A DNA stretch of 64,000 bases. Source: Prescottella equi (GTDB lineage Bacteria > Actinomycetota > Actinomycetes > Mycobacteriales > Mycobacteriaceae). The position numbers and the translations under genes were made by a program. The stretch is taken from NCBI RefSeq assembly GCF_020171745.1, contig NZ_JAIVAH010000007.1, forward strand, positions 124,001-188,000, given 5' to 3'. Shown here one piece after another: positions 1 through 64,000 of this stretch; within the stretch, counting starts at the first letter, position 1, and every line of letters begins with the position of its first letter. The notes below the pieces were generated by a model. It made no database searches, was not told the origin of the DNA, and saw nothing but the letters and a program-made list of their open reading frames with translations.

Positions 1-6
1 AACATC

Positions 7-1155
7 ATGACCGCGCTTCCCCCGCTCGACGGCGTCCGCGTCGTCGACCTGTCCCGCGTGCTCGCGGGCCCGTTCTGCACCGCGCTGCTCGCCGATGCCG
101 GCGCCGACGTCGTCAAGATCGAGTCCAAGGCCGGTGAGGATTCCCGCCACCTCGGACCGTTCCGGGACGGCGAGAGCATCTACTTCAACGTCCTCAACCG
201 CGGCAAGCGCTCGATCGCGCTCGATCTCAAGGACCCCGAGGACCGGGAGTCGTTGCTGCAGTTGATCGCCGACGCCGACGTCGTCGTCGAGAACTTCCGC
301 CCCGGCGTCACCACCCGACTGGGGATCGACTACGAGGCAGCGAAGGCACGCAACCCGAAGATCGTCTACGCGTCGATCTCCGGCTTCGGCCAGAAGGGCC
401 CGATGTCCGGGGCCGCCGCCTACGACCTCGTGGTCCAGGCGCTGTCCGGCGTCATGAGCATCACCGGCACCGAGGAGTCGGGTCCCACCCGTCTGGGTGA
501 ATCGTTCGGCGACACCATCACCGGCGTCTTCGCCGCGTGGGGCATCAGCACGGCACTGCTGGCCGCCCGCACCACCGGTCAGGGCCAGCACCTGGACGTC
601 GCGATGTTCGACAGCATGCTCGCGATGCTGCCCACCGCGCACAGCCAGCTGCAGGCGTCCGGCGAGACCCCGAAGCGGGTCGGTAACCGGCACCCTGTGT
701 CGACGCCGTTCGACACCTACAGTGCCGACGACGGCCTGTTCGTGCTCGCGATCGCGAGCGAGAAGGGCTTCCAGACGCTGGCCCGGACCATGGGGCGCGA
801 GGAACTGATCACCGATCCCCGGTTCACCGAGGACGCCCTGCGCACCGAGAACGAACCCGCGCTGCGCAAGGAGATCGAGGCGTGGGCCGCCGGCCGCACG
901 GTCGCCGAGGTCCTCGACCTGCTGGACGCGGCCGGACTGGCCGGCTCCGAGGTGTGGGACGTCCAGCAGGCGCTCGGGTCGGACCAGGCCCGGTACCGCG
1001 GCGTCGTGGAGACGTTCGAGCACCCCAAGGCGGGCACCGTGTCGTACGTCCGGCAGCCGGTCGTCTTCGGCGACAGTGCGCGTCCGGCGGTGCGGCGCAG
1101 CCCGCTCCTCGACGAGCACCACGACGAGGTCCTCGGCGGAACGCCCGCACGATAG
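7..1155 (+). CDS. CaiB/BaiF family CoA-transferase
   Basis: A 382-residue class III (family III) CoA-transferase, expected to move CoA between organic acids in the cytosol. The N-terminus carries the family hallmark LAGPFCTALLADAGADVVKIE-like block (residues about 19-39), which shapes the CoA site, followed by NRGKRSIALDL and VVVENFRPG. The conserved aspartate that forms the acyl-enzyme anhydride is expected in the stretch SGAAAYDLVVQALSG (around residue 141). Length fits the family (about 380-400). The ATG at 7 sits at the very edge of the window, so its ribosome binding site and any upstream operon partner cannot be judged. An IclR regulator follows 52 bases downstream on the same strand, suggesting a small substrate-induced acid-activation unit. 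The substrate cannot be read from the sequence. Confidence 0.93.
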   Translation: MTALPPLDGVRVVDLSRVLAGPFCTALLADAGADVVKIESKAGEDSRHLGPFRDGESIYFNVLNRGKRSIALDLKDPEDRESLLQLIADADVVVENFRPGVTTRLGIDYEAAKARNPKIVYASISGFGQKGPMSGAAAYDLVVQALSGVMSITGTEESGPTRLGESFGDTITGVFAAWGISTALLAARTTGQGQHLDVAMFDSMLAMLPTAHSQLQASGETPKRVGNRHPVSTPFDTYSADDGLFVLAIASEKGFQTLARTMGREELITDPRFTEDALRTENEPALRKEIEAWAAGRTVAEVLDLLDAAGLAGSEVWDVQQALGSDQARYRGVVETFEHPKAGTVSYVRQPVVFGDSARPAVRRSPLLDEHHDEVLGGTPAR

Positions 1156-1207
1156 ATTCGTCGGACGGTCGGCCGAACGGTCGACGCCCTCGGCATGGGA
1201 GACACGC

Positions 1208-1873
1208 ATGGCCCCCGGTGACGTGACGCGCAGCGCCAGTCGCACTTTCGAACTGCTCGGCGCGATCATCGAGCACGGTGGACTGACCCTCGCCGACGCC
1301 GCGAAGACGACCGACCTCGCGACCAGCACGGCGCTGCGGCTGATCCGCAGCCTCGAGCAGACCGAGTTCGTCCTCCGCGGTGAGGACAACGTCTATCGGG
1401 TCGGTCCGCGACTGCTGCAGATCGGCGCCAAGGCCATCGCGGACAACCAGCTGCTCCTGCGGGCGCAGCCGGCCATGACCGAGATCGCCGAGATCACCCG
1501 GGAGTCGACGTACCTGTCGGCTCCCGGGCCCCGGGGAACGGCGCTGTACATGGGGCAGATCGAGGGCACCCACGCCATCCGGCACATGGGTTGGGTGGGG
1601 CAGACGGTGCCGCTGCGGGGAACCGCCGTCGGCGCGGCCCTGCTCGGCGAGGTGGGCGCGGACGGCTACGCCATCGCCCACGACACCATCGAGGACCACT
1701 CCACCGGTGTGGCCGCACCGATCTACGACGCGATCGGCCGGATCGTCGGCGCGCTGAGCGTCGTCGGTCCCACGTTCCGACTCGACGACGACGTCTGCGC
1801 CCAGCACGGACGGGTGCTGGTCGAGCGCTGCGCACGGCTCTCGGCCGAACTGGGCCGCACGGTCCCGTCGTAG
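1208..1873 (+). CDS. IclR-family transcriptional regulator
   Basis: A 221-residue IclR-type regulator. Residues 1-60 form the winged helix-turn-helix (ASRTFELLGAIIEHGGLTLADAAKTT...STALRLIRSLEQ). The remainder is the IclR effector domain with the typical RESTYLSAPGPRGTALYMGQIEG and VPLRGTAVGAALLGEV blocks. It is a little shorter than the usual 240-260 because the linker is compact and a short deletion is visible before the last helix (IEDHSTGVAAPIYD). The ATG at 1208 was chosen because the longer frame to 1076 adds low-complexity residues that overlap the CoA-transferase. It probably regulates the CoA-transferase upstream, with which it could be co-transcribed; that is inference from position. 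A strong hairpin begins five bases after the stop. Confidence 0.88.
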   Translation: MAPGDVTRSASRTFELLGAIIEHGGLTLADAAKTTDLATSTALRLIRSLEQTEFVLRGEDNVYRVGPRLLQIGAKAIADNQLLLRAQPAMTEIAEITRESTYLSAPGPRGTALYMGQIEGTHAIRHMGWVGQTVPLRGTAVGAALLGEVGADGYAIAHDTIEDHSTGVAAPIYDAIGRIVGALSVVGPTFRLDDDVCAQHGRVLVERCARLSAELGRTVPS

Positions 1874-1877
1874 GCCC

Positions 1878-1928
1878 GGCCGGATGTCACATCGGTTCAG
1901 TTGGACTGAACGAATGTCACATTCGGCC
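1878..1928. terminator. Hairpin terminator of a repeated palindromic family
   Basis: An imperfect inverted repeat starts five bases after the IclR stop: arms of about 23 bases around a short loop (1901-1905) with four internal mismatches. There is no T-tract, as is common for actinobacterial terminators. The right half, TGAACGAATGTCACATTCGG, recurs almost unchanged in a second hairpin at 57416-57470, also just past a stop codon. It probably insulates the two IclR genes. Confidence 0.6.
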
Positions 1929-1966
1929 ACCCACGGCAGGTCGGGACTGAGAAGTTTGGTGCCGCG

Positions 1967-1982
1967 GTCTCGTATTCGAGAC
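1967..1982. promoter_or_regulatory. IclR-type operator upstream of its own regulator gene
   Basis: GTCTCGTATTCGAGAC, a 16-base palindrome with one mismatch pair, lies 50 bases before the ATG of the IclR gene at 2033. The same sequence occurs twice upstream of hutH (2867-2882 and 2887-2902) and nowhere else that I could find in the window. The simplest reading is that the regulator encoded between these sites binds all three and controls itself and the hutH operon. Confidence 0.72.
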
Positions 1983-2032
1983 AATGACGCGGCACGCCGG
2001 CCGATCGGGCCGGGGTCGGAAGGGGACGTTCG

Positions 2033-2821
2033 ATGTCGACGAGCCGGGTCAAGTCCGCGGAGCGGGTACTCGACGTGCTCGATCTGCTCGCTCGACGGGG
2101 TGTGCCGATGGCTGCGACGGAGATCTCGAGCGCCCTGGACCTGCCGAAGAGCACGACGCATCACCTGCTCAACGTGATGCGGGACCGGCGGTTCGTCGCG
2201 TACTGGCCCGATCAGCGGGCCTGGACGCTCGGCGTCTCCGCGTTCGAGGTGGGGGCGTCGTACATGCGGTCCGGGCCGCTGCACCGCGAGGGGCAGCGGC
2301 ACATGGTCGCCCTCACGCAGGCCGCGGACGAGACGTCGCACCTGGCCGTGCTGCAGGGCACCGACGCGATCTACCTGGACAAGCGCGAGCCACTCAAGCC
2401 CGGTGTGCGGCTGGTGACGGAGGTCGGGACCCGGCTGCCCGCGCACCTGACGGCGGTCGGACGGTCGATCCTGGCGCGTCTCGATCCGGAACAGCTGAGC
2501 GCGCTGTATGCCGGGTACACGTGGCCCACCCGCACCGGCGAGGGGCCGACGTCGCTCGACGACCTGCGTGCCCTGCTGCAGACCGACCGCGAGCTGGGGT
2601 ACTCGGTGGAGCGTGACTCGACCACCAACGGCGTCACGTGCATCGCCGGACCCGTCGTCACGCGCGACGGTCGTCCGGTCGCCGCACTGGGCGTCGCGTA
2701 CCTGAGCGGCGCGCGCACGGATGCCGAGACCGCGAAGCTGGCCGAGCTGGTGACGGACGCGGCCGCGCACTTCTCGGACAGCCTGAGCGACCGGATGGTC
2801 GAAGAGTCCATGGAGTCCTGA
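2033..2821 (+). CDS. IclR-family regulator of the histidine-utilisation operon (HutR-like)
   Basis: A 262-residue IclR regulator. The N-terminal helix-turn-helix (SAERVLDVLDLLARRGVPMAATEISSAL...KSTTHHLLNVM, residues about 5-55) is followed by the effector domain (ETSHLAVLQGTDAIYLDKRE, LPAHLTAVGRSILARL, GYSVERDSTTNGVTCIAGPVV). A GGGGACG-like stretch precedes the ATG at 2033. Matching 16-base palindromes lie upstream of this gene and doubled upstream of hutH, 140 bases downstream of its stop. That makes autoregulation plus control of hutH likely. An IclR-type HutR controlling histidine catabolism has been described in Corynebacterium; equivalence here is inferred from gene order and the operators, not shown. 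The effector could be histidine or urocanate. Confidence 0.85.
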   Translation: MSTSRVKSAERVLDVLDLLARRGVPMAATEISSALDLPKSTTHHLLNVMRDRRFVAYWPDQRAWTLGVSAFEVGASYMRSGPLHREGQRHMVALTQAADETSHLAVLQGTDAIYLDKREPLKPGVRLVTEVGTRLPAHLTAVGRSILARLDPEQLSALYAGYTWPTRTGEGPTSLDDLRALLQTDRELGYSVERDSTTNGVTCIAGPVVTRDGRPVAALGVAYLSGARTDAETAKLAELVTDAAAHFSDSLSDRMVEESMES

Positions 2822-2866
2822 GCCCGCTCCCCACCCGCCTTCGCGGAACGACCCCACCCTTCCATT

Positions 2867-2902
2867 GTCTCGTATACGAGACTATGGTCTCCTATACGAG
2901 AC
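2867..2902. promoter_or_regulatory. Double IclR-type operator in the hutH promoter region
   Basis: Two 16-base boxes, GTCTCGTATACGAGAC (2867-2882, a perfect palindrome) and GTCTCCTATACGAGAC (2887-2902, one mismatch), start exactly 20 bases apart. That puts them on the same face of the DNA, two helical turns apart. They lie 63-98 bases before the hutH start and match the single box at 1967-1982. This arrangement fits cooperative binding of an IclR tetramer. Confidence 0.78.
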
Positions 2903-2964
2903 ACAATCGCCACGGCCCCGCATCCGACGCGACCGTCGGGCCGTCCCTGCCTTCGGAGTCCTCC

Positions 2965-4524
2965 ATGACCCTCACCGCCCAGTCCACCGACCTCGTCGAC
3001 GTCGGACTCGGACCCGTCACCATCCAGGACGTCGTCGACGTCGCCCGCCGCGGCCACGGGGTGCGCCTCACCGACGACGCCCTCGCCGAGATCGCGCGTT
3101 CGCGCCGCCGCATCGAGGACCTCGCCGTCGACCCCCGCCCGGTGTACGGCGTCTCGACCGGTTTCGGCGCGCTCGCCACCCGGCACATCCCGCAGGAGCT
3201 GCGGACCCAGCTGCAGCGCAGCCTGATCCGCTCGCACGCGGCCGGCTCGGGCCCCGAGGTGGAGCGCGAGGTGGTGCGCGCGCTGATGCTGCTGCGCCTG
3301 TCCACGCTCGCGACCGGACGCACCGGCGTGCGCCCCGAGGTCGCGCAGGCCTACGCCGACCTGCTGACCGCCGGGATCACGCCGGTGGTCCACGAGTTCG
3401 GCAGCCTCGGCTGCTCCGGCGACCTCGCCCCGCTCGCGCACGTCGCGCTCGCGGTGACCGGCGAGGGCACGGTCCGCACCGCGGACGGACGACTGCTCGA
3501 CGCCGCCGACGCGCTCGCCGAGCACGGCCTGAGCCCGGTCGTCCTCGCCGAGAAGGAGGGCCTGGCCCTCATCAACGGCACCGACGGCATGCTCGGCCAG
3601 CTCGCACTCGCCGTCACCGATCTCGACCATCTGCTCAAGCTGGCCGACATCGCGGCCGCGATGAGCGTCGAGGGCCTGCTCGGCACCGACCGGGTGTTCG
3701 CGGCGGACCTCCAGGCGCTCCGGCCGCACCCCGGTCAGGCCGCGGCCGCCACCAACATGGCTCGGCTGCTGGCCGATTCGCCGATCGTCGCGAGCCACGC
3801 CGGCCCCGAGGACACCCGCGTGCAGGACGCCTACTCGCTGCGCTGCGCACCGCAGGTGGCCGGTGGTGCGCGCGACACCGTCGAGCACGCCCGCACCGTC
3901 GCGCACCGCGAACTCGCCTCTGCGGTCGACAATCCCGTCGTCACCCTCGACGGCCGGGTGGAATCGAACGGCAACTTCCACGGCGCCCCCGTGGCCTACG
4001 TCCTCGACTTCCTCGCGATCGTCGCGGCCGACGTCGCGAGCATCAGCGAGCGCCGGACCGACCGGTTCCTCGACGTCGCCCGCAACCACGGTCTGCCGCC
4101 GTTCCTGGCCGACGATCCCGGCGTGGACAGCGGACTGATGATCGCGCAGTACACGCAGGCCGCGATCGTCTCCGAGCTCAAGCGCCTCGCGGCGCCGTCG
4201 AGCGTCGACTCCATCCCGTCGTCCGCGATGCAGGAGGACCACGTCTCGATGGGCTGGTCCGGCGCCCGCAAGCTGCGCCGCGCCGTGGACGGGCTCACCC
4301 GAGTCCTCGCCATCGAGATCCTCACCGCGGCACGAGGTATCGACCTGCGTGCCCCGCTGCAGCCCGCACCCGGCACCGGCGCCGTGGTCCGAGCCCTGCG
4401 CGAGAGCGTTCCCGGACCGGGCACCGACCGATTCCTCGCGCCGGAGATCGAGCGGGCCGTCGCACTCGCGGCGTCCGGCACACTGGTGGCGGCCGCCGAG
4501 CACGAGATCGGCGCCCTGCAGTGA
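2965..4524 (+). CDS. hutH: Histidine ammonia-lyase
   Basis: A 519-residue histidine ammonia-lyase, which removes ammonia from L-histidine to give urocanate, the first step of the Hut pathway. Diagnostic features are YGVSTGFGAL (residues 61-70, with the catalytic tyrosine), the prosthetic-group loop FGSLGCSGDLAPLAH (145-159), NGTDGM, RCAPQVAG, SNGNFHG and QEDHVSMGW. The MIO electrophile forms from three residues that are usually Ala-Ser-Gly; here they are Cys150-Ser151-Gly152. The central serine and glycine are intact, so an active enzyme is expected. I recall the same Cys-Ser-Gly in other actinobacterial lyases. The ATG at 2965 gives the normal family length; the frame is open further upstream through the operators, so longer starts were rejected. 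The stop overlaps the next start by four bases (GTGA). Confidence 0.96.
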   Translation: MTLTAQSTDLVDVGLGPVTIQDVVDVARRGHGVRLTDDALAEIARSRRRIEDLAVDPRPVYGVSTGFGALATRHIPQELRTQLQRSLIRSHAAGSGPEVEREVVRALMLLRLSTLATGRTGVRPEVAQAYADLLTAGITPVVHEFGSLGCSGDLAPLAHVALAVTGEGTVRTADGRLLDAADALAEHGLSPVVLAEKEGLALINGTDGMLGQLALAVTDLDHLLKLADIAAAMSVEGLLGTDRVFAADLQALRPHPGQAAAATNMARLLADSPIVASHAGPEDTRVQDAYSLRCAPQVAGGARDTVEHARTVAHRELASAVDNPVVTLDGRVESNGNFHGAPVAYVLDFLAIVAADVASISERRTDRFLDVARNHGLPPFLADDPGVDSGLMIAQYTQAAIVSELKRLAAPSSVDSIPSSAMQEDHVSMGWSGARKLRRAVDGLTRVLAIEILTAARGIDLRAPLQPAPGTGAVVRALRESVPGPGTDRFLAPEIERAVALAASGTLVAAAEHEIGALQ

Positions 4525-5597
4525 CCCGCACTGTCAGTCTTCCCCGTGCCCGGCCCGAGATCGACGCGCTGCCCGCGTATTCGAAGGCCTCGGGCGCGGC
4601 GACGGTTCGCTGGCGCGCGTCGAGCAACGAATCCACCATCGCGCCGTCCCCGGCCGTCGTCGAGGCGATCGCCCGTGCCGGTGCACACGGCCACCTCTAC
4701 CCGACGCTGTTCGCCGACGATCTGGTCGCGGCGCTCGCCGAGCGGCTGTCAGTCCCGGCCGACGCGGTGCTGACGGGCGCCGGGTCGCTGGCGCTGCTGC
4801 AGCAGGTCCTCACTGCCTACACCGGACCGGGCACCGAGGTGGTGCACGCGTGGCGCAGCTACGAGGCGTACCCGATCCTCATCGGGATCGCCGGTGCCAC
4901 AGCCGTTCCGGTGCCGCTGGACGCGGCGCACCGGCACGACGTCGATGCGATGATCGCGGCGGTGACGCCCGACACCCGCGCGGTGCTGGTGTGCAACCCG
5001 AACAACCCGACGGGCACCGAACTCACCGAGACCGAGTTGCGGCGACTGCTCGACCACGTGCCCTCGGACGTCCTGGTGATCCTCGACGAGGCGTACCGCG
5101 AGTTCGCCGAGGAGCAGGTCGACGGCGTGGAACTGCTGCGCGAGTACCCGAACGTGGTGGTGCTGCGGACCTTCTCGAAGGCGTACGGGCTGGCGGGCCT
5201 GCGCGTGGGCTACGCGATCGCCGATTCCGCCGTCGCCGCTCCCCTGCACGCCGCCGCCCCGCCGTTCGGCCTGAGTTCAGTCGCCGAGGCCGCGGCGTGC
5301 GCCGCGCTCACCGACCCCGGGCACACCGACCGGATCGTCGAATCGGTCCGGGCCGGACGCCGGCACCTGCGCACGGGACTCGCCGACCGAGGCATCGAAA
5401 CCCCCGCCAGCGGAGGAAACTTCGTCTGGATCCCGGTGGGCGACCAGGCCGCTTCCCTCGACGCCGCCTGCGTCGCGCACGGGGTGTCCGTGCGAGCGTT
5501 CTCCGGCGAGGGCGTGCGAGTGACCGTCGGCGACCGCGACGCCGAGGATGCCGTGCTCGCCGCCGTCGACGCCTTCACCGCAGACCGACAGAACTGA
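4521..5597 (+). CDS. HisC-like pyridoxal-phosphate aminotransferase
   Basis: A 358-residue class I/II aminotransferase of the histidinol-phosphate/aromatic type. Visible motifs are SSNESTIAPSPAVVEAIA (substrate-side N-terminus), CNPNNPTGTELT and VILDEAYREFAE (cofactor aspartate and tyrosine), the cofactor lysine in RTFSKAYGLAGLRVGY, and GVRVTVGDRD near the end. The GTG start overlaps the hutH stop by four bases, so the two are translationally coupled. Inside a histidine-degradation operon a biosynthetic histidinol-phosphate role seems unlikely. Transamination of histidine (to imidazole pyruvate) or of another aromatic amino acid is a reasonable guess. A housekeeping hisC would normally sit in the his operon. 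Confidence 0.88.
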   Translation: MTRTVSLPRARPEIDALPAYSKASGAATVRWRASSNESTIAPSPAVVEAIARAGAHGHLYPTLFADDLVAALAERLSVPADAVLTGAGSLALLQQVLTAYTGPGTEVVHAWRSYEAYPILIGIAGATAVPVPLDAAHRHDVDAMIAAVTPDTRAVLVCNPNNPTGTELTETELRRLLDHVPSDVLVILDEAYREFAEEQVDGVELLREYPNVVVLRTFSKAYGLAGLRVGYAIADSAVAAPLHAAAPPFGLSSVAEAAACAALTDPGHTDRIVESVRAGRRHLRTGLADRGIETPASGGNFVWIPVGDQAASLDAACVAHGVSVRAFSGEGVRVTVGDRDAEDAVLAAVDAFTADRQN

Positions 5598-5610
5598 TAC
5601 GAGGAACCCG

Positions 5611-6975
<1,365 letters not shown>

Positions 6976-7015
6976 CCGGCGACCAGGACAAACAATCCGG
7001 ATACAAAGCCAGATG

Positions 7016-7045
7016 TTGACAGGCCTGTATATACAGGCCTATACA
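7016..7045 (+). promoter_or_regulatory. Promoter with HutC-like palindromic operator
   Basis: The box at 7021-7040, AGGCCTGTATATACAGGCCT, is a perfect 20-base palindrome. It overlaps the last base of a consensus -35 (TTGACA, 7016-7021) and fills the 18-base spacer up to a -10-like TATACA (7040-7045). The centre TGTA-TA-TACA is the core described for HutC-type GntR repressors of histidine utilisation. A repressor bound here would block transcription of the permease-hutI-hutG unit. No GntR regulator of this type is encoded nearby. The operator differs from the IclR boxes of the hutH promoter. Confidence 0.75.
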
Positions 7046-7155
7046 TTTCCCATCGGCATGGCGTGATCCAACGCACAAGCATCGAAGAAGGTGGGCATCA
7101 CCCCCGGAAGTCGACCCCGCCGCACGGTGCGGTCACCGCAGAAAGAGCAGGACCT

Positions 7156-8595
7156 ATGACACACGACGGCAGCACTTCCGAGGTGCTCCTCGCCCCGGAG
7201 CGACGCACCATCGACGTCGTTCCCGACGACGAACGCCACGGCACGCCCCGCAGCCAGTTCACGCTGTGGTTCGGCGCGAACATGCAGATCACCGCCGTCG
7301 TCGACGGCGCCCTCGCCGTCGTCTTCGGCGCCGACGCACTGTGGGCCATCATCGGCCTGCTGATCGGCAACGTCTTCGGCGGCGCCGTGATGGCACTCCA
7401 CTCGGCCCAGGGCCCCCGCATGGGCCTGCCGCAGATGATCTCGAGCCGCGCCCAGTTCGGCGTCAAGGGCGCGGTGATCCCGCTCGTGCTCGTGATCCTG
7501 ATGTACCTCGGCTTCGCCGCCACCGGCACGGTTCTGGCCGGCCAGGCCGTGAACAAGGTGCTCGGCCTCGACAGCGCCTGGATCGGCATCGTGATCTTCG
7601 GATTGCTCACCGCGTTCGTCGCCGTCACCGGCTACAAGCTGATCCACATCGTCGGCAAGATCGCGACCGTCGTCGGCATCATCGGATTCACCTACCTGGC
7701 GATCCGCCTGTTCCTCGAGTACGACGTCCTCGACTACGTCGGCATCGTCGACTTCGACTTCGTGACGTTCCTGCTCGCGATCTCCCTCGGCGCCGGCTGG
7801 CAGCTGACCTTCGGCCCGTACGTCGCCGACTACTCCCGCTACCTGCCCCGCGAGACCAGCGAGCGCACCACGTTCTGGTCGACCTTCCTCGGCAGCGTCG
7901 TCGGATCGCAGTGGTCGATGACCTTCGGCGCCCTCGTCGCGGCCGTCGCGGGTGACGCCTTCCTCGGCAACCAAGTCGGCTTCATGGGCGACCTCGCCGG
8001 TCCCGCGATCATCGCGTTCCTGATCTACCTGGTGATCGTGACCGGCAAGCTGACCGTCAACGTGCTCAACGCATACGGCGGCTTCATGTCGATCCTCACC
8101 ACGGTGACCGCGTTCGACGGCCGTTCGCAGATCTCGACCAAGGCCCGCTCGTTCTACATCCTCGGCTTCACCGTCATCTCGATGTTCATCGCGATCGCCG
8201 CGAGCGCCGACTTCCTGGACAACTTCAAGAACTTCGTCCTGGTGCTGCTGATGGTGTTCACGCCGTGGAGCGCGATCAACCTGATCGACTACTACCTGAT
8301 CTCGAAGGAACGCATCGACATCCCGGCGCTGTACGACCCCAAGGGTCGCTACGGAGCGTGGAACGTGCCGGCCCTGGTCGTCTACGTCGTCGGCGTCCTC
8401 GCCCAGATCCCGTTCCTCGCGCAGAAGATGTACACCGGCCCGATCACCGACATGCTCGGCGGCGCGGACATCTCCTGGATCGTCGGCATCGTGCTCACCG
8501 GCGCGATCTACTACCCGGTCGCCAAGCGGACCAACAACCCGCCGGCCGAGATGATCTACCCCGCCCACACCTCGATGGTCGACAGCCGGGTCTGA
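7156..8595 (+). CDS. NCS1-family permease (likely histidine/urocanate or purine-like substrate)
   Basis: A 479-residue integral membrane protein of the nucleobase:cation symporter-1 family (cytosine/purine/hydantoin permeases). About twelve hydrophobic segments are visible, starting near FTLWFGANMQITAVVDGAL (residue 38). Family features include GNVFGGAVMALHSAQGPRMGLPQMI and ISLGAGWQLTFGPYVADYSRYLP. The ATG at 7156 follows a GAGCAGGA ribosome site. A promoter with a HutC-like operator lies about 110 bases upstream, leaving a leader of roughly 100 bases. Its place directly before hutI and hutG suggests it imports histidine, urocanate or a related imidazole; the family more often carries nucleobases, so this is context-based. 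Confidence 0.9.
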   Translation: MTHDGSTSEVLLAPERRTIDVVPDDERHGTPRSQFTLWFGANMQITAVVDGALAVVFGADALWAIIGLLIGNVFGGAVMALHSAQGPRMGLPQMISSRAQFGVKGAVIPLVLVILMYLGFAATGTVLAGQAVNKVLGLDSAWIGIVIFGLLTAFVAVTGYKLIHIVGKIATVVGIIGFTYLAIRLFLEYDVLDYVGIVDFDFVTFLLAISLGAGWQLTFGPYVADYSRYLPRETSERTTFWSTFLGSVVGSQWSMTFGALVAAVAGDAFLGNQVGFMGDLAGPAIIAFLIYLVIVTGKLTVNVLNAYGGFMSILTTVTAFDGRSQISTKARSFYILGFTVISMFIAIAASADFLDNFKNFVLVLLMVFTPWSAINLIDYYLISKERIDIPALYDPKGRYGAWNVPALVVYVVGVLAQIPFLAQKMYTGPITDMLGGADISWIVGIVLTGAIYYPVAKRTNNPPAEMIYPAHTSMVDSRV

Positions 8596-8641
8596 CCCCG
8601 GCCACCTCTCCCCTCACCGAACAGTCACCTAGGAGCCTCAC

Positions 8642-9835
8642 GTGACCACGACCGGTCCCCGGACCACCGCACTGACGAACATCGGCACCCTCGTCACCAA
8701 CGACCCCTCGCTGGGCGACGGGGCGCTGGGTGTCCGGCACGACGCTGCGGTCGTCTTCGAGGACGGCGTGGTCGCGTGGGTCGGTGACTCCGCGGATGCT
8801 CCCGCCGCCGACGCGGGGCACGATCTCGGCGGCCGGGCCGTGCTGCCCGGCTTCGTCGAGAGCCACTCGCACCTGGTGTTCGCCGGTGAGCGGGCCGAGG
8901 AGTTCGCCGCCCGCATGTCGGGCGAGAAGTACGCCGCGGGCGGCATCCGCACCACCATCGAGGCGACGCGCGCCGCGAGCGACGACCAGCTCGCCGCGAA
9001 CGTGCGACGCCTGCTCGACGAGTCGCTGCGCTCGGGCAGCACCACCGTCGAGATCAAGAGCGGCTACGGCCAGAGCGTCCGGGACGAGCTGCGCAGCGTG
9101 CAGGTCGCGGGCCGGTTCACCGACGAGGTCACGCTTCTGGCCGCGCACGTCCCGCCGCCCGAGTACGCGGGCCGCGGCGACGAGTACGTCACGATGGCCG
9201 TCGACGAGATGATCCCGGCGTGCGCCCCGTACGCGAAGTGGATCGACGTGTTCTGCGAGCGCGGCGCGTTCACCCTCGAGCAGTCCCGCGCCGTCCTCGC
9301 CGCCGGCGTCGCGCACGGCCTGATCCCCCGCGTGCACGGCAACCAGCTCGGCGAGGGCCCGGGCGTGCAGTTGGCCGTCGAGATGGGTGCGGCGTCGGTC
9401 GACCACGTCACGTACGTGACGGACGCCGACATCGACGCGCTGGCGAACAGCTCGACGGTGGCGACCCTGCTTCCGGGCGCCGACTTCTCCACCCGCAACC
9501 AGTACCCCGGTGCCCGCGCGCTGATCGACGCCGGTGTCACGGTCGCGCTCGGCGCGGACTGCAACCCCGGCACCTGCTACACCACCAGCCTGCCGTTCTG
9601 CATCGCGATCGCGGTCCGGGACATGCACATGACCCCGGCCGAGGCCGTGTGGGCGGCCACCGCGGGCGGCGCGAAGGCGCTGCGCCGCGACGACGTCGGC
9701 AGCCTGCGGATCGGCGCCCGCGCCGACGCCATCGCGCTCGACGCCCCGTCGTACCTGCACCTCGCCTACCGTCCGGGTGTGCCGCTGATCCGTGAGGTCT
9801 TCAAGGACGGCGTCCTCGCGACGGCCACGAACTGA
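8642..9835 (+). CDS. hutI: Imidazolonepropionase
   Basis: A 397-residue amidohydrolase-superfamily enzyme that opens the ring of 4-imidazolone-5-propionate to N-formimidoyl-glutamate, the third Hut step. The metal-binding His75-x-His77 is in [21 protein letters not shown]. Further family blocks are [56 protein letters not shown] and [12 protein letters not shown] (metal aspartate). The GTG start at 8642 follows AGGAG at 8631-8635. It begins 46 bases after the permease and ends 21 bases before hutG, so the three are one transcription unit. Confidence 0.96.
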
Positions 9836-9856
9836 TCGAGGGAACAGGCAGCTGAC

Positions 9857-10822
9857 ATGACGAACCACATCGACGTCGACATCGCTCCCCGGCCGTGGTC
9901 GGGACGCACCGACGGCCTCGGAGCCGAACATCTGCGCTGGCACCAGGCCGTCACCCCCTACCGTCCGGAAACGGGCCCCGGCACGGTCCTGATCGGCTTC
10001 GCGAGCGACGAGGGCGTGCGCCGCAACAAGGGCCGCCAGGGCGCCTCCGCCGGCCCGGACGCGCTCCGCAAGGCCCTCTCGTCGATGGCGCTCGAGAACG
10101 CGACGACGCTGTCCGACGCGGGCACCGTCGCCGTGACGGGCGATCGGCTCGAAGCCGGCCAGGAAGCCCTCGGTGCCGCCGTGACCACCGCACTCGACGC
10201 CGGACGGCTCCCGGTCGTGCTCGGCGGCGGCCATGAGGTCGCGTACGGCACCTACCTGGGTGTCGCCGGTTCTCAGCTGCGACAGCGGCATCCACGTCTG
10301 GGCATCCTCAATCTCGACGCCCACTTCGACCTGCGCAGCGACCCGATCCCGAGCTCCGGTACGCCGTTCCGGCAGATCGCCGAGGCCGAGCAGGCCGCGG
10401 GCACGAGCCACCGCTACGACGTCATCGGTATCAGCCAGCCGAGCAACACCAACGCGCTGTTCGACACCGCGCACCGACTGGGGGTCCGGTACCTGCTCGA
10501 CGACCACTGCGGCGTGGCCGATCGGGCCCGGGTCGACGAGTTCCTCACCGACTTCCTGGACGACGTCGACATCGTCTACCTGACGATCGATCTCGACGTG
10601 CTGCCCGCCGGTGTCGCGCCGGGTGTCAGCGCACCGGCCGCCTACGGTGTGCCGCTCGAGATCATCCAGCACGTGTGCGACCGGGTGACCGCGAGCGGCA
10701 AGCTCGCGGTCGTCGATGTCGCGGAACTCAACCCGGCCCTCGACGTGGACAACCGGACCGCCCGCACCGCGGCCCGGCTCATCCACCGCATCGTTGCCGG
10801 GCACGTTCCGCCGACGGCCTGA
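9857..10822 (+). CDS. hutG: Formimidoylglutamase
   Basis: A 321-residue ureohydrolase of the arginase fold, expected to hydrolyse N-formimidoyl-L-glutamate to glutamate and formamide, the last Hut step. The dinuclear manganese ligands are all visible: His126 in GGGHEVAYG, Asp154-x-His156-x-Asp158 in NLDAHFDLR, and Asp245-x-Asp247 in TIDLDVLPAG. KGRQGASAGPDALR and PGVSAPAAYGVP are typical of HutG rather than agmatinase or arginase. It is the last gene of the permease-hutI-hutG unit; a 12-base-arm hairpin follows 42 bases after the stop. The pathway type implied is the one that releases formamide directly. Confidence 0.95.
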   Translation: MTNHIDVDIAPRPWSGRTDGLGAEHLRWHQAVTPYRPETGPGTVLIGFASDEGVRRNKGRQGASAGPDALRKALSSMALENATTLSDAGTVAVTGDRLEAGQEALGAAVTTALDAGRLPVVLGGGHEVAYGTYLGVAGSQLRQRHPRLGILNLDAHFDLRSDPIPSSGTPFRQIAEAEQAAGTSHRYDVIGISQPSNTNALFDTAHRLGVRYLLDDHCGVADRARVDEFLTDFLDDVDIVYLTIDLDVLPAGVAPGVSAPAAYGVPLEIIQHVCDRVTASGKLAVVDVAELNPALDVDNRTARTAARLIHRIVAGHVPPTA

Positions 10823-10864
10823 CACAGCCCGCCGCCGCTCGAGCCGCTATTCCCCCTCCCCTGT

Positions 10865-10893
10865 AGCCGGCACCCTCTTCCAGGGTGTCGGCT
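10865..10893. terminator. Hairpin between hutG and the convergent DUF222/HNH gene
   Basis: AGCCGGCACCCT (10865-10876) pairs with AGGGTGTCGGCT (10882-10893) around a 5-base loop, with one wobble pair. It lies between two convergent genes and could terminate both. No T-tract follows. Confidence 0.65.
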
Positions 10894-10941
10894 GCAGTGG
10901 TTTCGGAGGCATGCGGTTGTCCGGTCGTACCGTTGACGCGG

Positions 10942-12273
10942 TCAGGCTGCGTGTGGTCCTGCCCGCCCGTGAGCGGGCATGGGTTTCTTGTACGGATCGA
11001 CGGTGCTCGGTGGGGTGAACCACGGCTTTCTGTCAGTGCCGATTTTCACTTCCCAGTGGGAGTGGTGCAGCAGTTGGTGGTGGTAGCGGCACAGCAGCAC
11101 GAGGTTGTCGAGATCGGTGGGTCCGCCGTCGGCCCAATGCGTCACGTGATGGCCTTCGCAGTGGGCGGGTGGTGCGCCGCAGCCGGGGAAGGCGCAGCCA
11201 TGATCGCGGGCGATCAACGCTCGACGCTGTTTCTTCGACACTGTTCTGCTGGTGCGGCCCAGATCGATCGGGACGCCGTCACTCATGACGACCGGGGTGA
11301 GGTGGCAGTCGCAGGCCAGGCGTCGTGCAGTCGCGATCGACAGTGGCCCCATGTGTGGCATGCGTGCGATGTCTTTGTCGCCGAACAGGTCCCGATCGCT
11401 CTCCGGGTCATCGTCCAGATCGCCGCCGAACCCCGTCCATGCGTGCTCGTGTGCTGTTTCGCTGCGGGCGAGGTCGGCGGCGTTCACGTGCAGGGACAGA
11501 TGCGGCCGTTCCCCGCCCTCGATGGGGGCGTCGCCGGAGTCGAGGTAGCGGCGCAGGATCTCGGCGAACGCGTCCGCGCGCTGCCGCGCCGGGGTGCGGG
11601 CGCCGGCAGGGTCGTCCATCGGGTTACGCGGCTTGGTCAACGCAGACAACGCCGTCAGCAACATCTCGCCGGTCACCGCGTCGAGATCCCCCTTGACCGC
11701 GACGCGACCGTTCAACGTTTTCGAGGCGTGGAACTCGTTGCGCTCGACGTCCTCGCTGGGTGGCAGTTCGTCGGATTCGAAGATCCGCTCCAACCGGGAG
11801 ATGCAGGTGCGCACGGTCGTGGTGGTGGCGGTGGGCCCGGTGGCGCTGTCCAGCAACACTTTCCGGCACGCATCCAGTGCGTCGTTCGGCATGCCGCGGG
11901 GCGGGGTCTCGCAGAACTTTCCGATCAAAGCGGCATGCTCGGCAGAGATGTCACCTGCGTTGAAGGCGTCGGCGATCTCGGATTGCCGACCGAGCATCTT
12001 GCCCAACGCCAGGATCTTCGCTGCGACCGATACTTCCAACAGCGAATTCGCGGCCAGCCAGAACTTCACACTCCGAAATCCGAGGGTGTCGAGCGAAACT
12101 GCCCGCTCATCCACCTCGGCCACCATCGCAACACGTAACGCCTCGAGGCGCTCGATCTCGCCGGAGACATCCAACGTGGCCTGCAACAACAAGGCCTCAG
12201 GGAGCCGGCACACGTCATCGGGCCGCAGCGCGGTGGTTGCGATGCCCGAATTGTTGAGTCCCCCCGGATTCAT
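10942..12273 (-). CDS. DUF222 / HNH endonuclease protein (13E12 repeat family)
   Basis: A 443-residue protein of the mycobacterial REP13E12 family. Residues about 25-330 are the DUF222 region (LDTLGFRSVKFWLAANSLLE, ISAEHAALIGKFCETPPRGM, TTTTVRTCISRLERIFES). The C-terminus is an HNH nuclease: ALIARDHGCAFPGCGAPPAHCEGHHVTHWADGG and LVLLCRYHHQLLHH hold the paired cysteines and histidines for zinc and metal binding. A near-identical 433-residue copy is at 28232-29533, differing mainly in the N-terminal 60 residues and by a 10-residue acidic insert here. A perfect SOS box ends up 15 bases upstream of the start. In Mycobacterium tuberculosis several 13E12 genes belong to the LexA regulon and the element can carry a phage attachment site; the actual function is unknown. 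Confidence 0.92.
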   Translation of the reverse strand: MNPGGLNNSGIATTALRPDDVCRLPEALLLQATLDVSGEIERLEALRVAMVAEVDERAVSLDTLGFRSVKFWLAANSLLEVSVAAKILALGKMLGRQSEIADAFNAGDISAEHAALIGKFCETPPRGMPNDALDACRKVLLDSATGPTATTTTVRTCISRLERIFESDELPPSEDVERNEFHASKTLNGRVAVKGDLDAVTGEMLLTALSALTKPRNPMDDPAGARTPARQRADAFAEILRRYLDSGDAPIEGGERPHLSLHVNAADLARSETAHEHAWTGFGGDLDDDPESDRDLFGDKDIARMPHMGPLSIATARRLACDCHLTPVVMSDGVPIDLGRTSRTVSKKQRRALIARDHGCAFPGCGAPPAHCEGHHVTHWADGGPTDLDNLVLLCRYHHQLLHHSHWEVKIGTDRKPWFTPPSTVDPYKKPMPAHGRAGPHAA

Positions 12274-12287
12274 GACTCGAGCCTAGT

Positions 12288-12303
12288 TCGAACTGGTGTT
12301 CGA
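12288..12303. promoter_or_regulatory. SOS (LexA) box upstream of DUF222/HNH gene
   Basis: TCGAACTGGTGTTCGA fits the mycobacterial LexA consensus TCGAAC-N4-GTTCGA exactly. It sits 15 bases before the ATG of the minus-strand HNH gene, so LexA should repress that gene until DNA damage. The second copy of the gene has an equivalent box at 28202-28217. Confidence 0.85.
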
Positions 12304-12385
12304 GTCAAGGAGTTTCTCGTGCGCCAGACTTCCTGGCAGGCTCCGGGCGTTTACGATCCGGGACACGAGCAGGAAAGGGGGAGGC

Positions 12386-12592
12386 GTGTGGCGAGGTCAC
12401 GGCCGACAACGGCTAGTTGTGGGCTCCGGTTCGGGTACCTCGGATCGTATCGGCGCGATCACCGACGCCGCAGGCAACAAAAAAGTTGTTCTGTTGGAAT
12501 GCAAGGGCGGAAAAGCCCAACCGTGGCGGGAGCTCTCGCCTGAAAGGAGTAATTTGTGGCTACTCGTAAAAGAGACCGTGTTGCCAACATGA
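12386..12592 (+). pseudogene. Remnant of a PD-(D/E)xK-like toxin tip, 5' part missing
   Basis: A 68-codon frame starting at the edge of the inverted repeat. It reads LVVGSGSGTSDRIGAITDAA then NKKVVLLECKGGKAQPW, an acidic residue followed by E-C-K, which resembles the D...ExK core of restriction-endonuclease-fold toxin domains. No secretion or delivery domain remains upstream, because the repeat arm ends at about 12399. Its 3' end overlaps the next gene, which has its own good ribosome site. I read it as the leftover C-terminus of a contact-dependent toxin cut off by the repeat, but the similarity is short. Confidence 0.35.
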
Positions 12593-13278
12593 TTAAGACG
12601 GAATTGACCGATGCATTGGCGCGCGCGGGGTACATGCCGTTTGATCCCCTAGTGGAGACGAATGAGGGTGCCTTCTGGTTCAAGAGTGATTCTGTCGGCA
12701 TTCCGAATACCTTCGCGGCTGTGCAAGCACTTATTGGCTATTCGAGGGACGGTGCAGTGAGGTGCACGGGAACTGCCTTCCTGATATCTCCGACGATAGA
12801 TGACGCACTACGGTCAATGCCATCGGACGCACTGCTGAAAGGCGATCGGCCGGACAGCCCCTTCCATGAGCGCGTTGACCATCGGTTTTTCAACGATCTG
12901 CCGGGTCTGGAGTCGGTGGGGGAGGCGCCATGGGTGATTACTGAGGCGGACGTGCCGATTGCCGTGCAGTGGTTTGAGAATCGCGTATCCGGGGCGGTTG
13001 CGAAATGGTTCGACGATCGCAAATCGCTCGAGAGGTTGATCTGGGTGGCGGAGGAGCCGATCCCGGGAACCTCGCACAACCGAATCAACCCCCGTGTTCT
13101 ACGGGCGACAATTATCTTGTGCATCGTCAATGGTAAATTCACTTATGCGGCAGGATTGATGACGGCGCACCTTGAACGCGATCACGTGCAGCCGAATATT
13201 GATTCATCCGAGCGTGTTTCCGCGTTTGATAGGGCTCTGGCGGATAGGTTTCCAGAGTATCGGCGTGCCCGAGGCTGA
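12556..13278 (+). CDS. Hypothetical protein (possible immunity protein)
   Basis: A 240-residue soluble protein that I do not recognise. The GTG start follows AAAGGAGT at ideal spacing. Base composition is visibly lower in G+C than the flanking genes, with codons such as GAT, ATT and TTG common, which suggests transfer. There is no signal peptide or membrane segment. Aromatic, acidic stretches (EGAFWFKSDSVG, WVITEADVPIAVQWFENRV) and the position right after a toxin-like remnant suggest an immunity protein; that is inference from context only. The C-terminus ends RFPEYRRARG. Confidence 0.72.
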   Translation: MATRKRDRVANMIKTELTDALARAGYMPFDPLVETNEGAFWFKSDSVGIPNTFAAVQALIGYSRDGAVRCTGTAFLISPTIDDALRSMPSDALLKGDRPDSPFHERVDHRFFNDLPGLESVGEAPWVITEADVPIAVQWFENRVSGAVAKWFDDRKSLERLIWVAEEPIPGTSHNRINPRVLRATIILCIVNGKFTYAAGLMTAHLERDHVQPNIDSSERVSAFDRALADRFPEYRRARG

Positions 13279-13476
13279 TGACCTTGCCATTTCCCAGAAA
13301 TTGGGATATTCCGCTGTGGATGTCTTCTCGGGGCTCCCAGGCTGCCGTAGCTGTCGACTAGCAGCTTCGCGACCTGCGGATTCAACGCCCAGTTGAGGCG
13401 TGATTCGGGACCTTCACTGTCGCCCAGATTGCTCGTGATAAGCATGTCATCCGAAGGCATGTCGAAGGGGAAATGT

Positions 13477-13923
13477 ATGGACCGCCGCAGCTTGATCACG
13501 ATCGCTGAGCAGTTGGTACCGGAGAGGCCGTCGCTCACTGAGGCGGTCCGGGCGGCAGTGGATGACAGATGGGCATTGGCGGAGCTGACCAGAGGTTTAC
13601 AGGACGCTGCGGTCATGGAGTACATCGACTGGTCTGACGATCCGGAGATGGCCCGAGAAGCATTGGAATCCTTGAAGTTCCACCCGTCGTCCATGTCGTG
13701 GGATTGGTGGGAAGAACACGAGGATGACGACGATGAGGACGAGGACATCGAGCGGTTCCTCGGCTTGGCCGGAGAGCAGAGCCGCAAGCACGGCGTACTC
13801 CTGGTCGAACTCGATCTCGGTGCCGATGGCTACCTGCTGGGTTTCGTTCCCACAGGCTCGGCCGAGGACATGATCGAAGCCGGATCACTGAATGTCGTTC
13901 GCCGAGGCTGGCAGGATGCGTGA
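13477..13923 (+). CDS. Hypothetical DUF6630-like acidic protein
   Basis: A 148-residue protein with a strongly acidic middle (WWEEHEDDDDEDEDIERFLGL, about residues 82-102) and a C-terminus LVELDLGADGYLLGFVPTGSAEDM that resembles the DUF6630 family. Proteins of this kind often sit in toxin-immunity islands. The ATG at 13477 was chosen because AAGGGG precedes it by six bases; an upstream in-frame ATG at 13447 has no ribosome site. Its G+C is lower than the flanks. The preceding 198 bases (13279-13476) hold no convincing gene. Function unknown. Confidence 0.7.
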   Translation: MDRRSLITIAEQLVPERPSLTEAVRAAVDDRWALAELTRGLQDAAVMEYIDWSDDPEMAREALESLKFHPSSMSWDWWEEHEDDDDEDEDIERFLGLAGEQSRKHGVLLVELDLGADGYLLGFVPTGSAEDMIEAGSLNVVRRGWQDA

Positions 13924-13985
13924 GGCGGCGCAGTTCTTGACGCAAGACACTGGATCGACCGCCGACGGGCAATGCTTCGGACCTC

Positions 13986-14702
13986 TCACAACCAACGCGG
14001 CGGCTGGAGTTCGCTGCCCGCGGTGAGCCCCACCGCACCACGACCCGATGCCCAGTGGACCACGGCGACAAGCGAACCCGCGACGATGTCGGTCACCGGC
14101 GGACCGTCCTCGACGACGACGAACCGACGATCGCCCACCTCGAGGACCAGGCCCGCGCCCTCACCCCTGCGTCGCCACATCGCAACGATGTCGTCGAGGA
14201 GCGAATCGAGCACCACCTGTGGGAAGTCCTCGAACCGTGCGCCGTTTCCGAGATCGACGGCGTGGATCCACACCTCGCGATTGCGCATCCAGGCCGTCTC
14301 CGACGCCGGCACCGTTCGCCCCTGCGCGGTCCGTACCTCGGCGTCCCACGCAGCGTCCGGCAACGTGCGCCACTTCTCGTCGAGCTGGGCCGCTCTCTCG
14401 GCGAAGAGGTTTCGCAGCGATCCCGCACTGAGGAGAGCACCCTCGTCGATCTCCCGGGCCCGCTGCTCCACCGACTCGTACATCGGCGTCTCGATCCCGG
14501 TCGCCGCCCAGTCCAGGATCCGGCACAGCGCGGCGGCGTTGTAGGCGACGTGCGCGACGAGGTGCTTGCGCGTCCACCCGTCGAGCAGGCTCGGGCCGGA
14601 AAGGTCCTCGTCCGACAGCGCCGCCAGCTTCTGCGCGAAGTACGCGGTGCCCTCTCGCGCGATATCCAGGCGCTCGGCCAGATCCAGATCGTTGAACGCC
14701 AC
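13986..14702 (-). CDS. Mycothiol-dependent maleylpyruvate isomerase family protein
   Basis: A 238-residue DinB-fold protein of the mycothiol-dependent maleylpyruvate isomerase family. Characterised members such as NagL of Corynebacterium isomerise maleylpyruvate to fumarylpyruvate in the gentisate pathway. The helical N-terminal domain carries WTRKHLVAHVAYNAAAL (metal histidine about residue 51) and NREVWIHAVDLG (Glu143 and His147), matching the His-Glu-His metal set of NagL, and a small C-terminal domain follows. The GTG start at 14702 gives the usual length; the frame is open further upstream without a better start. It lies downstream of an mhp-like operon but a strong hairpin separates them. 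No gentisate dioxygenase is nearby, so it may instead be one of the many family members of unknown substrate. Confidence 0.85.
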   Translation of the reverse strand: MAFNDLDLAERLDIAREGTAYFAQKLAALSDEDLSGPSLLDGWTRKHLVAHVAYNAAALCRILDWAATGIETPMYESVEQRAREIDEGALLSAGSLRNLFAERAAQLDEKWRTLPDAAWDAEVRTAQGRTVPASETAWMRNREVWIHAVDLGNGARFEDFPQVVLDSLLDDIVAMWRRRGEGAGLVLEVGDRRFVVVEDGPPVTDIVAGSLVAVVHWASGRGAVGLTAGSELQPPRWL

Positions 14703-14758
14703 GAATGCTCCTACTCGACGACGGTCCCGCTCCCTCGACCGTAGCCCCACCCGAGAAA

Positions 14759-14801
14759 CAACTCGGGCGCCGCGACCGAAACGGTTGCAGCGCCCGAGTT
14801 G
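14759..14801. terminator. Hairpin terminator of the lower meta-cleavage operon
   Basis: CAACTCGGGCGC (14759-14770) pairs perfectly with GCGCCCGAGTTG (14790-14801) around a 19-base loop, 14 bases past the aldolase stop. It should end the hydratase-dehydrogenase-aldolase transcript before the isomerase gene. Confidence 0.78.
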
Positions 14802-14815
14802 GGAGTTGCCTCAGA

Positions 14816-15847
14816 TCAGGCGCTCTGGCCCTCGCGCTCGGCGACGATGTTCAGAGCGATGTCGACGAGCATGTCCTCCTGGCCACCGACCAGCTTGCGC
14901 TTGCCGGCCTCGAGCAGCAGGGTGCGGACGTCGACGTCGTAGCGAGCCGACGCCGTCTCTGCGTGACGCAGGAAGCTCGAGTAGACACCCGCGTAGCCCA
15001 GGGTGAGGGTCTCGCGGTCGACGCGGACCGGACGGTCCTGCAGCGGGCGGACGATGTCGTCGGCAGCATCCTGCAGCGCGAAGACGTCGCAGCCGTGCTT
15101 CCACTCGTGCAGGTCGGCGACCGCGATGAAGGGCTCGATCGGGCAGTTGCCGGCACCGGCGCCGTGACCGGCGAGCGATGCGTCGACGCGGTAGACGCCT
15201 TCCTCGACGGCGACGACGCTGTTCGCCACCGACAGGGAGAGGTTCTCGTGCGCGTGGATGCCGATCTCGGTGCCCTCGTTGAGGACGTCCTTGTAGGCAC
15301 GGACGCGGTCACGGACACCGTTCATCGTCAGGCGTCCGCCCGAGTCGGTGACGTACACGCAGTTCGCACCGTAGGACTCCATCAGCTTGGCCTGCTTGGC
15401 CAGCTCCTCCGGGGCAGCCATGTGGCTCATCATCAGGAAGCCGGAGACGTCCATGCCGATCTCGCGGGCCGTCTCGATGTGCTGCGCGGAGACGTCGGCC
15501 TCGGTGCAGTGCGTCGCGATGCGGACCGAGCGCACACCCAGCTTGTAGGCGTGCTTGAGCTCCTCGATGGTGCCGACACCCGGCAGCAGCAGGGTGGTCA
15601 GGCGGGCGTTCTCGAGGACGTCGGCCGCAGCCTCGATCCACTCCCAGTCGGTGTTGGAGCCCGGACCGTAGTTGACCGAGCCACCGGCGAGACCGTCACC
15701 GTGCGCGACCTCGATCGCGTCGACACCGGCAGCGTCGAGAGCCTTGACGATCCGCTTGACGTCCTCCGGCGAAATGCGGTGGCGCACAGCGTGCATGCCG
15801 TCGCGCAGCGTGACGTCCTGGACGAAGATAGTGGGGTTGGTGCTCAT
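14816..15847 (-). CDS. mhpE: 4-hydroxy-2-oxovalerate aldolase
   Basis: A 343-residue HMGL-type TIM barrel followed by the communication domain. It splits 4-hydroxy-2-oxovalerate into pyruvate and acetaldehyde. The metal and substrate motifs are [12 protein letters not shown] (residues about 12-23), [40 protein letters not shown] and [16 protein letters not shown]; the C-terminal [16 protein letters not shown] and [14 protein letters not shown] are the dimer/communication part. It resembles MhpE and BphI more than steroid HsaF. It overlaps the acetaldehyde dehydrogenase gene by four bases, consistent with the known channelling complex of the two enzymes. Confidence 0.96.
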
Positions 15848-16788
15848 CGGGTGGCTTCCTTCTTCTGGGCGATGCGCTCAGCGATCTGCAGGCCGGCAGA
15901 GGTCATGATGTCGAGGTTGCCTGCGTAGGCGGGCAGGTAGTGTCCTGCACCCTCGACCTCGAGGAAAATCGACACCTGGTGGGTCGGGCGGTTGCCGCCG
16001 TCGATCAGGGTCTCGACCGGCTGATCGGCGGGGATCTCGGAGATCTGGACCTGCTGCTTGAGGCGGTAGCCGGGCACGTAGGCCGAGACGTCGCCGACCA
16101 TCTTCGCGACGGACTCGCGGATCTGGTCGTGCGTGGCCGGGTCCGAAGCGTCGACCAGGCAGAAGACCGTGTCGCGCATCATCAGCGGCGGCTCGGCCGG
16201 GTTCAGGATGATGATCGCCTTGCCGCGCTTGGCGCCACCGACGGACACGATCGCGCTGGACGTGGTCTCGGTGAACTCGTCGATGTTGGCGCGGGTGCCC
16301 GGGCCGGCGGACTTCGACGCGATCGACGCGACGATCTCGGCGTAGGCAACCGGGACGACCCGGGAGACGGCCGCGACCATCGGGATCGTGGCCTGGCCAC
16401 CACAGGTCACCATGTTCACGTTCGTGGCGTCGAGGTGCTCGTCACCGTTGACGGCCGGCACCACGAAGGGGCCGATCGCGGCGGGGGTGAGGTCGATCAT
16501 GCGCTTGCCCAGCGGGCGCAGGCGCGCGTCGTTCACGACGTGAGCCTTGGCCGACGTCGCGTCGAAGACGATCTCGATCTCGTCGAAGTTGGGGAGACCG
16601 ACGAGGCCCTCGACACCCTCGGCGGTGATCGGCACACCCATGGAAGCGGCGCGGGCGAGACCGTCCGACGCGGGGTCGATACCGACCATCGCGCCCATCT
16701 CGAGGTGATCGGAGTGGTTGAGCACCTTGATCATCAGATCGGTGCCGATGTTGCCGGATCCGATGATCGCGACCTTGACCTTGCTCAT
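15844..16788 (-). CDS. mhpF: Acetaldehyde dehydrogenase (acetylating)
   Basis: A 314-residue CoA-acylating aldehyde dehydrogenase that turns acetaldehyde, NAD+ and CoA into acetyl-CoA. The Rossmann motif is at the N-terminus ([14 protein letters not shown], residues 6-19). The catalytic cysteine is in [16 protein letters not shown] (about residue 130), followed by [19 protein letters not shown] and the C-terminal [16 protein letters not shown]. It is coupled by four-base overlaps both to the hydratase upstream and the aldolase downstream, so the volatile aldehyde can pass directly between partner enzymes. Confidence 0.96.
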
Positions 16789-17609
16789 GCCTCGGTTCCT
16801 TCCTTGAAACGTGTGGTCACGACACCGAGTCCGGACACGGAGACGGTGACGACATTGCCGGCCTGGACCGGCGCCATGGGGCCGAGGGCACCGGACAGGA
16901 TGACCTGACCTGCGCGCAGCGGCTGGCCCAGCTCGCGGGCCGTGCGGGCGAGCCACACGACGGCCTCGATCGGGTCGCCCAGGCAGGCCTCGCCGTTGCC
17001 GGAGGAGACTTCCTGGCCGTCGACGGCCATCGACATGACGACGTCCTTGGGCTCGAACTCGTCGAGCGTGCGACGCTGCGTGCCGAGCACGTAGACGCCG
17101 GAAGACGCGTTGTCGGCGACGGTGTCGCCGAAGCGGATGTCCCAGTTCTCGATGCGGCTGTCGCAGATCTCGAGCGCGGCGACCGCGTACTCGATCGCGC
17201 CGCGCACCTGCGCGGCGTCGAGCGGGCCGTCGATCAGGTCGGCGCCGAGCACGAAGCCGACCTCGCCCTCGATCTTCGGCTGGATCAGAACGCTCATCGG
17301 GACGTCGTCACCGTCGGCGTACTGCATGTCGTCGAAGAGGACGCCGAGATCGGGCTGGTTCACGCCGAGCTGCTGCTGGACCGCGACCGACGTCAGACCG
17401 ATCTTGCGGCCGACGACGACGGCGCCCGCCTTCATCCGGAGGTCGTTGACGCGTTCCTGCACCTGGTAGGCGGCGACGAGGTCGTCGGCGCCGATCAGGT
17501 CACGGATCGGCGCGCAGGGCACACCGGCCGCTGCGGCCGACGCGAGGCGCTCCGCGGCAGCGGCGATAGCGGACTCGCTCACCGCGGTGGAGTTCGTGGA
17601 CTGGGTCAT
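16785..17609 (-). CDS. 2-keto-4-pentenoate hydratase
   Basis: A 274-residue FAA-hydrolase-family hydratase of the MhpD type. It hydrates 2-hydroxypenta-2,4-dienoate to 4-hydroxy-2-oxovalerate, feeding the aldolase. Characteristic blocks are [46 protein letters not shown] (metal glutamates) and [26 protein letters not shown]. First gene of the operon, with the ATG at 17609. It is divergent from an IclR regulator 69 bases away. In that gap TCGCTCAGCGA (17656-17666) is a small palindrome that could be an operator. No ring-cleavage dioxygenase is in the window, so the aromatic substrate of this pathway is not evident. Confidence 0.93.
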
Positions 17610-17678
17610 GTCGATAACTGTGCTGGGCGGGGGCGCCCGAGGCCAACCTTCTGTCTCGCTCAGCGATACGCTCGACGC

Positions 17679-18440
17679 GTGACCGGTGCAGCGAACCTCG
17701 ACACGGTCCTCGGCAAAGCGGTCGCGATCCTGCGCAGTTACCGCCCCGAGGACAACGTCGTACCGCTCGCAGAGCTGGTGAGACGCACCGGGCTGCACAA
17801 GGCGACCGTGCACCGGCTCGCCGGCGAACTCGTGGCGAACCGGCTCCTCGATCGCGTCGACGGCGGCTACCGGCTGAGCGGCGGACTGTTCGAGCTGGGC
17901 ATGCTCGCCTCGCTCGAGCGCTCGCTGCTCGAGATGGCGATGCCGTTCCTGCAGGACCTGTACGAGCGCAGCCACGAGACCGTGCACCTCGGGGTCCGTG
18001 ACGGCCACGACGTCGTCTACGTCGCGAAGATCGGCGGCCACCGCCAGGCGATCTCCCCGTCCCGAACCGGTGGGCGCATCCCACTGCACTGTTCCGCGAT
18101 CGGCAAGGCCCTCCTCGCGCACTCCGACCCGGACCTGCGCCTCGAGGTGCTGGCGGCACCGCTGGTCCGGCGGACGCCGCACACGATCGTGGCGCCCGGC
18201 ATCCTGCAGACCCAGCTCGACAAGGTGGTCGAGACCGGCGTCGCGTTCGAGCGCGAGGAGTCGGCGCTGGGCATCGCATGCGTGGCCGCACCGGTCTTCG
18301 GCGCCGACGACCGTGTCGTCGCGGCCATCAGCGTCACCGGACCCACCAACCGCTACCGGCCCGAGAGTCAGGTCGCCGCGGTCCGGGCGGCCGCGGAGGG
18401 GCTGCGCAGCACGATGTCGCGCCGCGCCCAACTCCGCTGA
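17679..18440 (+). CDS. IclR-family regulator of the mhp-like operon
   Basis: A 253-residue IclR regulator with an N-terminal winged helix (VAILRSYRPEDNVVPLAELVRRTGLHKATVHRLAGEL, residues about 12-48) and effector domain (ETVHLGVRDGHDVVYVAKIGG, RIPLHCSAIGKALLAH, FEREESALGIACVAAPVFG). It starts with GTG at 17679, divergent from the hydratase operon. MhpR, the activator of 3-hydroxyphenylpropionate degradation, belongs to the same family, so a role as pathway activator is plausible. The stop abuts the stop of the convergent Lrp gene with no spacer. Confidence 0.9.
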   Translation: MTGAANLDTVLGKAVAILRSYRPEDNVVPLAELVRRTGLHKATVHRLAGELVANRLLDRVDGGYRLSGGLFELGMLASLERSLLEMAMPFLQDLYERSHETVHLGVRDGHDVVYVAKIGGHRQAISPSRTGGRIPLHCSAIGKALLAHSDPDLRLEVLAAPLVRRTPHTIVAPGILQTQLDKVVETGVAFEREESALGIACVAAPVFGADDRVVAAISVTGPTNRYRPESQVAAVRAAAEGLRSTMSRRAQLR

Positions 18441-19487
18441 TCACACTCCCTCTGCGTTCGCGACCGGATCGGACCAGATGTCCATCGGCACGGCCTCGAC
18501 GCTGCGCCCGGACTCGTCGAGGATCCGTCCCATCCGCTTGAAGAAGCGCAGTGTGACGGTGCGGTCGAGGATCTCGAGCGACGGCACCGTCCGCCGCAGG
18601 AGCTGTTCGAGCCGGTGGACGTCCTCGAGCGAGCGGACCCACACCGAGTAGAAGAAGTTGGCGGGCGCCCCCGTCAAGACGAGGCACGCGCGAGTCTCGG
18701 GCAGTTCGACGAGGCGCTGCGCGACGGCGTCGCACTCGTCGACCGGCACGTGCGCCCACATCAAGACCGACACGGGCCAGCCCGACAGCGGCTGCGCGAC
18801 GTCGCAGCGCAGCAGCAGCGAGTTCCGATCCAGCAGGGTGCCGAGCCTGCGGCGTGCGGTGCTGACGCTGCAGCCGAGTTCGGCGGCGATGTCGGTGAGC
18901 GACGCCCGGCCGTCCCGGGACAGGCAGGCGATCAGTGCCCGGTCCGCGTCGTCGAGCGGACGCAGCGTGCCCGTCGTGCGACGGCCACGCCCGTCGAGGT
19001 GCGCCCGCTGGTCGGCGTCGAGTGCGCGCAGCTGCCAGTCCCCACCCATCGCGTAGGGACGGATCACGAGATGCGTTCGGGTCGAGCGGATTCCGGGCAG
19101 CTTCTCGATCGCGTTCAGCAACAGGCGCGACAGCGCAGCAAGGTCCTTCACGCTGACCGTGAGCAGTAGGTCACGGGAGCCGCTGGCGTGTTCGACGGTG
19201 AGGACGTGCGGCCACCGCACCAGGATCTCGGCGGTCGGCAACACCTGACCGGCCACGCACTCGATCTCCACCAGCGCGGCCGTCTGCGGACCCGCGGGGT
19301 GCGCGGTGACCCAGGCCGACCCGCTCTCGACCAGACGGGACCAGCGCCGAGCCGCCGTCACCGGATCGACCCCCAGCGCCGCCCCGACCTGCGCCCACGG
19401 CGCCCGCGGGCCGAGCTGGAGCGTGTTGATCAGACTCAGGTCGAGTTCGTCCAGCGCGTCATATTCCTGAGCAGATCCATCGGTCAC
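18441..19487 (-). CDS. Double-module Lrp/AsnC-type regulator
   Basis: A 348-residue regulator made of two Lrp/AsnC units in tandem. Unit 1 (residues about 10-160) has a degenerate HTH (LSLINTLQLGPRAPWAQVGAALGVDPVTAARRW) and ligand domain. Unit 2 (about 175-330) has a clearer HTH (DRALIACLSRDGRASLTDIAAELGCSVSTARRRL). The usual family length is about 150 residues, so this is a fused duplicate. The GTG at 19487 is favoured because AGGA precedes it; a TTG at 19502 is also possible. It is divergent from an M20 amidohydrolase, which it probably controls. A 21-base dyad (TGATGC at 19515, GCATCA at 19530) lies between them. Confidence 0.85.
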   Translation of the reverse strand: MTDGSAQEYDALDELDLSLINTLQLGPRAPWAQVGAALGVDPVTAARRWSRLVESGSAWVTAHPAGPQTAALVEIECVAGQVLPTAEILVRWPHVLTVEHASGSRDLLLTVSVKDLAALSRLLLNAIEKLPGIRSTRTHLVIRPYAMGGDWQLRALDADQRAHLDGRGRRTTGTLRPLDDADRALIACLSRDGRASLTDIAAELGCSVSTARRRLGTLLDRNSLLLRCDVAQPLSGWPVSVLMWAHVPVDECDAVAQRLVELPETRACLVLTGAPANFFYSVWVRSLEDVHRLEQLLRRTVPSLEILDRTVTLRFFKRMGRILDESGRSVEAVPMDIWSDPVANAEGV

Positions 19488-19514
19488 GGAAAAATCCTGC
19501 AAATTCGTCGGGTG

Positions 19515-19535
19515 TGATGCACGTCATGGGCATCA
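19515..19535. promoter_or_regulatory. Putative operator between Lrp-type regulator and M20 hydrolase
   Basis: TGATGC (19515-19520) and GCATCA (19530-19535) form a perfect 6-base dyad with a 9-base spacer, in the 99-base divergent region. It is a reasonable Lrp-type site, but the assignment rests on position alone. Confidence 0.4.
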
Positions 19536-19586
19536 TGCCTCGAGTTGCGCCGCTTCGGCACGACCACCCGAGGAGAGGGGACGCCG

Positions 19587-20792
19587 GTGTCGTTGACCGA
19601 GGACGCGAAGGAACTGCACGAGGACCTGGTCCGGCTCCGTCGCACGTTGCACGCCGAACCGGAGGTGGGCCTGCATCTTCCGCGCACCCAGGAGCGGGTA
19701 CTCACCGCACTGGACGGGCTGCCGCTCGAGATAGGCACCGGTACCGACCTGACGTCGGTCACCGCGGTGTTGCGCGGCAGCCGGCCGGGGCCGACGGTGC
19801 TGCTGCGCGGCGACATGGACGCGCTGCCGGTCGGCGAGCGGGCGAACGTCGACTACGCCTCGACGATCCCGGGGAACATGCACGCGTGCGGGCACGACCT
19901 GCACACCTCGATGCTCGTCGGCGCCGCCCACCTGCTGTCCGCGCGCCGCGAGGGTCTCGCGGGCGATGTCGTGTTCATGTTCCAGCCGGGTGAGGAGGGC
20001 TACGACGGCGCCGGACACATGCTGGCCGAGGGCGTGCTCGAGGCGTCGGGGTCCCGTCCGGTCGCCGCGTACGGTCTGCACGTGAGTGCGTCGGGAGCCC
20101 CCGGCGGCGTGTTCGTCACGCGGAAGGGCCCGTTGATGGCCGCGAGTGACGTCGCAACGGTGCGGGTGCTGGGCCGCGGCGGCCACGGGTCGTCCCCGCA
20201 CGGGGCGCTCGACCCGATCCCCGCGGCCTGCGAGATGGTGACGGCCCTGCAGACGTTCGCGACCCGGTCGTTCGCCCCGTTCGACCCGGTCGTGCTGACA
20301 GTGGGCGCCTTCCATGCCGGAACCGCTGCCAACGTCATTCCCGACGACGCCCGGTTCGACATCACGGTGCGCACCTTCTCCGTCGAGAGCCAGGCGAAGG
20401 TCCGGGCGGGAATCGCTCGGGTGTGCCAGGGCATCGCGGCCGCGCACGGGCTCGAGGTGGACGTCGACTACGACGAGCAGTACCCGGTGACCGTCAACGA
20501 CGACACCGAGACCGAGTTCGTCGCCGACGTCGTCGCCGAGGTGCACGGACCGGAGCGGTTCGCGTGGCAGCCGCAGCCGGCGGCCGCGTCCGAGGATTTC
20601 TCGCGGGTGCTGAACGAGGTTCCGGGGGCGTTCGTGTTCCTCGGCGCGTGCCCCGCGGACCGGGATCCGGCGGCGGCCGCGTTCAACCACTCGCCGCTCG
20701 CGGAGTTCGACGACGCCGTCCTGGGCGACGGCGCCGCGCTCTACAGCGAACTCGCGCTCCGGCGGCTCGCCGCCGCCGACAGCGCGGCGTGA
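19587..20792 (+). CDS. M20-family amidohydrolase (aminoacylase/hippurate hydrolase-like)
   Basis: A 401-residue M20D metallopeptidase-family amidohydrolase, related to hippuricase, aminoacylases and IAA-amino-acid hydrolases, which cleave N-acyl amino acids. Metal-site motifs are VLLRGDMDALPVGE, NMHACGHDLHTSMLVGAA and MFQPGEEGYDGAGHM, with SEDFSRVLNEVPGAFVFLG and NHSPLAEFDD at the C-terminus; the lid domain is RVLGRGGHGSSPHGALDPI. The GTG at 19587 with AGGAGAGGGG just upstream was preferred to the longer frame at 19545. The divergent Lrp regulator suggests induction by an amino acid or its conjugate. A bidirectional hairpin follows the stop. Confidence 0.93.
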   Translation: MSLTEDAKELHEDLVRLRRTLHAEPEVGLHLPRTQERVLTALDGLPLEIGTGTDLTSVTAVLRGSRPGPTVLLRGDMDALPVGERANVDYASTIPGNMHACGHDLHTSMLVGAAHLLSARREGLAGDVVFMFQPGEEGYDGAGHMLAEGVLEASGSRPVAAYGLHVSASGAPGGVFVTRKGPLMAASDVATVRVLGRGGHGSSPHGALDPIPAACEMVTALQTFATRSFAPFDPVVLTVGAFHAGTAANVIPDDARFDITVRTFSVESQAKVRAGIARVCQGIAAAHGLEVDVDYDEQYPVTVNDDTETEFVADVVAEVHGPERFAWQPQPAAASEDFSRVLNEVPGAFVFLGACPADRDPAAAAFNHSPLAEFDDAVLGDGAALYSELALRRLAAADSAA

Positions 20793-20797
20793 ACGGT

Positions 20798-20832
20798 CCC
20801 CGGTCCGCATGTACCCCCCGTGCGGACCGGGG
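20798..20832. terminator. Bidirectional hairpin between convergent genes
   Basis: CCCCGGTCCGCA (20798-20809) pairs perfectly with TGCGGACCGGGG (20821-20832). It occupies nearly all of the 46-base gap between the M20 hydrolase and the convergent acyl-CoA dehydrogenase and should end both transcripts. Confidence 0.8.
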
Positions 20833-20838
20833 CCGGGA

Positions 20839-22083
20839 TCACTTGGCCAGCAGGCCCTTCGCGATGTGCGTCACCTGGATCTCGTTGGAACCGGCGTAGA
20901 TCATGAGCGACTTCGCATCACGCGCAAGCTGTTCCACCTTGTACTCGGCCATGTAGCCGTTGCCGCCGAACAGCTGGACGGCCTCCATCGCGACCTCGGT
21001 CGCGGCGCGGGACGAGTACAGCTTCATCGCCGACGCCTCCGCGAGGGTCACCTTGTCGCCCGCCGCGGTGCGCTCGATCGCGTTGAACACCATGTTCTGC
21101 ACGTTGAGACGCGCCACCTCCATCTCGGCCAGCTTGAGCTGGATGAGCTGGAACTGCGCGATCTCCTTGCCCCACAGCTTGCGGTTCTTGGCGTACTCGA
21201 TCGACAGGCGCTGGCACTCGTTGATGATGCCCAGCGCGAGCGACGCGATGCCGATGCGCTCCGCCGCGAACGACTCCTTCGCGCTCTCCTTGCCGTCGCC
21301 CTTGGCCGGGTTCTCGGTCTCACCGAGCAGTCGGTCCTTGGTGATCCGGACGTTGTCGAAGAACAGCTCACCGGTGGGCGAGGAGTTCATGCCCATCTTC
21401 TTGAACGGCGCGCTCTGCGTGAAGCCCTCCATGCCCTTGTCGAGCACGAAGCCGAGGACCTTGCGGTCGCGGCGGTCGACGGAGGCGTCGCCCTCGTCGA
21501 GCTTGGCGTAGACGATCGTGACGTCGGCGTACGGACCGTTGGTGATGAACGTCTTCTGACCGTTGAGGATGTAGTCCTCGCCGTCACGGCGGACGTACGA
21601 CTTCATGCCGCCGAACGCGTCGGAGCCGGAGTCGGGCTCGGTGATCGCCCACGCGCCCACCTTCTCCATCGTGACGAGCCCCGGCAGCCAGCGCTTCTTC
21701 TGGGCCAGGGTGCCGCGGCTGCGCAGGGTGCCGGCGGTGAGGCCGATGCTCACACCCATCGACGCGACCAGGCCCAGGCTCACGCCCGCGATCTCGCTGT
21801 TGAGGATGACGCCCATGCTGCCGGCGCCGCTGAAGCCGCTCGACTTCTCACCCGACTCGGGCAGCGCCTCGCCGCGCTCCTTCGCCTCTTCCTTGGCGAA
21901 GGACTTCTCGAGCGCCTCGGTGGCCATCTCGTCCATACCGAACGTCGAGTACATCTTGCGGATGATCTCGAACGGGGGCAGTTCACCACTCTCGAGCTTG
22001 TCGACGTGCGGCTTGACCTCCTTGTCGATGAAGCCACGGAGGGCGTCACGGAACATCAGGTCGGTGTCTGACCACTCGTACAT
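20839..22083 (-). CDS. Acyl-CoA dehydrogenase
   Basis: A 414-residue flavin acyl-CoA dehydrogenase, introducing a 2,3-double bond into an acyl-CoA. Motifs include GAWAITEPDSGSDAFGGMKSYVRRDGEDYILNG (FAD/substrate loop), KTFITNGPYADVTIVYAK, KMGMNSSPTGELFFDNVRI and the C-terminal EAVQLFGGNGYMAEYKVEQLARDAKSLMIYAGSNEIQ; a catalytic glutamate is expected near GSNEIQ or in the helix before it. Residues about 55-90 form an unusual charged insertion (EKSFAKEEAKERGEALPESGEK). The ATG at 22083 gives standard length. It is divergent from an OhrR-like MarR regulator, with a dyad operator in the gap. Confidence 0.94.
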   Translation of the reverse strand: MYEWSDTDLMFRDALRGFIDKEVKPHVDKLESGELPPFEIIRKMYSTFGMDEMATEALEKSFAKEEAKERGEALPESGEKSSGFSGAGSMGVILNSEIAGVSLGLVASMGVSIGLTAGTLRSRGTLAQKKRWLPGLVTMEKVGAWAITEPDSGSDAFGGMKSYVRRDGEDYILNGQKTFITNGPYADVTIVYAKLDEGDASVDRRDRKVLGFVLDKGMEGFTQSAPFKKMGMNSSPTGELFFDNVRITKDRLLGETENPAKGDGKESAKESFAAERIGIASLALGIINECQRLSIEYAKNRKLWGKEIAQFQLIQLKLAEMEVARLNVQNMVFNAIERTAAGDKVTLAEASAMKLYSSRAATEVAMEAVQLFGGNGYMAEYKVEQLARDAKSLMIYAGSNEIQVTHIAKGLLAK

Positions 22084-22208
22084 GTAGAACTCCAGTCGGT
22101 GCGCTCGATGTGGCCTGCATGACAGACCGGGCCACCCCGTGGCGGCCGCCACATCCACACATATAGAACGCGTTCTCTTTTGTCCACCCTTCGGGCATTT
22201 AGTTAGTG

Positions 22209-22223
22209 CACGACTTAATCGTG
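22209..22223. promoter_or_regulatory. Putative MarR/OhrR operator
   Basis: CACGACTTAATCGTG is a palindrome with 5-base arms and an AT-rich centre, in a locally AT-rich stretch. It ends 13 bases before the preferred start of the OhrR-like gene and 126 bases upstream of the divergent acyl-CoA dehydrogenase. Autorepression is the likely role. Confidence 0.5.
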
Positions 22224-22236
22224 TATGCTTCATTTC

Positions 22237-22722
22237 ATGACCACGACCATCCCCGAGCAGGATCTCGACTGGGGCGACGTCGATCCACTCGCCCTCGATC
22301 GTCAGGTGTGCTTCGCCCTCGCGGTGGCGAATCGCGCGGTGCTGTCGGTCTACCGCCCGCTCCTCGAACCGATGGGACTGACGCACCCGCAGTACCTCGT
22401 GATGCTCGCGCTGTGGGGCCGCGCTCCCATGTCGGTCAAGGAGATCGGGCAGGCACTGCAGCTCGACTCCCCCACGCTGTCCCCGCTGCTCAAGCGACTC
22501 GAGTCCAGCGGACTCATCACACGCACCCGCAGCGCCGCCGACGAGCGCCAGCTGGTCGTCGAGCTCACCGAGGACGGGAAGGCCCTGCGCACCCAGGCCG
22601 AACGCATCCCCGGCGCCGTCGTCCAGCGACTCGGCGTGAGCCTCGCCGAACTCGAAGAACTCCACTCCGTCCTCACCCGTGTCAATGCGGCGGCACTGCG
22701 CGCCGGCGCCCTGCACGAATGA
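22237..22722 (+). CDS. OhrR-like MarR-family redox regulator
   Basis: A 161-residue MarR-family winged-helix protein that closely follows OhrR, the organic-hydroperoxide-sensing repressor. The N-terminal LALDRQVCFALAVANRAVLSVYRPLLEPMGLTHPQYLVMLALWG places Cys25 exactly where the sensing cysteine of OhrR lies. The recognition part is SVKEIGQALQLDSPTLSPLLKRLESSGLI, and the wing is RTRSAADERQLVVELTEDG. ATG 22237 is preferred over the in-frame ATG at 22225. Unusually, no ohr peroxidase gene adjoins it; the partners are a divergent acyl-CoA dehydrogenase and a small membrane protein downstream. Confidence 0.88.
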   Translation: MTTTIPEQDLDWGDVDPLALDRQVCFALAVANRAVLSVYRPLLEPMGLTHPQYLVMLALWGRAPMSVKEIGQALQLDSPTLSPLLKRLESSGLITRTRSAADERQLVVELTEDGKALRTQAERIPGAVVQRLGVSLAELEELHSVLTRVNAAALRAGALHE

Positions 22723-22757
22723 ACCGCCCCTTCCAGACAGGTACAGGTATCCAGGAC

Positions 22758-23156
22758 ATGTCCAGCAAGACTCCTTCGAAGGCCAAGCGCCCCAATCCGT
22801 TCCAGTGGGTTGCCTACTCGTGCGGCCGCAAGCTTCCCGACTCGATGCAGGCGTGGGTCCTCAACGACCTCATCGGCGACTGGGCAGTGCCGCGCCACAT
22901 GATTCGCAGCATGGTGCCGTTCCTCCCGATCTTCGCGGCGTTCTTCCTGTTCCCCGGACCGCTGTGGCTGCGCGGATCGATGGTGCTGCTCGGTGTCTTC
23001 CTGGCACTGTTCTTCTCCGCGGCCTACATGGAGCAGAACCGTCGCCGCCGGCTCGAGAAGCACGGTCTGGACCCCAACCTCGAGAACCCGAAGAAGGTCG
23101 CCCGCCACGACGCCGAGAAGGCCGCGTACGAGAAGGCACACCCGCACGCGTTCTGA
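22758..23156 (+). CDS. DUF5313-like small membrane protein
   Basis: A 132-residue protein with two central hydrophobic segments (MVPFLPIFAAFFLFPG and GSMVLLGVFLALFFSAAYM, residues about 53-95). They are flanked by a basic N-terminus (KTPSKAKRPNPFQWVAYSCGRKLP) and a charged cytoplasmic tail (EQNRRRRLEKHGLDPNLENP). This is the pattern of DUF5313, a family of actinobacterial membrane proteins of unknown role. It begins 35 bases after the OhrR-like gene and may be co-transcribed. Confidence 0.78.
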   Translation: MSSKTPSKAKRPNPFQWVAYSCGRKLPDSMQAWVLNDLIGDWAVPRHMIRSMVPFLPIFAAFFLFPGPLWLRGSMVLLGVFLALFFSAAYMEQNRRRRLEKHGLDPNLENPKKVARHDAEKAAYEKAHPHAF

Positions 23157-23221
23157 GGTCCACCTCCCGGTCCCCGAGACAGAACCCGCTCGCGGACCCC
23201 AGGAGCCCCTAACCTGCGCGC

Positions 23222-23719
23222 ATGACCGAGTTCATTCTCCCGACCACGCCAGGCCCTTGTCGGAGTCTGCAGACCCACGTCCGCGACGAATGGATCGACG
23301 TCAACGGACACATGAACGCCCAGTTCTACGGCACCGTGATCTACGACGCCCACGCCCGGTTCACCGACTCGATCGGTCTCGGTGACGAGTACGTGCACCG
23401 GACGGGATTCGGCAAGATCGTCGTCGAAGCCCACATCACGTACGAACGCGAACTCCGACAGGGCGAGCCGATCGCCGTCGACTCCTGGCTGCTCGGGGTC
23501 GACGACAAGCGAGCACACTTCTTCCACGAATTGCGCTCGCTCACCTCGGGTCACCGCGTCGCCGCGGGCGAGCAACTGGATCTGCACTTCGATCTGCAGT
23601 CACGTCGGGTCGCGCCGTTCCCGGAGGAGGTCCGGTCCCGGCTCAGCGCGTTGTCGGGCTCGCAGCTCTCCGCCGGGATGCCGGCCGGGACGGGACGCAC
23701 GCCCGGCGTCAGGACGTGA
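23222..23719 (+). CDS. Hotdog-fold acyl-CoA thioesterase
   Basis: A 165-residue single-hotdog protein of the 4-hydroxybenzoyl-CoA thioesterase/FadM class, expected to hydrolyse acyl-CoA esters. The active-site helix start reads VRDEWIDVNGHMNAQFYGTVIYDA, the usual D-x-x-G-H-x-N signature; VVEAHITYERELRQGEPIAVDSWLL is the following strand pair. The tail (TPGVRT) is a little longer than usual. It ends seven bases from the convergent MBL hydrolase gene. Confidence 0.86.
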   Translation: MTEFILPTTPGPCRSLQTHVRDEWIDVNGHMNAQFYGTVIYDAHARFTDSIGLGDEYVHRTGFGKIVVEAHITYERELRQGEPIAVDSWLLGVDDKRAHFFHELRSLTSGHRVAAGEQLDLHFDLQSRRVAPFPEEVRSRLSALSGSQLSAGMPAGTGRTPGVRT

Positions 23720-23725
23720 GACGTC

Positions 23726-24766
23726 TCATCTGCTGTAGAGGGTGACGCCGTCGGATTCGACGGCTTGCACCGCGCCGCGGTCGGCCAGAACATCCAGGTG
23801 CGCAACGGTTTCGACAACCGCATACGGCTGCAGCGACGCGGGAAGTTCGTCGAGCCGCTGATCGCGTCGCGTCCAGCGCAACCGGTGCGCCACCTCGAAC
23901 GCGGTGACCGCGTGAGACGGCACGGCATCGAGGGTGCGGTCCAGGCGGGCGTGATGGTGATCGATCAGCTGACGGGCGCGCTCGGCCGCGCTCGGCATCG
24001 TCGGGCCGTGCGCGGGCAGCAGCTGCGCGTCGGGCATCGTCTGGACCAACAGCAGCGAGGCCAGGTAGTCGCCCAGCGGCAGCCTGCCCGGCGTGGTCTC
24101 GAGCCCGATCCACGGCGTGATCCGGGGAAGGACGTGGTCGCCCGTGAAGAACAACCGAGCCTCCGGATCCCAGAACGAGTAGTGCCCGTTCGTGTGCCCT
24201 GGCGTGGGGATCGCGACGAGGGTTCGGTTCTGCAGCACGATCCGAGGGTTGCCCTCGAGCCAGTGGTCCGGCAGTTCCATCCCGACGTCGGGGACTCCCT
24301 GCATCCCCTCGACCATCCGGTGTGCGCCCGCCCGCACCAACATGGCTGCCGCGCCGGACGACGTCTCCCCGGCCGCCGCTCCTCCCATGTATCGCTCGAC
24401 CATCGGCCGCTCGCCGACCCCGAGACTGACGGGGGTGCCGTGCCGGCGACGAATCTCGAGCGCCTGCGAGTAATGGTCGGTGTGCCAATGCGTGATGAGG
24501 AAGCGGCTGATCCCGCTCGGCTCGAATCCGATGCGTTCGAGACCCTGCTCCAGATGGCGGACCCCGTCCTCGGTGGCCCACCCCGAGTCGATCAGGACGA
24601 CGTCGTCGCCGTCGACGATGACGTACACGTTGATTGCCGGCGGGCCCTCCGGAAGCGGCAACGGGATACGGAACACTCCGGGCGAGATCTCGTGCGCACC
24701 CGGCGCGGTCCAGTGCGGCACCGGGTCGGGCTCGACGGCCGCCGGAGCACTACTTCGCGAATCCAC
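23726..24766 (-). CDS. MBL-fold metallo-hydrolase
   Basis: A 346-residue metallo-beta-lactamase-fold hydrolase of the glyoxalase-II/LACTB2 class. The zinc motif is complete: THWHTDHYSQALEI (His93, His95, Asp97, His98), followed by PTPGHTNGHYSFWDPEARLFFTGDHVL with the third histidine and bridging aspartate. A C-terminal winged region (AVTAFEVAHRLRW...VVETVAHLDVLADRGAV) resembles the LACTB2 helical tail. The first 25 residues are proline-rich and not a signal peptide. The substrate is probably a thioester or lactone; the sequence does not say which. Confidence 0.9.
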   Translation of the reverse strand: MDSRSSAPAAVEPDPVPHWTAPGAHEISPGVFRIPLPLPEGPPAINVYVIVDGDDVVLIDSGWATEDGVRHLEQGLERIGFEPSGISRFLITHWHTDHYSQALEIRRRHGTPVSLGVGERPMVERYMGGAAAGETSSGAAAMLVRAGAHRMVEGMQGVPDVGMELPDHWLEGNPRIVLQNRTLVAIPTPGHTNGHYSFWDPEARLFFTGDHVLPRITPWIGLETTPGRLPLGDYLASLLLVQTMPDAQLLPAHGPTMPSAAERARQLIDHHHARLDRTLDAVPSHAVTAFEVAHRLRWTRRDQRLDELPASLQPYAVVETVAHLDVLADRGAVQAVESDGVTLYSR

Positions 24767-24828
24767 GCCTGGAACATGCCACGGGTGAATCCTCCCCCGG
24801 CTCGCGTCGACCGCTGAGCGAGACCGAC

Positions 24829-26037
24829 TCAGTACGAGGATGTCCCGCCGCCCGCACGTCGTGCGTCGAGCGCCGAACCCAGCGTGATGATCCCGTCGTA
24901 GGAGTTGGGATCGAGTCCGGCGAGATCCCGGATCCTGCCCAGCCGGTTGTTGACCGTGTTCGGGTGGATGCAGAGGGCGCGCGCCGTTCGACCCCGATCG
25001 AGGTCGTGATGGAGGTAGACGTCGAGTGTCTCGACCAGTTCCGGGTACGGATCCAACGGCAGCAGACAGTCCCCCAGGTACTGGTGACCGGCGGTCGCCC
25101 GCGACAGCTGGAACGGCAGCGCAAGATCCCTGAGCTGATACACGGCCGGTTCTCTACCCATCCGGCGCGCGAGTTCGAGGAGTTCGCGGGCCAGCGCTCC
25201 GGCTCCCGCGAGTTCGCGGCGTTTGACGGGTCCGGACACCGCCCCGGTCACCGTGGATCCGACAACCTCGCCCACGGCCGCGGCCAGGTCGACCGCCACC
25301 CGGAACCAGTCGGCATCCGCGCCGGGCCACCGCGGAACGAGCACCGTCGTCGAGTCGGGCTCGACGATGGCGAGCGTCGGTGGCGTACCGACCGCCTCGA
25401 GCACCCGGACCGTGCGCGCCTCCCTGGTCCGCCACGCCCTCGCGTCCGTTTCCATGTCGCCGCCGGACAGGGCGAGGACCGAGTACTCGTCTGCCAGTTC
25501 GATCCCGCACCAGCGCGCCGTCGGGTCCGCGTCCTGGCCGGCCAGCAGCAACCGGGCCAGCAACTCGCGCGACGGCTGCTCGTCCCCCTCGAGCGCCACC
25601 CGCTCGCTCTCGTACGAATCCACGACGGTGCGGGTGACGACCTCCTGAAGTCGCAGGACGCCGTCCGCAATGTCGACCAGCGCGGCGGCCCGCTCACCCG
25701 CCGCCGCACGGCACTCGTCGAGGAGGATTCGACCGAACCTGTGCCAACTGTGCAGCACCGCAGACAGCGAAGCACCGTCCACCGCCGCCTGAACGGCACC
25801 TTCACGGACCGGCCGCAGTTCATCTGCGGTGAATGTCCTGTTCTCCCGGATCGCTCTCGCTGCGATCCGAAAGAATCGAAGAGTGCTGCGCTGCAACAAC
25901 TCCGGGTTCGGAAGATTGGCAGTGGCCGGAGTCCCCCGCTTACGGCCGAACGCTTCGAACCTGGTGTCCAGGCGATCCAGGACGGCGAGAACAGCGGCGC
26001 TCGGTGCGCCGCTAATGAGCTCGTCGTCCGACGGCAT
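24829..26037 (-). CDS. PucR-family transcriptional regulator
   Basis: A 402-residue regulator with the C-terminal PucR-type helix-turn-helix: LVETLDVYLHHDLDRGRTARALCIHPNTVNNRLGRIRDLAGLDP (residues about 335-380). The N-terminal half is a helical sensor region similar to the CdaR/PucR GGDEF-like family. Such proteins control purine, proline or sugar-diacid use. No obvious operon lies beside it, and its target is unknown. The ATG at 26037 gives normal length. Confidence 0.88.
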   Translation of the reverse strand: MPSDDELISGAPSAAVLAVLDRLDTRFEAFGRKRGTPATANLPNPELLQRSTLRFFRIAARAIRENRTFTADELRPVREGAVQAAVDGASLSAVLHSWHRFGRILLDECRAAAGERAAALVDIADGVLRLQEVVTRTVVDSYESERVALEGDEQPSRELLARLLLAGQDADPTARWCGIELADEYSVLALSGGDMETDARAWRTREARTVRVLEAVGTPPTLAIVEPDSTTVLVPRWPGADADWFRVAVDLAAAVGEVVGSTVTGAVSGPVKRRELAGAGALARELLELARRMGREPAVYQLRDLALPFQLSRATAGHQYLGDCLLPLDPYPELVETLDVYLHHDLDRGRTARALCIHPNTVNNRLGRIRDLAGLDPNSYDGIITLGSALDARRAGGGTSSY

Positions 26038-26171
26038 GCCCGAACGATACGCCGACGGTCCGGCGGGTCGAGGCGCAATCGGACGGGCCTGTCACGCGGA
26101 GAACGCCGATCCGGACATATCTCGTGCAGCCGCGCCCGGGTCAGCACTTTGTGCCGGCGGGCTCGTCTCGC

Positions 26172-26609
26172 CTATCCGATTGCGGTGAGCCCGGCGAGGG
26201 TCGCCGAGCATGCGTTCGCGACTTCCACGCCCTTCTTGTCGAAGTGCGAGGTGAAGAACGCGTCGTGATCGAGATGCTCGTGGAAGTGGTGCGGGGTGAG
26301 CACTGCCGAAAACACCGGCACGTCGGTGTCGAGCTGGACGCGCATCAGGCCGTCGATCACGGCGGAGGCGACGAACTCGTGCCGGTAGATGCCGCCGTCG
26401 ACCACCAATCCGGCCGCGACGACTGCGGCGAAGCGTCCGGTGCGGGCAAGGCGCTGGGCGTGCAACGGGATCTCGAACGCTCCGGGAGTCTCGAAGAACT
26501 CGATCTCGGTCGGGTCGTGCCCCAGCTCTTTCCACTGCACCACGAAAGCGTCACGTGCGTGGTCGACGATGGCCCGATGCCAGGTGGACTGGACGAAGGC
26601 GATGTTCAT
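26172..26609 (-). CDS. ribH2: Type-II 6,7-dimethyl-8-ribityllumazine synthase (RibH2-like)
   Basis: A 145-residue lumazine synthase close to the decameric RibH2 of Brucella and rhizobia. It would condense 5-amino-6-ribitylaminouracil with dihydroxybutanone phosphate. Signature blocks are [64 protein letters not shown] and [20 protein letters not shown]. It stands alone, with no ribE, ribAB or RFN riboswitch nearby, whereas the housekeeping ribH of actinobacteria lies in the rib operon. It is probably a second, specialised copy. Confidence 0.9.
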
Positions 26610-26784
26610 ACGCGAGATCCTAGAACGTCGAAGCTCGCCGGAAGGCCCCGCGTTCGAGAAATCTGTCTTGCGTCAGAACTTGGCGGGGATTGACCGCATT
26701 GCAGGTTGGAGTTGTGAGTGGCCGAGTCGTGTGAGGAGCGCAATCCTGTTCCCGCCCCGGGTGCGATCTCGCCGACCTCGATCG

Positions 26785-27276
26785 CTAGTCCTCGTCCTCG
26801 TACTCCGGTTCGGGCTCGTCCAGCCATGCCTGATACTCCGGACTCGTCAGATCGAGGAAGATCGCGCTGACACTCAGGTCCAGCGTAATGACCGCTTTCG
26901 GCAGGTCCCACCGGAGAGCTGCCGTTGGTCCGGGTTCGGCGCTCGTGGCTGTCCCGAGGAGTGCGGTCAATGCCACATCGAGGTTCGTGAACCCTTCGTC
27001 CAGCAGCGGACGCACCACTGTCATGGGTGTGGCGTCATCTGCCAGGTCCGTGACCAAGATCGAGATGTATTGCATCGAACGGTTATGCCTGTACATGTTC
27101 GCCTTCGGCCTGCTGACATGAAGGTCCGTCCGAATCGAGCCGCCGCCTTCCCGGAGTTCGACGAGCTCCCATCCAGCTTGCGAACAGAAGGGTTCCAGGT
27201 CGTCGACAGTCCAGGTCCAGTCGAATTCTGCGGCGAGGCGGGCGATCCGGGTGGCGCCTTCGATGTCGACGTGCAT
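26785..27276 (-). CDS. DUF6301-like protein, copy 1
   Basis: A 163-residue soluble protein resembling the DUF6301 family: ARLAAEFDWTWTVDDLEPFCSQAGW near the start, YISILVTDLADD in the middle, and ALRWDLPKAVITLDLSVSAIFLDLTSPEYQAWLDEPE near the end. An acidic tail (EPEPEYEDED) closes it. A paralogue lies ten bases upstream on the same strand. Proteins of this family often occur in tandem arrays beside secreted toxins, so an immunity role is possible. Function unknown. Confidence 0.72.
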   Translation of the reverse strand: MHVDIEGATRIARLAAEFDWTWTVDDLEPFCSQAGWELVELREGGGSIRTDLHVSRPKANMYRHNRSMQYISILVTDLADDATPMTVVRPLLDEGFTNLDVALTALLGTATSAEPGPTAALRWDLPKAVITLDLSVSAIFLDLTSPEYQAWLDEPEPEYEDED

Positions 27277-27285
27277 GGGTGGATG

Positions 27286-27975
27286 CTACTTTCTGCTCGA
27301 CCGCAGTTCCGGCAACCCATGGACCACGCTGATCCAGCGAGACACCAACGGTCGGTTCACATCCAATCCGACAAGGCCACCCAACGGCCGTTGCCCAGCC
27401 GAGATCCGGCTGGCCGGTACCGCCGTCGATATCGGCGTGCAGGGATCGAGGCGGCTGACCGGTGCACTCGCCGATCGGTCTTCGTCGTCCTCGTCCTCTT
27501 CGTCGTCCCATTCATCTTCGGGTTCGTCGGTCCACGCTTGATGTTTGGGGCTGACGAGGTACATGGCTACGGACTTGAGCCCAGCCGACAGGATGATCAC
27601 CACGTTCGGCAGATCCCAACGAAGTTCCTTGACAATACCGGCGGTGACGGGGGTTCCCTCCCCGAACTCCGCGGTCATCGGCACGCTCAATTCGGCGAGG
27701 AACTCCGCCATCACCTCCGGAATATCGGTGTCGGGATCGGCTACGTCGGTCACCCAGATGTCGATGTAGTTGAGTGGCCCCCAGGTCAGGTGCGCGTTGC
27801 CGCTGCGGCGGTTGATGTCGAGGTTCGTGATGATCTCCGCACCAGTGGCGGAGAAGCGTTCTGGTTGCCAGCCGGCGGCGGCGCAGAAACGTTCGAGGTC
27901 CTCGGAGTCCCACGTCCAGTCGAAACGGGCTGCCAGGCGCGCGGTCCGGACCGCGCCTTCGATATCAGCGTGCAT
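27286..27975 (-). CDS. DUF6301-like protein, copy 2, with C-terminal extension
   Basis: A 229-residue paralogue of the preceding gene: ARLAARFDWTWDSEDLERFCAAAGW, LNYIDIWVTDVADPDTD and LRWDLPNVVIILSAGLKSVAMYLVSPKHQAWTDEP align along the whole first 150 residues. The acidic tail (DDEEDEDDEDRS) is followed by about 65 residues of unrelated sequence, probably read-through past a lost stop. A roughly 60-base fragment of the same gene is duplicated just upstream (28000-28060). This points to local recombination in a tandem array. Confidence 0.7.
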   Translation of the reverse strand: MHADIEGAVRTARLAARFDWTWDSEDLERFCAAAGWQPERFSATGAEIITNLDINRRSGNAHLTWGPLNYIDIWVTDVADPDTDIPEVMAEFLAELSVPMTAEFGEGTPVTAGIVKELRWDLPNVVIILSAGLKSVAMYLVSPKHQAWTDEPEDEWDDEEDEDDEDRSASAPVSRLDPCTPISTAVPASRISAGQRPLGGLVGLDVNRPLVSRWISVVHGLPELRSSRK

Positions 27976-27994
27976 GGTCAGGAATCATGCCTTC

Positions 27995-28060
27995 GCGCCG
28001 AGAGGATGATCACCACGTTCGGCAGATCCCGGCGAAGTTCCTTGACGATGCCAAGCGTTG
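27995..28060 (-). pseudogene. Fragment of a third DUF6301-like gene
   Basis: On the minus strand this stretch encodes GIVKELRRDLPNVVIILSA, almost identical to GIVKELRWDLPNVVIILSA within copy 2 (around 27585-27645). Both ends are missing. It lies about 50 bases inside the outer edge of the right inverted-repeat arm (28109), so a tandem copy was probably broken when the repeat arrived. Confidence 0.6.
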
Positions 28061-28201
28061 TCCCCGCTCCATCTCGGTACGCCTTCGACTGGGATCTTCG
28101 TTCGCCTTGACCTCGCCATACGCCTCCCCTTCCGGCTCGTGTCCCGGATCGTAAACGCCGGGACCCTGCCAGAAAGTCTGACGCGCGAGACACCCATTGA
28201 C

Positions 28202-28217
28202 TCGAACATAAGTTCGA
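28202..28217. promoter_or_regulatory. SOS (LexA) box upstream of second DUF222/HNH gene
   Basis: TCGAACATAAGTTCGA matches TCGAAC-N4-GTTCGA and lies 14 bases before the ATG at 28232, the same position as in the first copy. The four central bases differ from the first copy, while both arms are conserved. Confidence 0.85.
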
Positions 28218-28231
28218 ACTAGAATCGAGGC

Positions 28232-29533
28232 ATGAATCCGGGGGGACTCAATAATTCGTGCATCGTGGTCACGGCGCCGCGGCCCGAGGACATGGGCACA
28301 CTGCCCGAGATCTTGCTGCTGCAGACCGCGCTCGACATCTGCCACGCAATGGAGCAACTCGACGCCCTGCGGGCGGCTGCCGTTGCCGAAATCGACGAGC
28401 GCGCAGTCTCGTTCGACACCCTCGGGTTCCGCAGCGTCAAGCAGTGGCTGGCCGCCAACACGCTGCTGGAAGTATCGACCACAACACGGATCCTGACCTT
28501 GGGGCGCATGCTCGGCCGGCAACCCGAGATCGCCGACGCCTTCAACGCCGGCACTATCTCCGCCGAGCACGCCGCCCTTATCGGGAAGTTCTGCGAAACC
28601 CCACCCCGCGGCATGCCGAACGAAGCGTTGGATTCCTGCCGGAAAGTGCTGCTGGACAGCGCCACCGGACCCACCGCCACCACGACGACCGTTCGCACCT
28701 GCATCTCCCGGCTCGAGCGGATCTTCGAATCCGACGAACTCCCGCCGAGCGAGGACACCGAACGCAACGAGTTCCACGCCTCGAAGACCTTGAACGGGCG
28801 AGTTGCAGTCAAGGGTGATCTCGACGCAGTCACCGGAGAAATGCTCCTGACCGCCCTGTCGACGTTGACCAAGCCGCGCAACCCGATGGACGACCCCGCC
28901 GGCGCCCGCACCCCGGCGCGTCAGCGGGCCGACGCCTTCACCGAGATCCTGCGCCGCTACCTCGACTCCGGAGACGCCCCCATCGAGGGCGGCGAGCGAC
29001 CCCACCTATCCCTGCACGTGAACGCGCAGGACCTCGCCCGCACCGAAGCGGACCACGAGTGGACAGGCTCGGACGGCGATCCGGACCTGTTCGGCGACAA
29101 AGACATCGCCCGCATGCCCCACATGGGACCACTATCGATCGCGACCGCCCGCAGATTGGCCTGCGACTGCCACCTCACGCCGATCGTCATGAGCGACGGC
29201 GTACCGATCGACCTGGGCCGCACCAGCAGAACAGTGTCGAAAAAGCAACGGCGGGCACTCATCGCCCGCGATCACGGCTGCGCCTTCCCCGGCTGCGGCG
29301 CAGTCCCCGCCCACTGCGAAGGCCACCACGTCACACATTGGGCCGACGGCGGACCAACCGACCTCGACAACCTCGTGCTGCTGTGCCGCTACCACCACGG
29401 ACTGCTGCACCACTCCCACTGGCAAGTGAGAATCGGCGCCGACCGCCACCCGTGGTTCACCCCACCGTCGACCGTGGATCCCTACAAGAAACCCATCCCC
29501 GCCCACAATCGCGCCGGACCCCGGGCGGCCTGA
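28232..29533 (+). CDS. DUF222 / HNH endonuclease protein (13E12 repeat family), second copy
   Basis: A 433-residue near-duplicate of the protein encoded at 10942-12273. DUF222 (SVKQWLAANTLLEVS, ISAEHAALIGKFCETPPRGM, ASKTLNGRVAVKGDLDAVTG) is followed by a complete HNH domain (ALIARDHGCAFPGCGAVPAHCEGHHVTHWADGG, LVLLCRYHHGLLHH). Blocks from residue 105 onward are almost unchanged between copies, while the first 60 residues have drifted. This copy lacks a 10-residue acidic insertion. The gene ends 12 bases from the convergent DapA-like gene. DNA-damage control through the SOS box is expected; whether it moves DNA or acts on it is unknown. Confidence 0.92.
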   Translation: MNPGGLNNSCIVVTAPRPEDMGTLPEILLLQTALDICHAMEQLDALRAAAVAEIDERAVSFDTLGFRSVKQWLAANTLLEVSTTTRILTLGRMLGRQPEIADAFNAGTISAEHAALIGKFCETPPRGMPNEALDSCRKVLLDSATGPTATTTTVRTCISRLERIFESDELPPSEDTERNEFHASKTLNGRVAVKGDLDAVTGEMLLTALSTLTKPRNPMDDPAGARTPARQRADAFTEILRRYLDSGDAPIEGGERPHLSLHVNAQDLARTEADHEWTGSDGDPDLFGDKDIARMPHMGPLSIATARRLACDCHLTPIVMSDGVPIDLGRTSRTVSKKQRRALIARDHGCAFPGCGAVPAHCEGHHVTHWADGGPTDLDNLVLLCRYHHGLLHHSHWQVRIGADRHPWFTPPSTVDPYKKPIPAHNRAGPRAA

Positions 29534-29545
29534 GGGAACGGCGGA

Positions 29546-30442
29546 TCAAGCGGTCCGCAGGAGAAGTTGCCCCAGCACAGTGGCAATCGTCGGTGGATCG
29601 TCCATGGGCAGCAACGGCAGACGAACATTCGCCGTCGAGATCCGCCCCTGCGCGTGCAGAACCGCCTTGACGACAGTGGGATTCGGCCCGGACATGAGCG
29701 CGCTCGCCGGTCCCACCAGCGCATTGGCCAAGGCCCGCGCCTTCAGCGAGTCCCCGCTGCGCCACAAATCGAACAGTTCGACGAACTCCCGCGTGCAGAC
29801 GTTCGCGGTCGCGAGAATCGCGCCCGCCGCGCCCATCGCCAGCAGCGGCGAAACCAGCGTGTCCTCCCCCACGAGAATCGCGAACGAATCGTCGCATTCC
29901 GCGAACAGACGCGCCGTGCCGGTGTCCACGACACCCACCGCCTGCTTGATCCCGACGATCCGCGGATGCCGCGACAGCCGGACGATGGACTCCCAGCCCA
30001 GACGCTGGCCCGTCCGATACGGCACGTTGTACAGGACCAGCGGAAGGCGACTGCGGTCGGCGACGTGCTCGAAGTGCGCCACCGCCCCGGCCTCGGATGG
30101 GCGCGTGTAGTACGGCACGGTCACCAGCACGCCCGCCGCATCGACCAGCCCGTCGACCTCCTCGATCGCCCGCACTGTGTCGGCCGTGTCGTTGGACCCC
30201 GCCCCGACGAGCAGCGGGACACCCCGCTCCCGGCACACCCTGTCGCAGATCAGCAGGACCTCGCGGCGCTCGTCCGGCGTGAGCGTCGACGGTTCGCCGG
30301 TGGTCCCCAGCGCGACGATTCCCGACGCTCCCTCGTCGATCACCTCGTGAGCGAGGCGTTCCAGATCGGTGGTCGCAACTGCGCCGTCGTGCGCGAACGG
30401 CGTGATGAGGGGGACGAGGATTCCTGACGGGTGAAAGTTCAT
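29546..30442 (-). CDS. DapA-like dihydrodipicolinate synthase/N-acetylneuraminate lyase family protein
   Basis: A 298-residue class I aldolase of the DHDPS/NAL family. The family features are PLITPFAHDGAVATTDLERLAHEVIDEGASGIVALGTTGE, with the Thr-Thr pair; the tyrosine in LVLYNVPYRTG; and the Schiff-base lysine in RIVGIKQAVGVVD. It stands beside a divergent LysR regulator instead of dapB, so it is more likely a catabolic lyase or dehydratase for a 2-oxoacid than the lysine-pathway enzyme. The start ATG at 30442 gives exact family length; longer frames run through the regulator promoter. Confidence 0.88.
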   Translation of the reverse strand: MNFHPSGILVPLITPFAHDGAVATTDLERLAHEVIDEGASGIVALGTTGEPSTLTPDERREVLLICDRVCRERGVPLLVGAGSNDTADTVRAIEEVDGLVDAAGVLVTVPYYTRPSEAGAVAHFEHVADRSRLPLVLYNVPYRTGQRLGWESIVRLSRHPRIVGIKQAVGVVDTGTARLFAECDDSFAILVGEDTLVSPLLAMGAAGAILATANVCTREFVELFDLWRSGDSLKARALANALVGPASALMSGPNPTVVKAVLHAQGRISTANVRLPLLPMDDPPTIATVLGQLLLRTA

Positions 30443-30475
30443 GCGATCAGTCTCGGCGGCCCTCAGCTGAAGAAC

Positions 30476-30512
30476 CAGTTCACATTTCTGATGCAAAACG
30501 TAAGCTGAACTG
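30476..30512. promoter_or_regulatory. Putative LysR-regulator site in divergent promoter region
   Basis: CAGTTCA (30476-30482) and TGAACTG (30506-30512) form a perfect 7-base dyad with a 23-base AT-richer spacer, ending directly before the ATG of the LysR gene. It could be an operator for autoregulation and control of the divergent DapA-like gene. Confidence 0.45.
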
Positions 30513-31430
30513 ATGCTCGATGTTCGCAGACTGAGGCTTCTGAGGGAACTTGCCCATCGCGGCACCATCGCGGCGGTCGCAGAGGCACTGGCGTACACGC
30601 CGTCCGCGGTATCGCAACAGCTTGCGGCGCTCGAACGCGAGGCCGGGCGCCCTCTGCTGACGCGCACGGGTCGCCGGGTGAGCCTCACACCCGCCGGTGC
30701 CGTACTCGTCGAGCACACCGAAGTGGTTCTGGCCGAACTGGAGCGAGCCGAGGCCGCACTCGCTGCCGGCGCAGAGGGCATGTCCGGGTCGGTGCGCCTG
30801 GGCACCTTCACCACGGCGCTGCAGACGGTGGTGCTGCCGGCCATGCTCGAAATCGCTCGCTCCGCAGGCAATCTCGATCTGTCCGTGACCGAGGTCGATC
30901 CTGCGGACGTACCGGACCTCCTGCGCAGCGATCATCTGGACATGGCGCTGGTGCACGAGTACGACAACGTCCCGTCCGCCATGGGCTCGGGCATCGAACT
31001 GGAACCGTTGCTCGACGAGGTCGTCTTCCTGGCGTCCCCGAGCACCCCCGACGGCAGCGGGATCGACGTGATCCGCGGCCACTCCGAAAGTCGCTGGATC
31101 GTCGGCAATCCCGGAACGCTCTGCCACACGATGGCGATCCGCACGTGTCAGTCCCAGGGCTTCGAACCCCGCGTCGCACATCGGGTCGACGACTTCACCG
31201 CCGTCCTGCGACTCGTCGCCGCGGGAGCCGGGGTGGCGCTGGTGCCGCAGCTGGGTGCCACCGAGGTCCCGGCTGGAGTGACGCTCACCGCGTTACCGAT
31301 CAACAGGAAGACCCGCATCGCCTACCGCCGCGGTAGCCGATCGCGGCCGGCATTCGCCGCTGTCGGCACGGAACTTCATCGTGCAGCGCTTGCCTTCCCA
31401 CGTCCCGGCGACGAACCCCACTACGCCTGA
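30513..31430 (+). CDS. LysR-family transcriptional regulator
   Basis: A 305-residue LysR-type regulator. The HTH is at residues 1-60 (RRLRLLRELAHRGTIAAVAEALAYTPSAVSQQLAALEREAG), followed by a periplasmic-binding-protein-like effector domain (GSVRLGTFTTALQTVVLPAML, VAAGAGVALVPQLGA). It is divergent from the DapA-like lyase gene 70 bases away and most likely activates it in response to the lyase's substrate. Its 3' end overlaps the convergent ECF sigma gene by ten bases. Confidence 0.92.
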   Translation: MLDVRRLRLLRELAHRGTIAAVAEALAYTPSAVSQQLAALEREAGRPLLTRTGRRVSLTPAGAVLVEHTEVVLAELERAEAALAAGAEGMSGSVRLGTFTTALQTVVLPAMLEIARSAGNLDLSVTEVDPADVPDLLRSDHLDMALVHEYDNVPSAMGSGIELEPLLDEVVFLASPSTPDGSGIDVIRGHSESRWIVGNPGTLCHTMAIRTCQSQGFEPRVAHRVDDFTAVLRLVAAGAGVALVPQLGATEVPAGVTLTALPINRKTRIAYRRGSRSRPAFAAVGTELHRAALAFPRPGDEPHYA

Positions 31431-32695
31431 CCGCCCGTCACTTCACCGAGCCGACGCTCGAGGTACTCGCGCTCGGGTGCGGTCCCCGCAGACTCGAGCG
31501 CGCACCGGTACGCGTCGGCGGCCTCGTCCCGGCGGCCGAGGTGGGCGAGGAGTTCTGCCCGGGCCGTCGCGTACGGGTGGTACGACGTCAACCGTGGCTC
31601 GTCGGCCAACTCGTCGAGCAGCGCCAGGCCGGCCTCCGGACCGTCCCGCATCGCGACTGCCACCGCACGATTCACGGCCACCACCGGCGACGGCACCAGT
31701 CGGAGCAGCACGTCGTACAAGGCCACGATCTGCGGCCAGTCGGTGCCTGCGACGTCGGGCGCCTCGTCGTGCAGCGCCGCGATCGCGGCCTGCACCCCGT
31801 AGACGCCGGGCGGGCCGCCGGTGAGGGCGACCAGCACCAGCGCGCTGCCCTCCTCGATCATCGGACGGTCCCAGACCGTGCGGTCCTGGTCGTCCAGCAG
31901 CACCATCTCGCCGCCCGGACCGGTCCGGGCGCCCCGACGGGCGTGCACGAGCAGCATCAGCGCCAGCAGTCCCGCCACCTCACGCTCGTCGGGCAACAGC
32001 CGGTGCAGGACGCGGGTCAACCGGATCGCTTCCTCGGCGACGTCGAGGCGCTGCAACGAAGGTCCGGCACTGGCCGCGTAGCCCTCGGTGAAGATCGAGT
32101 ACAGCACCTGCAGGACACCGGGCAGCCGCTGCGGAAGCTCGTCGGCGCCCGGAACCCGGAAGGGGATCCGGAGATCCTGGATCCGCTTCTTGGCCCGCGT
32201 GATCCGCTTCGCCATCGTCGCGGTCGGCACGAGAAAAGCCCGAGCCACCTCGGGTGTCGTGAGGCCGGCGAGGCAGCGCAGCGTCAGCGCCGTGCGGTCC
32301 TCGGCCGGCAGCGCGGGGTGCGCGCACGTGAAGAACAGTTGGAGCCGCTCGTCGGGCAATTCGCCACCGGCGTCCGCGGCGGGAGCGGGATCGGCCCGAT
32401 CCGCCTCCACCTGCAGCACCGCGATCCGCGCCGCGAGTACCTGGTCCCGGCGCAGACGGTCCACCGCCCGGCGCCGTGCGGTGGTCAGCAGCCACGCCCC
32501 CGGCTTGGACGGCACCCCGTCCACCGGCCAGTGCCGCAGCGCGGCCTCGATCGCCTCCGACGTGGCCTCCTCGGCCAGGTCGAGGTCGCCGAACCTGCTG
32601 ACGAGGGCGGCGAGCAGGCGGCCGCGCTCCTCCCGGAAAACCTCCTCGACGGACGTCTCCGCGTCGGCCGCGCGGCCGCCGCCCTCCCTGCCCAT
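31421..32695 (-). CDS. ECF42-type RNA polymerase sigma factor with TPR-like C-terminus
   Basis: A 424-residue extracytoplasmic-function sigma factor of the ECF42 (DUF6596) type. Sigma region 2 is LVSRFGDLDLAEEATSEAIEAALRHWPVDGVPSKPGAWLLTTARRRAVDRLRRD (residues about 32-82). Region 4 is ALTLRCLAGLTTPEVARAFLVPTATMAKRITRAKKRI. The long C-terminal part (about residues 200-420) is the TPR-like domain that replaces an anti-sigma factor in this group. It lies six bases after a YCII/DGPF gene, the standard partner of ECF42 sigma factors, so both form one operon. The start at 32695 is the first ATG; a slightly later start is possible. Confidence 0.92.
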   Translation of the reverse strand: MGREGGGRAADAETSVEEVFREERGRLLAALVSRFGDLDLAEEATSEAIEAALRHWPVDGVPSKPGAWLLTTARRRAVDRLRRDQVLAARIAVLQVEADRADPAPAADAGGELPDERLQLFFTCAHPALPAEDRTALTLRCLAGLTTPEVARAFLVPTATMAKRITRAKKRIQDLRIPFRVPGADELPQRLPGVLQVLYSIFTEGYAASAGPSLQRLDVAEEAIRLTRVLHRLLPDEREVAGLLALMLLVHARRGARTGPGGEMVLLDDQDRTVWDRPMIEEGSALVLVALTGGPPGVYGVQAAIAALHDEAPDVAGTDWPQIVALYDVLLRLVPSPVVAVNRAVAVAMRDGPEAGLALLDELADEPRLTSYHPYATARAELLAHLGRRDEAADAYRCALESAGTAPEREYLERRLGEVTGGQA

Positions 32696-32701
32696 CGGTC
32701 G

Positions 32702-33046
32702 TCAGTTGCCGAAATCGGCGATGGGGCGCACCACGATCCGCCCGCCGCCGCGCGATCCCGGGCAGCGCGCCGCCCAGTCGAGCGCGACATCGAGGTCCGG
32801 CACGTCGATGACGTAGAACCCGCCCAGGACCTCACGGGTCTCGGCGAACGGCCCGTCGGTGGCGATGGTGCGGGCGCCGTCCTCCCCCACCTGGATGCTG
32901 GTCGCGGTGACGAGGTCGGCCAGCGACTCCCCCGAGACGAAGATCCCGGCGTCCTTGACCTCCTTGTCGTAGACCATCCAGTCCTCGGGGGTGCAGCCAC
33001 TGGCGGCATCGGCGGACTCGGCGTTGATCAGCAGCAGGTACTTCAT
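32702..33046 (-). CDS. YCII/DGPF-domain protein, partner of ECF42 sigma factor
   Basis: A 114-residue YCII-related protein. MKYLLLINAE opens the ferredoxin-like fold, and the family motif DGPFAETREVLGGFYVIDVPDLDVALDWAARCP fills the second half. These small proteins are regularly encoded next to, and often controlled by, ECF42 sigma factors; their biochemical role is not known. First gene of the two-gene operon, with GAGGAGGA-like sequence just upstream of the ATG at 33046. Confidence 0.92.
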   Translation of the reverse strand: MKYLLLINAESADAASGCTPEDWMVYDKEVKDAGIFVSGESLADLVTATSIQVGEDGARTIATDGPFAETREVLGGFYVIDVPDLDVALDWAARCPGSRGGGRIVVRPIADFGN

Positions 33047-33146
33047 GATCGGTTCCTCCTCGAGAGGTGCTCGTTGTTGCGGTACACCATGACGACGAAC
33101 GAGGAGGCCCCGAAAGGACAGCGCCGGTGAACTTTCTTTCGCGCCG

Positions 33147-34124
33147 TCAGTCGAGCCCGCGCAGGAACTCGAGCATCGCGGTGTTGACCTGCTCGGCCGC
33201 CTCCATCTGCACGAAATGCCCGACGTCGGGGATCACGTGGGTCGAGCGCAGGCCGGGCACCATCGCGGCCATCGTCTCGAACGGATTCTCCCCCATCATC
33301 TCGAGCACCGGGTCCTTCGATCCGGCGATGAACGTCGTCGGGACGGTGATCGGACGCCCGTGCAGTTCCTCGTTCTGCTCCCACACGTAGTCGTCGGCGC
33401 GGTACCAGTTGAGCCCGCCCGTGAACCCGGTGCGCGTGAACTCGTCCACGTAGTAACCGAATTCCTCCTCGCTCAGCCACGACCACGGCAACGCGGGCGG
33501 TTCGGGCAGCACGTCGAGGTAGCCGTTGCCCTCGGACGGGAAGTCCCAGCAGTCGAGGTAGCGGTTGGCGCCGCTGAGCGCGTGGAAGATCTTGGACAGG
33601 AACTCGCGCGGATGGTCGCCGAGTTCCCGGTCGGCCGGACCGTACTCCTGGAAGTAGTGCAGGTGCACGAAATGCTGGGACGACATGTACCGGAAGCCGT
33701 CGGTGGGCCGGACGGGCGACCGCGGCATCCGGGGGACGCTCAACTGCATCAGGGCCCGCACCCTGCCCGGCGCCCAGTTGGGCAGGTCCCACACGAGTTG
33801 CGCGCCGAAGTCGTGGCCCGCGAACACCGCCTGCTCGATACCGAGCGCATCGAGCAGGCCGACCATGTCGTCGACGGTGTGCCGACGGTCGTACTCGCGG
33901 GGATCCGCCGGCACGTCGGTGCGGCCGTAGCCGCGCATGTCGGGGGCGATCACCCGGTAGCCGGCTTCGGACAGCGCCGACAGTTGGTGTCGCCAGCTGT
34001 ACCAGAGTCCCGGAAAGCCGTGACACAGCACGATCGGGTCGCCTTCGCCCTGCTCGGCGATGTGCATGTCGATGTCCCCGACGCGTACCGTCCGGTGCGT
34101 GAGTGTCTTTGCAGGATCGGTCAT
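33147..34124 (-). CDS. Epoxide hydrolase-type alpha/beta hydrolase
   Basis: A 325-residue alpha/beta hydrolase with all marks of a soluble epoxide hydrolase. The oxyanion motif is LCHGFPGLWYSWRHQL (His-Gly-Phe-Pro), the nucleophile aspartate is in FAGHDFGAQLVW, the cap domain contains the tyrosines that open the epoxide (FRYMSSQHF, NWYRADDYVW), and the catalytic histidine is in VIPDVGHFVQME. It resembles EphB-class enzymes of mycobacteria. It is one gene of a minus-strand pair with a monoacylglycerol lipase 14 bases upstream, and probably co-transcribed with it. Confidence 0.9.
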   Translation of the reverse strand: MTDPAKTLTHRTVRVGDIDMHIAEQGEGDPIVLCHGFPGLWYSWRHQLSALSEAGYRVIAPDMRGYGRTDVPADPREYDRRHTVDDMVGLLDALGIEQAVFAGHDFGAQLVWDLPNWAPGRVRALMQLSVPRMPRSPVRPTDGFRYMSSQHFVHLHYFQEYGPADRELGDHPREFLSKIFHALSGANRYLDCWDFPSEGNGYLDVLPEPPALPWSWLSEEEFGYYVDEFTRTGFTGGLNWYRADDYVWEQNEELHGRPITVPTTFIAGSKDPVLEMMGENPFETMAAMVPGLRSTHVIPDVGHFVQMEAAEQVNTAMLEFLRGLD

Positions 34125-34138
34125 TCCGGAATATTAGG

Positions 34139-34975
34139 TCACTTCAAACGCGGGCGGAGCCAATCGACGAGATCGTCGAGCACCTTCTCCTGCTCGGGTT
34201 CGTTGAACACCTCGTGGAACAGGCCGTCGTACGTCTTCAGCGTCAGATCCTTCGACCCGGCGTGTGCCGCGATCATCCGGCTGCCGGAGATGTCGGCGAG
34301 GTGGTCCTCGGTGCCGTGCAGGAGCAGGACGGGCAGGGTCAGCGACGGCAACCGCGCCGGAAAGCTCTCGGCGGCGAGGATCATGCCGCGGGCGATGCCC
34401 GCCTTGACCTTTCCGTGATGGACGAGAGGATCGGACTCGTACGCCGCGACCACCGCGGGATCGCGGGAGACCGACTTCGCGTCGAGTGTCTCGACAGGGA
34501 TTCCGGGTGCGAACCGGCCCAGGATCTTGCCGATCTCGACCACGATCTTGGGCTTGCCGCCGACGACGTCGACGGCCGGCGCCGAGAGGATCAGACCCGA
34601 CAGTTCGTCCTGGTGGTCGAGAGCGTACGACAGCGCGATCGCACCGCCCATGCTGTGTCCCAACAGGAACCGGTCGAGTCCCGGATTCTCGGCGGTGGCG
34701 ATAGCCGACAGTTGGTGCAGGTCATCGATGAACTCCGACCAGTCGTGCAGCTCGATCCGCTTGCCGCCCGAGCGGCCGTGCCCGCGATGATCCGGCGCGT
34801 AGACGACCAGACCCAGCCCGACCAAACGTTCGACGACGTGACCGTAGCGGCGCGCATGCTCGCCCAGACCGTGCGCGAGCAGCAGGATGCCCGTCGGGGG
34901 ACCGTCCGGACGCCAGACGTCGTACACGATGCGGGTGCCGTGCACCCCGGCGAATTCCGACTCTGTGTGCTGCAC
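34139..34975 (-). CDS. Monoacylglycerol lipase (Rv0183-like)
   Basis: A 278-residue serine hydrolase that follows the mycobacterial monoacylglycerol lipase Rv0183 over its full length. It would release fatty acid and glycerol from monoacylglycerols. Motifs: LLLAHGLGEHARRYGHVVERL, YAPDHRGHGRSGGKR, the nucleophile in FLLGHSMGGAIALSYAL, the acid in LLLHGTEDHLADISGSRM, and the histidine in YDGLFHEVFNEPEQEKVLDDLV. The GTG at 34975 was preferred to the longer frame because it reproduces the family N-terminus (HTESEFAGVHGTRIVYDVW). Rv0183 neighbours sigG in M. tuberculosis, and sigG lies 1.5 kb away here too. Confidence 0.93.
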   Translation of the reverse strand: MQHTESEFAGVHGTRIVYDVWRPDGPPTGILLLAHGLGEHARRYGHVVERLVGLGLVVYAPDHRGHGRSGGKRIELHDWSEFIDDLHQLSAIATAENPGLDRFLLGHSMGGAIALSYALDHQDELSGLILSAPAVDVVGGKPKIVVEIGKILGRFAPGIPVETLDAKSVSRDPAVVAAYESDPLVHHGKVKAGIARGMILAAESFPARLPSLTLPVLLLHGTEDHLADISGSRMIAAHAGSKDLTLKTYDGLFHEVFNEPEQEKVLDDLVDWLRPRLK

Positions 34976-35080
34976 GAATGCGAGTCTAGGTCGGCAGACG
35001 GCGTTATGGGGCGCTTGTCGCCCGACGCTTGTCAGCCCGATCCGTCGGCGGCACGATGAAAGTGGCCGACAGGAGTCGCG

Positions 35081-35701
35081 ATGAACACCACCGATGCCCC
35101 GTTTCTGAGGTACACCGACCAGACCGGGCACGCCCGGGAGGTGACACTGTCCGTCGACACCCCGCGCGTGACGGTGGGCCGGTCGTCGGACGCGGACGTC
35201 TCACTGGCCGCCGACCCGGAGGTCTCGCGCCTGCACGCGACGCTCGAGTGGATCGGCACGGACTGGACCATCGTCGACGACGGTCTGTCCCGCAACGGCA
35301 CGTTCGTCAACGGCGAGCGCATCTCGGGCCGCAGGCGCCTGCGCAACGGCGACAGCATCCGGATCGGCAACTCGGCGTTCGTGTTCCGCGACCTGGCGGG
35401 GCAGGGCGGCGAGCCCACCCGGGTGGCCGCGGACATCCCGACGGTGCGCTCGCTCACCAAGACACAGCGGGAGATCCTGATCGCGCTGTGCCGGCCGTAC
35501 AAGCACAATGCGGCGTTCGCGAACCCGGCGTCCAATCAGCAGGTCGCGGACGAGGTGTTCCTGAGCGTCGACGCGGTCAAGACGCACCTGCGCGCGCTGT
35601 TCGCGAAGTTCGGTGTGGAAAACCTGCCGCAGAACCAGAAGCGGTTGCGCCTGGTCGAGAAGGCGCTGCACAGCGGGGTGATCACCGAGCACGATCTGTG
35701 A
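35081..35701 (+). CDS. FHA-domain protein with C-terminal LuxR-like helix-turn-helix
   Basis: A 206-residue protein with an FHA phosphothreonine-binding domain (residues about 20-100: VTVGRSSDADVSL, VSRLHATLEW, DDGLSRNGTFVNGERI). It is followed by a DNA-binding region (SLTKTQREILIALCRPY, ASNQQVADEVFLSVDAVKTHLRALFAKFGVENLPQNQKRLRLVE) like the end of LuxR-type regulators. It probably reads Ser/Thr kinase signalling and acts on transcription. It converges on an ECF sigma gene with only four bases between stops, so the two may be functionally linked or may interfere by overlapping transcripts. Confidence 0.88.
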   Translation: MNTTDAPFLRYTDQTGHAREVTLSVDTPRVTVGRSSDADVSLAADPEVSRLHATLEWIGTDWTIVDDGLSRNGTFVNGERISGRRRLRNGDSIRIGNSAFVFRDLAGQGGEPTRVAADIPTVRSLTKTQREILIALCRPYKHNAAFANPASNQQVADEVFLSVDAVKTHLRALFAKFGVENLPQNQKRLRLVEKALHSGVITEHDL

Positions 35702-35705
35702 CCGG

Positions 35706-36323
35706 TCAGGCCGCGGCGCGCACGTCCGGCGTCACCTGCGCGCGCAAGCGGGTGAGCGCACGATGCTGCGCGATCCGCACCGCGCCGGGCGTCGTGCCGA
35801 GGGCGTCGGCGGTCTCGGTGGCCGACATGCCGCGCACGAGGCGCATGACGAGAATGTCGCGGTGCCGCGGCGGCAGGGTCTCGACGAGGCTGCGGGCCCA
35901 TGCGCCTCGCTCACCGGCGATCGCGCGCTCCTCCGGGCCGGCCTCGGGGCACACCACCTCGCCCGCGTCCTCAAGCGGCGCGCACGCCTTCCCGGCGGCG
36001 CGGCGGGCGTCGATCACCTTGTGGCTCGCGATCGCGTAGACGTACGTCAGGAAGGACGCACCGCGGTCGCAGTAGCGCGGCAGCGCGGTCATCAGGGCGA
36101 CGCACGCCTCGTGGGAGACGTCCTCGGCCACGGCCTGCAGGGTCCCGCGCCCGAGCCGGGCGAAGCAGTACCGGCGCACCAGGGGGTAGACGATCGCGAG
36201 CACCCGCTCGCGCGCCTCCCTGTCGCCGGCGACCGCACCCGGCACCCACTCCTGCAGCACCTCGCGGGCACGCTCGGCGGACATCTCGTTCTTCGCCGTC
36301 ATGGTCGGCACGTATGCACGCAT
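35706..36323 (-). CDS. SigD-like ECF sigma factor
   Basis: A 205-residue sigma-70-family factor. Region 2: VAGDREARERVLAIVYPLVRRYCFARLG, EDVSHEACVALMTALPRYCDRGASFLTYVYAIASHKVIDARR. Region 4: LVETLPPRHRDILVMRLVRGMSATETADALGTTPGAVRIAQHRALTRLRAQV. It resembles mycobacterial SigD, but the anti-sigma gene rsdA that follows sigD elsewhere is absent; an FHA-HTH gene converges instead. Starts at 36323 or, in frame, 36302 are both possible. It is divergent from sigG. Confidence 0.86.
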   Translation of the reverse strand: MRAYVPTMTAKNEMSAERAREVLQEWVPGAVAGDREARERVLAIVYPLVRRYCFARLGRGTLQAVAEDVSHEACVALMTALPRYCDRGASFLTYVYAIASHKVIDARRAAGKACAPLEDAGEVVCPEAGPEERAIAGERGAWARSLVETLPPRHRDILVMRLVRGMSATETADALGTTPGAVRIAQHRALTRLRAQVTPDVRAAA

Positions 36324-36466
36324 CTCGTATCTCCCGACGCGGACGGCGCGGTCGGCCGTCCCACGTCTTCGATCCTCGGCGCGTTGCGCGGCACCCGACA
36401 GGCACCCTCGGGTGGCAGTCCTCCACCCTGTTCCGCTTGTCGGAGTCCGCCGCTAGGGTTCCGGGC

Positions 36467-37456
36467 ATGACCGTAGAGCAGAGCCTCGACGACCAATTCC
36501 TCACGGCCGCAGATCCTTATCGCCGCGAACTACTGGCCCACTGCTACCGCATGATGGGATCGATCCACGACGCGGAGGATCTGCTGCAGGAGACGATGGT
36601 GCGGGCGTGGCGCGGCTACGGAAAATTCGACGGCCGGTCGTCGATCCGCACGTGGCTGCACCGGATCGCGACCAACACGTGCCTGACGGCGCTCGAGGGC
36701 CGCGACCGCCGGCCGCTGCCCACCGGGCTGGGGGCACCCAGTTCGGATCCGTCGGAGGAGCTGGTCGAGCGCCGCGAGGTGCCGTGGCTCGAGCCGATCC
36801 CGGATTCGATGGTGTGGGGCGATTCCGGTTGGGGTGCGGACGATCCTGCGACGGTGGTCGCCGCACGCGAGTCGGTGCGGCTGGCGTTCGTCGCGGCGCT
36901 GCAGCACCTGTCGGCCCGGCAGCGCGCGGTGCTGGTGCTGCGCGACGTGCTGCAGTGGAAGGCCGCCGAGGTGGCCGACGCGCTGGGCACGTCCACCGCG
37001 GCCGTCAACAGCCTGCTGCAGCGGGCCCGCGCCCAGCTCTCCGAGGCCACGCCCAACCCGGACGCGCTGGTCGAACCGGACTCCGATCACACCCGCGAAC
37101 TGCTGCGCCGGTACGTCGACGGGTTCGAGCGCTACGACATCGACGGACTCGTCGAGCTCTTCACGCGGGACGCGGTGTGGGAAATGCCGCCGTTCGTCGG
37201 CTGGTACGTCGGCGGCCCCGACATTGCCCGGCTCGTCAAGGAGAAGTGCCCGTCGGAGGGTCCGGGCGACATGCGCCTGCTGCCGGCGTCGGGCAACGGC
37301 CAGCCCGCGCTCGGCATGTACATGCGCGGACCGGACGGCGTGCACCGCCCGTTCCAGCTGCACGTCCTCGACATCACCGAGCGCGGGGTCTCCCACGTCA
37401 CGTGCTTCTTCGACGTCGACCTGTTCGCGAGGTTCGGGCTGCCGCCGCAGCTCTGA
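36467..37456 (+). CDS. sigG: RNA polymerase sigma factor SigG
   Basis: A 329-residue ECF sigma factor that follows mycobacterial SigG closely. Region 2 is ADPYRRELLAHCYRMMGSIHDAEDLLQETMVRAWRGYGKFDGRSSIRTWLHRIATNTCLTALEGRDRRPLPTGLGAPSSDPS-like in the first 95 residues. Region 4 is FVAALQHLSARQRAVLVLRDVLQWKAAEVADALGTSTAAVNSLLQRARAQL. A SnoaL-like C-terminal domain follows (LFTRDAVWEMPPFVGWYVGG, FQLHVLDITERGVSHVTCFFDVDLFARFGLP), which in this group serves as a built-in regulator. The ATG at 36467 skips an upstream open stretch without homology. A VOC-family gene converges on it 21 bases later. Confidence 0.93.
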   Translation: MTVEQSLDDQFLTAADPYRRELLAHCYRMMGSIHDAEDLLQETMVRAWRGYGKFDGRSSIRTWLHRIATNTCLTALEGRDRRPLPTGLGAPSSDPSEELVERREVPWLEPIPDSMVWGDSGWGADDPATVVAARESVRLAFVAALQHLSARQRAVLVLRDVLQWKAAEVADALGTSTAAVNSLLQRARAQLSEATPNPDALVEPDSDHTRELLRRYVDGFERYDIDGLVELFTRDAVWEMPPFVGWYVGGPDIARLVKEKCPSEGPGDMRLLPASGNGQPALGMYMRGPDGVHRPFQLHVLDITERGVSHVTCFFDVDLFARFGLPPQL

Positions 37457-37477
37457 CGAACCCCGCGAACGTCGCCG

Positions 37478-37882
37478 TCACTGGCCGGCGGCGGCCGGAT
37501 CCATCCACATGACCTCCCAGACGTGATTGTCGAGGTCGCGGAAGGACCGTCCGTACATGAAGCCGTGGTCCTGCGGGTCCATCCACTTGCTGCCGCCGGC
37601 CGCGATCGCGGCGTCCACGAGCGCGTCGACGCCGTCCCGGCTGTCCGCCGAGATGCACGTGAGCACCTCACGGCTCTTCGACGTGTCGCAGATGTCGTCG
37701 GCGATGAAGTCGCGGAAGCGGTCCTTCTGCAGCAGCATGATCCAGGCCGAGTCGTTGATCGCCATGCAGGCGGTCTTCTCGTCGCAGAACTGCTCGTTGA
37801 ACTCGAAGCCGAGGCCACCGAAGAACGTACGGGTGGCGGCGACGTCCTCGACCGGCAGGTTGACGAAGATCAGACGGGACAT
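37478..37882 (-). CDS. VOC/glyoxalase-superfamily protein
   Basis: A 134-residue vicinal-oxygen-chelate protein: MSRLIFVNLPVEDVAATRTFFGGLGFEFNEQFCDEKTACMAI, then an IMLLQKDRFRDFI helix, and a C-terminal FMYGRSFRDLDNHVWEVMWMD with the metal glutamate. It resembles the glyoxalase/bleomycin-resistance-like proteins often found beside ECF sigma factors. The substrate is unknown. The ATG at 37882 follows a GGAGAG ribosome site on the minus strand. Confidence 0.88.
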   Translation of the reverse strand: MSRLIFVNLPVEDVAATRTFFGGLGFEFNEQFCDEKTACMAINDSAWIMLLQKDRFRDFIADDICDTSKSREVLTCISADSRDGVDALVDAAIAAGGSKWMDPQDHGFMYGRSFRDLDNHVWEVMWMDPAAAGQ

Positions 37883-38042
37883 GGGGGCTCTCCTTTGCGC
37901 GCGTGCGGGGTCGGGCCGAGCCCGATCGAGGCTCGCACAGATGACAGACCACCGCCGCGCCGAAAACTCATCGCGGCCGCAAACTCGTCGCGGCGGACCG
38001 CAGGGGCTAGGCACACGACCGGCGCGGTGGTCTGATGGATTC

Positions 38043-38288
38043 ATGAGTGAGGACAAGCGACACTTCGTGGCGAGTCGACTCGACGGAATCGTCCACACGC
38101 TCGAACTGCAGGCGCCGACCGAGAGCGAGCCGTCACCGGTACCCACCGCGAACGGCTTCACGGGATCTCTCGCGGAGGCGCAGCGGCACCGGGCCGAACT
38201 GGAATCCGCGACACCCGCCCGCGTGGACGAGATCGCGGCCGGGTATCCGGAGATCGCGAAGGACTGGGCCCAGAAACAGTCGGCCTGA
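38043..38288 (+). CDS. Small hypothetical protein
   Basis: An 81-residue hydrophilic protein (starts SEDKRHFVASRLDGIVHTLEL, ends EIAKDWAQKQSA). It has no membrane segment, cysteine or recognisable domain. ATG at 38043; the 160 bases upstream carry no other feature that I see. It ends ten bases from the convergent membrane protein gene. Codon use is normal for the region, which supports a real gene. Confidence 0.55.
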   Translation: MSEDKRHFVASRLDGIVHTLELQAPTESEPSPVPTANGFTGSLAEAQRHRAELESATPARVDEIAAGYPEIAKDWAQKQSA

Positions 38289-38297
38289 GCCCGAGAC

Positions 38298-38597
38298 CTA
38301 GTACCCGTACGGGAAGGCCACGCCTGCGGCGTCGAGCCGCTTGACCCGGCGATGCTCCACGAGCACCAGCGCCGAACCGACCACCAGGCTCACCGCGCAG
38401 ATGGTCCCGGCGATCCACGCCCATCCGGCGAACCCGTAGCCCGCGGCCACCAAGGCCATGCCCAGGGTCACGATCGCGATGCCGACCAGCGCGTAGCCGG
38501 GCCAGTTCCTGGTGTCCGCGATGGCCTCGCCCGGGTGGTCGTGTGCCACCGGGGCCGGGCGGGGAACGTTGTCGTAGTAGCTGTCGCTGTAGCTCAC
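38298..38597 (-). CDS. Small two-helix membrane protein (UsfY-like)
   Basis: A 99-residue protein with two transmembrane segments (NWPGYALVGIAIVTLGMALVAAGYGFAGW and IAGTICAVSLVVGSALVLVEH, residues about 31-83). They are framed by a hydrophilic N-terminus (DSYYDNVPRPAPVAHDHPGE) and a basic tail EHRRVKRLDAAGVAFPYGY. The pattern resembles UsfY, a small mycobacterial membrane protein encoded next to sigF and its anti-sigma factor. No sigF is present here; function unknown. Confidence 0.7.
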   Translation of the reverse strand: MSYSDSYYDNVPRPAPVAHDHPGEAIADTRNWPGYALVGIAIVTLGMALVAAGYGFAGWAWIAGTICAVSLVVGSALVLVEHRRVKRLDAAGVAFPYGY

Positions 38598-38856
38598 AAA
38601 AGCCTCCCGGTCCGAAAGTTCCGATTGCGCTCTCGTACTGCGGGCCGTGTCCCGTGCGGAACGTGGCGACGACGGCCTCGTGCCGATTCTCCACCCGGTG
38701 CGGGACCTTCCGCACGACTACGGCGGATCCGGCCACCCCAGGTGGTGAAAAGCCCACCCCTCGGTGATCCGACGGCCCCCTCGGGGAGCCTGTCGGCGCC
38801 TCCCCCGGACGACGAGATTGGAGTGAGCAGGAACGACGCGAACCCGGGAGGCCACC

Positions 38857-39738
38857 ATGAGGACCAGCGCTCACGACCTCAGCCGTCGTCACGTCGTGGA
38901 GTCCGAGGACGGGGTGTCGCTCGCGGTGCGCGAGTACGGCCCGGCGGATGCCCCGGTCACCGCGGTGTTCGTGCACGGCCACTGCCTGCACACCCACTCG
39001 TGGGCGCGACTGCGCTCGCATCTCACCCGAGAGTGGGGCACCGCGGTCCGGATGGTCTTCTACGACCATCGCGGCCACGGCGAATCCGGTAGCGCCCCCG
39101 CACACACGTACACGATCGACCAGCTGGGCCGCGACCTCGACGCGGTGATCCGGAAGGCCGTCCCGACCGGACCCATCGTGCTGGTCGGCCATTCGATGGG
39201 CGGGATGACCGCGCTCGCCTACACCCGCCAGAACCCGGAGACCGTGGGCAACCGGATCGTCGGGGTGGGGCTGCTCTCGACGGCGGCCGGCGACATCACC
39301 CGTTCCGGTCTGGGGCGGTTCCTGCGGCACCCGCTCGTCTCCGCGTTCCAGTTCGGTGTCGAGCGCATGCCGCGGCTGAGCCAGCGTCTGATCAGCATGG
39401 TCCTCGACAACCCGACGTCGGTGGTGACGATGTACGGCTTCCTGCGGTCGTTCGTCGGATTCGACGAGTCGCATTCCCTCGCCGGACTGGCCGGGATTCC
39501 GTCGCTGGTCCTCGGTGGCACGTCCGACATGGTCACCCCGTTCGAGCACTCCGTCGCGATCGCGTCGAATCTCCCCGCCGCCGAACTGGTTCGGCTCGGC
39601 GGCGCGGGACACTCGGTGATCCTCGACCAGGCGCACGAGGTGGCGCACGCGTTGGTGCGACTCGTCGACCGTGCGGCGGCGCACCACGAGTCCCGTCAGC
39701 CCGCCGAGCCCTCCCTCGTACCGGCCAGCGCAGCCTGA
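38857..39738 (+). CDS. Alpha/beta hydrolase
   Basis: A 293-residue alpha/beta hydrolase. VFVHGHCLHTHSW is the oxyanion strand-loop, FYDHRGHGESG follows, the nucleophile serine is in LVGHSMGGMTALAYT, the acid residue in LVLGGTSDMVTPFEHS and the histidine in LGGAGHSVILDQAHEV. It may be a lipase or esterase; substrate unknown. The preceding 259 bases (38598-38856) hold no gene that I can support. The last 43 bases overlap the convergent gene ending at 39696. Confidence 0.9.
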   Translation: MRTSAHDLSRRHVVESEDGVSLAVREYGPADAPVTAVFVHGHCLHTHSWARLRSHLTREWGTAVRMVFYDHRGHGESGSAPAHTYTIDQLGRDLDAVIRKAVPTGPIVLVGHSMGGMTALAYTRQNPETVGNRIVGVGLLSTAAGDITRSGLGRFLRHPLVSAFQFGVERMPRLSQRLISMVLDNPTSVVTMYGFLRSFVGFDESHSLAGLAGIPSLVLGGTSDMVTPFEHSVAIASNLPAAELVRLGGAGHSVILDQAHEVAHALVRLVDRAAAHHESRQPAEPSLVPASAA

Positions 39739-40139
39739 TGGGAAGCCGCGGCGTCCGCGAGGTCCCGCGCGTCGTCCGAGTCGGCGCCCCGACCGATCTC
39801 GACGGTGAACACCTCGTCCCATCGGACGAGTCTGTCGGGATCCCATCCCAGCAGCGCGCGGTCCAGGAGCAGCCGTTCGCGGACGCCCCGCGATCCCCGG
39901 ACCCGTTCCTCCGCGACGGCGCCGACCCACGCGAGGATGTCTGCCGGGCGCAGCGTTCTCGACGTGGTCCGGTAGTGCGCCCAGGTGGCCTCGAGTACAT
40001 CGGATTCGGCACAGTCCCTGAGTAATTCCGACCAGTAGTACTCACCCGGTTCGTCCGGGGCCGGGACCTGTTCGACGCCTGCGCGGATCCGCAGCACCTC
40101 CCGGCACGTGAACACGTCGACCGTCTTGACCGGCCTCAC
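39696..40139 (-). CDS. Hypothetical protein coupled to acyl-CoA synthetase
   Basis: A 147-residue soluble protein of no recognised family (VRPVKTVDVFTCREVLRIRAG at the start, ERLLLDRALLGWDPDRLVRWDEVFTVE in the middle). Its GTG start overlaps the stop of the acyl-CoA synthetase gene by four bases (GTGA), so it is translated with it. Helical, charged and without cofactor motifs, it could be a partner or stabilising subunit of the ligase, or a component of the same catabolic route. The C-terminal 14 codons overlap the convergent hydrolase gene. Confidence 0.68.
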   Translation of the reverse strand: MRPVKTVDVFTCREVLRIRAGVEQVPAPDEPGEYYWSELLRDCAESDVLEATWAHYRTTSRTLRPADILAWVGAVAEERVRGSRGVRERLLLDRALLGWDPDRLVRWDEVFTVEIGRGADSDDARDLADAAASHQAALAGTREGSAG

Positions 40140-41791
40140 GACACGCTGGCCCGGACCGTGGCCTCGACGACCGATTCGAGCGCCAGCGCGCGAATGTCGC
40201 CCTTCGCGAGCTTCCCGCCGGACGAGCGCGGCAGTTCCTCGGCGACGACGAGGTGCTCGGGGAACAGCTCCTTCGACACCCCGCGGTTGCCGAGGTGCTC
40301 CACGAGATCCGCCAGCGTCAGCTCCCGGCCCGGCCGCAGACTCACCACCGCACACACGCGCTCACCGAAGACCGGATCGGGAACCGGGACGACACCCGCC
40401 AGATCGACCGCGGGGTGCGTCTCGACCTCCTGCTCCACCTGGGGTGCGGAGATGTTCTTGCCGCCGCGGATGATGATGTCCGACGTGCGCCCCACCGGGG
40501 TGAGGTAGTCGTCCTCGACGGTCACCAGATCGCCCATCAGCATCCAGCCGTCCTCCGTGAACAGCTCGGCGTTGGCGGCGGCGTCGTCGTAGTAACCGGC
40601 GCAGGTGAGCGGTCCACGCCCGGCAGGCCGGCCCGGGCCGCCGGTGTCGGTGACGTCGCGGCCGTCCCCGTCGAACAGGCGCACCTCCATCTCCGGGATC
40701 AGCCGCCCGGAGGTCCCGATGCGGCGCTCGAACGAGTCCTCGACACGGGTGACGCTGAACGCCCCGCTCTCGTTCGATCCGAAGAACTGCAGCACGGATG
40801 CCCCGGTCCGGTCCTCGAACTCGGCCGCGCGATCCGCCGGCACCGCCTCCCCGCCGGTGAACATCACCCGCAGCGACGACAGGTCCGCCTGCTCGGCCAG
40901 CGGCGAGTTCAGCAGCATCCGGAACTGGGTACTGACGCAGCACAGGACGGTGACCCGTTCCCGCTCGATCATCCGGATCATGCTCTCCACGTCGAACTTC
41001 GGCAGCACCACCGTGGGCACACCCAGCATGGTGGGGGCGTAGTGCGACGTCCACAGCCCGAACCCGAACGGGGCCGGGACCGCGCCGAAGAACACGTCGT
41101 CGCCCCGCAGGTGTCCGGCCTCGATCGCCAACCGACTGAACGCCATCCACCGGTTGTCGAACTGCGTCACGCACTTGGGGAGGCCCGTGGTTCCCGACGT
41201 CGAGTTGAGCAGGTTCAGGTCGTTGGGGCCGAAACTGCGGTTGTCGACGTCCGCGCGGTCCGCCCGGCCCGGCGCGATCAGAACCGCGGTGCGGCCCGAG
41301 ACGTCGAAGACGCCCTCCACACCGCGCTCGGACATCACGACGTGGAAGTCGAGCGGGAGACCGAGGCCGCGCAGTTCGCGCACCAGCACCGACGACGAGC
41401 GACCCCCGAGCGCGTCGAGCGTGATCAACGTCCTGGCGCCGGTCTTGCGGACGAGGTGCGCGATCTCCCGGTCACCGGCGCGAGCACCGATCCCGACCGC
41501 CACCACGCCGGCGCGCGCGGTCGCGACCAGGGCAGCGTGGACGAGGAACGTATCGGGTAACTGGACCGCGACCCGCTCACCGAGCGGGATACCCAGCGCC
41601 ACTAGGGTGGAGGCAAGCTCGTCGGCGACGGAATCATATGTTGCCCAGCTTGTTCGGCCGCTCGGAGTGATGTATGCGTCTGTGTCCGGCGTTCGGTTCG
41701 CGTGCTCGCGCACCATACGGTGCAGCGGTACGGTTCCCCACCATCCGGACTCCACGTAACGACCGACGCGTTCGGGGTCGATGAGGCTCAT
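40136..41791 (-). CDS. AMP-forming acyl-CoA synthetase (class I adenylate-forming enzyme)
   Basis: A 551-residue ANL-family ligase that activates a carboxylic acid as acyl-AMP and then acyl-CoA. The phosphate loop is LLNSTSGTTGLPKCVTQF, with FFGAVPAPFGFGLW and FFGSNESGAFSVTRVED as substrate/AMP motifs, the hinge GRTSDIIIRGGKNISAPQVE, and the catalytic lysine in LPRSSGGKLAKGDIRALAL. The N-terminal part (VPLHRMVREHANRTPDTDAYI) is typical of cyclohexanecarboxylate/benzoate-type ligases. The ATG at 41791 was chosen by length and homology. Divergent from a GntR regulator 117 bases away. Confidence 0.92.
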   Translation of the reverse strand: MSLIDPERVGRYVESGWWGTVPLHRMVREHANRTPDTDAYITPSGRTSWATYDSVADELASTLVALGIPLGERVAVQLPDTFLVHAALVATARAGVVAVGIGARAGDREIAHLVRKTGARTLITLDALGGRSSSVLVRELRGLGLPLDFHVVMSERGVEGVFDVSGRTAVLIAPGRADRADVDNRSFGPNDLNLLNSTSGTTGLPKCVTQFDNRWMAFSRLAIEAGHLRGDDVFFGAVPAPFGFGLWTSHYAPTMLGVPTVVLPKFDVESMIRMIERERVTVLCCVSTQFRMLLNSPLAEQADLSSLRVMFTGGEAVPADRAAEFEDRTGASVLQFFGSNESGAFSVTRVEDSFERRIGTSGRLIPEMEVRLFDGDGRDVTDTGGPGRPAGRGPLTCAGYYDDAAANAELFTEDGWMLMGDLVTVEDDYLTPVGRTSDIIIRGGKNISAPQVEQEVETHPAVDLAGVVPVPDPVFGERVCAVVSLRPGRELTLADLVEHLGNRGVSKELFPEHLVVAEELPRSSGGKLAKGDIRALALESVVEATVRASVS

Positions 41792-41806
41792 CTCGATCTC
41801 CTTGTC

Positions 41807-41826
41807 CGGGGACGACCACGTCCCCG
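41807..41826. promoter_or_regulatory. Dyad between acyl-CoA synthetase and GntR regulator
   Basis: CGGGGAC (41807-41813) and GTCCCCG (41820-41826) form a perfect dyad with a 6-base spacer, 15 bases upstream of the synthetase start. It could be an operator or a leader hairpin; GC-rich dyads arise easily in this genome. Confidence 0.35.
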
Positions 41827-41908
41827 CGGGTACTGACTTCGCTAACATTCAGAACTCAGGTGGCGGCTCCGGTCGGAGATCCGTCGTCAACCGGAAGGAA
41901 GTGACGCG

Positions 41909-42727
41909 GTGCCCCAGCAGGGACCGGACAGGAAGGCCCCCGCCGTCGACCCGGGCAGTCTCCGCTGGCGCAGGCTGGCCGAGATGGTGGCCGACCAGAT
42001 CCGTGAGCGCATCCTCCGCGGCGACCTCGCCGAGGGCGATCTCCTGCCCAAGGAGGCCGAACTGCGCGAGCAGTACCCGGTCAACGTCCAGTCGCTGCGG
42101 GAGGCGCTGCGGATCCTCGAGGCCGAGGGCCTGGTGAAGGTCCGCCGCGGCAACCGGGGCGGCGCGGTGGTCCACCGGCCCACCCCCGGCAACGTCGCCT
42201 ACAGCCTCTCGATGGTCCTCGCGATGTCGGGCACCGACATCGACGACGTGGGCCGCGCCCTCCACGAGGTCGAGCCCATGTGCGCCGCGCTGTGCGCCGA
42301 ACGCGAGGACCGCGCCACCGAGGTGGTGCCGATCCTGCGCGCCCTGCACGAGGAGTCGCTCGCCAACGTCGACGACCTCGTGGCCGCGACCACACTGTCC
42401 CGGCGGTTCCACGAGGCCGTCGTCCAACTCTGCGGCAACCAGTCCCTGATCGTGCTCGCCGGCGCCCTCGAGTCGCTGTGGTCGAGCCACGTCACCGACT
42501 GGGCCAACCAGCGCGCCGACCCCGAGACGATCCCACCGACGGAGCGGGCCCAGGCCCTCGCCGTCCACGGCCAGATCCTGCAGTGCATCGAGGACGGCGA
42601 CGCCGCGTCGGCACGGGTGATCGCCGCCCGGCACCTGAGGGACGTCCAGACGTACCCGCACGACCCGGACCGCCCGCACGTCCCTCTCGACCCGGCCGTG
42701 GCGCGGGACCGCCTCTTCTTCGGCTGA
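41909..42727 (+). CDS. GntR/FadR-family (FCD) transcriptional regulator
   Basis: A 272-residue GntR regulator of the FadR subgroup. The winged helix is RWRRLAEMVADQIRERILRGDLAEGDLLPKEAELREQYPVNVQSLREALRILEAEGLVKVRRGNRGG-like over residues 19-85. The FCD effector domain has VEPMCAALCAERED, LSRRFHEAVVQLCGN and the histidines that bind metal or acid ligands (AVHGQILQCIEDGDAASARVIAARHL). The GTG at 41909 follows GGAAGGA. It is divergent from the acyl-CoA synthetase and convergent with the amidohydrolase, so it sits at the centre of this catabolic island and probably responds to one of its acid or acyl-CoA intermediates. Confidence 0.91.
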   Translation: MPQQGPDRKAPAVDPGSLRWRRLAEMVADQIRERILRGDLAEGDLLPKEAELREQYPVNVQSLREALRILEAEGLVKVRRGNRGGAVVHRPTPGNVAYSLSMVLAMSGTDIDDVGRALHEVEPMCAALCAEREDRATEVVPILRALHEESLANVDDLVAATTLSRRFHEAVVQLCGNQSLIVLAGALESLWSSHVTDWANQRADPETIPPTERAQALAVHGQILQCIEDGDAASARVIAARHLRDVQTYPHDPDRPHVPLDPAVARDRLFFG

Positions 42728-42737
42728 CGGGATCCGG

Positions 42738-43988
42738 TCAGAAGCTGTTCGGATCGTCGATCACGCTCTGCGGCACCGGATGCCGGTACAGCTTGGACGC
42801 GTTCTCCCACGTGATCTTGCGCAACTCGTCGGCCGAGAGTCCCTTCATCGACTCGTTGACGACCTCCATCGTGCGGGGCCACAGGCTGTCGCTGTGCGGG
42901 TAGTCCTCCTCGAGGAGGATGTGGTCGATGCCGATGCGGTCGCGCAGCACCATCGTGGAGGGATCCTCCACGGCGCAGAACCAGAAGTTCCGCTTGAGCA
43001 CGTCGGCCGGCGAGATGTCGATGCCGTCCCACGTGCCGTACATCGACGAGTACGTCGTCATGTGGTCGAGCCGATCGAGAAGTGCAGGAACCCAGCCGAT
43101 TCCACCCTCGGACATCACGATCTTGATGTTCGGGAATCGGACCGGGATCTTCGAGAACAGCCAGTCGACGGTCGCGAACATCGCGTAGCCGAAGAACAGT
43201 GTGCCGGCGACGTCCGGCGGGGCGTCCTCGGACGTGCTCGGCGACGTGCTCGACGATCCGATGTGCAGATTGATGACCGTCTCGGTCTCCTCACACGCCC
43301 GCATGATCGGATCCCAGTGGCCCGAGTGCACCGACGGCAGGCCCAGCGCGTGCGGACCCTCGGAGAACGTCACGGCCTTGAAGCCGCGCTCGGCGTTGCG
43401 GTAGATCTCCTGGGCGCCGATCTCCGGGTCGAGGAAGTACGGGATCTGGCACGGGATGATGCGGTCCGGGTACGGCCCGGCCCAGTCCTCGAGGTGCCAG
43501 TCGTTGTATGCGCGGGTGGCCGCGAGCGCGAGTTCCTGGTCGCTCGTGCTCAACTGCAGGCGCTGACCGGCGAAGCCCGGGAGGAACGACGGAAAGTTCA
43601 GGGACGCATACACGCCCGAGAGGTTCATGTCCTTGACGCGGTGGTGGATGTCCCACGATCCGCGGCGCATGTCCTCGAAGCGCTGCGGATCGAAGCCCCA
43701 CTCGTCGACCGGACGCCCGACGACGGCGTTGAAGCCGACGTTCGGGATCTCCTTGCCGTCGTACACCCAGATGTCGGCGCCGTCGCGGTGGATCACCTTG
43801 GGCGCCCGGTCCGCGAACTTGGCGGGCAGGCGACCCTCGAAGGTGTTCTTGGGTTCGACGATGTGGTCGTCGACCGAGATGAACGGGAAGGGCCGGTGCG
43901 CCTTCTCCGGTTCGGGCAGGAATGTGACCTTACCCTTGACGTTCGTCGTGAAGTCGGTGTTGTGGATCAGGTCGTCGAGACTGGCCAT
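42738..43988 (-). CDS. Amidohydrolase-2 family (ACMSD-like) metal-dependent hydrolase/decarboxylase
   Basis: A 416-residue amidohydrolase-superfamily protein. FISVDDHIVEPKNTFEGRLP holds the family's first metal ligands (Asp-His variant of HxH). INLHIGSSSTSPST carries the central histidine, and EEDYPHSDSLWP the final aspartate region. Members of this subgroup act as decarboxylases or hydrolases on ring-cleavage products and phenolic acids. It lies 86 bases downstream of the class II aldolase gene, likely in one operon. The substrate cannot be read out. Confidence 0.88.
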   Translation of the reverse strand: MASLDDLIHNTDFTTNVKGKVTFLPEPEKAHRPFPFISVDDHIVEPKNTFEGRLPAKFADRAPKVIHRDGADIWVYDGKEIPNVGFNAVVGRPVDEWGFDPQRFEDMRRGSWDIHHRVKDMNLSGVYASLNFPSFLPGFAGQRLQLSTSDQELALAATRAYNDWHLEDWAGPYPDRIIPCQIPYFLDPEIGAQEIYRNAERGFKAVTFSEGPHALGLPSVHSGHWDPIMRACEETETVINLHIGSSSTSPSTSEDAPPDVAGTLFFGYAMFATVDWLFSKIPVRFPNIKIVMSEGGIGWVPALLDRLDHMTTYSSMYGTWDGIDISPADVLKRNFWFCAVEDPSTMVLRDRIGIDHILLEEDYPHSDSLWPRTMEVVNESMKGLSADELRKITWENASKLYRHPVPQSVIDDPNSF

Positions 43989-44074
43989 CGTGCACACTCC
44001 TCGGATGCTTGTGGTTCGTCGAATACGGCTGCGCTGCATGCGCAACCGTGAGCTTCATACGGATCTGAAAGTTG

Positions 44075-44869
44075 TCAGTCGAGAACGTCGGGCTCGGTGC
44101 GGATCAGCCTGCGGACCGCACCGGCCCAGTAGACGCCGGCCGCGCGCTCGACGAGCGCTTTCTGCATCGCGACGCGGATACTCTTCTCGATCGGCAAGGG
44201 GTCCTTACCGAGCAGCAGGATGTCGTACGCGAGCCGGCAGAAGCGGTCGATCGACGCCGCGCGGTACACCGCGAGCTCGACCGTGTCGGCGGTCGTGATG
44301 ATGCCGTGGCTGGCGAGGATCACGTTGTTGCGGTCACCGATCATGTCGGCGAGATCGCGGCCCAGCGCGGCGTCGTCGACCTCGCCGGTGTATTCACTGA
44401 CCAGCGAGAGGTCGTCGTCGTACAGGCTGCCGGTCTGGTGCGCGATCATCGGCAGCACGCCGACGGCGGCCAGCAGGGTCACGTAGTAGGGATGGTTGTG
44501 GATGACGACGCGGGCGTCGGGCCGACGGCGGTGCAGCTCGGTGTGGATGTGGTAGGCGGGGGTGACGTCCCACTTCCCCTCGATCACAGCACCGTTCGCG
44601 TCGACACGGCAGACGTCGGAGGCCGAGACCTCCTCCCACCACAGCCCCCACGGGTTGATGAGGAGACTGTCGTCGTCGCGATCCGCCCACGTGATGTGGC
44701 CGGCCATGTTCTCACTGAAGCCGTCATGGGCCAACGTGCGAAAGGCACACGCGAGCTTCTGCTCGTTGGTGAGTTCCACCCCGATGGGCGGCGTGACCCT
44801 GGGCTGCCAACCCTCCATCGAGTTCGATTCCTGCTCTGCAGAATTCGTCGGCTCGTCGAGCACGGTCAC
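44075..44869 (-). CDS. Class II aldolase/adducin-family protein
   Basis: A 264-residue class II aldolase/adducin fold protein. It has the zinc histidines in YHIHTELHRRRPDARVVIHNHPYYVTLLAA, the substrate loop GFSENMAGHITWADRD, LLINPWGLWWEEVSASDV, and the third histidine in NNVILASHGIITTADTVELAVYR. Such proteins cleave or decarboxylate hydroxy-oxo acids, or act as dehydratases. First gene of a likely operon with the amidohydrolase. A 23-base dyad (44922-44944) lies 53-75 bases upstream. Confidence 0.9.
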   Translation of the reverse strand: MTVLDEPTNSAEQESNSMEGWQPRVTPPIGVELTNEQKLACAFRTLAHDGFSENMAGHITWADRDDDSLLINPWGLWWEEVSASDVCRVDANGAVIEGKWDVTPAYHIHTELHRRRPDARVVIHNHPYYVTLLAAVGVLPMIAHQTGSLYDDDLSLVSEYTGEVDDAALGRDLADMIGDRNNVILASHGIITTADTVELAVYRAASIDRFCRLAYDILLLGKDPLPIEKSIRVAMQKALVERAAGVYWAGAVRRLIRTEPDVLD

Positions 44870-44921
44870 GGCGCCTCCTTGCGTCGAGAATGAACCACTT
44901 CGGGAACTACCGAAACTCTAA

Positions 44922-44944
44922 CTTACAAAAGATAGCAATGTAAG
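44922..44944. promoter_or_regulatory. Dyad operator upstream of class II aldolase
   Basis: CTTACA (44922-44927) and TGTAAG (44939-44944) flank an AT-rich 11-base centre, in a stretch much richer in A and T than its surroundings. It is probably the operator/promoter of the aldolase-amidohydrolase unit. Confidence 0.5.
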
Positions 44945-44992
44945 CCCCATCTCATCCCGATCCGGAAACAGGCGCCGAGCCCCGGGAACGAC

Positions 44993-45026
44993 GAAGCGCT
45001 CACCCCCGATCGAGGGTGAGCGCTTC
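44993..45026. terminator. Strong hairpin terminator after HD-domain gene
   Basis: GAAGCGCTCACCC (44993-45005) pairs perfectly with GGGTGAGCGCTTC (45014-45026) around an 8-base loop. It lies 33 bases past the stop of the minus-strand HD-domain gene and separates it from the aldolase operon. Confidence 0.8.
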
Positions 45027-45059
45027 CGGCAGAGCAGTTTTCGTTTCGGGTGGAATCGT

Positions 45060-45647
45060 CTAATCGGCGCCGAAGCCGGATGCCGGCCGCGTGAAGACCT
45101 CACGCAGCAGCGGCACGAAGGTGTCGATCGGCAGCGTGTCGTAGTTCGGATCGAACGACACCTGGTCCCATTCCGCGCAGAAGTGCGCACACGCATCGAA
45201 GTACGGGCTGTCCCGGTAGCGCTCGCGCGTGTCCGGATCCAGCCCGAGCCGATCCCAGTAGTGATAGCCCTGGAACACGCCGTGATGCTTGACCACCCAG
45301 GTGGCCTCGGCATCCAGGTAGGGCGCCACGATGGCTGCAGCGAGTTCGGAGTGATTCGCAGGCGCGATTGCGTCGCCGATGTCGTGCATCAGTGCCGCGA
45401 CCACGAGATCGGTTCGCGCACCCTCGCGCAGCGCACGGGTCGCGGTCTGCAGCGAGTGCTCGTATCGGTCCACCTGGTAGCCGAGCGTGGGACCACGCAG
45501 CGCCTCGAGCATCTCGATCATCGTGTCCGGCAGTCGATCATTGAGAAATATCTTCGACTCCGCCACGATGAGCGCGATGTCCTCGGGGGTCGATTCGTCC
45601 ATCCGCGTGAAGCTCACTTGCCGCTCACCCGACGTATCGATCGTCAT
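45060..45647 (-). CDS. HD-domain protein, PhnZ-like putative diiron oxygenase, copy 1
   Basis: A 195-residue all-helical HD-domain protein. It carries a full six-ligand set in the order known from the mixed-valent diiron oxygenases PhnZ and MIOX: His64 (DRYEHSLQTA), His88-Asp89 (ALMHDIGD), His99 (NHSELA), His122 (VVKHHGVFQ) and Asp161 (EWDQVSFDPNYD). Ordinary HD phosphohydrolases usually stop at four or five ligands, and the EHSLQ and WDQxSFDP elements match the oxygenase branch. I therefore infer O2-dependent C-C or C-P cleavage of a hydroxylated small molecule, with a phosphohydrolase as the alternative. A paralogue lies 0.9 kb upstream, across a TetR gene. Confidence 0.8.
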   Translation of the reverse strand: MTIDTSGERQVSFTRMDESTPEDIALIVAESKIFLNDRLPDTMIEMLEALRGPTLGYQVDRYEHSLQTATRALREGARTDLVVAALMHDIGDAIAPANHSELAAAIVAPYLDAEATWVVKHHGVFQGYHYWDRLGLDPDTRERYRDSPYFDACAHFCAEWDQVSFDPNYDTLPIDTFVPLLREVFTRPASGFGAD

Positions 45648-45707
45648 GACACGAAACCCTTCCACTCGTCGCGGCCGCCGCATGCGCGTCGCCGCTAGTC
45701 CTACTAT

Positions 45708-45721
45708 CTTTATATAGAAAG
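45708..45721. promoter_or_regulatory. AT-rich near-palindrome upstream of HD-domain gene, copy 1
   Basis: CTTTATATAGAAAG, a 14-base palindrome with one mismatch pair, is 60 bases upstream of the HD-gene start and is the most AT-rich spot of the region. It is likely part of the promoter or an operator. Confidence 0.45.
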
Positions 45722-45799
45722 AGTCCGAGCTGCGGGCAAGATCGTGTCCCGCTGGGCAAGATCGCCCTTCCTCAACAGTGCTGTCGCGCGCGGCGCCGC

Positions 45800-46534
45800 T
45801 CAGGCCGACGAGAGCCGCAGCTCGTCCACGACACCCCGCAGGGCCTGCACTTCCCGCCGCAACTGCGCGAGTTCGTCCCCCGCACCGCGCTCCCGGACCG
45901 GATCGGAGTGCACGACCGCCGTCGGCGCCGGGGATCCTGACGCCCGGGCCGTGATGCCGTCGACGAACAGGTCCACCAACGTCGTCGACAGCATGATGTG
46001 ATCGGCGTCGAGCGAGTCCCGGTGCCACCGCGTCGCGGTCCACACGATCTCCCGCAGCAGCCGCTGAAGCTGCGCGGACTCGAAGTCCTTCCGAAAGCTG
46101 TTCTCGGCGATACCGTTCGCGAGGATCCGAGACCACACGTCCTGAGCCTCGACGACACGCGCGTCGATGTGGAGGTACCCGGGCAGGGTCGGTAGGACGG
46201 AGAACTCCTTGTCGTAGATCTCCGACGCATGCGGATGGCGCACCGCGACCCGCAGCGAGACGTGGATCAGATCGCACAGCTGTTCCGGCGCCGCCACGGA
46301 CCAGCGGATCTCGCTCGCATAACTGCACGTCAGGTCGTCGAGGAAGGCGATCAGGATCTCCGAGACCAGCTCGTCCTTGGACCCGAAGTAGTGGTACAGG
46401 CTGCCCGAGTGCAGCCCCACCTCGTCGGCGATGTCACGCACCGTGGTCGCAGCGACACCGCGCGACGAGAACATCCGGGCGGCACACGCGACGATCTCGG
46501 GGCGTCGACTGGGCGTCACTCGCGGCCGGCTCAT
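45800..46534 (-). CDS. TetR-family transcriptional regulator
   Basis: A 244-residue TetR regulator. HTH: EIVACAARMFSSRGVAATTVRDIADEVGLHSGSLYHYFGSKDELVSEIL (residues about 14-62). The C-terminal ligand domain resembles KstR2/FadR-type TetR proteins, ending in a short coiled-coil-like tail (DELAQLRREVQALRGVVDELRL). Its start overlaps the stop of HD copy 2 by one base (TGATG), so the two are co-translated. The dyad at 47191-47225 upstream of HD copy 2 is the likely operator, controlling this operon and the divergent transporter. Confidence 0.92.
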   Translation of the reverse strand: MSRPRVTPSRRPEIVACAARMFSSRGVAATTVRDIADEVGLHSGSLYHYFGSKDELVSEILIAFLDDLTCSYASEIRWSVAAPEQLCDLIHVSLRVAVRHPHASEIYDKEFSVLPTLPGYLHIDARVVEAQDVWSRILANGIAENSFRKDFESAQLQRLLREIVWTATRWHRDSLDADHIMLSTTLVDLFVDGITARASGSPAPTAVVHSDPVRERGAGDELAQLRREVQALRGVVDELRLSSA

Positions 46535-47127
46535 CAGGCCTGCCCGTTCAGATCCTGGTCGCCCCACGCCTTCGGTGGCCGGGAGAAGACCTCCTCGAGC
46601 ATCGGCATGAAGAACTCGAGCGGTTCCGAGTCGTAGTCGGGGTCGAACGACTCCTGGTCCCACGCGGCGCAGAAGTGCGCGCAGGTCTCGAAGTACGGCG
46701 AATCCCGGTACCGGTCACGGCTGTCCGTCGGTATGCCTAGCTTCTCGCCGTAGTGGTAGGTCTGGAAGACGCCGTGGTGCCGGACCACCCACACCGCCTC
46801 GTCGTCGAGCACCGGCCGCAGGATCGCCGCGGCCACCTCGCTGTGGTTGTCCGGGCAGAGGTCGTCGCCGATGTCGTGCAGCAGGGCCGCGACGACGAGG
46901 TCCACCCGGGCACCCTCCCGGTGGGCGCGCGTGGCCGACTGCAAAGAGTGCTCGTATCGGTCGACGCGATAGCCGAACGTGTATCCCCTCATCGACTCCA
47001 GTAGCCGCACAACGGTTCCGAGCCAGTGGTCGCGGCGGTGCCCGGAGGCCTCGTCCCGGATCAACTCCATCTCGGCGACGGTGGCGTCGTCCATCCTGGT
47101 GAATCCGACAGTTCGCGACTCGTGCAC
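46534..47127 (-). CDS. HD-domain protein, PhnZ-like putative diiron oxygenase, copy 2
   Basis: A 197-residue paralogue of the HD protein at 45060-45647, clearly homologous end to end. The same six candidate iron ligands are kept: His60 (DRYEHSLQSA), His84-Asp85 (ALLHDIGD), His95 (NHSEVA), His118 (VVRHHGVFQ) and Asp157 (AWDQESFDPDYD). Retention of every ligand in both copies argues that both are active, perhaps on different substrates or as a heteromer. It is the first gene of an operon with the TetR regulator, divergent from an MHS transporter. The ATG at 47127 is the natural start. Confidence 0.8.
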   Translation of the reverse strand: MHESRTVGFTRMDDATVAEMELIRDEASGHRRDHWLGTVVRLLESMRGYTFGYRVDRYEHSLQSATRAHREGARVDLVVAALLHDIGDDLCPDNHSEVAAAILRPVLDDEAVWVVRHHGVFQTYHYGEKLGIPTDSRDRYRDSPYFETCAHFCAAWDQESFDPDYDSEPLEFFMPMLEEVFSRPPKAWGDQDLNGQA

Positions 47128-47190
47128 GTCTCGTCTCCCCTCGTGAGGCAGTGTGGCCTGGGTAACACTACGCAGCGGGACGATACCCGA

Positions 47191-47225
47191 TCAATCAATT
47201 GATGGGGACCCAATCGATTGATTGA
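47191..47225. promoter_or_regulatory. TetR-type operator between HD copy 2 and MHS transporter
   Basis: TCAATCAAT (47191-47199) and ATTGATTGA (47217-47225) are perfect 9-base arms. The inner bases continue the symmetry partly (TTGAT / ATCGA), giving two adjacent semi-palindromes. It lies midway in the 242-base divergent gap, the expected spot for the TetR protein encoded downstream of HD copy 2. Confidence 0.72.
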
Positions 47226-47369
47226 CATTCGGCGCGTCCTGCCTCAACATGACTTCGCAATTACGGATCGATCCGAACGGAATCCGCTGCGGCCGAACAG
47301 TGCCCACCATCTCCACCGTTTCGAGAGCAAGCTCCCCACCCTCACGGGCAGTCTCCGAAGGAGAACGTC

Positions 47370-48722
47370 ATGACCTCTTCCACCCCGACACCGCGAACGG
47401 ACACGACCGTTCGGGGCAAAGCCCGGATGATCCTCGCGGTCAACATGGGCAACGCGCTCGAATGGTTCGACTGGACCGTTTTCGCGATCTTCGCGGTGTA
47501 CTTCTCGAACCAGTTCTTCCACTCCGACAACGAGGTGTCGAACCTCCTGTCCACGATGGCAGTCTTCGCCGTCGGCTTCGTGATGCGACCGCTGGGCGGC
47601 CTGTTCTTCGGACTCATCGCCGACCGCCGCGGCCGGAAATTCGTCATGGTGCTGACGATGTCGCTCGTCGCCGCATCCAGCGTGCTCATCGCCGTAGCCC
47701 CCACCTACGGGCAGGTCGGGGCCTTCGCGTCGCTGTGGCTGCTGGTGGTGCGCTGCATCCAGGGCCTCGCGCACGGCGGCGAACAGGGCGGCTCGTACAC
47801 CTACATCGCCGAGGTGGCGCGCCCCGACAACCGAGCCCTGTGGGGCAGCACCGTGATCATGTCGACGGTCGGCGGCACGGTGCTCGCCACCCTGCTCGGT
47901 GCCATCATGCGCACTGCCGTCGACTCGTCCACCATGTCCGACTGGGGCTGGCGCATCCCGTTCCTGATCGGCGGTCTCCTCGGCTTCTTCGCCCTCTACC
48001 TACGCCGCGGGCTCGCCGAGTCCGAGACGTTCGAGGACGCGTCGGAGGCCTCTCCCGCGCCGGAATCCCCAGTCAGGGCGGCCCTGCGCGACGTCTGGGC
48101 GCAGCGCGGATCGATCCTCCGGGTCGTCATTCTCGTCGGCGGCACCTCGGTGTTCTCCTACACGTGGTCGGTGAACGCGCCGGCGTACGCGATCAGCTTC
48201 CACGGAGTGGACGACCGGCTCGCGATGTGGTCGGGCGTGGTCGCGAACCTCGTGTTCATCGCCGCTCTGCCACTCGCCGCGATGCTCGCGGATCGCGTCG
48301 GACGCCGGGTGAACAACATGGTGTGGGGCATCGGCGTCGCGGTGCTGGCCTTCCCGCTGTCCGGACTGCTCGACGACTCCGCGATCACTCTCGTGACGGC
48401 GATGTCGCTGGCACTGGTCCTGCAGTCGTTCGCGGCGAGCACCCAGGTCGCGTGGTTCGCCGAACTGTTCGCCACCAAGTCGCGTGCGACGGGCACCGGC
48501 ATCGCGGTCTCGCTCGCGGCGGCGGTGTTCGGCGGCACCGCGCCCTACCTGAACACCTGGCTCACCTCGCGGGGCTCGGCGGATCTCTTCACTTGGTACG
48601 TCGTGGCGCTGGCACTGTGTGTCGCTGTCGCGGCGTTCTTCACCCGGGAGACCAAGGGCATGTCGCTCACGGTCACCCACACCCCGAACCCGTCCACGAC
48701 GACGGAATCGACGCCCGTCTGA
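47370..48722 (+). CDS. MFS transporter, metabolite:H+ symporter (MHS) type
   Basis: A 450-residue twelve-helix transporter of the MHS branch of the major facilitator superfamily (alpha-ketoglutarate, shikimate and betaine carriers). NMGNALEWFDWTVFAIFAVYFSNQFF opens helix 1. The loop 2-3 motif is FVMRPLGGLFFGLIADRRGRK, and GGEQGGSYTYIAE matches the family's G-E-x-G-G-x motif. The ATG at 47370 follows AAGGAGA. Divergent from HD copy 2 and its TetR gene, it probably imports the substrate of this island, most likely an organic acid or zwitterion. Confidence 0.93.
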   Translation: MTSSTPTPRTDTTVRGKARMILAVNMGNALEWFDWTVFAIFAVYFSNQFFHSDNEVSNLLSTMAVFAVGFVMRPLGGLFFGLIADRRGRKFVMVLTMSLVAASSVLIAVAPTYGQVGAFASLWLLVVRCIQGLAHGGEQGGSYTYIAEVARPDNRALWGSTVIMSTVGGTVLATLLGAIMRTAVDSSTMSDWGWRIPFLIGGLLGFFALYLRRGLAESETFEDASEASPAPESPVRAALRDVWAQRGSILRVVILVGGTSVFSYTWSVNAPAYAISFHGVDDRLAMWSGVVANLVFIAALPLAAMLADRVGRRVNNMVWGIGVAVLAFPLSGLLDDSAITLVTAMSLALVLQSFAASTQVAWFAELFATKSRATGTGIAVSLAAAVFGGTAPYLNTWLTSRGSADLFTWYVVALALCVAVAAFFTRETKGMSLTVTHTPNPSTTTESTPV

Positions 48723-48777
48723 TCCAGGTTCGCATTCCCCTCCCGGACGCCGCGCGCCTGTGACAACATGTGCTGTC

Positions 48778-48812
48778 CGTGCACCTGGTCACGATTCGTG
48801 ACCAGGTGCACG
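48778..48812. terminator. 35-base near-perfect palindrome between transporter and LuxR regulator
   Basis: GTGCACCTGGTCACGA (48779-48794) and TCGTGACCAGGTGCAC (48796-48811) are perfectly complementary around a single base; one more pair extends it on both sides. It lies 55 bases after the transporter stop and 70 bases before the LuxR gene. It may act as a terminator, but a one-base loop means that as DNA it is also an ideal dimer operator. Confidence 0.6.
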
Positions 48813-48882
48813 AGCAGGGTTTCGCAGCGGGGGCGAACCAATCGCACCGACGGGGGTCGGTGGACATGGGGAGTGTGTTGCT

Positions 48883-51444
48883 GTGGCAGTAGATCGATCG
48901 GCGATCGCGGCCGGCGGACGATTACCGCGGGCGGAGCGATTCCTGCTGAACCGCCCACGCCTGTTCCAGTTGTTGTCCGGACCGACGGCGCTGACCGTCG
49001 TCCGCGGGCCGCGCGGCGCAGGAAAGACGGCACTGCTGCGAACCTGGGCCCGGGTGCGGCCCGACTTCACCGGATCCGTGATCGATCCGGGCACTCCGTC
49101 GCCGGACACGTCGCCGAATGATTACTGGGACAGCGTGTCCCAGGAAATTGGCAGAACGACCCAGAGCGATTCCGACGACCCGATCGTCCTGCTGCTCGAC
49201 GACGTCGACCGACTCCGCGGCCCGGACACGGAGTCCCACGTCCTCGCGCTACTCGACAGCGACGAACGCCTGCAAGTCGTCGTCACGACCCGATCGACGT
49301 CCGTGTTCGACGACGCCACGATGCTCGACGTCGACGGGCTGACGATCTCCCCCACGGATCTGCTGTTCACTCCCACCGAATCGCAGGCCGTGTTGCAGGC
49401 CCGCGGAATCGACCTGGCGCCACATCTTCTGGAGACGGTGCAGACCGTGACGGGCGGCTTTCCGCCGCTCGTGCAGGCCGCCGTCTCGGTCGCCCGCCCG
49501 TTCGGCACCGACTACGAGGAGAGCCGGGACCTCGCCCGCCGCGCGCTCGAGCGCTCGATCGATCGGTACGTCGAGCGCACGATCCTGAGCGACCCCGATC
49601 TGGCCGACCTGCGTCAGTTCATGCTCACGATCTCCGCGGCGCGGATCGTCACCGACGAGGTGGCCACTGTCCTCGCCGACGACGACGCCGCGCCGGAGCG
49701 GGTGCGGGCGCTCGAGGCCGCCGGCCTGCTGGTCCGTTCGACGTGGCCCCGGGACGGCGAATGGCGCTTCCCGCCGCCGATTCGCGAATCCCTGATGCGC
49801 GATCTGAGACTGGAGGCTCCGCAGGGGCCGCTGCGCGCGTCGGGCACCCTGGCCCGCTGGTTTCTCGGACGCGGCGAACTCGATCCTGCGCTCGCGCATG
49901 CCGTCGAGGGCCAGGACTGGGAGCTGACGGTCTCGATCCTCAAGTCCAACTGGGTCGAGCTGGTCTCGCGCCACTTCCGGTTGGTGCGTGAGTCTCTGCT
50001 GGCACTGCCCGCCGCGGCGGCCGCCGACGACCTGTCCATCAAGGCCGGGCGTGAACTGTTCCTGCGATTCGGCGCCGACTCGGCGGGCTTCGCGGCACCC
50101 ACCGTCCCGTCGTACGACATCGAGGTCTCCGAGGCCGACATGTCGGTCGTCACCGAGACCCTCGCGGTCGGGACCGTGCAGTCACTGATCCTGCGGGTCG
50201 CGGGCGACTTCGAACGGGCCGACGAGATGACCGCGCAGCTGTCCGCGTTGGCGGACCGCGCGATCGAGGTGCAGCACGGCCAGCTCACCGAGTTCCTGCC
50301 GCTGCTGCGTCTGCAGTGGGGCATCACCCACCAGCTGCGGGGTGACCTCACGCGGGCGTCGACCGAGCTGCGCCGCGCGCACCACGGCAACCGCCCCGCC
50401 GGGACCGACTTCATCGCCCGGAACGCGGCCGGCAACCTCGCCCTCGGTTACGCCCTCACGGGCGAACTGACCCACGCAGACTCCTGGCTGGACCGCGAAC
50501 GGCGCTACGACGACTCGGGGTCGGGGATGTCGTCGATGGTCCGGGTCGGCGGCCTCGTCGCGTCCGCGCTGGTCGCGCTGGACCGCATGGACGTCACGCT
50601 CGCCGCAAAGGCCCTCGCCGAGCTCGGCGATCTGCCCGACGACGAGGAGTTGTGGGCGTTCGCGCTGTACGCGCACTGCCAGCTGGCCCTCGTGACGGGC
50701 AACGCGGAGCAGGGCCTGGACCGGCTGCATCGCGCGACCGCGGTGTACGACAGGTGGTTCACGTCCGGGTCGGTCGCGGCGCCGCTGCTCGCCGCGACCG
50801 AGGCCGATCTGTTCTCGGCACTCGGCCGCGGCAACGACACGTGGGCTGCGCTCGAGCAGGCCCGCGGACGCGGCCCGTGGACGGCGATCGCCCGGGCCCG
50901 GATGGACCTGGCGAGCGGCTATCCCGCGTCCGCGCTCGCCGGCTGCGCCCGACCGGTGATCGCGAACTGTCCGCATCCGCGGATCCGGATGGAGTCGGCA
51001 CTGCTGCAGTCCGTCGCGCACCTGGACATGGGGAACACGGAACCGGCCGTGACGCTGCTGCAGCGCGCGGGCGCGCTGTTCGAGCAGACCGGGCTGGTCC
51101 GCCCGTTCGCGTCGCTGTCCGCGAATGCCGTCGAACGTCTCGTCGGCCTGGGCGTGGACCTCCCCGAGGCGTGGCCGGCGTCGGCGCCCCCGGTCGGTCG
51201 CGAGGTGTTTCCCGAGCGGATCCGCATGGTCGGCATCAGCGACCGCGAGTCCGCGGTCCTCGAGGCGCTGGCGTCGACGCCGTCGGTCGCGGAGATCGCC
51301 GGACAGCTCTACGTCTCGCAGAACACCGTCAAGACGCAGCTGCGCAGCCTGTACCGCAAGCTCGGCGTCCATTCGCGGGCCGACGCACTGCTGACCGCGA
51401 CCCGGCTGGGATTGCTCGCGAGCCGGCACGACACCGACGGCTGA
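48883..51444 (+). CDS. LuxR-family regulator with AAA/STAND ATPase domain (LAL/MalT type)
   Basis: An 853-residue large ATP-binding LuxR regulator. Walker A is VVRGPRGAGKTALLRTW (residues about 40-56), Walker B PIVLLLDDVDRL (100-111). A long helical TPR-like sensor region follows (about residues 300-770: LARWFLGRGELDPALAHAVEG, LRLQWGITHQLRGDLTRASTELRRAH). The C-terminal HTH is SDRESAVLEALASTPSVAEIAGQLYVSQNTVKTQLRSLYRKLGVHSRADALLTA. The GTG at 48883 follows GGGGAG. Target genes are unknown; the pirin/thioesterase/dioxygenase genes downstream are on the same strand, with their own promoter signals. Confidence 0.92.
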   Translation: MAVDRSAIAAGGRLPRAERFLLNRPRLFQLLSGPTALTVVRGPRGAGKTALLRTWARVRPDFTGSVIDPGTPSPDTSPNDYWDSVSQEIGRTTQSDSDDPIVLLLDDVDRLRGPDTESHVLALLDSDERLQVVVTTRSTSVFDDATMLDVDGLTISPTDLLFTPTESQAVLQARGIDLAPHLLETVQTVTGGFPPLVQAAVSVARPFGTDYEESRDLARRALERSIDRYVERTILSDPDLADLRQFMLTISAARIVTDEVATVLADDDAAPERVRALEAAGLLVRSTWPRDGEWRFPPPIRESLMRDLRLEAPQGPLRASGTLARWFLGRGELDPALAHAVEGQDWELTVSILKSNWVELVSRHFRLVRESLLALPAAAAADDLSIKAGRELFLRFGADSAGFAAPTVPSYDIEVSEADMSVVTETLAVGTVQSLILRVAGDFERADEMTAQLSALADRAIEVQHGQLTEFLPLLRLQWGITHQLRGDLTRASTELRRAHHGNRPAGTDFIARNAAGNLALGYALTGELTHADSWLDRERRYDDSGSGMSSMVRVGGLVASALVALDRMDVTLAAKALAELGDLPDDEELWAFALYAHCQLALVTGNAEQGLDRLHRATAVYDRWFTSGSVAAPLLAATEADLFSALGRGNDTWAALEQARGRGPWTAIARARMDLASGYPASALAGCARPVIANCPHPRIRMESALLQSVAHLDMGNTEPAVTLLQRAGALFEQTGLVRPFASLSANAVERLVGLGVDLPEAWPASAPPVGREVFPERIRMVGISDRESAVLEALASTPSVAEIAGQLYVSQNTVKTQLRSLYRKLGVHSRADALLTATRLGLLASRHDTDG

Positions 51445-51501
51445 CGCGCCCGGACCCGGGTGGGAATAGATCGAGTTCGAGGTTGTTGAGCTACGGTGAA
51501 C

Positions 51502-51519
51502 TAGTTGAATCATCAACTA
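51502..51519. promoter_or_regulatory. Dyad operator upstream of first pirin gene
   Basis: TAGTTGAATCATCAACTA has perfect 7-base arms and a 4-base centre, 21 bases before the pirin start and immediately before its ribosome site. The form is typical of MarR or TetR operators, but no such gene adjoins it. Confidence 0.55.
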
Positions 51520-51539
51520 ACCGCTCGGAGGAGACCCGA

Positions 51540-52505
51540 ATGCCCGCCGTGACCGTCGACAACATCCTCGCGCTGCCGCGCATCGAAGCCGTGGATCCGA
51601 CCGCCGTGGACCGCCCCGTCCGGGGCATCGTCACCGCGCCCGTCGGCTACGAGGGCGAGGGCTTCCCCGTCCGCCGCGCCTTCGCCGGCATCGACCTCGC
51701 ACAGCTCGACCCGTTCATCCACATGGACCAGATGGGTGAGGTGAACTACGCCCCCGGCGAGCCCAAGGGCACCCCGTGGCACCCGCACCGCGGCTTCGAG
51801 ACCGTCACCTACATGATCGACGGGATCATGGAGCACCAGGACTCCAACGGCGGCGGCGGCATCATCGGCGGCGGCGACACCCAGTGGATGACCGCCGGTG
51901 GCGGCATCCTCCACATCGAGGCTCCGCCGGAGCACCTGGTGATGAGCGGCGGCCTGTTCCACGGCGTCCAGCTGTGGGTCAACCTGCCCAAGAGCAACAA
52001 GATGGCGGCGCCCCGCTACCAGGACATCACCGGCAGCAAGGTCGCCCTCGCGTCGAGCGCCGACGGCGGTGCCCTGATCCGCGTCATCGCCGGCGAGATC
52101 GCCGGGCACCAGGGCCCCGGATCGACGTACACCCCCATCGCGCTGTCGCACACGACCGTCGCACCGGGGGCGAGCGTGACGCTGCCGTGGAACCGCGACT
52201 TCAACGCCCTCGTCTACGTGCTCGCGGGCGACGGATTCGTCGGCGCCGAGAAGCGGCCGATCTCGTCGGGCCAGACCGCGGTGCTCGGCCGTGGCGACTC
52301 GATCACGATCGCGGCCGCCGACGTCCAGGACTCGCGCACCGAGTCGCTCGAGGTGTTCATCCTGGGCGGGCAGCCGATCCGCGAGCCCGTCGCGATGGCC
52401 GGCCCGTTCGTCATGAACACCAAGGCCGAGGTCATCCAGGCGTTCGAGGACTACCAGGCCGGCCGACTGGGCTCCATCCCGGCAGCCCACGAAACCCTGA
52501 ACTGA
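51540..52505 (+). CDS. Pirin-family protein, copy 1
   Basis: A 321-residue bicupin of the pirin family, cytosolic metal-binding proteins some of which act as quercetinases. The N-terminal cupin carries the metal site HPHRGFETVTYMIDGIMEHQDSNGGGGIIGGGDTQWMTAGGGILHIE, the C-terminal cupin LPWNRDFNALVYVLAGDGFVG. The ATG at 51540 follows GGAGGAG. A second, shorter pirin follows 205 bases downstream. In mycobacteria a pirin gene adjoins sigG; here the pirins lie 14 kb from sigG. The true substrate is unknown. Confidence 0.93.
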   Translation: MPAVTVDNILALPRIEAVDPTAVDRPVRGIVTAPVGYEGEGFPVRRAFAGIDLAQLDPFIHMDQMGEVNYAPGEPKGTPWHPHRGFETVTYMIDGIMEHQDSNGGGGIIGGGDTQWMTAGGGILHIEAPPEHLVMSGGLFHGVQLWVNLPKSNKMAAPRYQDITGSKVALASSADGGALIRVIAGEIAGHQGPGSTYTPIALSHTTVAPGASVTLPWNRDFNALVYVLAGDGFVGAEKRPISSGQTAVLGRGDSITIAAADVQDSRTESLEVFILGGQPIREPVAMAGPFVMNTKAEVIQAFEDYQAGRLGSIPAAHETLN

Positions 52506-52710
52506 ATGCCGTTGCCGGACAGTCGATCACATCGGTCGAACGACCGACCGATTGTGGTCGACTTCCGGCCCGACACTCGTCCGTGAACAGTCCGAGACCG
52601 AACCGACACCACTGATTCGGCGCCGACGGGTCCCAGTTCGTACCCTGGTGACTCGACAGCGCGAACGCCGTGGAGCAACTCCGACCGTGTCTGTCAGCGA
52701 GGAGGACCGC

Positions 52711-53475
52711 ATGCCAGCTCTCACCACCCCCCACGTCGACGTCCACCGCTCGGGCGACCGTCTCAAGACCCGGATCCCGTGGCTGGACTCCAAGCACTCC
52801 TTCTCGTTCGGGCAGCACTACGATCCGGACAACACCCACCACGGGCTGCTGCTCGTCAACAACGACGACATCGTCCAGCCGGGTCAGGGCTTCGACACCC
52901 ACCCCCACAAGGACATGGAGATCGTCACCTGGGTGCTGCGGGGGTCGCTGGTGCACCAGGACTCGATCGGACACTCGGGGGTCATCTACCCGGGTCTCGC
53001 GCAGCGAATGAGCGCGGGCACCGGCATCCTGCACTCCGAGAAGAACGACTCGTGGCGGGTGCAGGGTGACGAGCACGAGGAGCCCGTGCACTTCGTGCAG
53101 ATGTGGGTCGTGCCCGACGAGCCGGGCATCACCCCCGGCTACGAACAGCTCGAGATCGACGCCGAACTCCTCGCCGGCGGGCTGGTCCCGGTCGCGTCGG
53201 GCATGCCGCAGCACCGTGACCACGCGGCCATCCGGATCAAGAACAAGTACGCGTCGCTGCACGCCGCCCGCCTGCAGCCGGGCAAGGCTGTCCGCATCCC
53301 CGAGGCGCCGTTCGTGCACGTGTTCGTCGCACAGGGCACCGCGGAGATGGAGGGCGTCGGAACCCTGTACGAGGGCGACGCGGTCCGGCTCAGCGCGTCC
53401 GGCGGACAGCAGATCACCAGCGAGACCGGTGCCGAGATCCTCGTCTGGGAGATGCACGCGCGTCTCGGCGGGTGA
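52711..53475 (+). CDS. Pirin-family protein, copy 2 (YhhW-like)
   Basis: A 254-residue pirin of the shorter YhhW type. It opens with LKTRIPWLDSKHSFSFGQHYDPDNTHHGLLLVNND; the metal-binding segment is FDTHPHKDMEIVTWVLRGSLVHQDSIGHSGVIYPGLAQRMSAGTGILHSE-like (residues about 55-110); and the C-terminal cupin reads FVHVFVAQGTAEMEG. E. coli YhhW has quercetinase activity. The ATG at 52711 follows GGAGGA. It is only distantly related to the first pirin, so the pair is not a recent duplicate. Confidence 0.93.
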   Translation: MPALTTPHVDVHRSGDRLKTRIPWLDSKHSFSFGQHYDPDNTHHGLLLVNNDDIVQPGQGFDTHPHKDMEIVTWVLRGSLVHQDSIGHSGVIYPGLAQRMSAGTGILHSEKNDSWRVQGDEHEEPVHFVQMWVVPDEPGITPGYEQLEIDAELLAGGLVPVASGMPQHRDHAAIRIKNKYASLHAARLQPGKAVRIPEAPFVHVFVAQGTAEMEGVGTLYEGDAVRLSASGGQQITSETGAEILVWEMHARLGG

Positions 53476-53519
53476 GAATCACCCATTGCCGGGTCGGCTT
53501 CGCCTGCTAGCCAGGAAGC

Positions 53520-54431
53520 ATGACTTCGGTATCGGTCGCACCACGCGGCATCGACCCGCTCAACACCGTGATGGGTGTGCGCACCCTCGCGATGAACGCC
53601 GCGGGTGCACGCTTCGAGCAGTCCGTCGGCCCGCGGTTCCACGACCACCGCGGGCTGACGACGCTCGGATCGGTGGGCGTCGTCGCCGACGACGCGGTCG
53701 CCGGGGCGTTCTACGCAGCCGTTCCGGCGGGCAGCCGCACCGTCGTCTCGCAGTTGGTCGTGACGGCCGCGGCGCCGCTGCCGCGAACCGGCGACGTGAC
53801 CGCGTCCGCCTCCGCGACGCACCTCGATCTCGACAGCGGCACCGGCGTCACCAGCGGCGATATCCGCAACCCGGACGGCCGGATCGCCGCGCTGCTGCGG
53901 GCGCGCAGCTTCATCGTCTCCCGGCCGTCGCAGGTCGACGTGCACTACGGCCCGGCCGCCGACCTCGTGGTCCCCGAACCCGAGGCCTCGACGTCGCCGG
54001 ACGAACTCGCGACGCTGCCGGGACTCGCGATCGTCGCGGGGATCGCCGGCGGCAGCGTGCGCCGGGGACCGCTCGCCGGTCTCGTCGACCTGACGGTGGA
54101 GACGTCGGCGCGTGGCGCCGTCACCGCCCGCATGACGCCCGGGTCCTGGATGAGCAACGAGATCGGCACGGTGCAGGGCGGCGTCCTCCTCACGGTCGCC
54201 GACCTCGCCGCTGGGCTCGCGGCGCAGACCCTCACCGAGCCGGGCCGCTCGTTCCGGATCCTCGACGCGCACCTCGACCTCGTCCGATCCCCCGCCGTCG
54301 ACGGTCCCCCGATCCGGGTCGAGTCCGAGGTCGTGCGGGCCGGTCGTCGGCTCGCCCTGATCGAGACACGATTGTTCGGCGCGGACGGCGGACTGCTCGT
54401 GTCCGCCCGGGCGAGCGCGCAACTGGGATAG
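53520..54431 (+). CDS. Tandem-hotdog (PaaI/thioesterase-like) protein, copy 1
   Basis: A 303-residue protein of two hotdog domains. The second (residues about 165-300) has the PaaI-thioesterase pattern MSNEIGTVQGGVLLTVADLAAGLAAQTL; the first has the parallel block ARFEQSVGPRFHDHRGLTTLGSVGVVADDAVAGAFY. It would hydrolyse or bind acyl-CoA thioesters. The next gene, 39 bases downstream, encodes a paralogue of the same architecture, so this is a recent tandem duplication. No acyl carrier or CoA-ligase gene adjoins it. Confidence 0.85.
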   Translation: MTSVSVAPRGIDPLNTVMGVRTLAMNAAGARFEQSVGPRFHDHRGLTTLGSVGVVADDAVAGAFYAAVPAGSRTVVSQLVVTAAAPLPRTGDVTASASATHLDLDSGTGVTSGDIRNPDGRIAALLRARSFIVSRPSQVDVHYGPAADLVVPEPEASTSPDELATLPGLAIVAGIAGGSVRRGPLAGLVDLTVETSARGAVTARMTPGSWMSNEIGTVQGGVLLTVADLAAGLAAQTLTEPGRSFRILDAHLDLVRSPAVDGPPIRVESEVVRAGRRLALIETRLFGADGGLLVSARASAQLG

Positions 54432-54470
54432 CGGTTCGGTGGCCGCGGGCGGTGGTGGTACACAGGTGCA

Positions 54471-55394
54471 ATGACCCAGACTGCCGCCGATCCGAGCACC
54501 GCACCCGAGCTGGTCGACCGGCTCAACCTGTTCATGGGTGTCGGGGCGCGGGAGATCCGGCCCGGACACCTCGTGCTCGCGCAGGAGGTCGGCGCGCGCT
54601 TCCACGACCATCGCGGACAGACGATCCTCGGCTCGGTCGGTGTGCTCGCCGACGCGTGCCCGGGCGGCTCGCTGGGCAACTCGATCCCCGCCGACGCCGG
54701 CATGGTGCTGTCGCAGATCTCCGCGACGCTGGCCGCGCCGATGCCGACCCACGGAACTGTCGTCTCGACCGGCGACGTCGTGAACCTCGATCTCGACAGC
54801 GGCATCGGACTCGCGGCCGGCGCCATGCACGACGGCGACGGCACCACGGTCGCGGTCCTGCAGTCGCGCGGCGTCTTCGTCACGCGGCCCCGCGCGAACG
54901 CCGACGCGGTGTTGAGCGGTCAGCGCCTCCCGGTGCCCGCGCCCGAGCCGTGCGCCGCCCCGGACGAACTGGCCGGCCGCGGCGGCCTGGACATCGTCGA
55001 CGGCATCGCATCGGAGCGGATCGCGCGCGGCCCCCTCGCCGGGCTGCTCGACCTGCGCCTGGCGGACGTCGAACGCGGTTCGCTGACAGCGACATTCGCG
55101 CCGCAGGACTGGATGAGCAACTACCTGGGCTCGATCCAGGGCGGCATCCTGATCACCGCGGCCGACCTCGTGAACGGTCTCGTCGCGCAGACCCTCACCG
55201 CCGCCGATCAGCGATACCGGATCCTGGACCTGCGCATCGACTTCGTCCGCTCCCCCGCCACCGACGGCCCCGCCATCCGCGCGGAGGCCGAGGTCGTCCG
55301 GGCCGGACGCCGCCTCGCGCTGATCGAGTCCCGACTGCTCGACGCCTCCGGTCAGGTGCTCATCCGGGCCGCGGCGAGCGCACAGTTGTCCTGA
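54471..55394 (+). CDS. Tandem-hotdog (PaaI/thioesterase-like) protein, copy 2
   Basis: A 307-residue paralogue of the preceding gene, aligned over its full length: ARFHDHRGQTILGSVGVLADACPGGSLGNSI, VNLDLDSGIGLAAGAMHDGDG, WMSNYLGSIQGGILITAADLVNGLVAQTL and RILDLRIDFVRSPATDGPAIRAEAEVVRAGRRLALIESRL. It ends ten bases before the first intradiol dioxygenase gene, so the two may be co-transcribed. The pair may form a heterodimer; function is otherwise unknown. Confidence 0.85.
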   Translation: MTQTAADPSTAPELVDRLNLFMGVGAREIRPGHLVLAQEVGARFHDHRGQTILGSVGVLADACPGGSLGNSIPADAGMVLSQISATLAAPMPTHGTVVSTGDVVNLDLDSGIGLAAGAMHDGDGTTVAVLQSRGVFVTRPRANADAVLSGQRLPVPAPEPCAAPDELAGRGGLDIVDGIASERIARGPLAGLLDLRLADVERGSLTATFAPQDWMSNYLGSIQGGILITAADLVNGLVAQTLTAADQRYRILDLRIDFVRSPATDGPAIRAEAEVVRAGRRLALIESRLLDASGQVLIRAAASAQLS

Positions 55395-55404
55395 CGGACA
55401 CCGC

Positions 55405-56268
55405 ATGAACCGGGACGTGGAGCTGAGTCGGCTGCGGATCAGCCGACGACGGGCGCTGGCGCTGGGCGGCACCTTGACGCTCAGCGGCGTCCTGGCGGCC
55501 TGCGGCGGCGCGGATCCCGACGCCGCCCCGGCCGCGACCACCACCGCCGTCCCGAGCGACATCGAACCGCGCCTGCTCGCGCTGCTCGACGAGGCGCCGC
55601 GCTGCACGATGGCGGTGGAGGAGACGCAGGGCCCGTACTGGTTCGACGTCGACTCGATCCGTCGTGACATCCGCGAGGACCGTCCCGGCCTGCAACTGAA
55701 CCTCGCGTTGCGGGTGCAGGACGTGCGCAACTGCGGCCCCGGCGGCGACGCGCCCGCGGTCGCGAACGCGGTCGTCGAGATCTGGCACTGCGACGCGGGC
55801 GGGGTGTACTCCGGCTACGAGGCCGCGTCCGTCGCGGCGAACGGCGGCACCGAGGCGCCGGCGGTCGGTGGCGCGTCGTCGATCGTCACGATGTCCGACG
55901 GGTCGTACAGCCTCGACGACGGGCAGATCCCGACCACCGACGACGGCACCTACCTGCGCGGCGCGCAGACCACCGACGCCAACGGCATCGCCCAGTTCAC
56001 GACGATCTTCCCCGGCTGGTACACCGGCCGCACCGTGCACATCCACCTCAAGGTGCACATCGACCGCCGGACGGTGCTGACCACGCAGCTGTACCTCGAC
56101 GACGCGCTCAGCGACGACGTCTTCGCGAGCGTCTCCCCGTACACCGACCACCCCGGACGCGACACCCGCAACGACACCGACGTCATCTTCCACGACACCG
56201 GCCTCGTGGCGACCGTCCGCGAACCCGACCGGATCCTGGCCGCGATCAATCTGGGACTCGACGCCTGA
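55405..56268 (+). CDS. Exported intradiol ring-cleavage dioxygenase-like lipoprotein, copy 1
   Basis: A 287-residue member of the intradiol dioxygenase superfamily with an export signal. Twin arginines (ISRRRALALGG, residues 12-22) are followed by a hydrophobic stretch and a lipobox LAAC with Cys33, so it should be a Tat-exported lipoprotein on the outer face of the membrane. The non-haem iron ligands of the family are all visible: Tyr135 (CDAGGVYSGY), Tyr206 (FPGWYTGR), His212 and His214 (TVHIHLKV). The substrate is probably a catechol-like compound outside the cytoplasm. A paralogue follows 102 bases downstream. Confidence 0.9.
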   Translation: MNRDVELSRLRISRRRALALGGTLTLSGVLAACGGADPDAAPAATTTAVPSDIEPRLLALLDEAPRCTMAVEETQGPYWFDVDSIRRDIREDRPGLQLNLALRVQDVRNCGPGGDAPAVANAVVEIWHCDAGGVYSGYEAASVAANGGTEAPAVGGASSIVTMSDGSYSLDDGQIPTTDDGTYLRGAQTTDANGIAQFTTIFPGWYTGRTVHIHLKVHIDRRTVLTTQLYLDDALSDDVFASVSPYTDHPGRDTRNDTDVIFHDTGLVATVREPDRILAAINLGLDA

Positions 56269-56370
56269 GTTTCGGTTCCCAGGAAGCTCACAGCAGACGT
56301 CCAGCCGCACGCCAGCCCACTCGCCGACGATTGGTCGTATCGAATCATTCGTTGCGAGGAAGGATGTCGC

Positions 56371-57402
56371 GTGAACAAGGACGTGGAACTGAGTCGGCTG
56401 CGGATCAGCCGACGACGGGCGCTCGCACTGGGCGGAACCGTCAGCCTGAGCGGACTGCTCGCGGCGTGCAGTGGTGGCGGTAGTTCTTCGACGGCCACCA
56501 CGACGTCAGCGGCTGCGTCCTCGGCGTCCTCGGCGTCCTCTGCGTCGTCTGCAGGCGCCACCGGCACCGTCGACGAGCAACTGCTCGCGCTGCTCGACCA
56601 GGCCCCGCAGTGCGTCATGGCGGTCGAGGAGACGCAGGGGCCGTACTGGTTCGACGTCGACTCCATCCGCGGCGACATCCGCGAGGACCGTCCCGGGCTC
56701 GAACTGAACCTCGCGATGCGGGTGCAGGACCTGGTGAACTGCAGCGCCGACGGCAGCGCCGGCGCCGTCGCGAACGCGGTCGTCGAGATCTGGCACTGCG
56801 ACGCGGGCGGCGTCTACTCGGGGTTCGAGTCCGGGTCCGTCGCCGCGAACCAGGGCGGCGGCATGGGCGGACCCGGTGCCGGTGGCATGGGCGGACCCGG
56901 TGCCGGCGGCATGGGCCAGCCACCGCAGGGCGGCATGGGCGGTCCGCCGCCCGGCGGCACGCCTCCGGAGGGCATGGGTGGTCCGGGCGGAGGTGCTCCC
57001 GGCGGCATGGGCGGATCCGGCGAGACGTCGGACGGTTCGTACAGTGTCGGCGACCAGGAGGCGACCACCACCGACGATGGCACCTACCTGCGCGGCGCGC
57101 AGACCACCGACGCCGACGGCATCGTGCGGTTCACGACGATCTTCCCCGGCTGGTACACCGGCCGCACCGTGCACATCCACCTCAAGGTGCACGTCGACAA
57201 GAAGACTGTGCTCACCACGCAGTTGTACTTCGACGACACCCTCAACGACGAGGTCTTCTCCACCGTCTCGCCGTACACCGACCACACCGGTCGCGACACC
57301 CGCAACGACACCGACAGCATCTACGACGCGGCCGGCCTCATGGCGACGTCGCGGCAGCCGGATCGCCTGCTCGCGGCGATCAACCTGGGCATCGACGTCT
57401 GA
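56371..57402 (+). CDS. Exported intradiol dioxygenase-like lipoprotein with Gly-rich insert, copy 2
   Basis: A 343-residue paralogue of the preceding protein with the same first 22 residues apart from one (MNKDVELSRLRISRRRALAL). It has a Tat motif, lipobox LAACSGG and iron ligands Tyr149, Tyr262, His268 and His270. Two extra low-complexity segments set it apart: an Ala/Ser linker after the lipobox (SSASSASSASSA) and an insertion of about 50 residues (roughly 166-216) made of GGMGGPGAGGMGGPG-type repeats, placed between the first tyrosine and the other ligands. The GTG at 56371 follows GAGGAAGGA. The insert might span the wall or bind other molecules. A long hairpin follows. Confidence 0.9.
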   Translation: MNKDVELSRLRISRRRALALGGTVSLSGLLAACSGGGSSSTATTTSAAASSASSASSASSAGATGTVDEQLLALLDQAPQCVMAVEETQGPYWFDVDSIRGDIREDRPGLELNLAMRVQDLVNCSADGSAGAVANAVVEIWHCDAGGVYSGFESGSVAANQGGGMGGPGAGGMGGPGAGGMGQPPQGGMGGPPPGGTPPEGMGGPGGGAPGGMGGSGETSDGSYSVGDQEATTTDDGTYLRGAQTTDADGIVRFTTIFPGWYTGRTVHIHLKVHVDKKTVLTTQLYFDDTLNDEVFSTVSPYTDHTGRDTRNDTDSIYDAAGLMATSRQPDRLLAAINLGIDV

Positions 57403-57415
57403 CCCTGCCCCTGGT

Positions 57416-57470
57416 GTGGCCGAATGTCACATGCGTCCATTCGGAGTGAACGCATGTGACATTCGGCCAC
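57416..57470. terminator. Long hairpin terminator of the repeated palindromic family
   Basis: Perfect 21-base arms (57416-57436 and 57450-57470) around a 13-base loop, starting 13 bases after the dioxygenase stop. The right arm shares its core and flanking bases with the hairpin at 1878-1928, 55 kb away, so the two belong to one repeat family positioned after genes. Confidence 0.75.
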
Positions 57471-57526
57471 CGGGGTTGGTGCGCGAGGACCGGACGCCCC
57501 GACCGAGACGGTGTAAAGATGGAGCG

Positions 57527-59485
57527 ATGACGACTGCGCAGCATTCCGGCATCGACCTGACCCACATCGACGCGGGCACGCGCCCGCAGGACGACCTGTT
57601 CGTGCACGTCAACGGCAAATGGCTGGACGAGTACGAGATCCCGGCCGACCGCGCGGTGGACGGCGCGTTCCGCACGCTGTACGACAAGGCCGAGGAGGAC
57701 GTGAAGACGCTCATCCAGGAGGCGTCCGAGTCCGGTGCGGCGCACGGCACCGACGCGCAGAAGATCGGTGACCTGTACTCGAGCTTCATGGACGCCGACG
57801 CCGTCGAGGCCGCCGGGCTGTCCCCGATCGCCGACGAACTCGCGGCCGTCGCGAACGCCGGGAACCTGAGCGAACTGGCGGGCATCGTCGGACGCCTGCA
57901 GCGCACCGGTGTGGGCGGCGCGATCGGGCAGTACGTCGACACCGACGCCAAGAACTCGGCACGCTATCTGGTGCACTTCACGCAGTCCGGCATCGGCCTG
58001 CCCGACGAGTCGTACTACCGCGAGGACAACTACGCCCCGATCCGCGAGGCGTACGTCGCGCACATCCGGAAGATGTTCGATCTGGCCGGGATCGAGTACG
58101 ACGCGCAGCGCGTGTTCGATCTCGAGACGGCGATCGCGGCCGGCCACTGGGACGTCGTCAAGCGCCGCGACGCGGAGCTGAGCTACAACCTGGTGACCCT
58201 CGACGACCTGCACTCGCAATACGGCGGATTCGACTGGGATGCTTGGATTTCCGGCCTGCAGGCGACGCCGGAGCAGCTCGCCGAGATCGTGGTGCGTCAG
58301 CCCGGCTTCGTCGAGTCGTTCACCGAACTGTGGACGTCGCGTCCGATCGAGGACTGGAAGGCGTGGGCCACGTGGCGCGTCCTGCATTCGCGGGCGCCGT
58401 ACCTGACCGAGGCGATCGTCGCCGAGGACTTCGCGTTCTACGGCAAGACCCTCAGCGGCACCGAGGAGAACCGCGAACGCTGGAAGCGTGGCGTCTCGCT
58501 GGTGCAGGACCTGCTCGGTGAGGCCGTCGGCAAGCAGTACGTCGAGCGGCACTTCCCGCCGGAGTCCAAGGCGCGTATGCAGGTGCTGGTCGAGAACCTC
58601 CAGGAGGCGTACCGCCGCAACATCTCCGACCTGGAGTGGATGAGCCCGGAGACCCGGCAGGCGGCGCTGGCGAAGCTCGAGAAGTTCACCCCGAAGATCG
58701 GCTACCCGGACAAGTGGCGGGACTACTCGGCCGTCGAGATCGACCCGGCCGACCTGGTGGGCAACTACCGCAGCGGCTACGCCGCCGAGCACGACCGCGA
58801 CATCGCCAAGCTGGGCGGTCCGGTGGACCGCGACGAGTGGTTCATGACGCCGCAGACCGTCAACGCCTACTACAACCCGGGCATGAACGAAATCGTCTTC
58901 CCTGCAGCGATTCTGCAGCCCCCGTTCTTCGATCCCGAGGCCGACGACGCCGCCAACTACGGCGGCATCGGCGCGGTGATCGGCCACGAGATCGGGCACG
59001 GCTTCGACGATCAGGGCGCCAAGTACGACGGCGACGGCAACATGATCGACTGGTGGACCGACGACGACCGCACCGAGTTCGGCAAGCGGACCAAGGCACT
59101 CATCGAGCAGTACAACGACTTCGAGCCGATGGACCTGCCGGGTCATCACGTCAACGGCGAGTTCACGATCGGCGAGAACATCGGCGACCTGGGTGGCCTG
59201 TCGATCGCACTCGAGGCGTACCGCATCGCGACCGAGGGCAGCGAGGCTCCCGTGCTCGACGAGCTGAGCGGCCTGCAGCGCGTGTTCTTCGGCTGGGCGC
59301 AGGTGTGGCGGACCAAGGCGCGTAAGGAAGAAGCGATCCGACGCCTCGCCGTCGACCCGCACTCGCCGCCGGAGTTCCGCTGCAACGGCGTGATCCGCAA
59401 CCTCGACAGCTTCCACGACGCGTTCGGCGTCGAGCCGGGCGATGCGCTGTACCTGGAGCCGGAGAAGCGCGTCAAGATCTGGTGA
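57527..59485 (+). CDS. zmp1: Zinc metallopeptidase of the M13 (neprilysin) family, Zmp1-like
   Basis: A 652-residue M13 metallopeptidase that follows mycobacterial Zmp1 (Rv0198c) across its whole length. Catalytic zinc motif: VIGHEIGHGFDDQGA with His487, Glu488 and His491. The third ligand and catalytic aspartate are in GENIGDLGGLSIALEAY (Glu550, Asp554). Substrate-binding NAYYNPGMNEIVFPAAILQPPFFDPEAD precedes them, and the C-terminal SPPEFRCNGVIRNLDSFHDAFG is also conserved. There is no signal peptide or membrane anchor, as in Zmp1. The ATG at 57527 follows GGAGCG. In M. tuberculosis the enzyme affects inflammasome signalling; in a free-living relative the substrate is unknown. Confidence 0.95.
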   Translation: MTTAQHSGIDLTHIDAGTRPQDDLFVHVNGKWLDEYEIPADRAVDGAFRTLYDKAEEDVKTLIQEASESGAAHGTDAQKIGDLYSSFMDADAVEAAGLSPIADELAAVANAGNLSELAGIVGRLQRTGVGGAIGQYVDTDAKNSARYLVHFTQSGIGLPDESYYREDNYAPIREAYVAHIRKMFDLAGIEYDAQRVFDLETAIAAGHWDVVKRRDAELSYNLVTLDDLHSQYGGFDWDAWISGLQATPEQLAEIVVRQPGFVESFTELWTSRPIEDWKAWATWRVLHSRAPYLTEAIVAEDFAFYGKTLSGTEENRERWKRGVSLVQDLLGEAVGKQYVERHFPPESKARMQVLVENLQEAYRRNISDLEWMSPETRQAALAKLEKFTPKIGYPDKWRDYSAVEIDPADLVGNYRSGYAAEHDRDIAKLGGPVDRDEWFMTPQTVNAYYNPGMNEIVFPAAILQPPFFDPEADDAANYGGIGAVIGHEIGHGFDDQGAKYDGDGNMIDWWTDDDRTEFGKRTKALIEQYNDFEPMDLPGHHVNGEFTIGENIGDLGGLSIALEAYRIATEGSEAPVLDELSGLQRVFFGWAQVWRTKARKEEAIRRLAVDPHSPPEFRCNGVIRNLDSFHDAFGVEPGDALYLEPEKRVKIW

Positions 59486-59494
59486 TCTCCGACT

Positions 59495-59531
59495 GGGCGG
59501 TTCGCCGGTTTCCTTGACCGGCGAGCCGCCC
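59495..59531. terminator. Hairpin terminator after the M13 peptidase gene
   Basis: GGGCGGTTCGCCGGT (59495-59509) pairs with ACCGGCGAGCCGCCC (59517-59531) around a 7-base loop with one G-T pair, ten bases after the peptidase stop. The following 127 bases hold no feature that I can name before the permease start. Confidence 0.82.
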
Positions 59532-59658
59532 TGCGCGTGGCGGCACAGGAATTTAGGGAACCGAACCAACGCTGACACGCGAATCCGTCCGGGGCACCAT
59601 GGGAGACAGACCAGTTCGCTCCGATCCCGCAGTGCCCGACGGACGGTGAGGTGACACG

Positions 59659-61125
59659 GTGGCGGAAGCTCCGACGGACGCCGAGACCGGGACGAGTTCC
59701 GTCGAGCACAGTGGCTATCACCAGGAGCTGAAGCGAACGCTCGGCTCGTTCCAGGTGTTCGCGATCTCGTTCGCGTTCATCTCGGTGGCGGTCGGCATCT
59801 TCGGCACGTACGACGACGTCCTGCAGGACGCGGGGCCGGTCGGGATCTGGCTCTGGGTCGTCGTCGCGGCCGGGCAGATCCTGGTGGCGCTCGTCTACGC
59901 GCAGTTCGCTGCCCGCATCCCACTCAGCGGCTCCACGTACCAGTGGGCCTCACGACTGGCGAATCCGAAGATCGGCTGGGGGTTCGGCTGGCTCACCGTC
60001 TGCTACCTGTCCTTCGGTGTCGTCGCGGTCGACAACGCCCTTGCCAGCCAGGCCTTCATGCCGCTGTTCGGAATCGCGGAGGACGAGGGCACCGCGCGGC
60101 TGATCACGCTGGCAATGGTGCTTGCACAGGCCCTGATCGTCGTGTTCTCGACCCGCATCGTCGCGATGATCAACGCGAGCGCGGTCGGTCTCGAGCTGGT
60201 GATCGTGATGGTGCTGGCGATCGCCCTCGTCGTGGCCGTGGCGGTCACCGGCAACGGGGCGGTCGACAACCTCACCTCGCGGGGTGTCACCGGAAATGCG
60301 CCCGACTACTTCGCGATCGGCGGCGGGTTGATGGGCGCGATGATCATGGGACTGGCGACGCTGGTCGGCTTCGACGCCGCAGCGAACCTGGCGGAGGAGG
60401 CGAAGGATCCGTTCCGCAGCGTTCCGCGCGCGATCGTGGGGTCGGTTGTGGCGGCCGCGCTGCTGGGGTTCGTGTTCCTGATTGCGCTCACCGTCGCGAT
60501 CGACGACGTCCCGCGCATCAGCGAGAGCGCCTCGCCGGTCGCGGCGATCATGCGCGATCAACTCGGCCCGGTGGTGGAGCGGATCCTGCTCGTCGCGATC
60601 ACCTTCGCGTTCTTCGGCGCCGGGATGGTGACCATGGCCGCGTGCTCGCGGATCGTCTTCGCGATGGCCCGCGACTCCCGCTTTCCCGCCTCGGGCCTGA
60701 TGCGGCGGATCGATCCGCGCACGCAGACCCCGATCCCGGCGACGATCCTGATCTGCGTCGTCGCGGTGGTGCTGATGCTCGCGCTGCCGGGTGCCGCGCT
60801 GTTGAAACTCATCGTGGCCGGGACGATCCTCACGGTGATCGTCTACGGCGGGACGATCGTCCTCTACCTGGCGGTGCGCGGACGGTTGGACCGCAGAGCC
60901 GGCGCCTTCAACCTCGGGCGGTTCGAACTGCCGGTGGCGATCGGTGCGCTGGTGTGGATGGTGATCGTGCTGTTCGTGGTGGTCTCGCCCGTCGAGGCAC
61001 GGGTGCCGGTCGTGCTCGTCGCCGCACTGATCCTGGTCGGCGCCGCCTATTTTCTCTGGTTGTGGCGCTTCCGCCGCGACGTGCTCGAGACCGAACCCGG
61101 CGACATCAGCGTCTTCCAGCACTGA
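59659..61125 (+). CDS. APC-family amino acid permease
   Basis: A 488-residue amino acid/polyamine/organocation transporter with about twelve membrane helices (first at FQVFAISFAFISVAVGIFGTY, residues about 33-53). The family signature SGSTYQWASRLANPKIGWGFGWL follows helix 2, and MGLATLVGFDAAANLAEEAKDPFRSVPRAI is the conserved loop after helix 6. It is most like the GABA/choline-type permeases of the ACT subgroup. The GTG start at 59659 follows GGTGAGGTGA. It ends 19 bases from the convergent YnfA-family gene. Substrate not determined. Confidence 0.92.
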   Translation: MAEAPTDAETGTSSVEHSGYHQELKRTLGSFQVFAISFAFISVAVGIFGTYDDVLQDAGPVGIWLWVVVAAGQILVALVYAQFAARIPLSGSTYQWASRLANPKIGWGFGWLTVCYLSFGVVAVDNALASQAFMPLFGIAEDEGTARLITLAMVLAQALIVVFSTRIVAMINASAVGLELVIVMVLAIALVVAVAVTGNGAVDNLTSRGVTGNAPDYFAIGGGLMGAMIMGLATLVGFDAAANLAEEAKDPFRSVPRAIVGSVVAAALLGFVFLIALTVAIDDVPRISESASPVAAIMRDQLGPVVERILLVAITFAFFGAGMVTMAACSRIVFAMARDSRFPASGLMRRIDPRTQTPIPATILICVVAVVLMLALPGAALLKLIVAGTILTVIVYGGTIVLYLAVRGRLDRRAGAFNLGRFELPVAIGALVWMVIVLFVVVSPVEARVPVVLVAALILVGAAYFLWLWRFRRDVLETEPGDISVFQH

Positions 61126-61144
61126 CCGACGGTTATCGAATACC

Positions 61145-61471
61145 TCAGCGCGCGTACATGATCACGCCGACACCGCACAGGCAGATCGCGGCCCCGATGA
61201 TGTCGTAGCGGTCCGGCCGGAAGCCGTCCATGACCACCGCCCACAGCAGCGAACCTGCCACGAACACACCGCCGTACGCGGCGAGGATGCGGCCGAAGTT
61301 GGCGTCGGGCTGCAGCGTGGCGACCAGCCCGTAGATGCCGAGGGCGATCATCCCGGCGCCGACCCACAGCCAGCCCCGCTGCTCGCGCACGCCCTGCCAC
61401 ACCAGCCAGGCCCCGCCGATCTCGAACAGCGCGGCCAGGACGAACAGCAGGATCGAACGGGTCACGGTCAT
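61145..61471 (-). CDS. YnfA-family small membrane protein
   Basis: A 108-residue protein of the YnfA (UPF0060) family with four transmembrane helices ([68 protein letters not shown]). The conserved [15 protein letters not shown] and [15 protein letters not shown]-like segments are present, with DRYDIIGA before the last helix. These proteins look like small multidrug transporters, but a transport role is unproven. The ATG at 61471 gives exact family length. Confidence 0.93.
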
Positions 61472-61496
61472 GGCATCAATATCTCAGGCCGTGGGA

Positions 61497-62486
61497 CTAA
61501 CGGTTCCAGTCCCCCAGCCCGTCGGCGCCGCTGAGGATGCCGCCGGCGGTGTTCTGCACGATCACCGGGTCGCCCTTCTTGGCGTTCTCGAAGAACCAGC
61601 GGCCGTCCTCGGTGCTGACATTGAGGCAGCCGTGGCTGACGTTGCTGTAGCCCTGCTGCTGCACCGACCACGGCGCGGCGTGGACGAAGATGCCGCTGTA
61701 GGAGATTCGCGTCGCGTACTCGACGTACGTCCGGTAGCCCTCGGGCGCGTCGATCGGCACACCGTACGTGGACGAGTCCATGTACATGTCGCGGAACTTC
61801 TCACCCACGATGTAGGTGCCGTTCGGGGTCTCGTAGCCGGGCTTGCCGAGCGATGTCGGCATCGTCTTGACGATCTCGCCGTTGCGGGTGACGGTGATCT
61901 GCTTGGTGTTGTCGTCGGCGACGGTCACGAGGGCGTCGCCGATCGAGAACGTGGACTGCGCGTCGCCGGCCTGGACGGTGACCTGGATGTTGGCGGGCCA
62001 GAACTGGGTCGGCTTCCACCGGACCTGCTTGTCGTTGATCCAGTAGAAGTGCCCCTCGACCGGCGGGTCGGTGGTGACCCGCATGGCCCGCTCGGCGACG
62101 GCGCGATCACCGACGGCCTCGTTGAAGCGGATGATGATCGGCTGCGCGATGCCCACCACCTCGCCGGGTGCCGGATTCAGCGACGGTGCCGAGAAGTTCG
62201 CGGGCCCGAGCGGCGGCGGAGCCGTCACGACCAGGCCGGCCGGCAGCAACGCCTGGATCTCACGTGGCAGCTCGAATCCCGGCGGGAGCACCAGTGGCGG
62301 CGTGGGGATCTGCGGCAGCTCGAGCGCGGGAAGCTGGACGCCGGGGATCTCCGCGCTGCCGGGGAACAGCGGCGCGGCCTGCGCGGGAGCGACGAGCGCG
62401 GCACCGGCCGCGGTGACCCCGACGAGCACGGCTGCCGCCCGGACGAACCACCTCTGCCGACCACGTCCTGCGATCTGCCCGGTCAT
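61497..62486 (-). CDS. L,D-transpeptidase (YkuD family), secreted
   Basis: A 329-residue peptidoglycan-remodelling L,D-transpeptidase that makes 3-3 crosslinks in the cell wall. A signal peptide (WFVRAAAVLVGVTAAGAALVAPAQA, to about residue 38) precedes a proline-rich stretch (about 40-90), then a bacterial Ig-like domain (IAQPIIIRFNEAVGDRAVAERAMRVTTDPP) and the YkuD catalytic domain with the active-site block GIFVHAAPWSVQQQGYSNVSHGCLNVSTED. The histidines and the catalytic cysteine are intact. The ATG at 62486 was chosen to include the signal peptide. It follows the mycobacterial Ldt layout. Confidence 0.94.
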   Translation of the reverse strand: MTGQIAGRGRQRWFVRAAAVLVGVTAAGAALVAPAQAAPLFPGSAEIPGVQLPALELPQIPTPPLVLPPGFELPREIQALLPAGLVVTAPPPLGPANFSAPSLNPAPGEVVGIAQPIIIRFNEAVGDRAVAERAMRVTTDPPVEGHFYWINDKQVRWKPTQFWPANIQVTVQAGDAQSTFSIGDALVTVADDNTKQITVTRNGEIVKTMPTSLGKPGYETPNGTYIVGEKFRDMYMDSSTYGVPIDAPEGYRTYVEYATRISYSGIFVHAAPWSVQQQGYSNVSHGCLNVSTEDGRWFFENAKKGDPVIVQNTAGGILSGADGLGDWNR

Positions 62487-62612
62487 GTCCGTACCCCCTC
62501 GCTCGACGACACCGTGCCACGGTCGCGCCGCCACAGCGGGCGTCCGGTACGTCTTATTCAGCCATACCGGACGCGCGTCCCACAACCGACCCGCCGCGAA
62601 CCGCTACGCCCC

Positions 62613-64000
62613 TCAGCCGGCCTCGCCGCGTGCGATCTCGAGCATCGCGGCGATGTCGACGATCTTGGTGCGGGAACGTCCACTCTCGGCGCCGAGTGCG
62701 CGTTCCTGCTTGTCGATCCGCTGCCAGCCCTGGAAGTCGACGACGTCGGGCTGACGCTCCCCGACGATCCGGCCGAGGTGCTCACGCTCGCTGGACGGCT
62801 GGGGCAGCATTCCGTCGGAGAAGTCGGACAGCAGGAGATCGACGGTGGCCGCCGAGCAGTGCTTGTTGGTGCCGATGACGCCGGTGGGCCCGCGCTTGAT
62901 CCAGCCCGCGACGTACACGCCGGGGACGGGCTTGCCGGTCTCCGGGTCGATGACCCGTCCGTTCTCGTTGGGCACGACGCCGCGGCGCTCGTCGAACGGC
63001 AGATCGGCGATCGGCAGGCCCTTGTAACCGATCGACCGCAGCACCAGGCCGGTCTCGAGGGTTTCGGTGCGGTCGGTCGGACGCGCCGAGAGCTTGCCCG
63101 CCTCCTCGGCGACGAGTTCGTTGCGCACCAGGCGGATGGCCTCGACGTGGTCGTTGCCGGTGAGCTCCTCGGGCGAGGCGAGGAAGCGCAGCACGATGCG
63201 CTTGCGTCCGTCCGCGGTGGTCCGCTTGGCGAACTCCTCGGCCTGCCGCACCTTGAGCTTCTCGGACGGCTCGGAGTCCGGTCCGTCGATCCACTCGCGG
63301 CTGGCCGCATCCAGGATCACCTCGTCCGGATCGACGACGATGTCGACATCGGTCATCTGTCCGAGCGCGATCAGTTCGGGGTTGGTGTACGCGGCCTGCG
63401 CGGGCCCGCGTCGGCCGACGATGACGACCTCACGGATGTTGCTGTGGCGCAGCGCCTCGACGGCGTGCTCCGCCATGTCGGTCTTGGCCAGCTCGTCCGG
63501 ATCGGTGACGAGGACGCGGGCGACGTCGAGCGCGACGTTGCCGTTGCCGACGATGACCGCACGCTCACCGGAGAGGTCGAACTCGTGGTGCGCGTAGTCG
63601 GGATGGCCGTTGTACCAGGCGACGAACTCGGTGGCGGCGTGCGATCCGGGCAGGTCCTCGCCCGGAACCCCGAGACGACGGTCGCTGGCCGCGCCCACCG
63701 CGTAGATGACGGCGTGGTGATGTTCGAGGAGCTCCTCGTGGCTCACGTGCTGCCCCACCTCGACGTTGAAGTGGCACTGCACCGAGCGCTTGCCGAGGGC
63801 CGAACGGAACACGTCCGCGACGCCCTTGGTGCCCGGATGGTCGGGGGCGACGCCGGCCCGCACGAGTCCGTACGGCGTGGGCAGGCGGTCGAAGATGTCG
63901 ACCTCGACGCGCGGGCGTGAGGTCAGTTCGATCGCGGCGTAGCAGGCCGACGGGCCGGACCCGACGATCGCGACACGCAGCGTGCCCAGATCGGCGCTCA
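62613..64000 (-). CDS. fprA: NADPH-ferredoxin reductase FprA (start codon cut by window edge)
   Basis: A ferredoxin/adrenodoxin-type NADPH reductase of 462 residues, complete except for the first base of its start codon, which would lie at 64001. Residues 2 onward read SADLGTLRVAIVGSGPSACYAAIEL, with the FAD dinucleotide loop. RLPTPYGLVRAGVAPDHPGTK, the NADP domain VIVGNGNVALDVARVL with VVIVGRRGPAQAAYTNPEL, and GVYVAGWIKRGPTGVIGTNKHCS follow. It passes electrons from NADPH to ferredoxins, for example for cytochromes P450. M. tuberculosis FprA is of similar length (456). Confidence 0.95.
   Translation of the reverse strand, partial: SADLGTLRVAIVGSGPSACYAAIELTSRPRVEVDIFDRLPTPYGLVRAGVAPDHPGTKGVADVFRSALGKRSVQCHFNVEVGQHVSHEELLEHHHAVIYAVGAASDRRLGVPGEDLPGSHAATEFVAWYNGHPDYAHHEFDLSGERAVIVGNGNVALDVARVLVTDPDELAKTDMAEHAVEALRHSNIREVVIVGRRGPAQAAYTNPELIALGQMTDVDIVVDPDEVILDAASREWIDGPDSEPSEKLKVRQAEEFAKRTTADGRKRIVLRFLASPEELTGNDHVEAIRLVRNELVAEEAGKLSARPTDRTETLETGLVLRSIGYKGLPIADLPFDERRGVVPNENGRVIDPETGKPVPGVYVAGWIKRGPTGVIGTNKHCSAATVDLLLSDFSDGMLPQPSSEREHLGRIVGERQPDVVDFQGWQRIDKQERALGAESGRSRTKIVDIAAMLEIARGEAG

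Follow-up and report, generated by a model that had tools for sequence, protein, structure and literature searches.

Section 1.4 of a 2020 review of the HD superfamily (PMC8177086) names only myo-inositol oxygenase (MIOX), PhnZ and TmpB as oxygenases, and the further PhnY/PhnZ versions described in a 2023 review (PMC10574752) are all phosphonate enzymes. In the latter account TmpA and TmpB make up the 2-trimethylaminoethylphosphonate pathway, the product of which is glycine betaine. The 2020 section also gives a YxxE substrate loop as a feature of the Phn-HD/PhnZ type, and the same review describes HD hydrolases that can be dinuclear and use iron, such as YqeK, which has both the six-ligand motif and iron. 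Here we describe two HD-domain genes in a 64,000-nucleotide stretch of Prescottella equi DNA (the window). On balance, and with modest confidence, comparisons of their sequences favor the reading that the products, HD1 and HD2, are diiron oxygenases that cleave C–C bonds in the catabolism of compounds other than phosphonates, and that they come from a sister family of the PhnZ/TmpB HD-domain oxygenases. If true, a rare four-electron chemistry would be extended beyond phosphonates and inositol, by a large sister family with largely fixed, different specificity residues.

Twin HD-domain genes and their surroundings

HD1 (45060..45647, (−) strand; 195 aa, its ATG lying within a longer open frame) and HD2 (46534..47127, (−) strand; 197 aa, GTG start) are 60% identical. 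Both contain His64, His88-Asp89, His99, His122 and Asp161 together with the EHSLQ and WDQxSFDP motifs, which bears out the description, in an earlier note on this DNA, of twin HD paralogues with six candidate metal ligands. Both also match PF01966, the HD family, above its cut-off of 22 (37.5 and 41.2 bits), a feature of the superfamily to which HD phosphohydrolases belong. This was the sole family listed in the Pfam scan, where neither protein matched MIOX (PF05153) at E up to 1, and MIOX membership was rejected on that ground; the MIOX model matched no control genome, so a search of the window’s own genome with it is uninformative. The earlier note had seen a pair of oxygenases here. Kinship with PhnZ and TmpB is upheld by profile (see below), but the pair is not an isolated one, as the same genome holds a third full copy (HD3, 66% identical) and a truncated remnant, and the family is widespread.

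The two genes flank one for a TetR-family regulator of 244 aa (45800..46534, (−) strand), the ATG of which overlaps the HD2 stop codon (TGATG), in line with the coupling that had been proposed; over 196 aa the regulator shares 40% identity with the TetR protein beside the HD3 operon. A gene for an MHS-type MFS transporter (47370..48722, (+) strand; metabolite/H+ symporter model TIGR00883, 335 bits, cut-off 443.45) diverges from HD2, likewise as proposed. Downstream of HD1, a strong hairpin (44993..45026, (−) strand; −31.1 kcal/mol, z −5.2, no U-run) is a possible end of an HD2-tetR-HD1 transcript. Further along lie genes for a class II aldolase/adducin-type enzyme, a recurrent neighbor of the HD family (44075..44869, (−) strand), and beside it an Amidohydro_2 enzyme (42738..43988, (−) strand, start set by eye), for a GntR/FCD regulator (41909..42727, (+) strand), for an AMP-binding acyl-CoA ligase (40136..41848, (−) strand, start uncertain) and for a 147-aa protein that has no Pfam match and recurs in the gene neighborhood (39696..40139, (−) strand, start uncertain). 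A counterpart of the ligase gene follows HD2 by about 80 nt in Nocardia relatives.

Kinship with PhnZ and TmpB

Searching the PDB with the family profile returned PhnZ (4.6e-11) and TmpB (3.9e-8), followed by Cas10 (0.17) and Dicer (0.9); at E up to 1 there was no solved HD hydrolase except the Cas10 HD domain. Aligned by hhalign with 15 Phn-HD-type proteins (15 of 17 genome hits, L172 and L173 being left out of this alignment, A3), the family gave a probability of 99.5 and an E value of 3.6e-23 over 145 columns, with all six ligands in register. The earlier note had regarded displacement of His64 or Asp161 from the metal site as evidence against its reading, and the profile alignment puts both of them on Phn-HD ligands. 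We infer from sequence and profile alignment only that the six residues form a metal site. The Phn-HD model TIGR03276 scored 34.6 and 36.0 bits for the window proteins, far below a cut-off of 214.6 that is itself strict, reached by none of 246 genomes of the phylum, with the 15 reference proteins at 127–213 bits. Comparison with known oxygenase and hydrolase profiles, which the note had suggested, thus gave significant matches to PhnZ and TmpB and fell short of the TIGR03276 threshold. Among seven PF01966 proteins of the genome, the Phn-HD model gave the three family members 27–34 bits, as against 11.5 bits or less, or no listing, for four unrelated controls; at E up to 1, however, weak matches to this model turn up in 13 of 14 control genomes.

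The call of a mixed-valent-diiron-type oxygenase (MVDO) had been made from the H...HD...H...H...D set. Its direction stands, given the homology to PhnZ/TmpB and the TmpA-like partners of some relatives, but the reason does not: because HD hydrolases, which can also be dinuclear and use iron according to the 2020 review (PMC8177086), carry the same motif, it is not diagnostic, and we rejected it as sole proof of an oxygenase. Our preferred reading must therefore be weighed against that of HD phosphohydrolases, in which the substrate of the dinuclear site would be a nucleotide or phosphoester, to be hydrolyzed, and common descent alone would account for the resemblance to PhnZ. The PF01966 matches, the YqeK precedent of six-ligand motif and iron (PMC8177086) and a change to Asp at the PhnZ His62 position would all fit such an enzyme. 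We nevertheless consider it unlikely, given that the PDB search at E up to 1 reached PhnZ and TmpB and no solved HD hydrolase but Cas10, and that the genes stand in catabolic clusters (2OG hydroxylases, FAD+GcvT, ring cleavage) and not in nucleotide metabolism, with loci L064 and L044 as exceptions.

Residues and gene contexts across the family

As judged by sequence, HD1 and HD2 are members of a large, widespread family found in Actinomycetota, in Proteobacteria and on plasmids, whose members are labeled ‘HD domain-containing protein’, ‘inositol oxygenase family protein’, ‘phosphohydrolase’ or ‘hypothetical protein’ in the annotated records examined. The family is apparently undescribed, no description having been recognized in the open-licence literature, which is weak evidence of novelty. 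From 54 family loci, 41 were taken into alignment A2, leaving out near-copies (L019–L023, L029, L062, L065) and broken, cut or partial loci (L034, L054, L059, L071, L072), and the three own-genome copies brought it to 44 rows. Addition of L110–L133, without the weak matches L134–L137 and second copies lacking a locus, gave a set of 68 rows; 11 of 15 plasmid records were also taken in. All six ligands are kept in 68/68 aligned members and 11/11 plasmid loci, so the pattern is not a chance one. This invariance bears on a further alternative, that of another HD chemistry carried out by a redox-neutral lyase, hydratase or decarboxylase, for which cyanamide hydratase would be the comparison. One HD lyase is known to the 2020 review, and the window aldolase, which matches PhtC weakly at 80.5 bits against a cut-off of 200, belongs to a family that includes decarboxylases; cyanamide hydratase, however, uses Zn and is without the last Asp (PMC8177086), which makes such a chemistry distinctly unlikely for a family in which no ligand varies.

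The tree, in which the first six rows of A3 represent the Phn-HD type here and in the residue counts, places the family in a clade apart from that type (100/100). The position of the YxxE Glu, a residue present in 6/6 Phn-HD-type rows, is occupied by Tyr in 55, Phe in 12 and His in one of the 68 family rows, and by Glu in none. At the PhnZ Lys108 position, four residues after the fourth His, Gln is found in 68/68 family rows and Lys in 6/6 Phn-HD-type rows; the PhnZ His62 position is Asp in 61/68 and Lys in 7/68, and we know of no characterized MVDO with Asp there. The specificity swaps are Tyr57 for PhnZ Glu27, Asp92 for His62 and Gln126 for Lys108. In the profile alignment the LSxxSxxSLxxQGG phosphonate loop is missing from the family. 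The Lys108-type residue and QGG are invariant in the 15 Phn-HD-type proteins, and we take this Lys and the QGG loop to be phosphonate contacts. The swapped residues and the missing loop suggest that the substrate is not a phosphonate, which supports the new substrate proposed earlier. The accompanying statement that phosphonate genes are absent agrees with the immediate neighborhood as far as examined, but not with the genome, since its contig C34 has a Phn-HD-like gene (131.2 bits to TIGR03276) adjoining ABC-transporter-like and other genes that, labeled by eye, resemble a phosphonate cluster.

Family genes have neighbors of choline/betaine, sarcosine-oxidase-like, FAD+GcvT, 2OG hydroxylase and aromatic or ring-cleavage types, where cluster labels represent one or a few scanned representatives and Sox subunit names were given by eye. 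Genes were called with a home-made program that places starts only approximately and overlooked the HD gene in L043, L049 and L063 (recovered by HMM search) and in L152. In seven relatives (L041, L061, L111–L114, L176) a TmpA/BBOX-like 2OG hydroxylase gene lies directly upstream of the HD gene on the same strand, and in three genomes of one genus (G145, G364, G442) the HD-adjoining hydroxylase is the only TmpA-family match of the genome. The TmpA-like/HD operon of one relative, on pF045_1, includes choline-uptake, choline-dehydrogenase-like and betaine-aldehyde-dehydrogenase-like genes, and its HD protein scores 42.5 bits to TmpB (cut-off 300). A divergent phosphonate-cleaving enzyme, another version of PhnZ/TmpB, might be considered from the phosphonate enzymes that are the nearest characterized relatives and from the P. 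aeruginosa plasmid, where the nearest match of the partner hydroxylase is TmpA, at 347.5 bits against a cut-off of 400. It is very improbable in light of the absence of the YxxE Glu, Lys108 and the QGG loop, of neighbors that are choline/betaine, sarcosine-oxidase-like or aromatic genes, and of genome G128, which has a fusion of Phn-HD and TmpA-like domains and, separately from it, a member of the present family beside another TmpA-like gene. In the examined loci of the window subclade the HD genes have no 2OG hydroxylase gene beside them, nor has the window’s own genome a TmpA-family match at 1e-15, so there a hydroxylated substrate would come from elsewhere. The HD gene stands among PEPCK, FBPase, transketolase and GAPDH in L064 (SAR116-type) and among MoxR, FecR and SET genes in L044, unrelated contexts that argue against reading one function from all neighborhoods. 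A glyoxalase-like gene overlaps HD in L038, L039 and L045 (L038 was scanned), and a pterin dehydratase gene adjoins it in L058.

A shared operator-like motif and the proposed chemistry

Between HD2 and the MHS gene, at 47191..47225 (no strand assigned), is a dyad of two CAATCAATyGATTG-type half sites with 17-nt arms that are 88% complementary. The half-site motif (at most two mismatches) occurs in 12/16 Nocardiaceae family loci (not in L024, L032, L034 and L059) versus 1/37 other loci; 196 shuffled palindromes hit on average 0.07 of the 16 loci, and 4 at most. By this distribution the dyad is operator-like, in line with the operator that had been placed in front of HD2. Exact matches in the 5.49 Mb genome are confined to this site and an HD3/HsaD-like divergon, with none for a reversed-pattern control. 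At the latter, the operator stands before an HsaD/HsaA/HsaC(BphC)-like meta-cleavage operon that HD3 closes, its order taken from home-made gene calls and its Hsa-type names from scans of Nocardia counterparts; these fall under their cut-offs (306.6/400, 373.4/450 and 254.8/450), which would allow for a different substrate. The window TetR would bind the operator, and its regulon may extend from the window to the HD3 operon.

In C–C-cleaving oxygenases of the kind we favor, two irons would be held by His64, His88, Asp89, His99, His122 and Asp161. A substrate with a hydroxyl on the carbon next to the scissile bond would bind one iron and O2 the other, and removal of the carbinol hydrogen would lead to cleavage of the adjacent C–C bond to a carboxylic acid. 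HD2-tetR-HD1 may form a unit under TetR control that is served by an uptake transporter. As the same operator precedes the operon ending in HD3, the likeliest role would be side-chain or intermediate cleavage in phenolic/aromatic catabolism, alongside the amidohydrolase, the CoA ligase and the class II aldolase. HD1/HD2-type proteins probably cut C–C bonds in other compounds, for instance aromatic or betaine-like nutrients, and the pF045_1 operon and the shared Prescottella operator suggest concrete, testable substrates.

More tentatively, and with considerable doubt, the whole family could be a carbon counterpart of PhnY/PhnZ and TmpA/TmpB that cleaves C–C bonds next to an alpha-hydroxyl. In betaine-linked members, the TmpA-like enzyme would place a hydroxyl on a carboxylate that is analogous to the TmpA substrate, such as beta-alanine betaine. 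This compound would arise from a choline-like alcohol through the neighboring choline-/aldehyde-dehydrogenase-like enzymes, and cleavage of the hydroxylated product by the HD enzyme would yield glycine betaine and CO2. In Nocardiaceae, this chemistry would have been transferred to an aromatic ring-cleavage pathway under TetR control.

Compared with PhnZ/Phn-HD, the family shares the six-ligand site in register, an EHxLQ-type motif and, in a weak second stretch of the profile alignment with PhnZ, the WD at the last ligand, but it is a separate clade far under the TIGR03276 cut-off and without the YxxE Glu and QGG loop. With TmpA/TmpB it has in common the adjoining TmpA-like gene of seven relatives and the choline/betaine-type genes near some, whereas the pF045_1 HD protein is not a TmpB and the window genome is without a TmpA-family match at 1e-15. 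The window proteins differ from MIOX in the Pfam scan, one relative being annotated as an inositol oxygenase family protein, and share with it the HD superfamily, the H...HD...H...H...D motif (PMC8177086 section 1.4) and, as proposed here, C–C cleavage. Finally, although its scanned Nocardia members are below the Hsa cut-offs, the operator-sharing operon resembles HsaA/HsaC/HsaD steroid meta-cleavage in its HsaD-, HsaA- and HsaC/BphC-like genes, to which an HD gene has been added.

Organization of the HD gene cluster and its putative operator

The window's two HD genes lie on the minus strand. Their products, HD1 (45060-45647, 195 residues) and HD2 (46534-47127, 197 residues), are 60% identical, and between the genes is a TetR gene (45800-46534, minus strand) whose ATG overlaps the HD2 stop codon (TGATG). 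An MHS transporter gene diverges from HD2, with a dyad of 17-nt arms (47191-47225) between the two. Downstream of HD1 is a strong hairpin (44993-45026; -31.1 kcal/mol, z -5.2), and beyond it are genes for a class II aldolase, an Amidohydro_2 enzyme, a GntR regulator and an AMP-binding ligase. The aldolase gene is a recurrent neighbour of the family that HD1 and HD2 form with their relatives, being found in 14 of 56 clustered stretches, in one additional stretch and in plasmid loci L177, L180 and L184. The window also encodes a 147-aa protein (39696-40139) with no Pfam match at 1e-5; its protein cluster, present in 9/56 stretches, includes longer frames, one of them a luciferase-like monooxygenase.

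We found the motif CAATCAATTGATTG, with at most two mismatches, in 12 of 16 Nocardiaceae loci versus 1 of 37 other loci; 196 shuffled-palindrome trials matched a mean of 0.07 loci and a maximum of 4. Across the 5.49-Mb source genome, exact CAATCAATyGATTG is confined to the HD3 divergon (HD3 is a third copy, in another region) and the sequence ahead of HD2. Allowing one mismatch added two places (C4:113948 and C29:155257), and the reversed pattern, a control, had no match in this genome. The HD3 side reads HsaD-like, HsaA-like, HsaC/BphC-like, DHA2 transporter, HD3, and is divergent from a TetR gene whose product shares 40% identity with the window's TetR. Convergent with HD3 is a gene for a 159-aa protein (L087:8942-9421), cupin-like by eye. 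The Nocardia counterparts score 306.6 bits for HsaD (cut-off 400), 373.4 for HsaA (cut-off 450), and 264.4 for BphC (cut-off 366.45) or 254.8 for HsaC (cut-off 450). At Nocardia loci L027-L030 the motif precedes MHS-HD2-ligase and recurs ahead of the HsaD-like operon. It is therefore most probable that the HD genes of the window act in a pathway of phenol hydroxylation and ring cleavage.

Distribution of the family and its relation to known HD enzymes

A single pattern scan, run over 84,980 species genomes, yielded 54 family loci, mostly in Actinomycetota and Proteobacteria; the closest relatives with a name were Prescottella species. Members occur in 7 of 14 genomes of the genus (the source genome counted) versus 1 of 47 other genomes of the sample. 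Among 396 phylum-sample genomes, 40 match at 1e-5, and 26, counted from the match list, match strongly (E < 1e-45). Two tblastn searches each gave 15 plasmid records. On a 12.9-kb mobilizable plasmid of Sphingobium baderi, class II aldolase, HD and alpha/beta hydrolase genes are consecutive (L180:5052-7353), flanked by an IS element and a recombinase gene. An Acinetobacter plasmid carries a distant member (34%; L181:7001-7579) beside genes resembling an indole-3-acetate (iac) degradation cluster. The source genome holds a fourth HD copy on contig C5 (L088:6698-7126), a truncated remnant that retains just the C-terminal part.

A Pfam scan of HD1 and HD2 detected the HD domain only. In NCBIfam, the top two matches of both were Phn-HD (TIGR03276, the family that includes PhnZ) and TmpB; PhnZ1 ranked fourth (HD1) or third (HD2), and all of these scores were far under cut-off. 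A PDB search with a 44-member profile matched PhnZ and TmpB; no other entry scored below E = 0.17. Against 15 Phn-HD-type proteins the family profile gave E 3.6e-23 over 145 aligned columns, placing His64, His88-Asp89, His99, His122 and Asp161 (HD1 numbering) onto the Phn-HD ligands; these references score 127-213 bits, all under the curated cut-off of 214.6, and so are Phn-HD by nearness. Of seven PF01966 proteins in the source genome, three are family members and four are unrelated; the latter, serving as a control, beat the family members on the HD model, and on TIGR03276 the family members reach 27-34 bits versus at most 11.5, or no listing, for the others. Of 14 well-known genomes, 13 gave a weak TIGR03276 match when E up to 1 was allowed, and none did at 1e-20.

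The six ligands, Gln67, Phe125, Gln126, Phe165 and Asp166 are invariant in a 68-member alignment, and the ligands, Arg61, Asp92 and Gln126 are kept in all 11 fetched plasmid loci. At the sequence level, both a conserved dinuclear site and homology with the PhnZ/TmpB oxygenases are well supported. Oxygenase chemistry is the likeliest reading for the family, one to which we give somewhat better than even chances; hydrolysis by the HD proteins, a rival reading, we consider unlikely. A tree of 74 proteins split the family (68) from Phn-HD (6) at support 100/100. Within it, HD1 clusters with HD3 and Rhodococcus copies, and HD2 with Nocardia and Rhodococcus copies, so their duplication predates the genus. 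Contig C34 of the source genome encodes a Phn-HD relative (L080:1483-2031; 131.2 bits) that keeps Lys108-type and Glu27-type residues, in surroundings resembling a phosphonate cluster by eye.

Hydroxylase partners and betaine-type neighbours

A gene for a 2-oxoglutarate hydroxylase like TmpA/BBOX lies immediately 5' of the HD gene, on the same strand, at seven loci: L041 and L061 from the pattern scan, L111-L114 from 24 further phylum loci (L110-L133), and L176 among the 11 plasmid loci. Independent cases are fewer than seven, because L111-L113 represent one genus. By our own gene calls, the two genes overlap in ATGA fashion at 5/7 loci. The adjoining hydroxylase gene is the sole TmpA-family match in three genomes (G145, G364, G442) and one of two in G355. 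Less clear are G128, where a TmpA-like gene is convergent with the family gene, G182 (~1.7 kb away, opposite strand) and L037 (two genes off, opposite strand); in G321 and G091 the TmpA-like genes lie elsewhere than beside the family gene, and a search of 21 genomes found none in 13.

Plasmid pF045_1 (L176) encodes, in this order, a hydroxylase (347.5 bits to TmpA, cut-off 400), the HD protein, a choline-binding ABC protein (457.7 bits to the choline ABC model, above cut-off), a choline dehydrogenase (755.8 bits to the choline dehydrogenase subfamily, above cut-off) and an aldehyde dehydrogenase (425.3 bits to betaine-aldehyde dehydrogenase, cut-off 668.6). Across the 56 stretches, SoxB-like genes occur in 11 and SoxD-like genes in 9 (named by eye), and an FAD+GcvT protein in 10, two of which were scanned and match GcvT and SoxA models. 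One regulator near family genes scores 423.6 bits to GbdR (cut-off 480). According to PMC10574752, the TmpA/TmpB product is glycine betaine, which would feed neighbour genes of these kinds. In the actinobacterial genome G128, a single open frame on contig C111 (L169:706-2928; 741 aa or longer) unites a Phn-HD domain with a TmpA/BBOX-like 2OG dioxygenase and a part that by eye is alkaline-phosphatase-like; it is a natural fusion of both phosphonate steps.

Comparison with PhnZ

At position 57, the YxxE Glu of PhnZ, the role of which is treated in section 1.4 of PMC8177086, is replaced in the family by Tyr (55/68), Phe (12/68) or His (1/68). The Lys108 position holds Gln in 68/68 members, and the His62 position Asp (61/68) or Lys (7/68). 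In all six Phn-HD rows the YxxE position is Glu, the His62 position His and the Lys108 position Lys. Those seven Lys members (L127-L133) form a divergent subgroup with Lys for Asp at position 92 (HDxGK), a residue that MIOX also has there. The family lacks the LSxxSxxSLxxQGG stretch that Phn-HD proteins conserve; in PhnZ, His62, Lys108 and this loop have functional roles. From the replaced residues and the partners, we infer that the family may cleave a C-C bond of an alpha-hydroxylated non-phosphonate, for which any named substrates are guesses. Relative to PhnZ, the replaced residues and lost loop would mean that the iron site was retained and the substrate changed.
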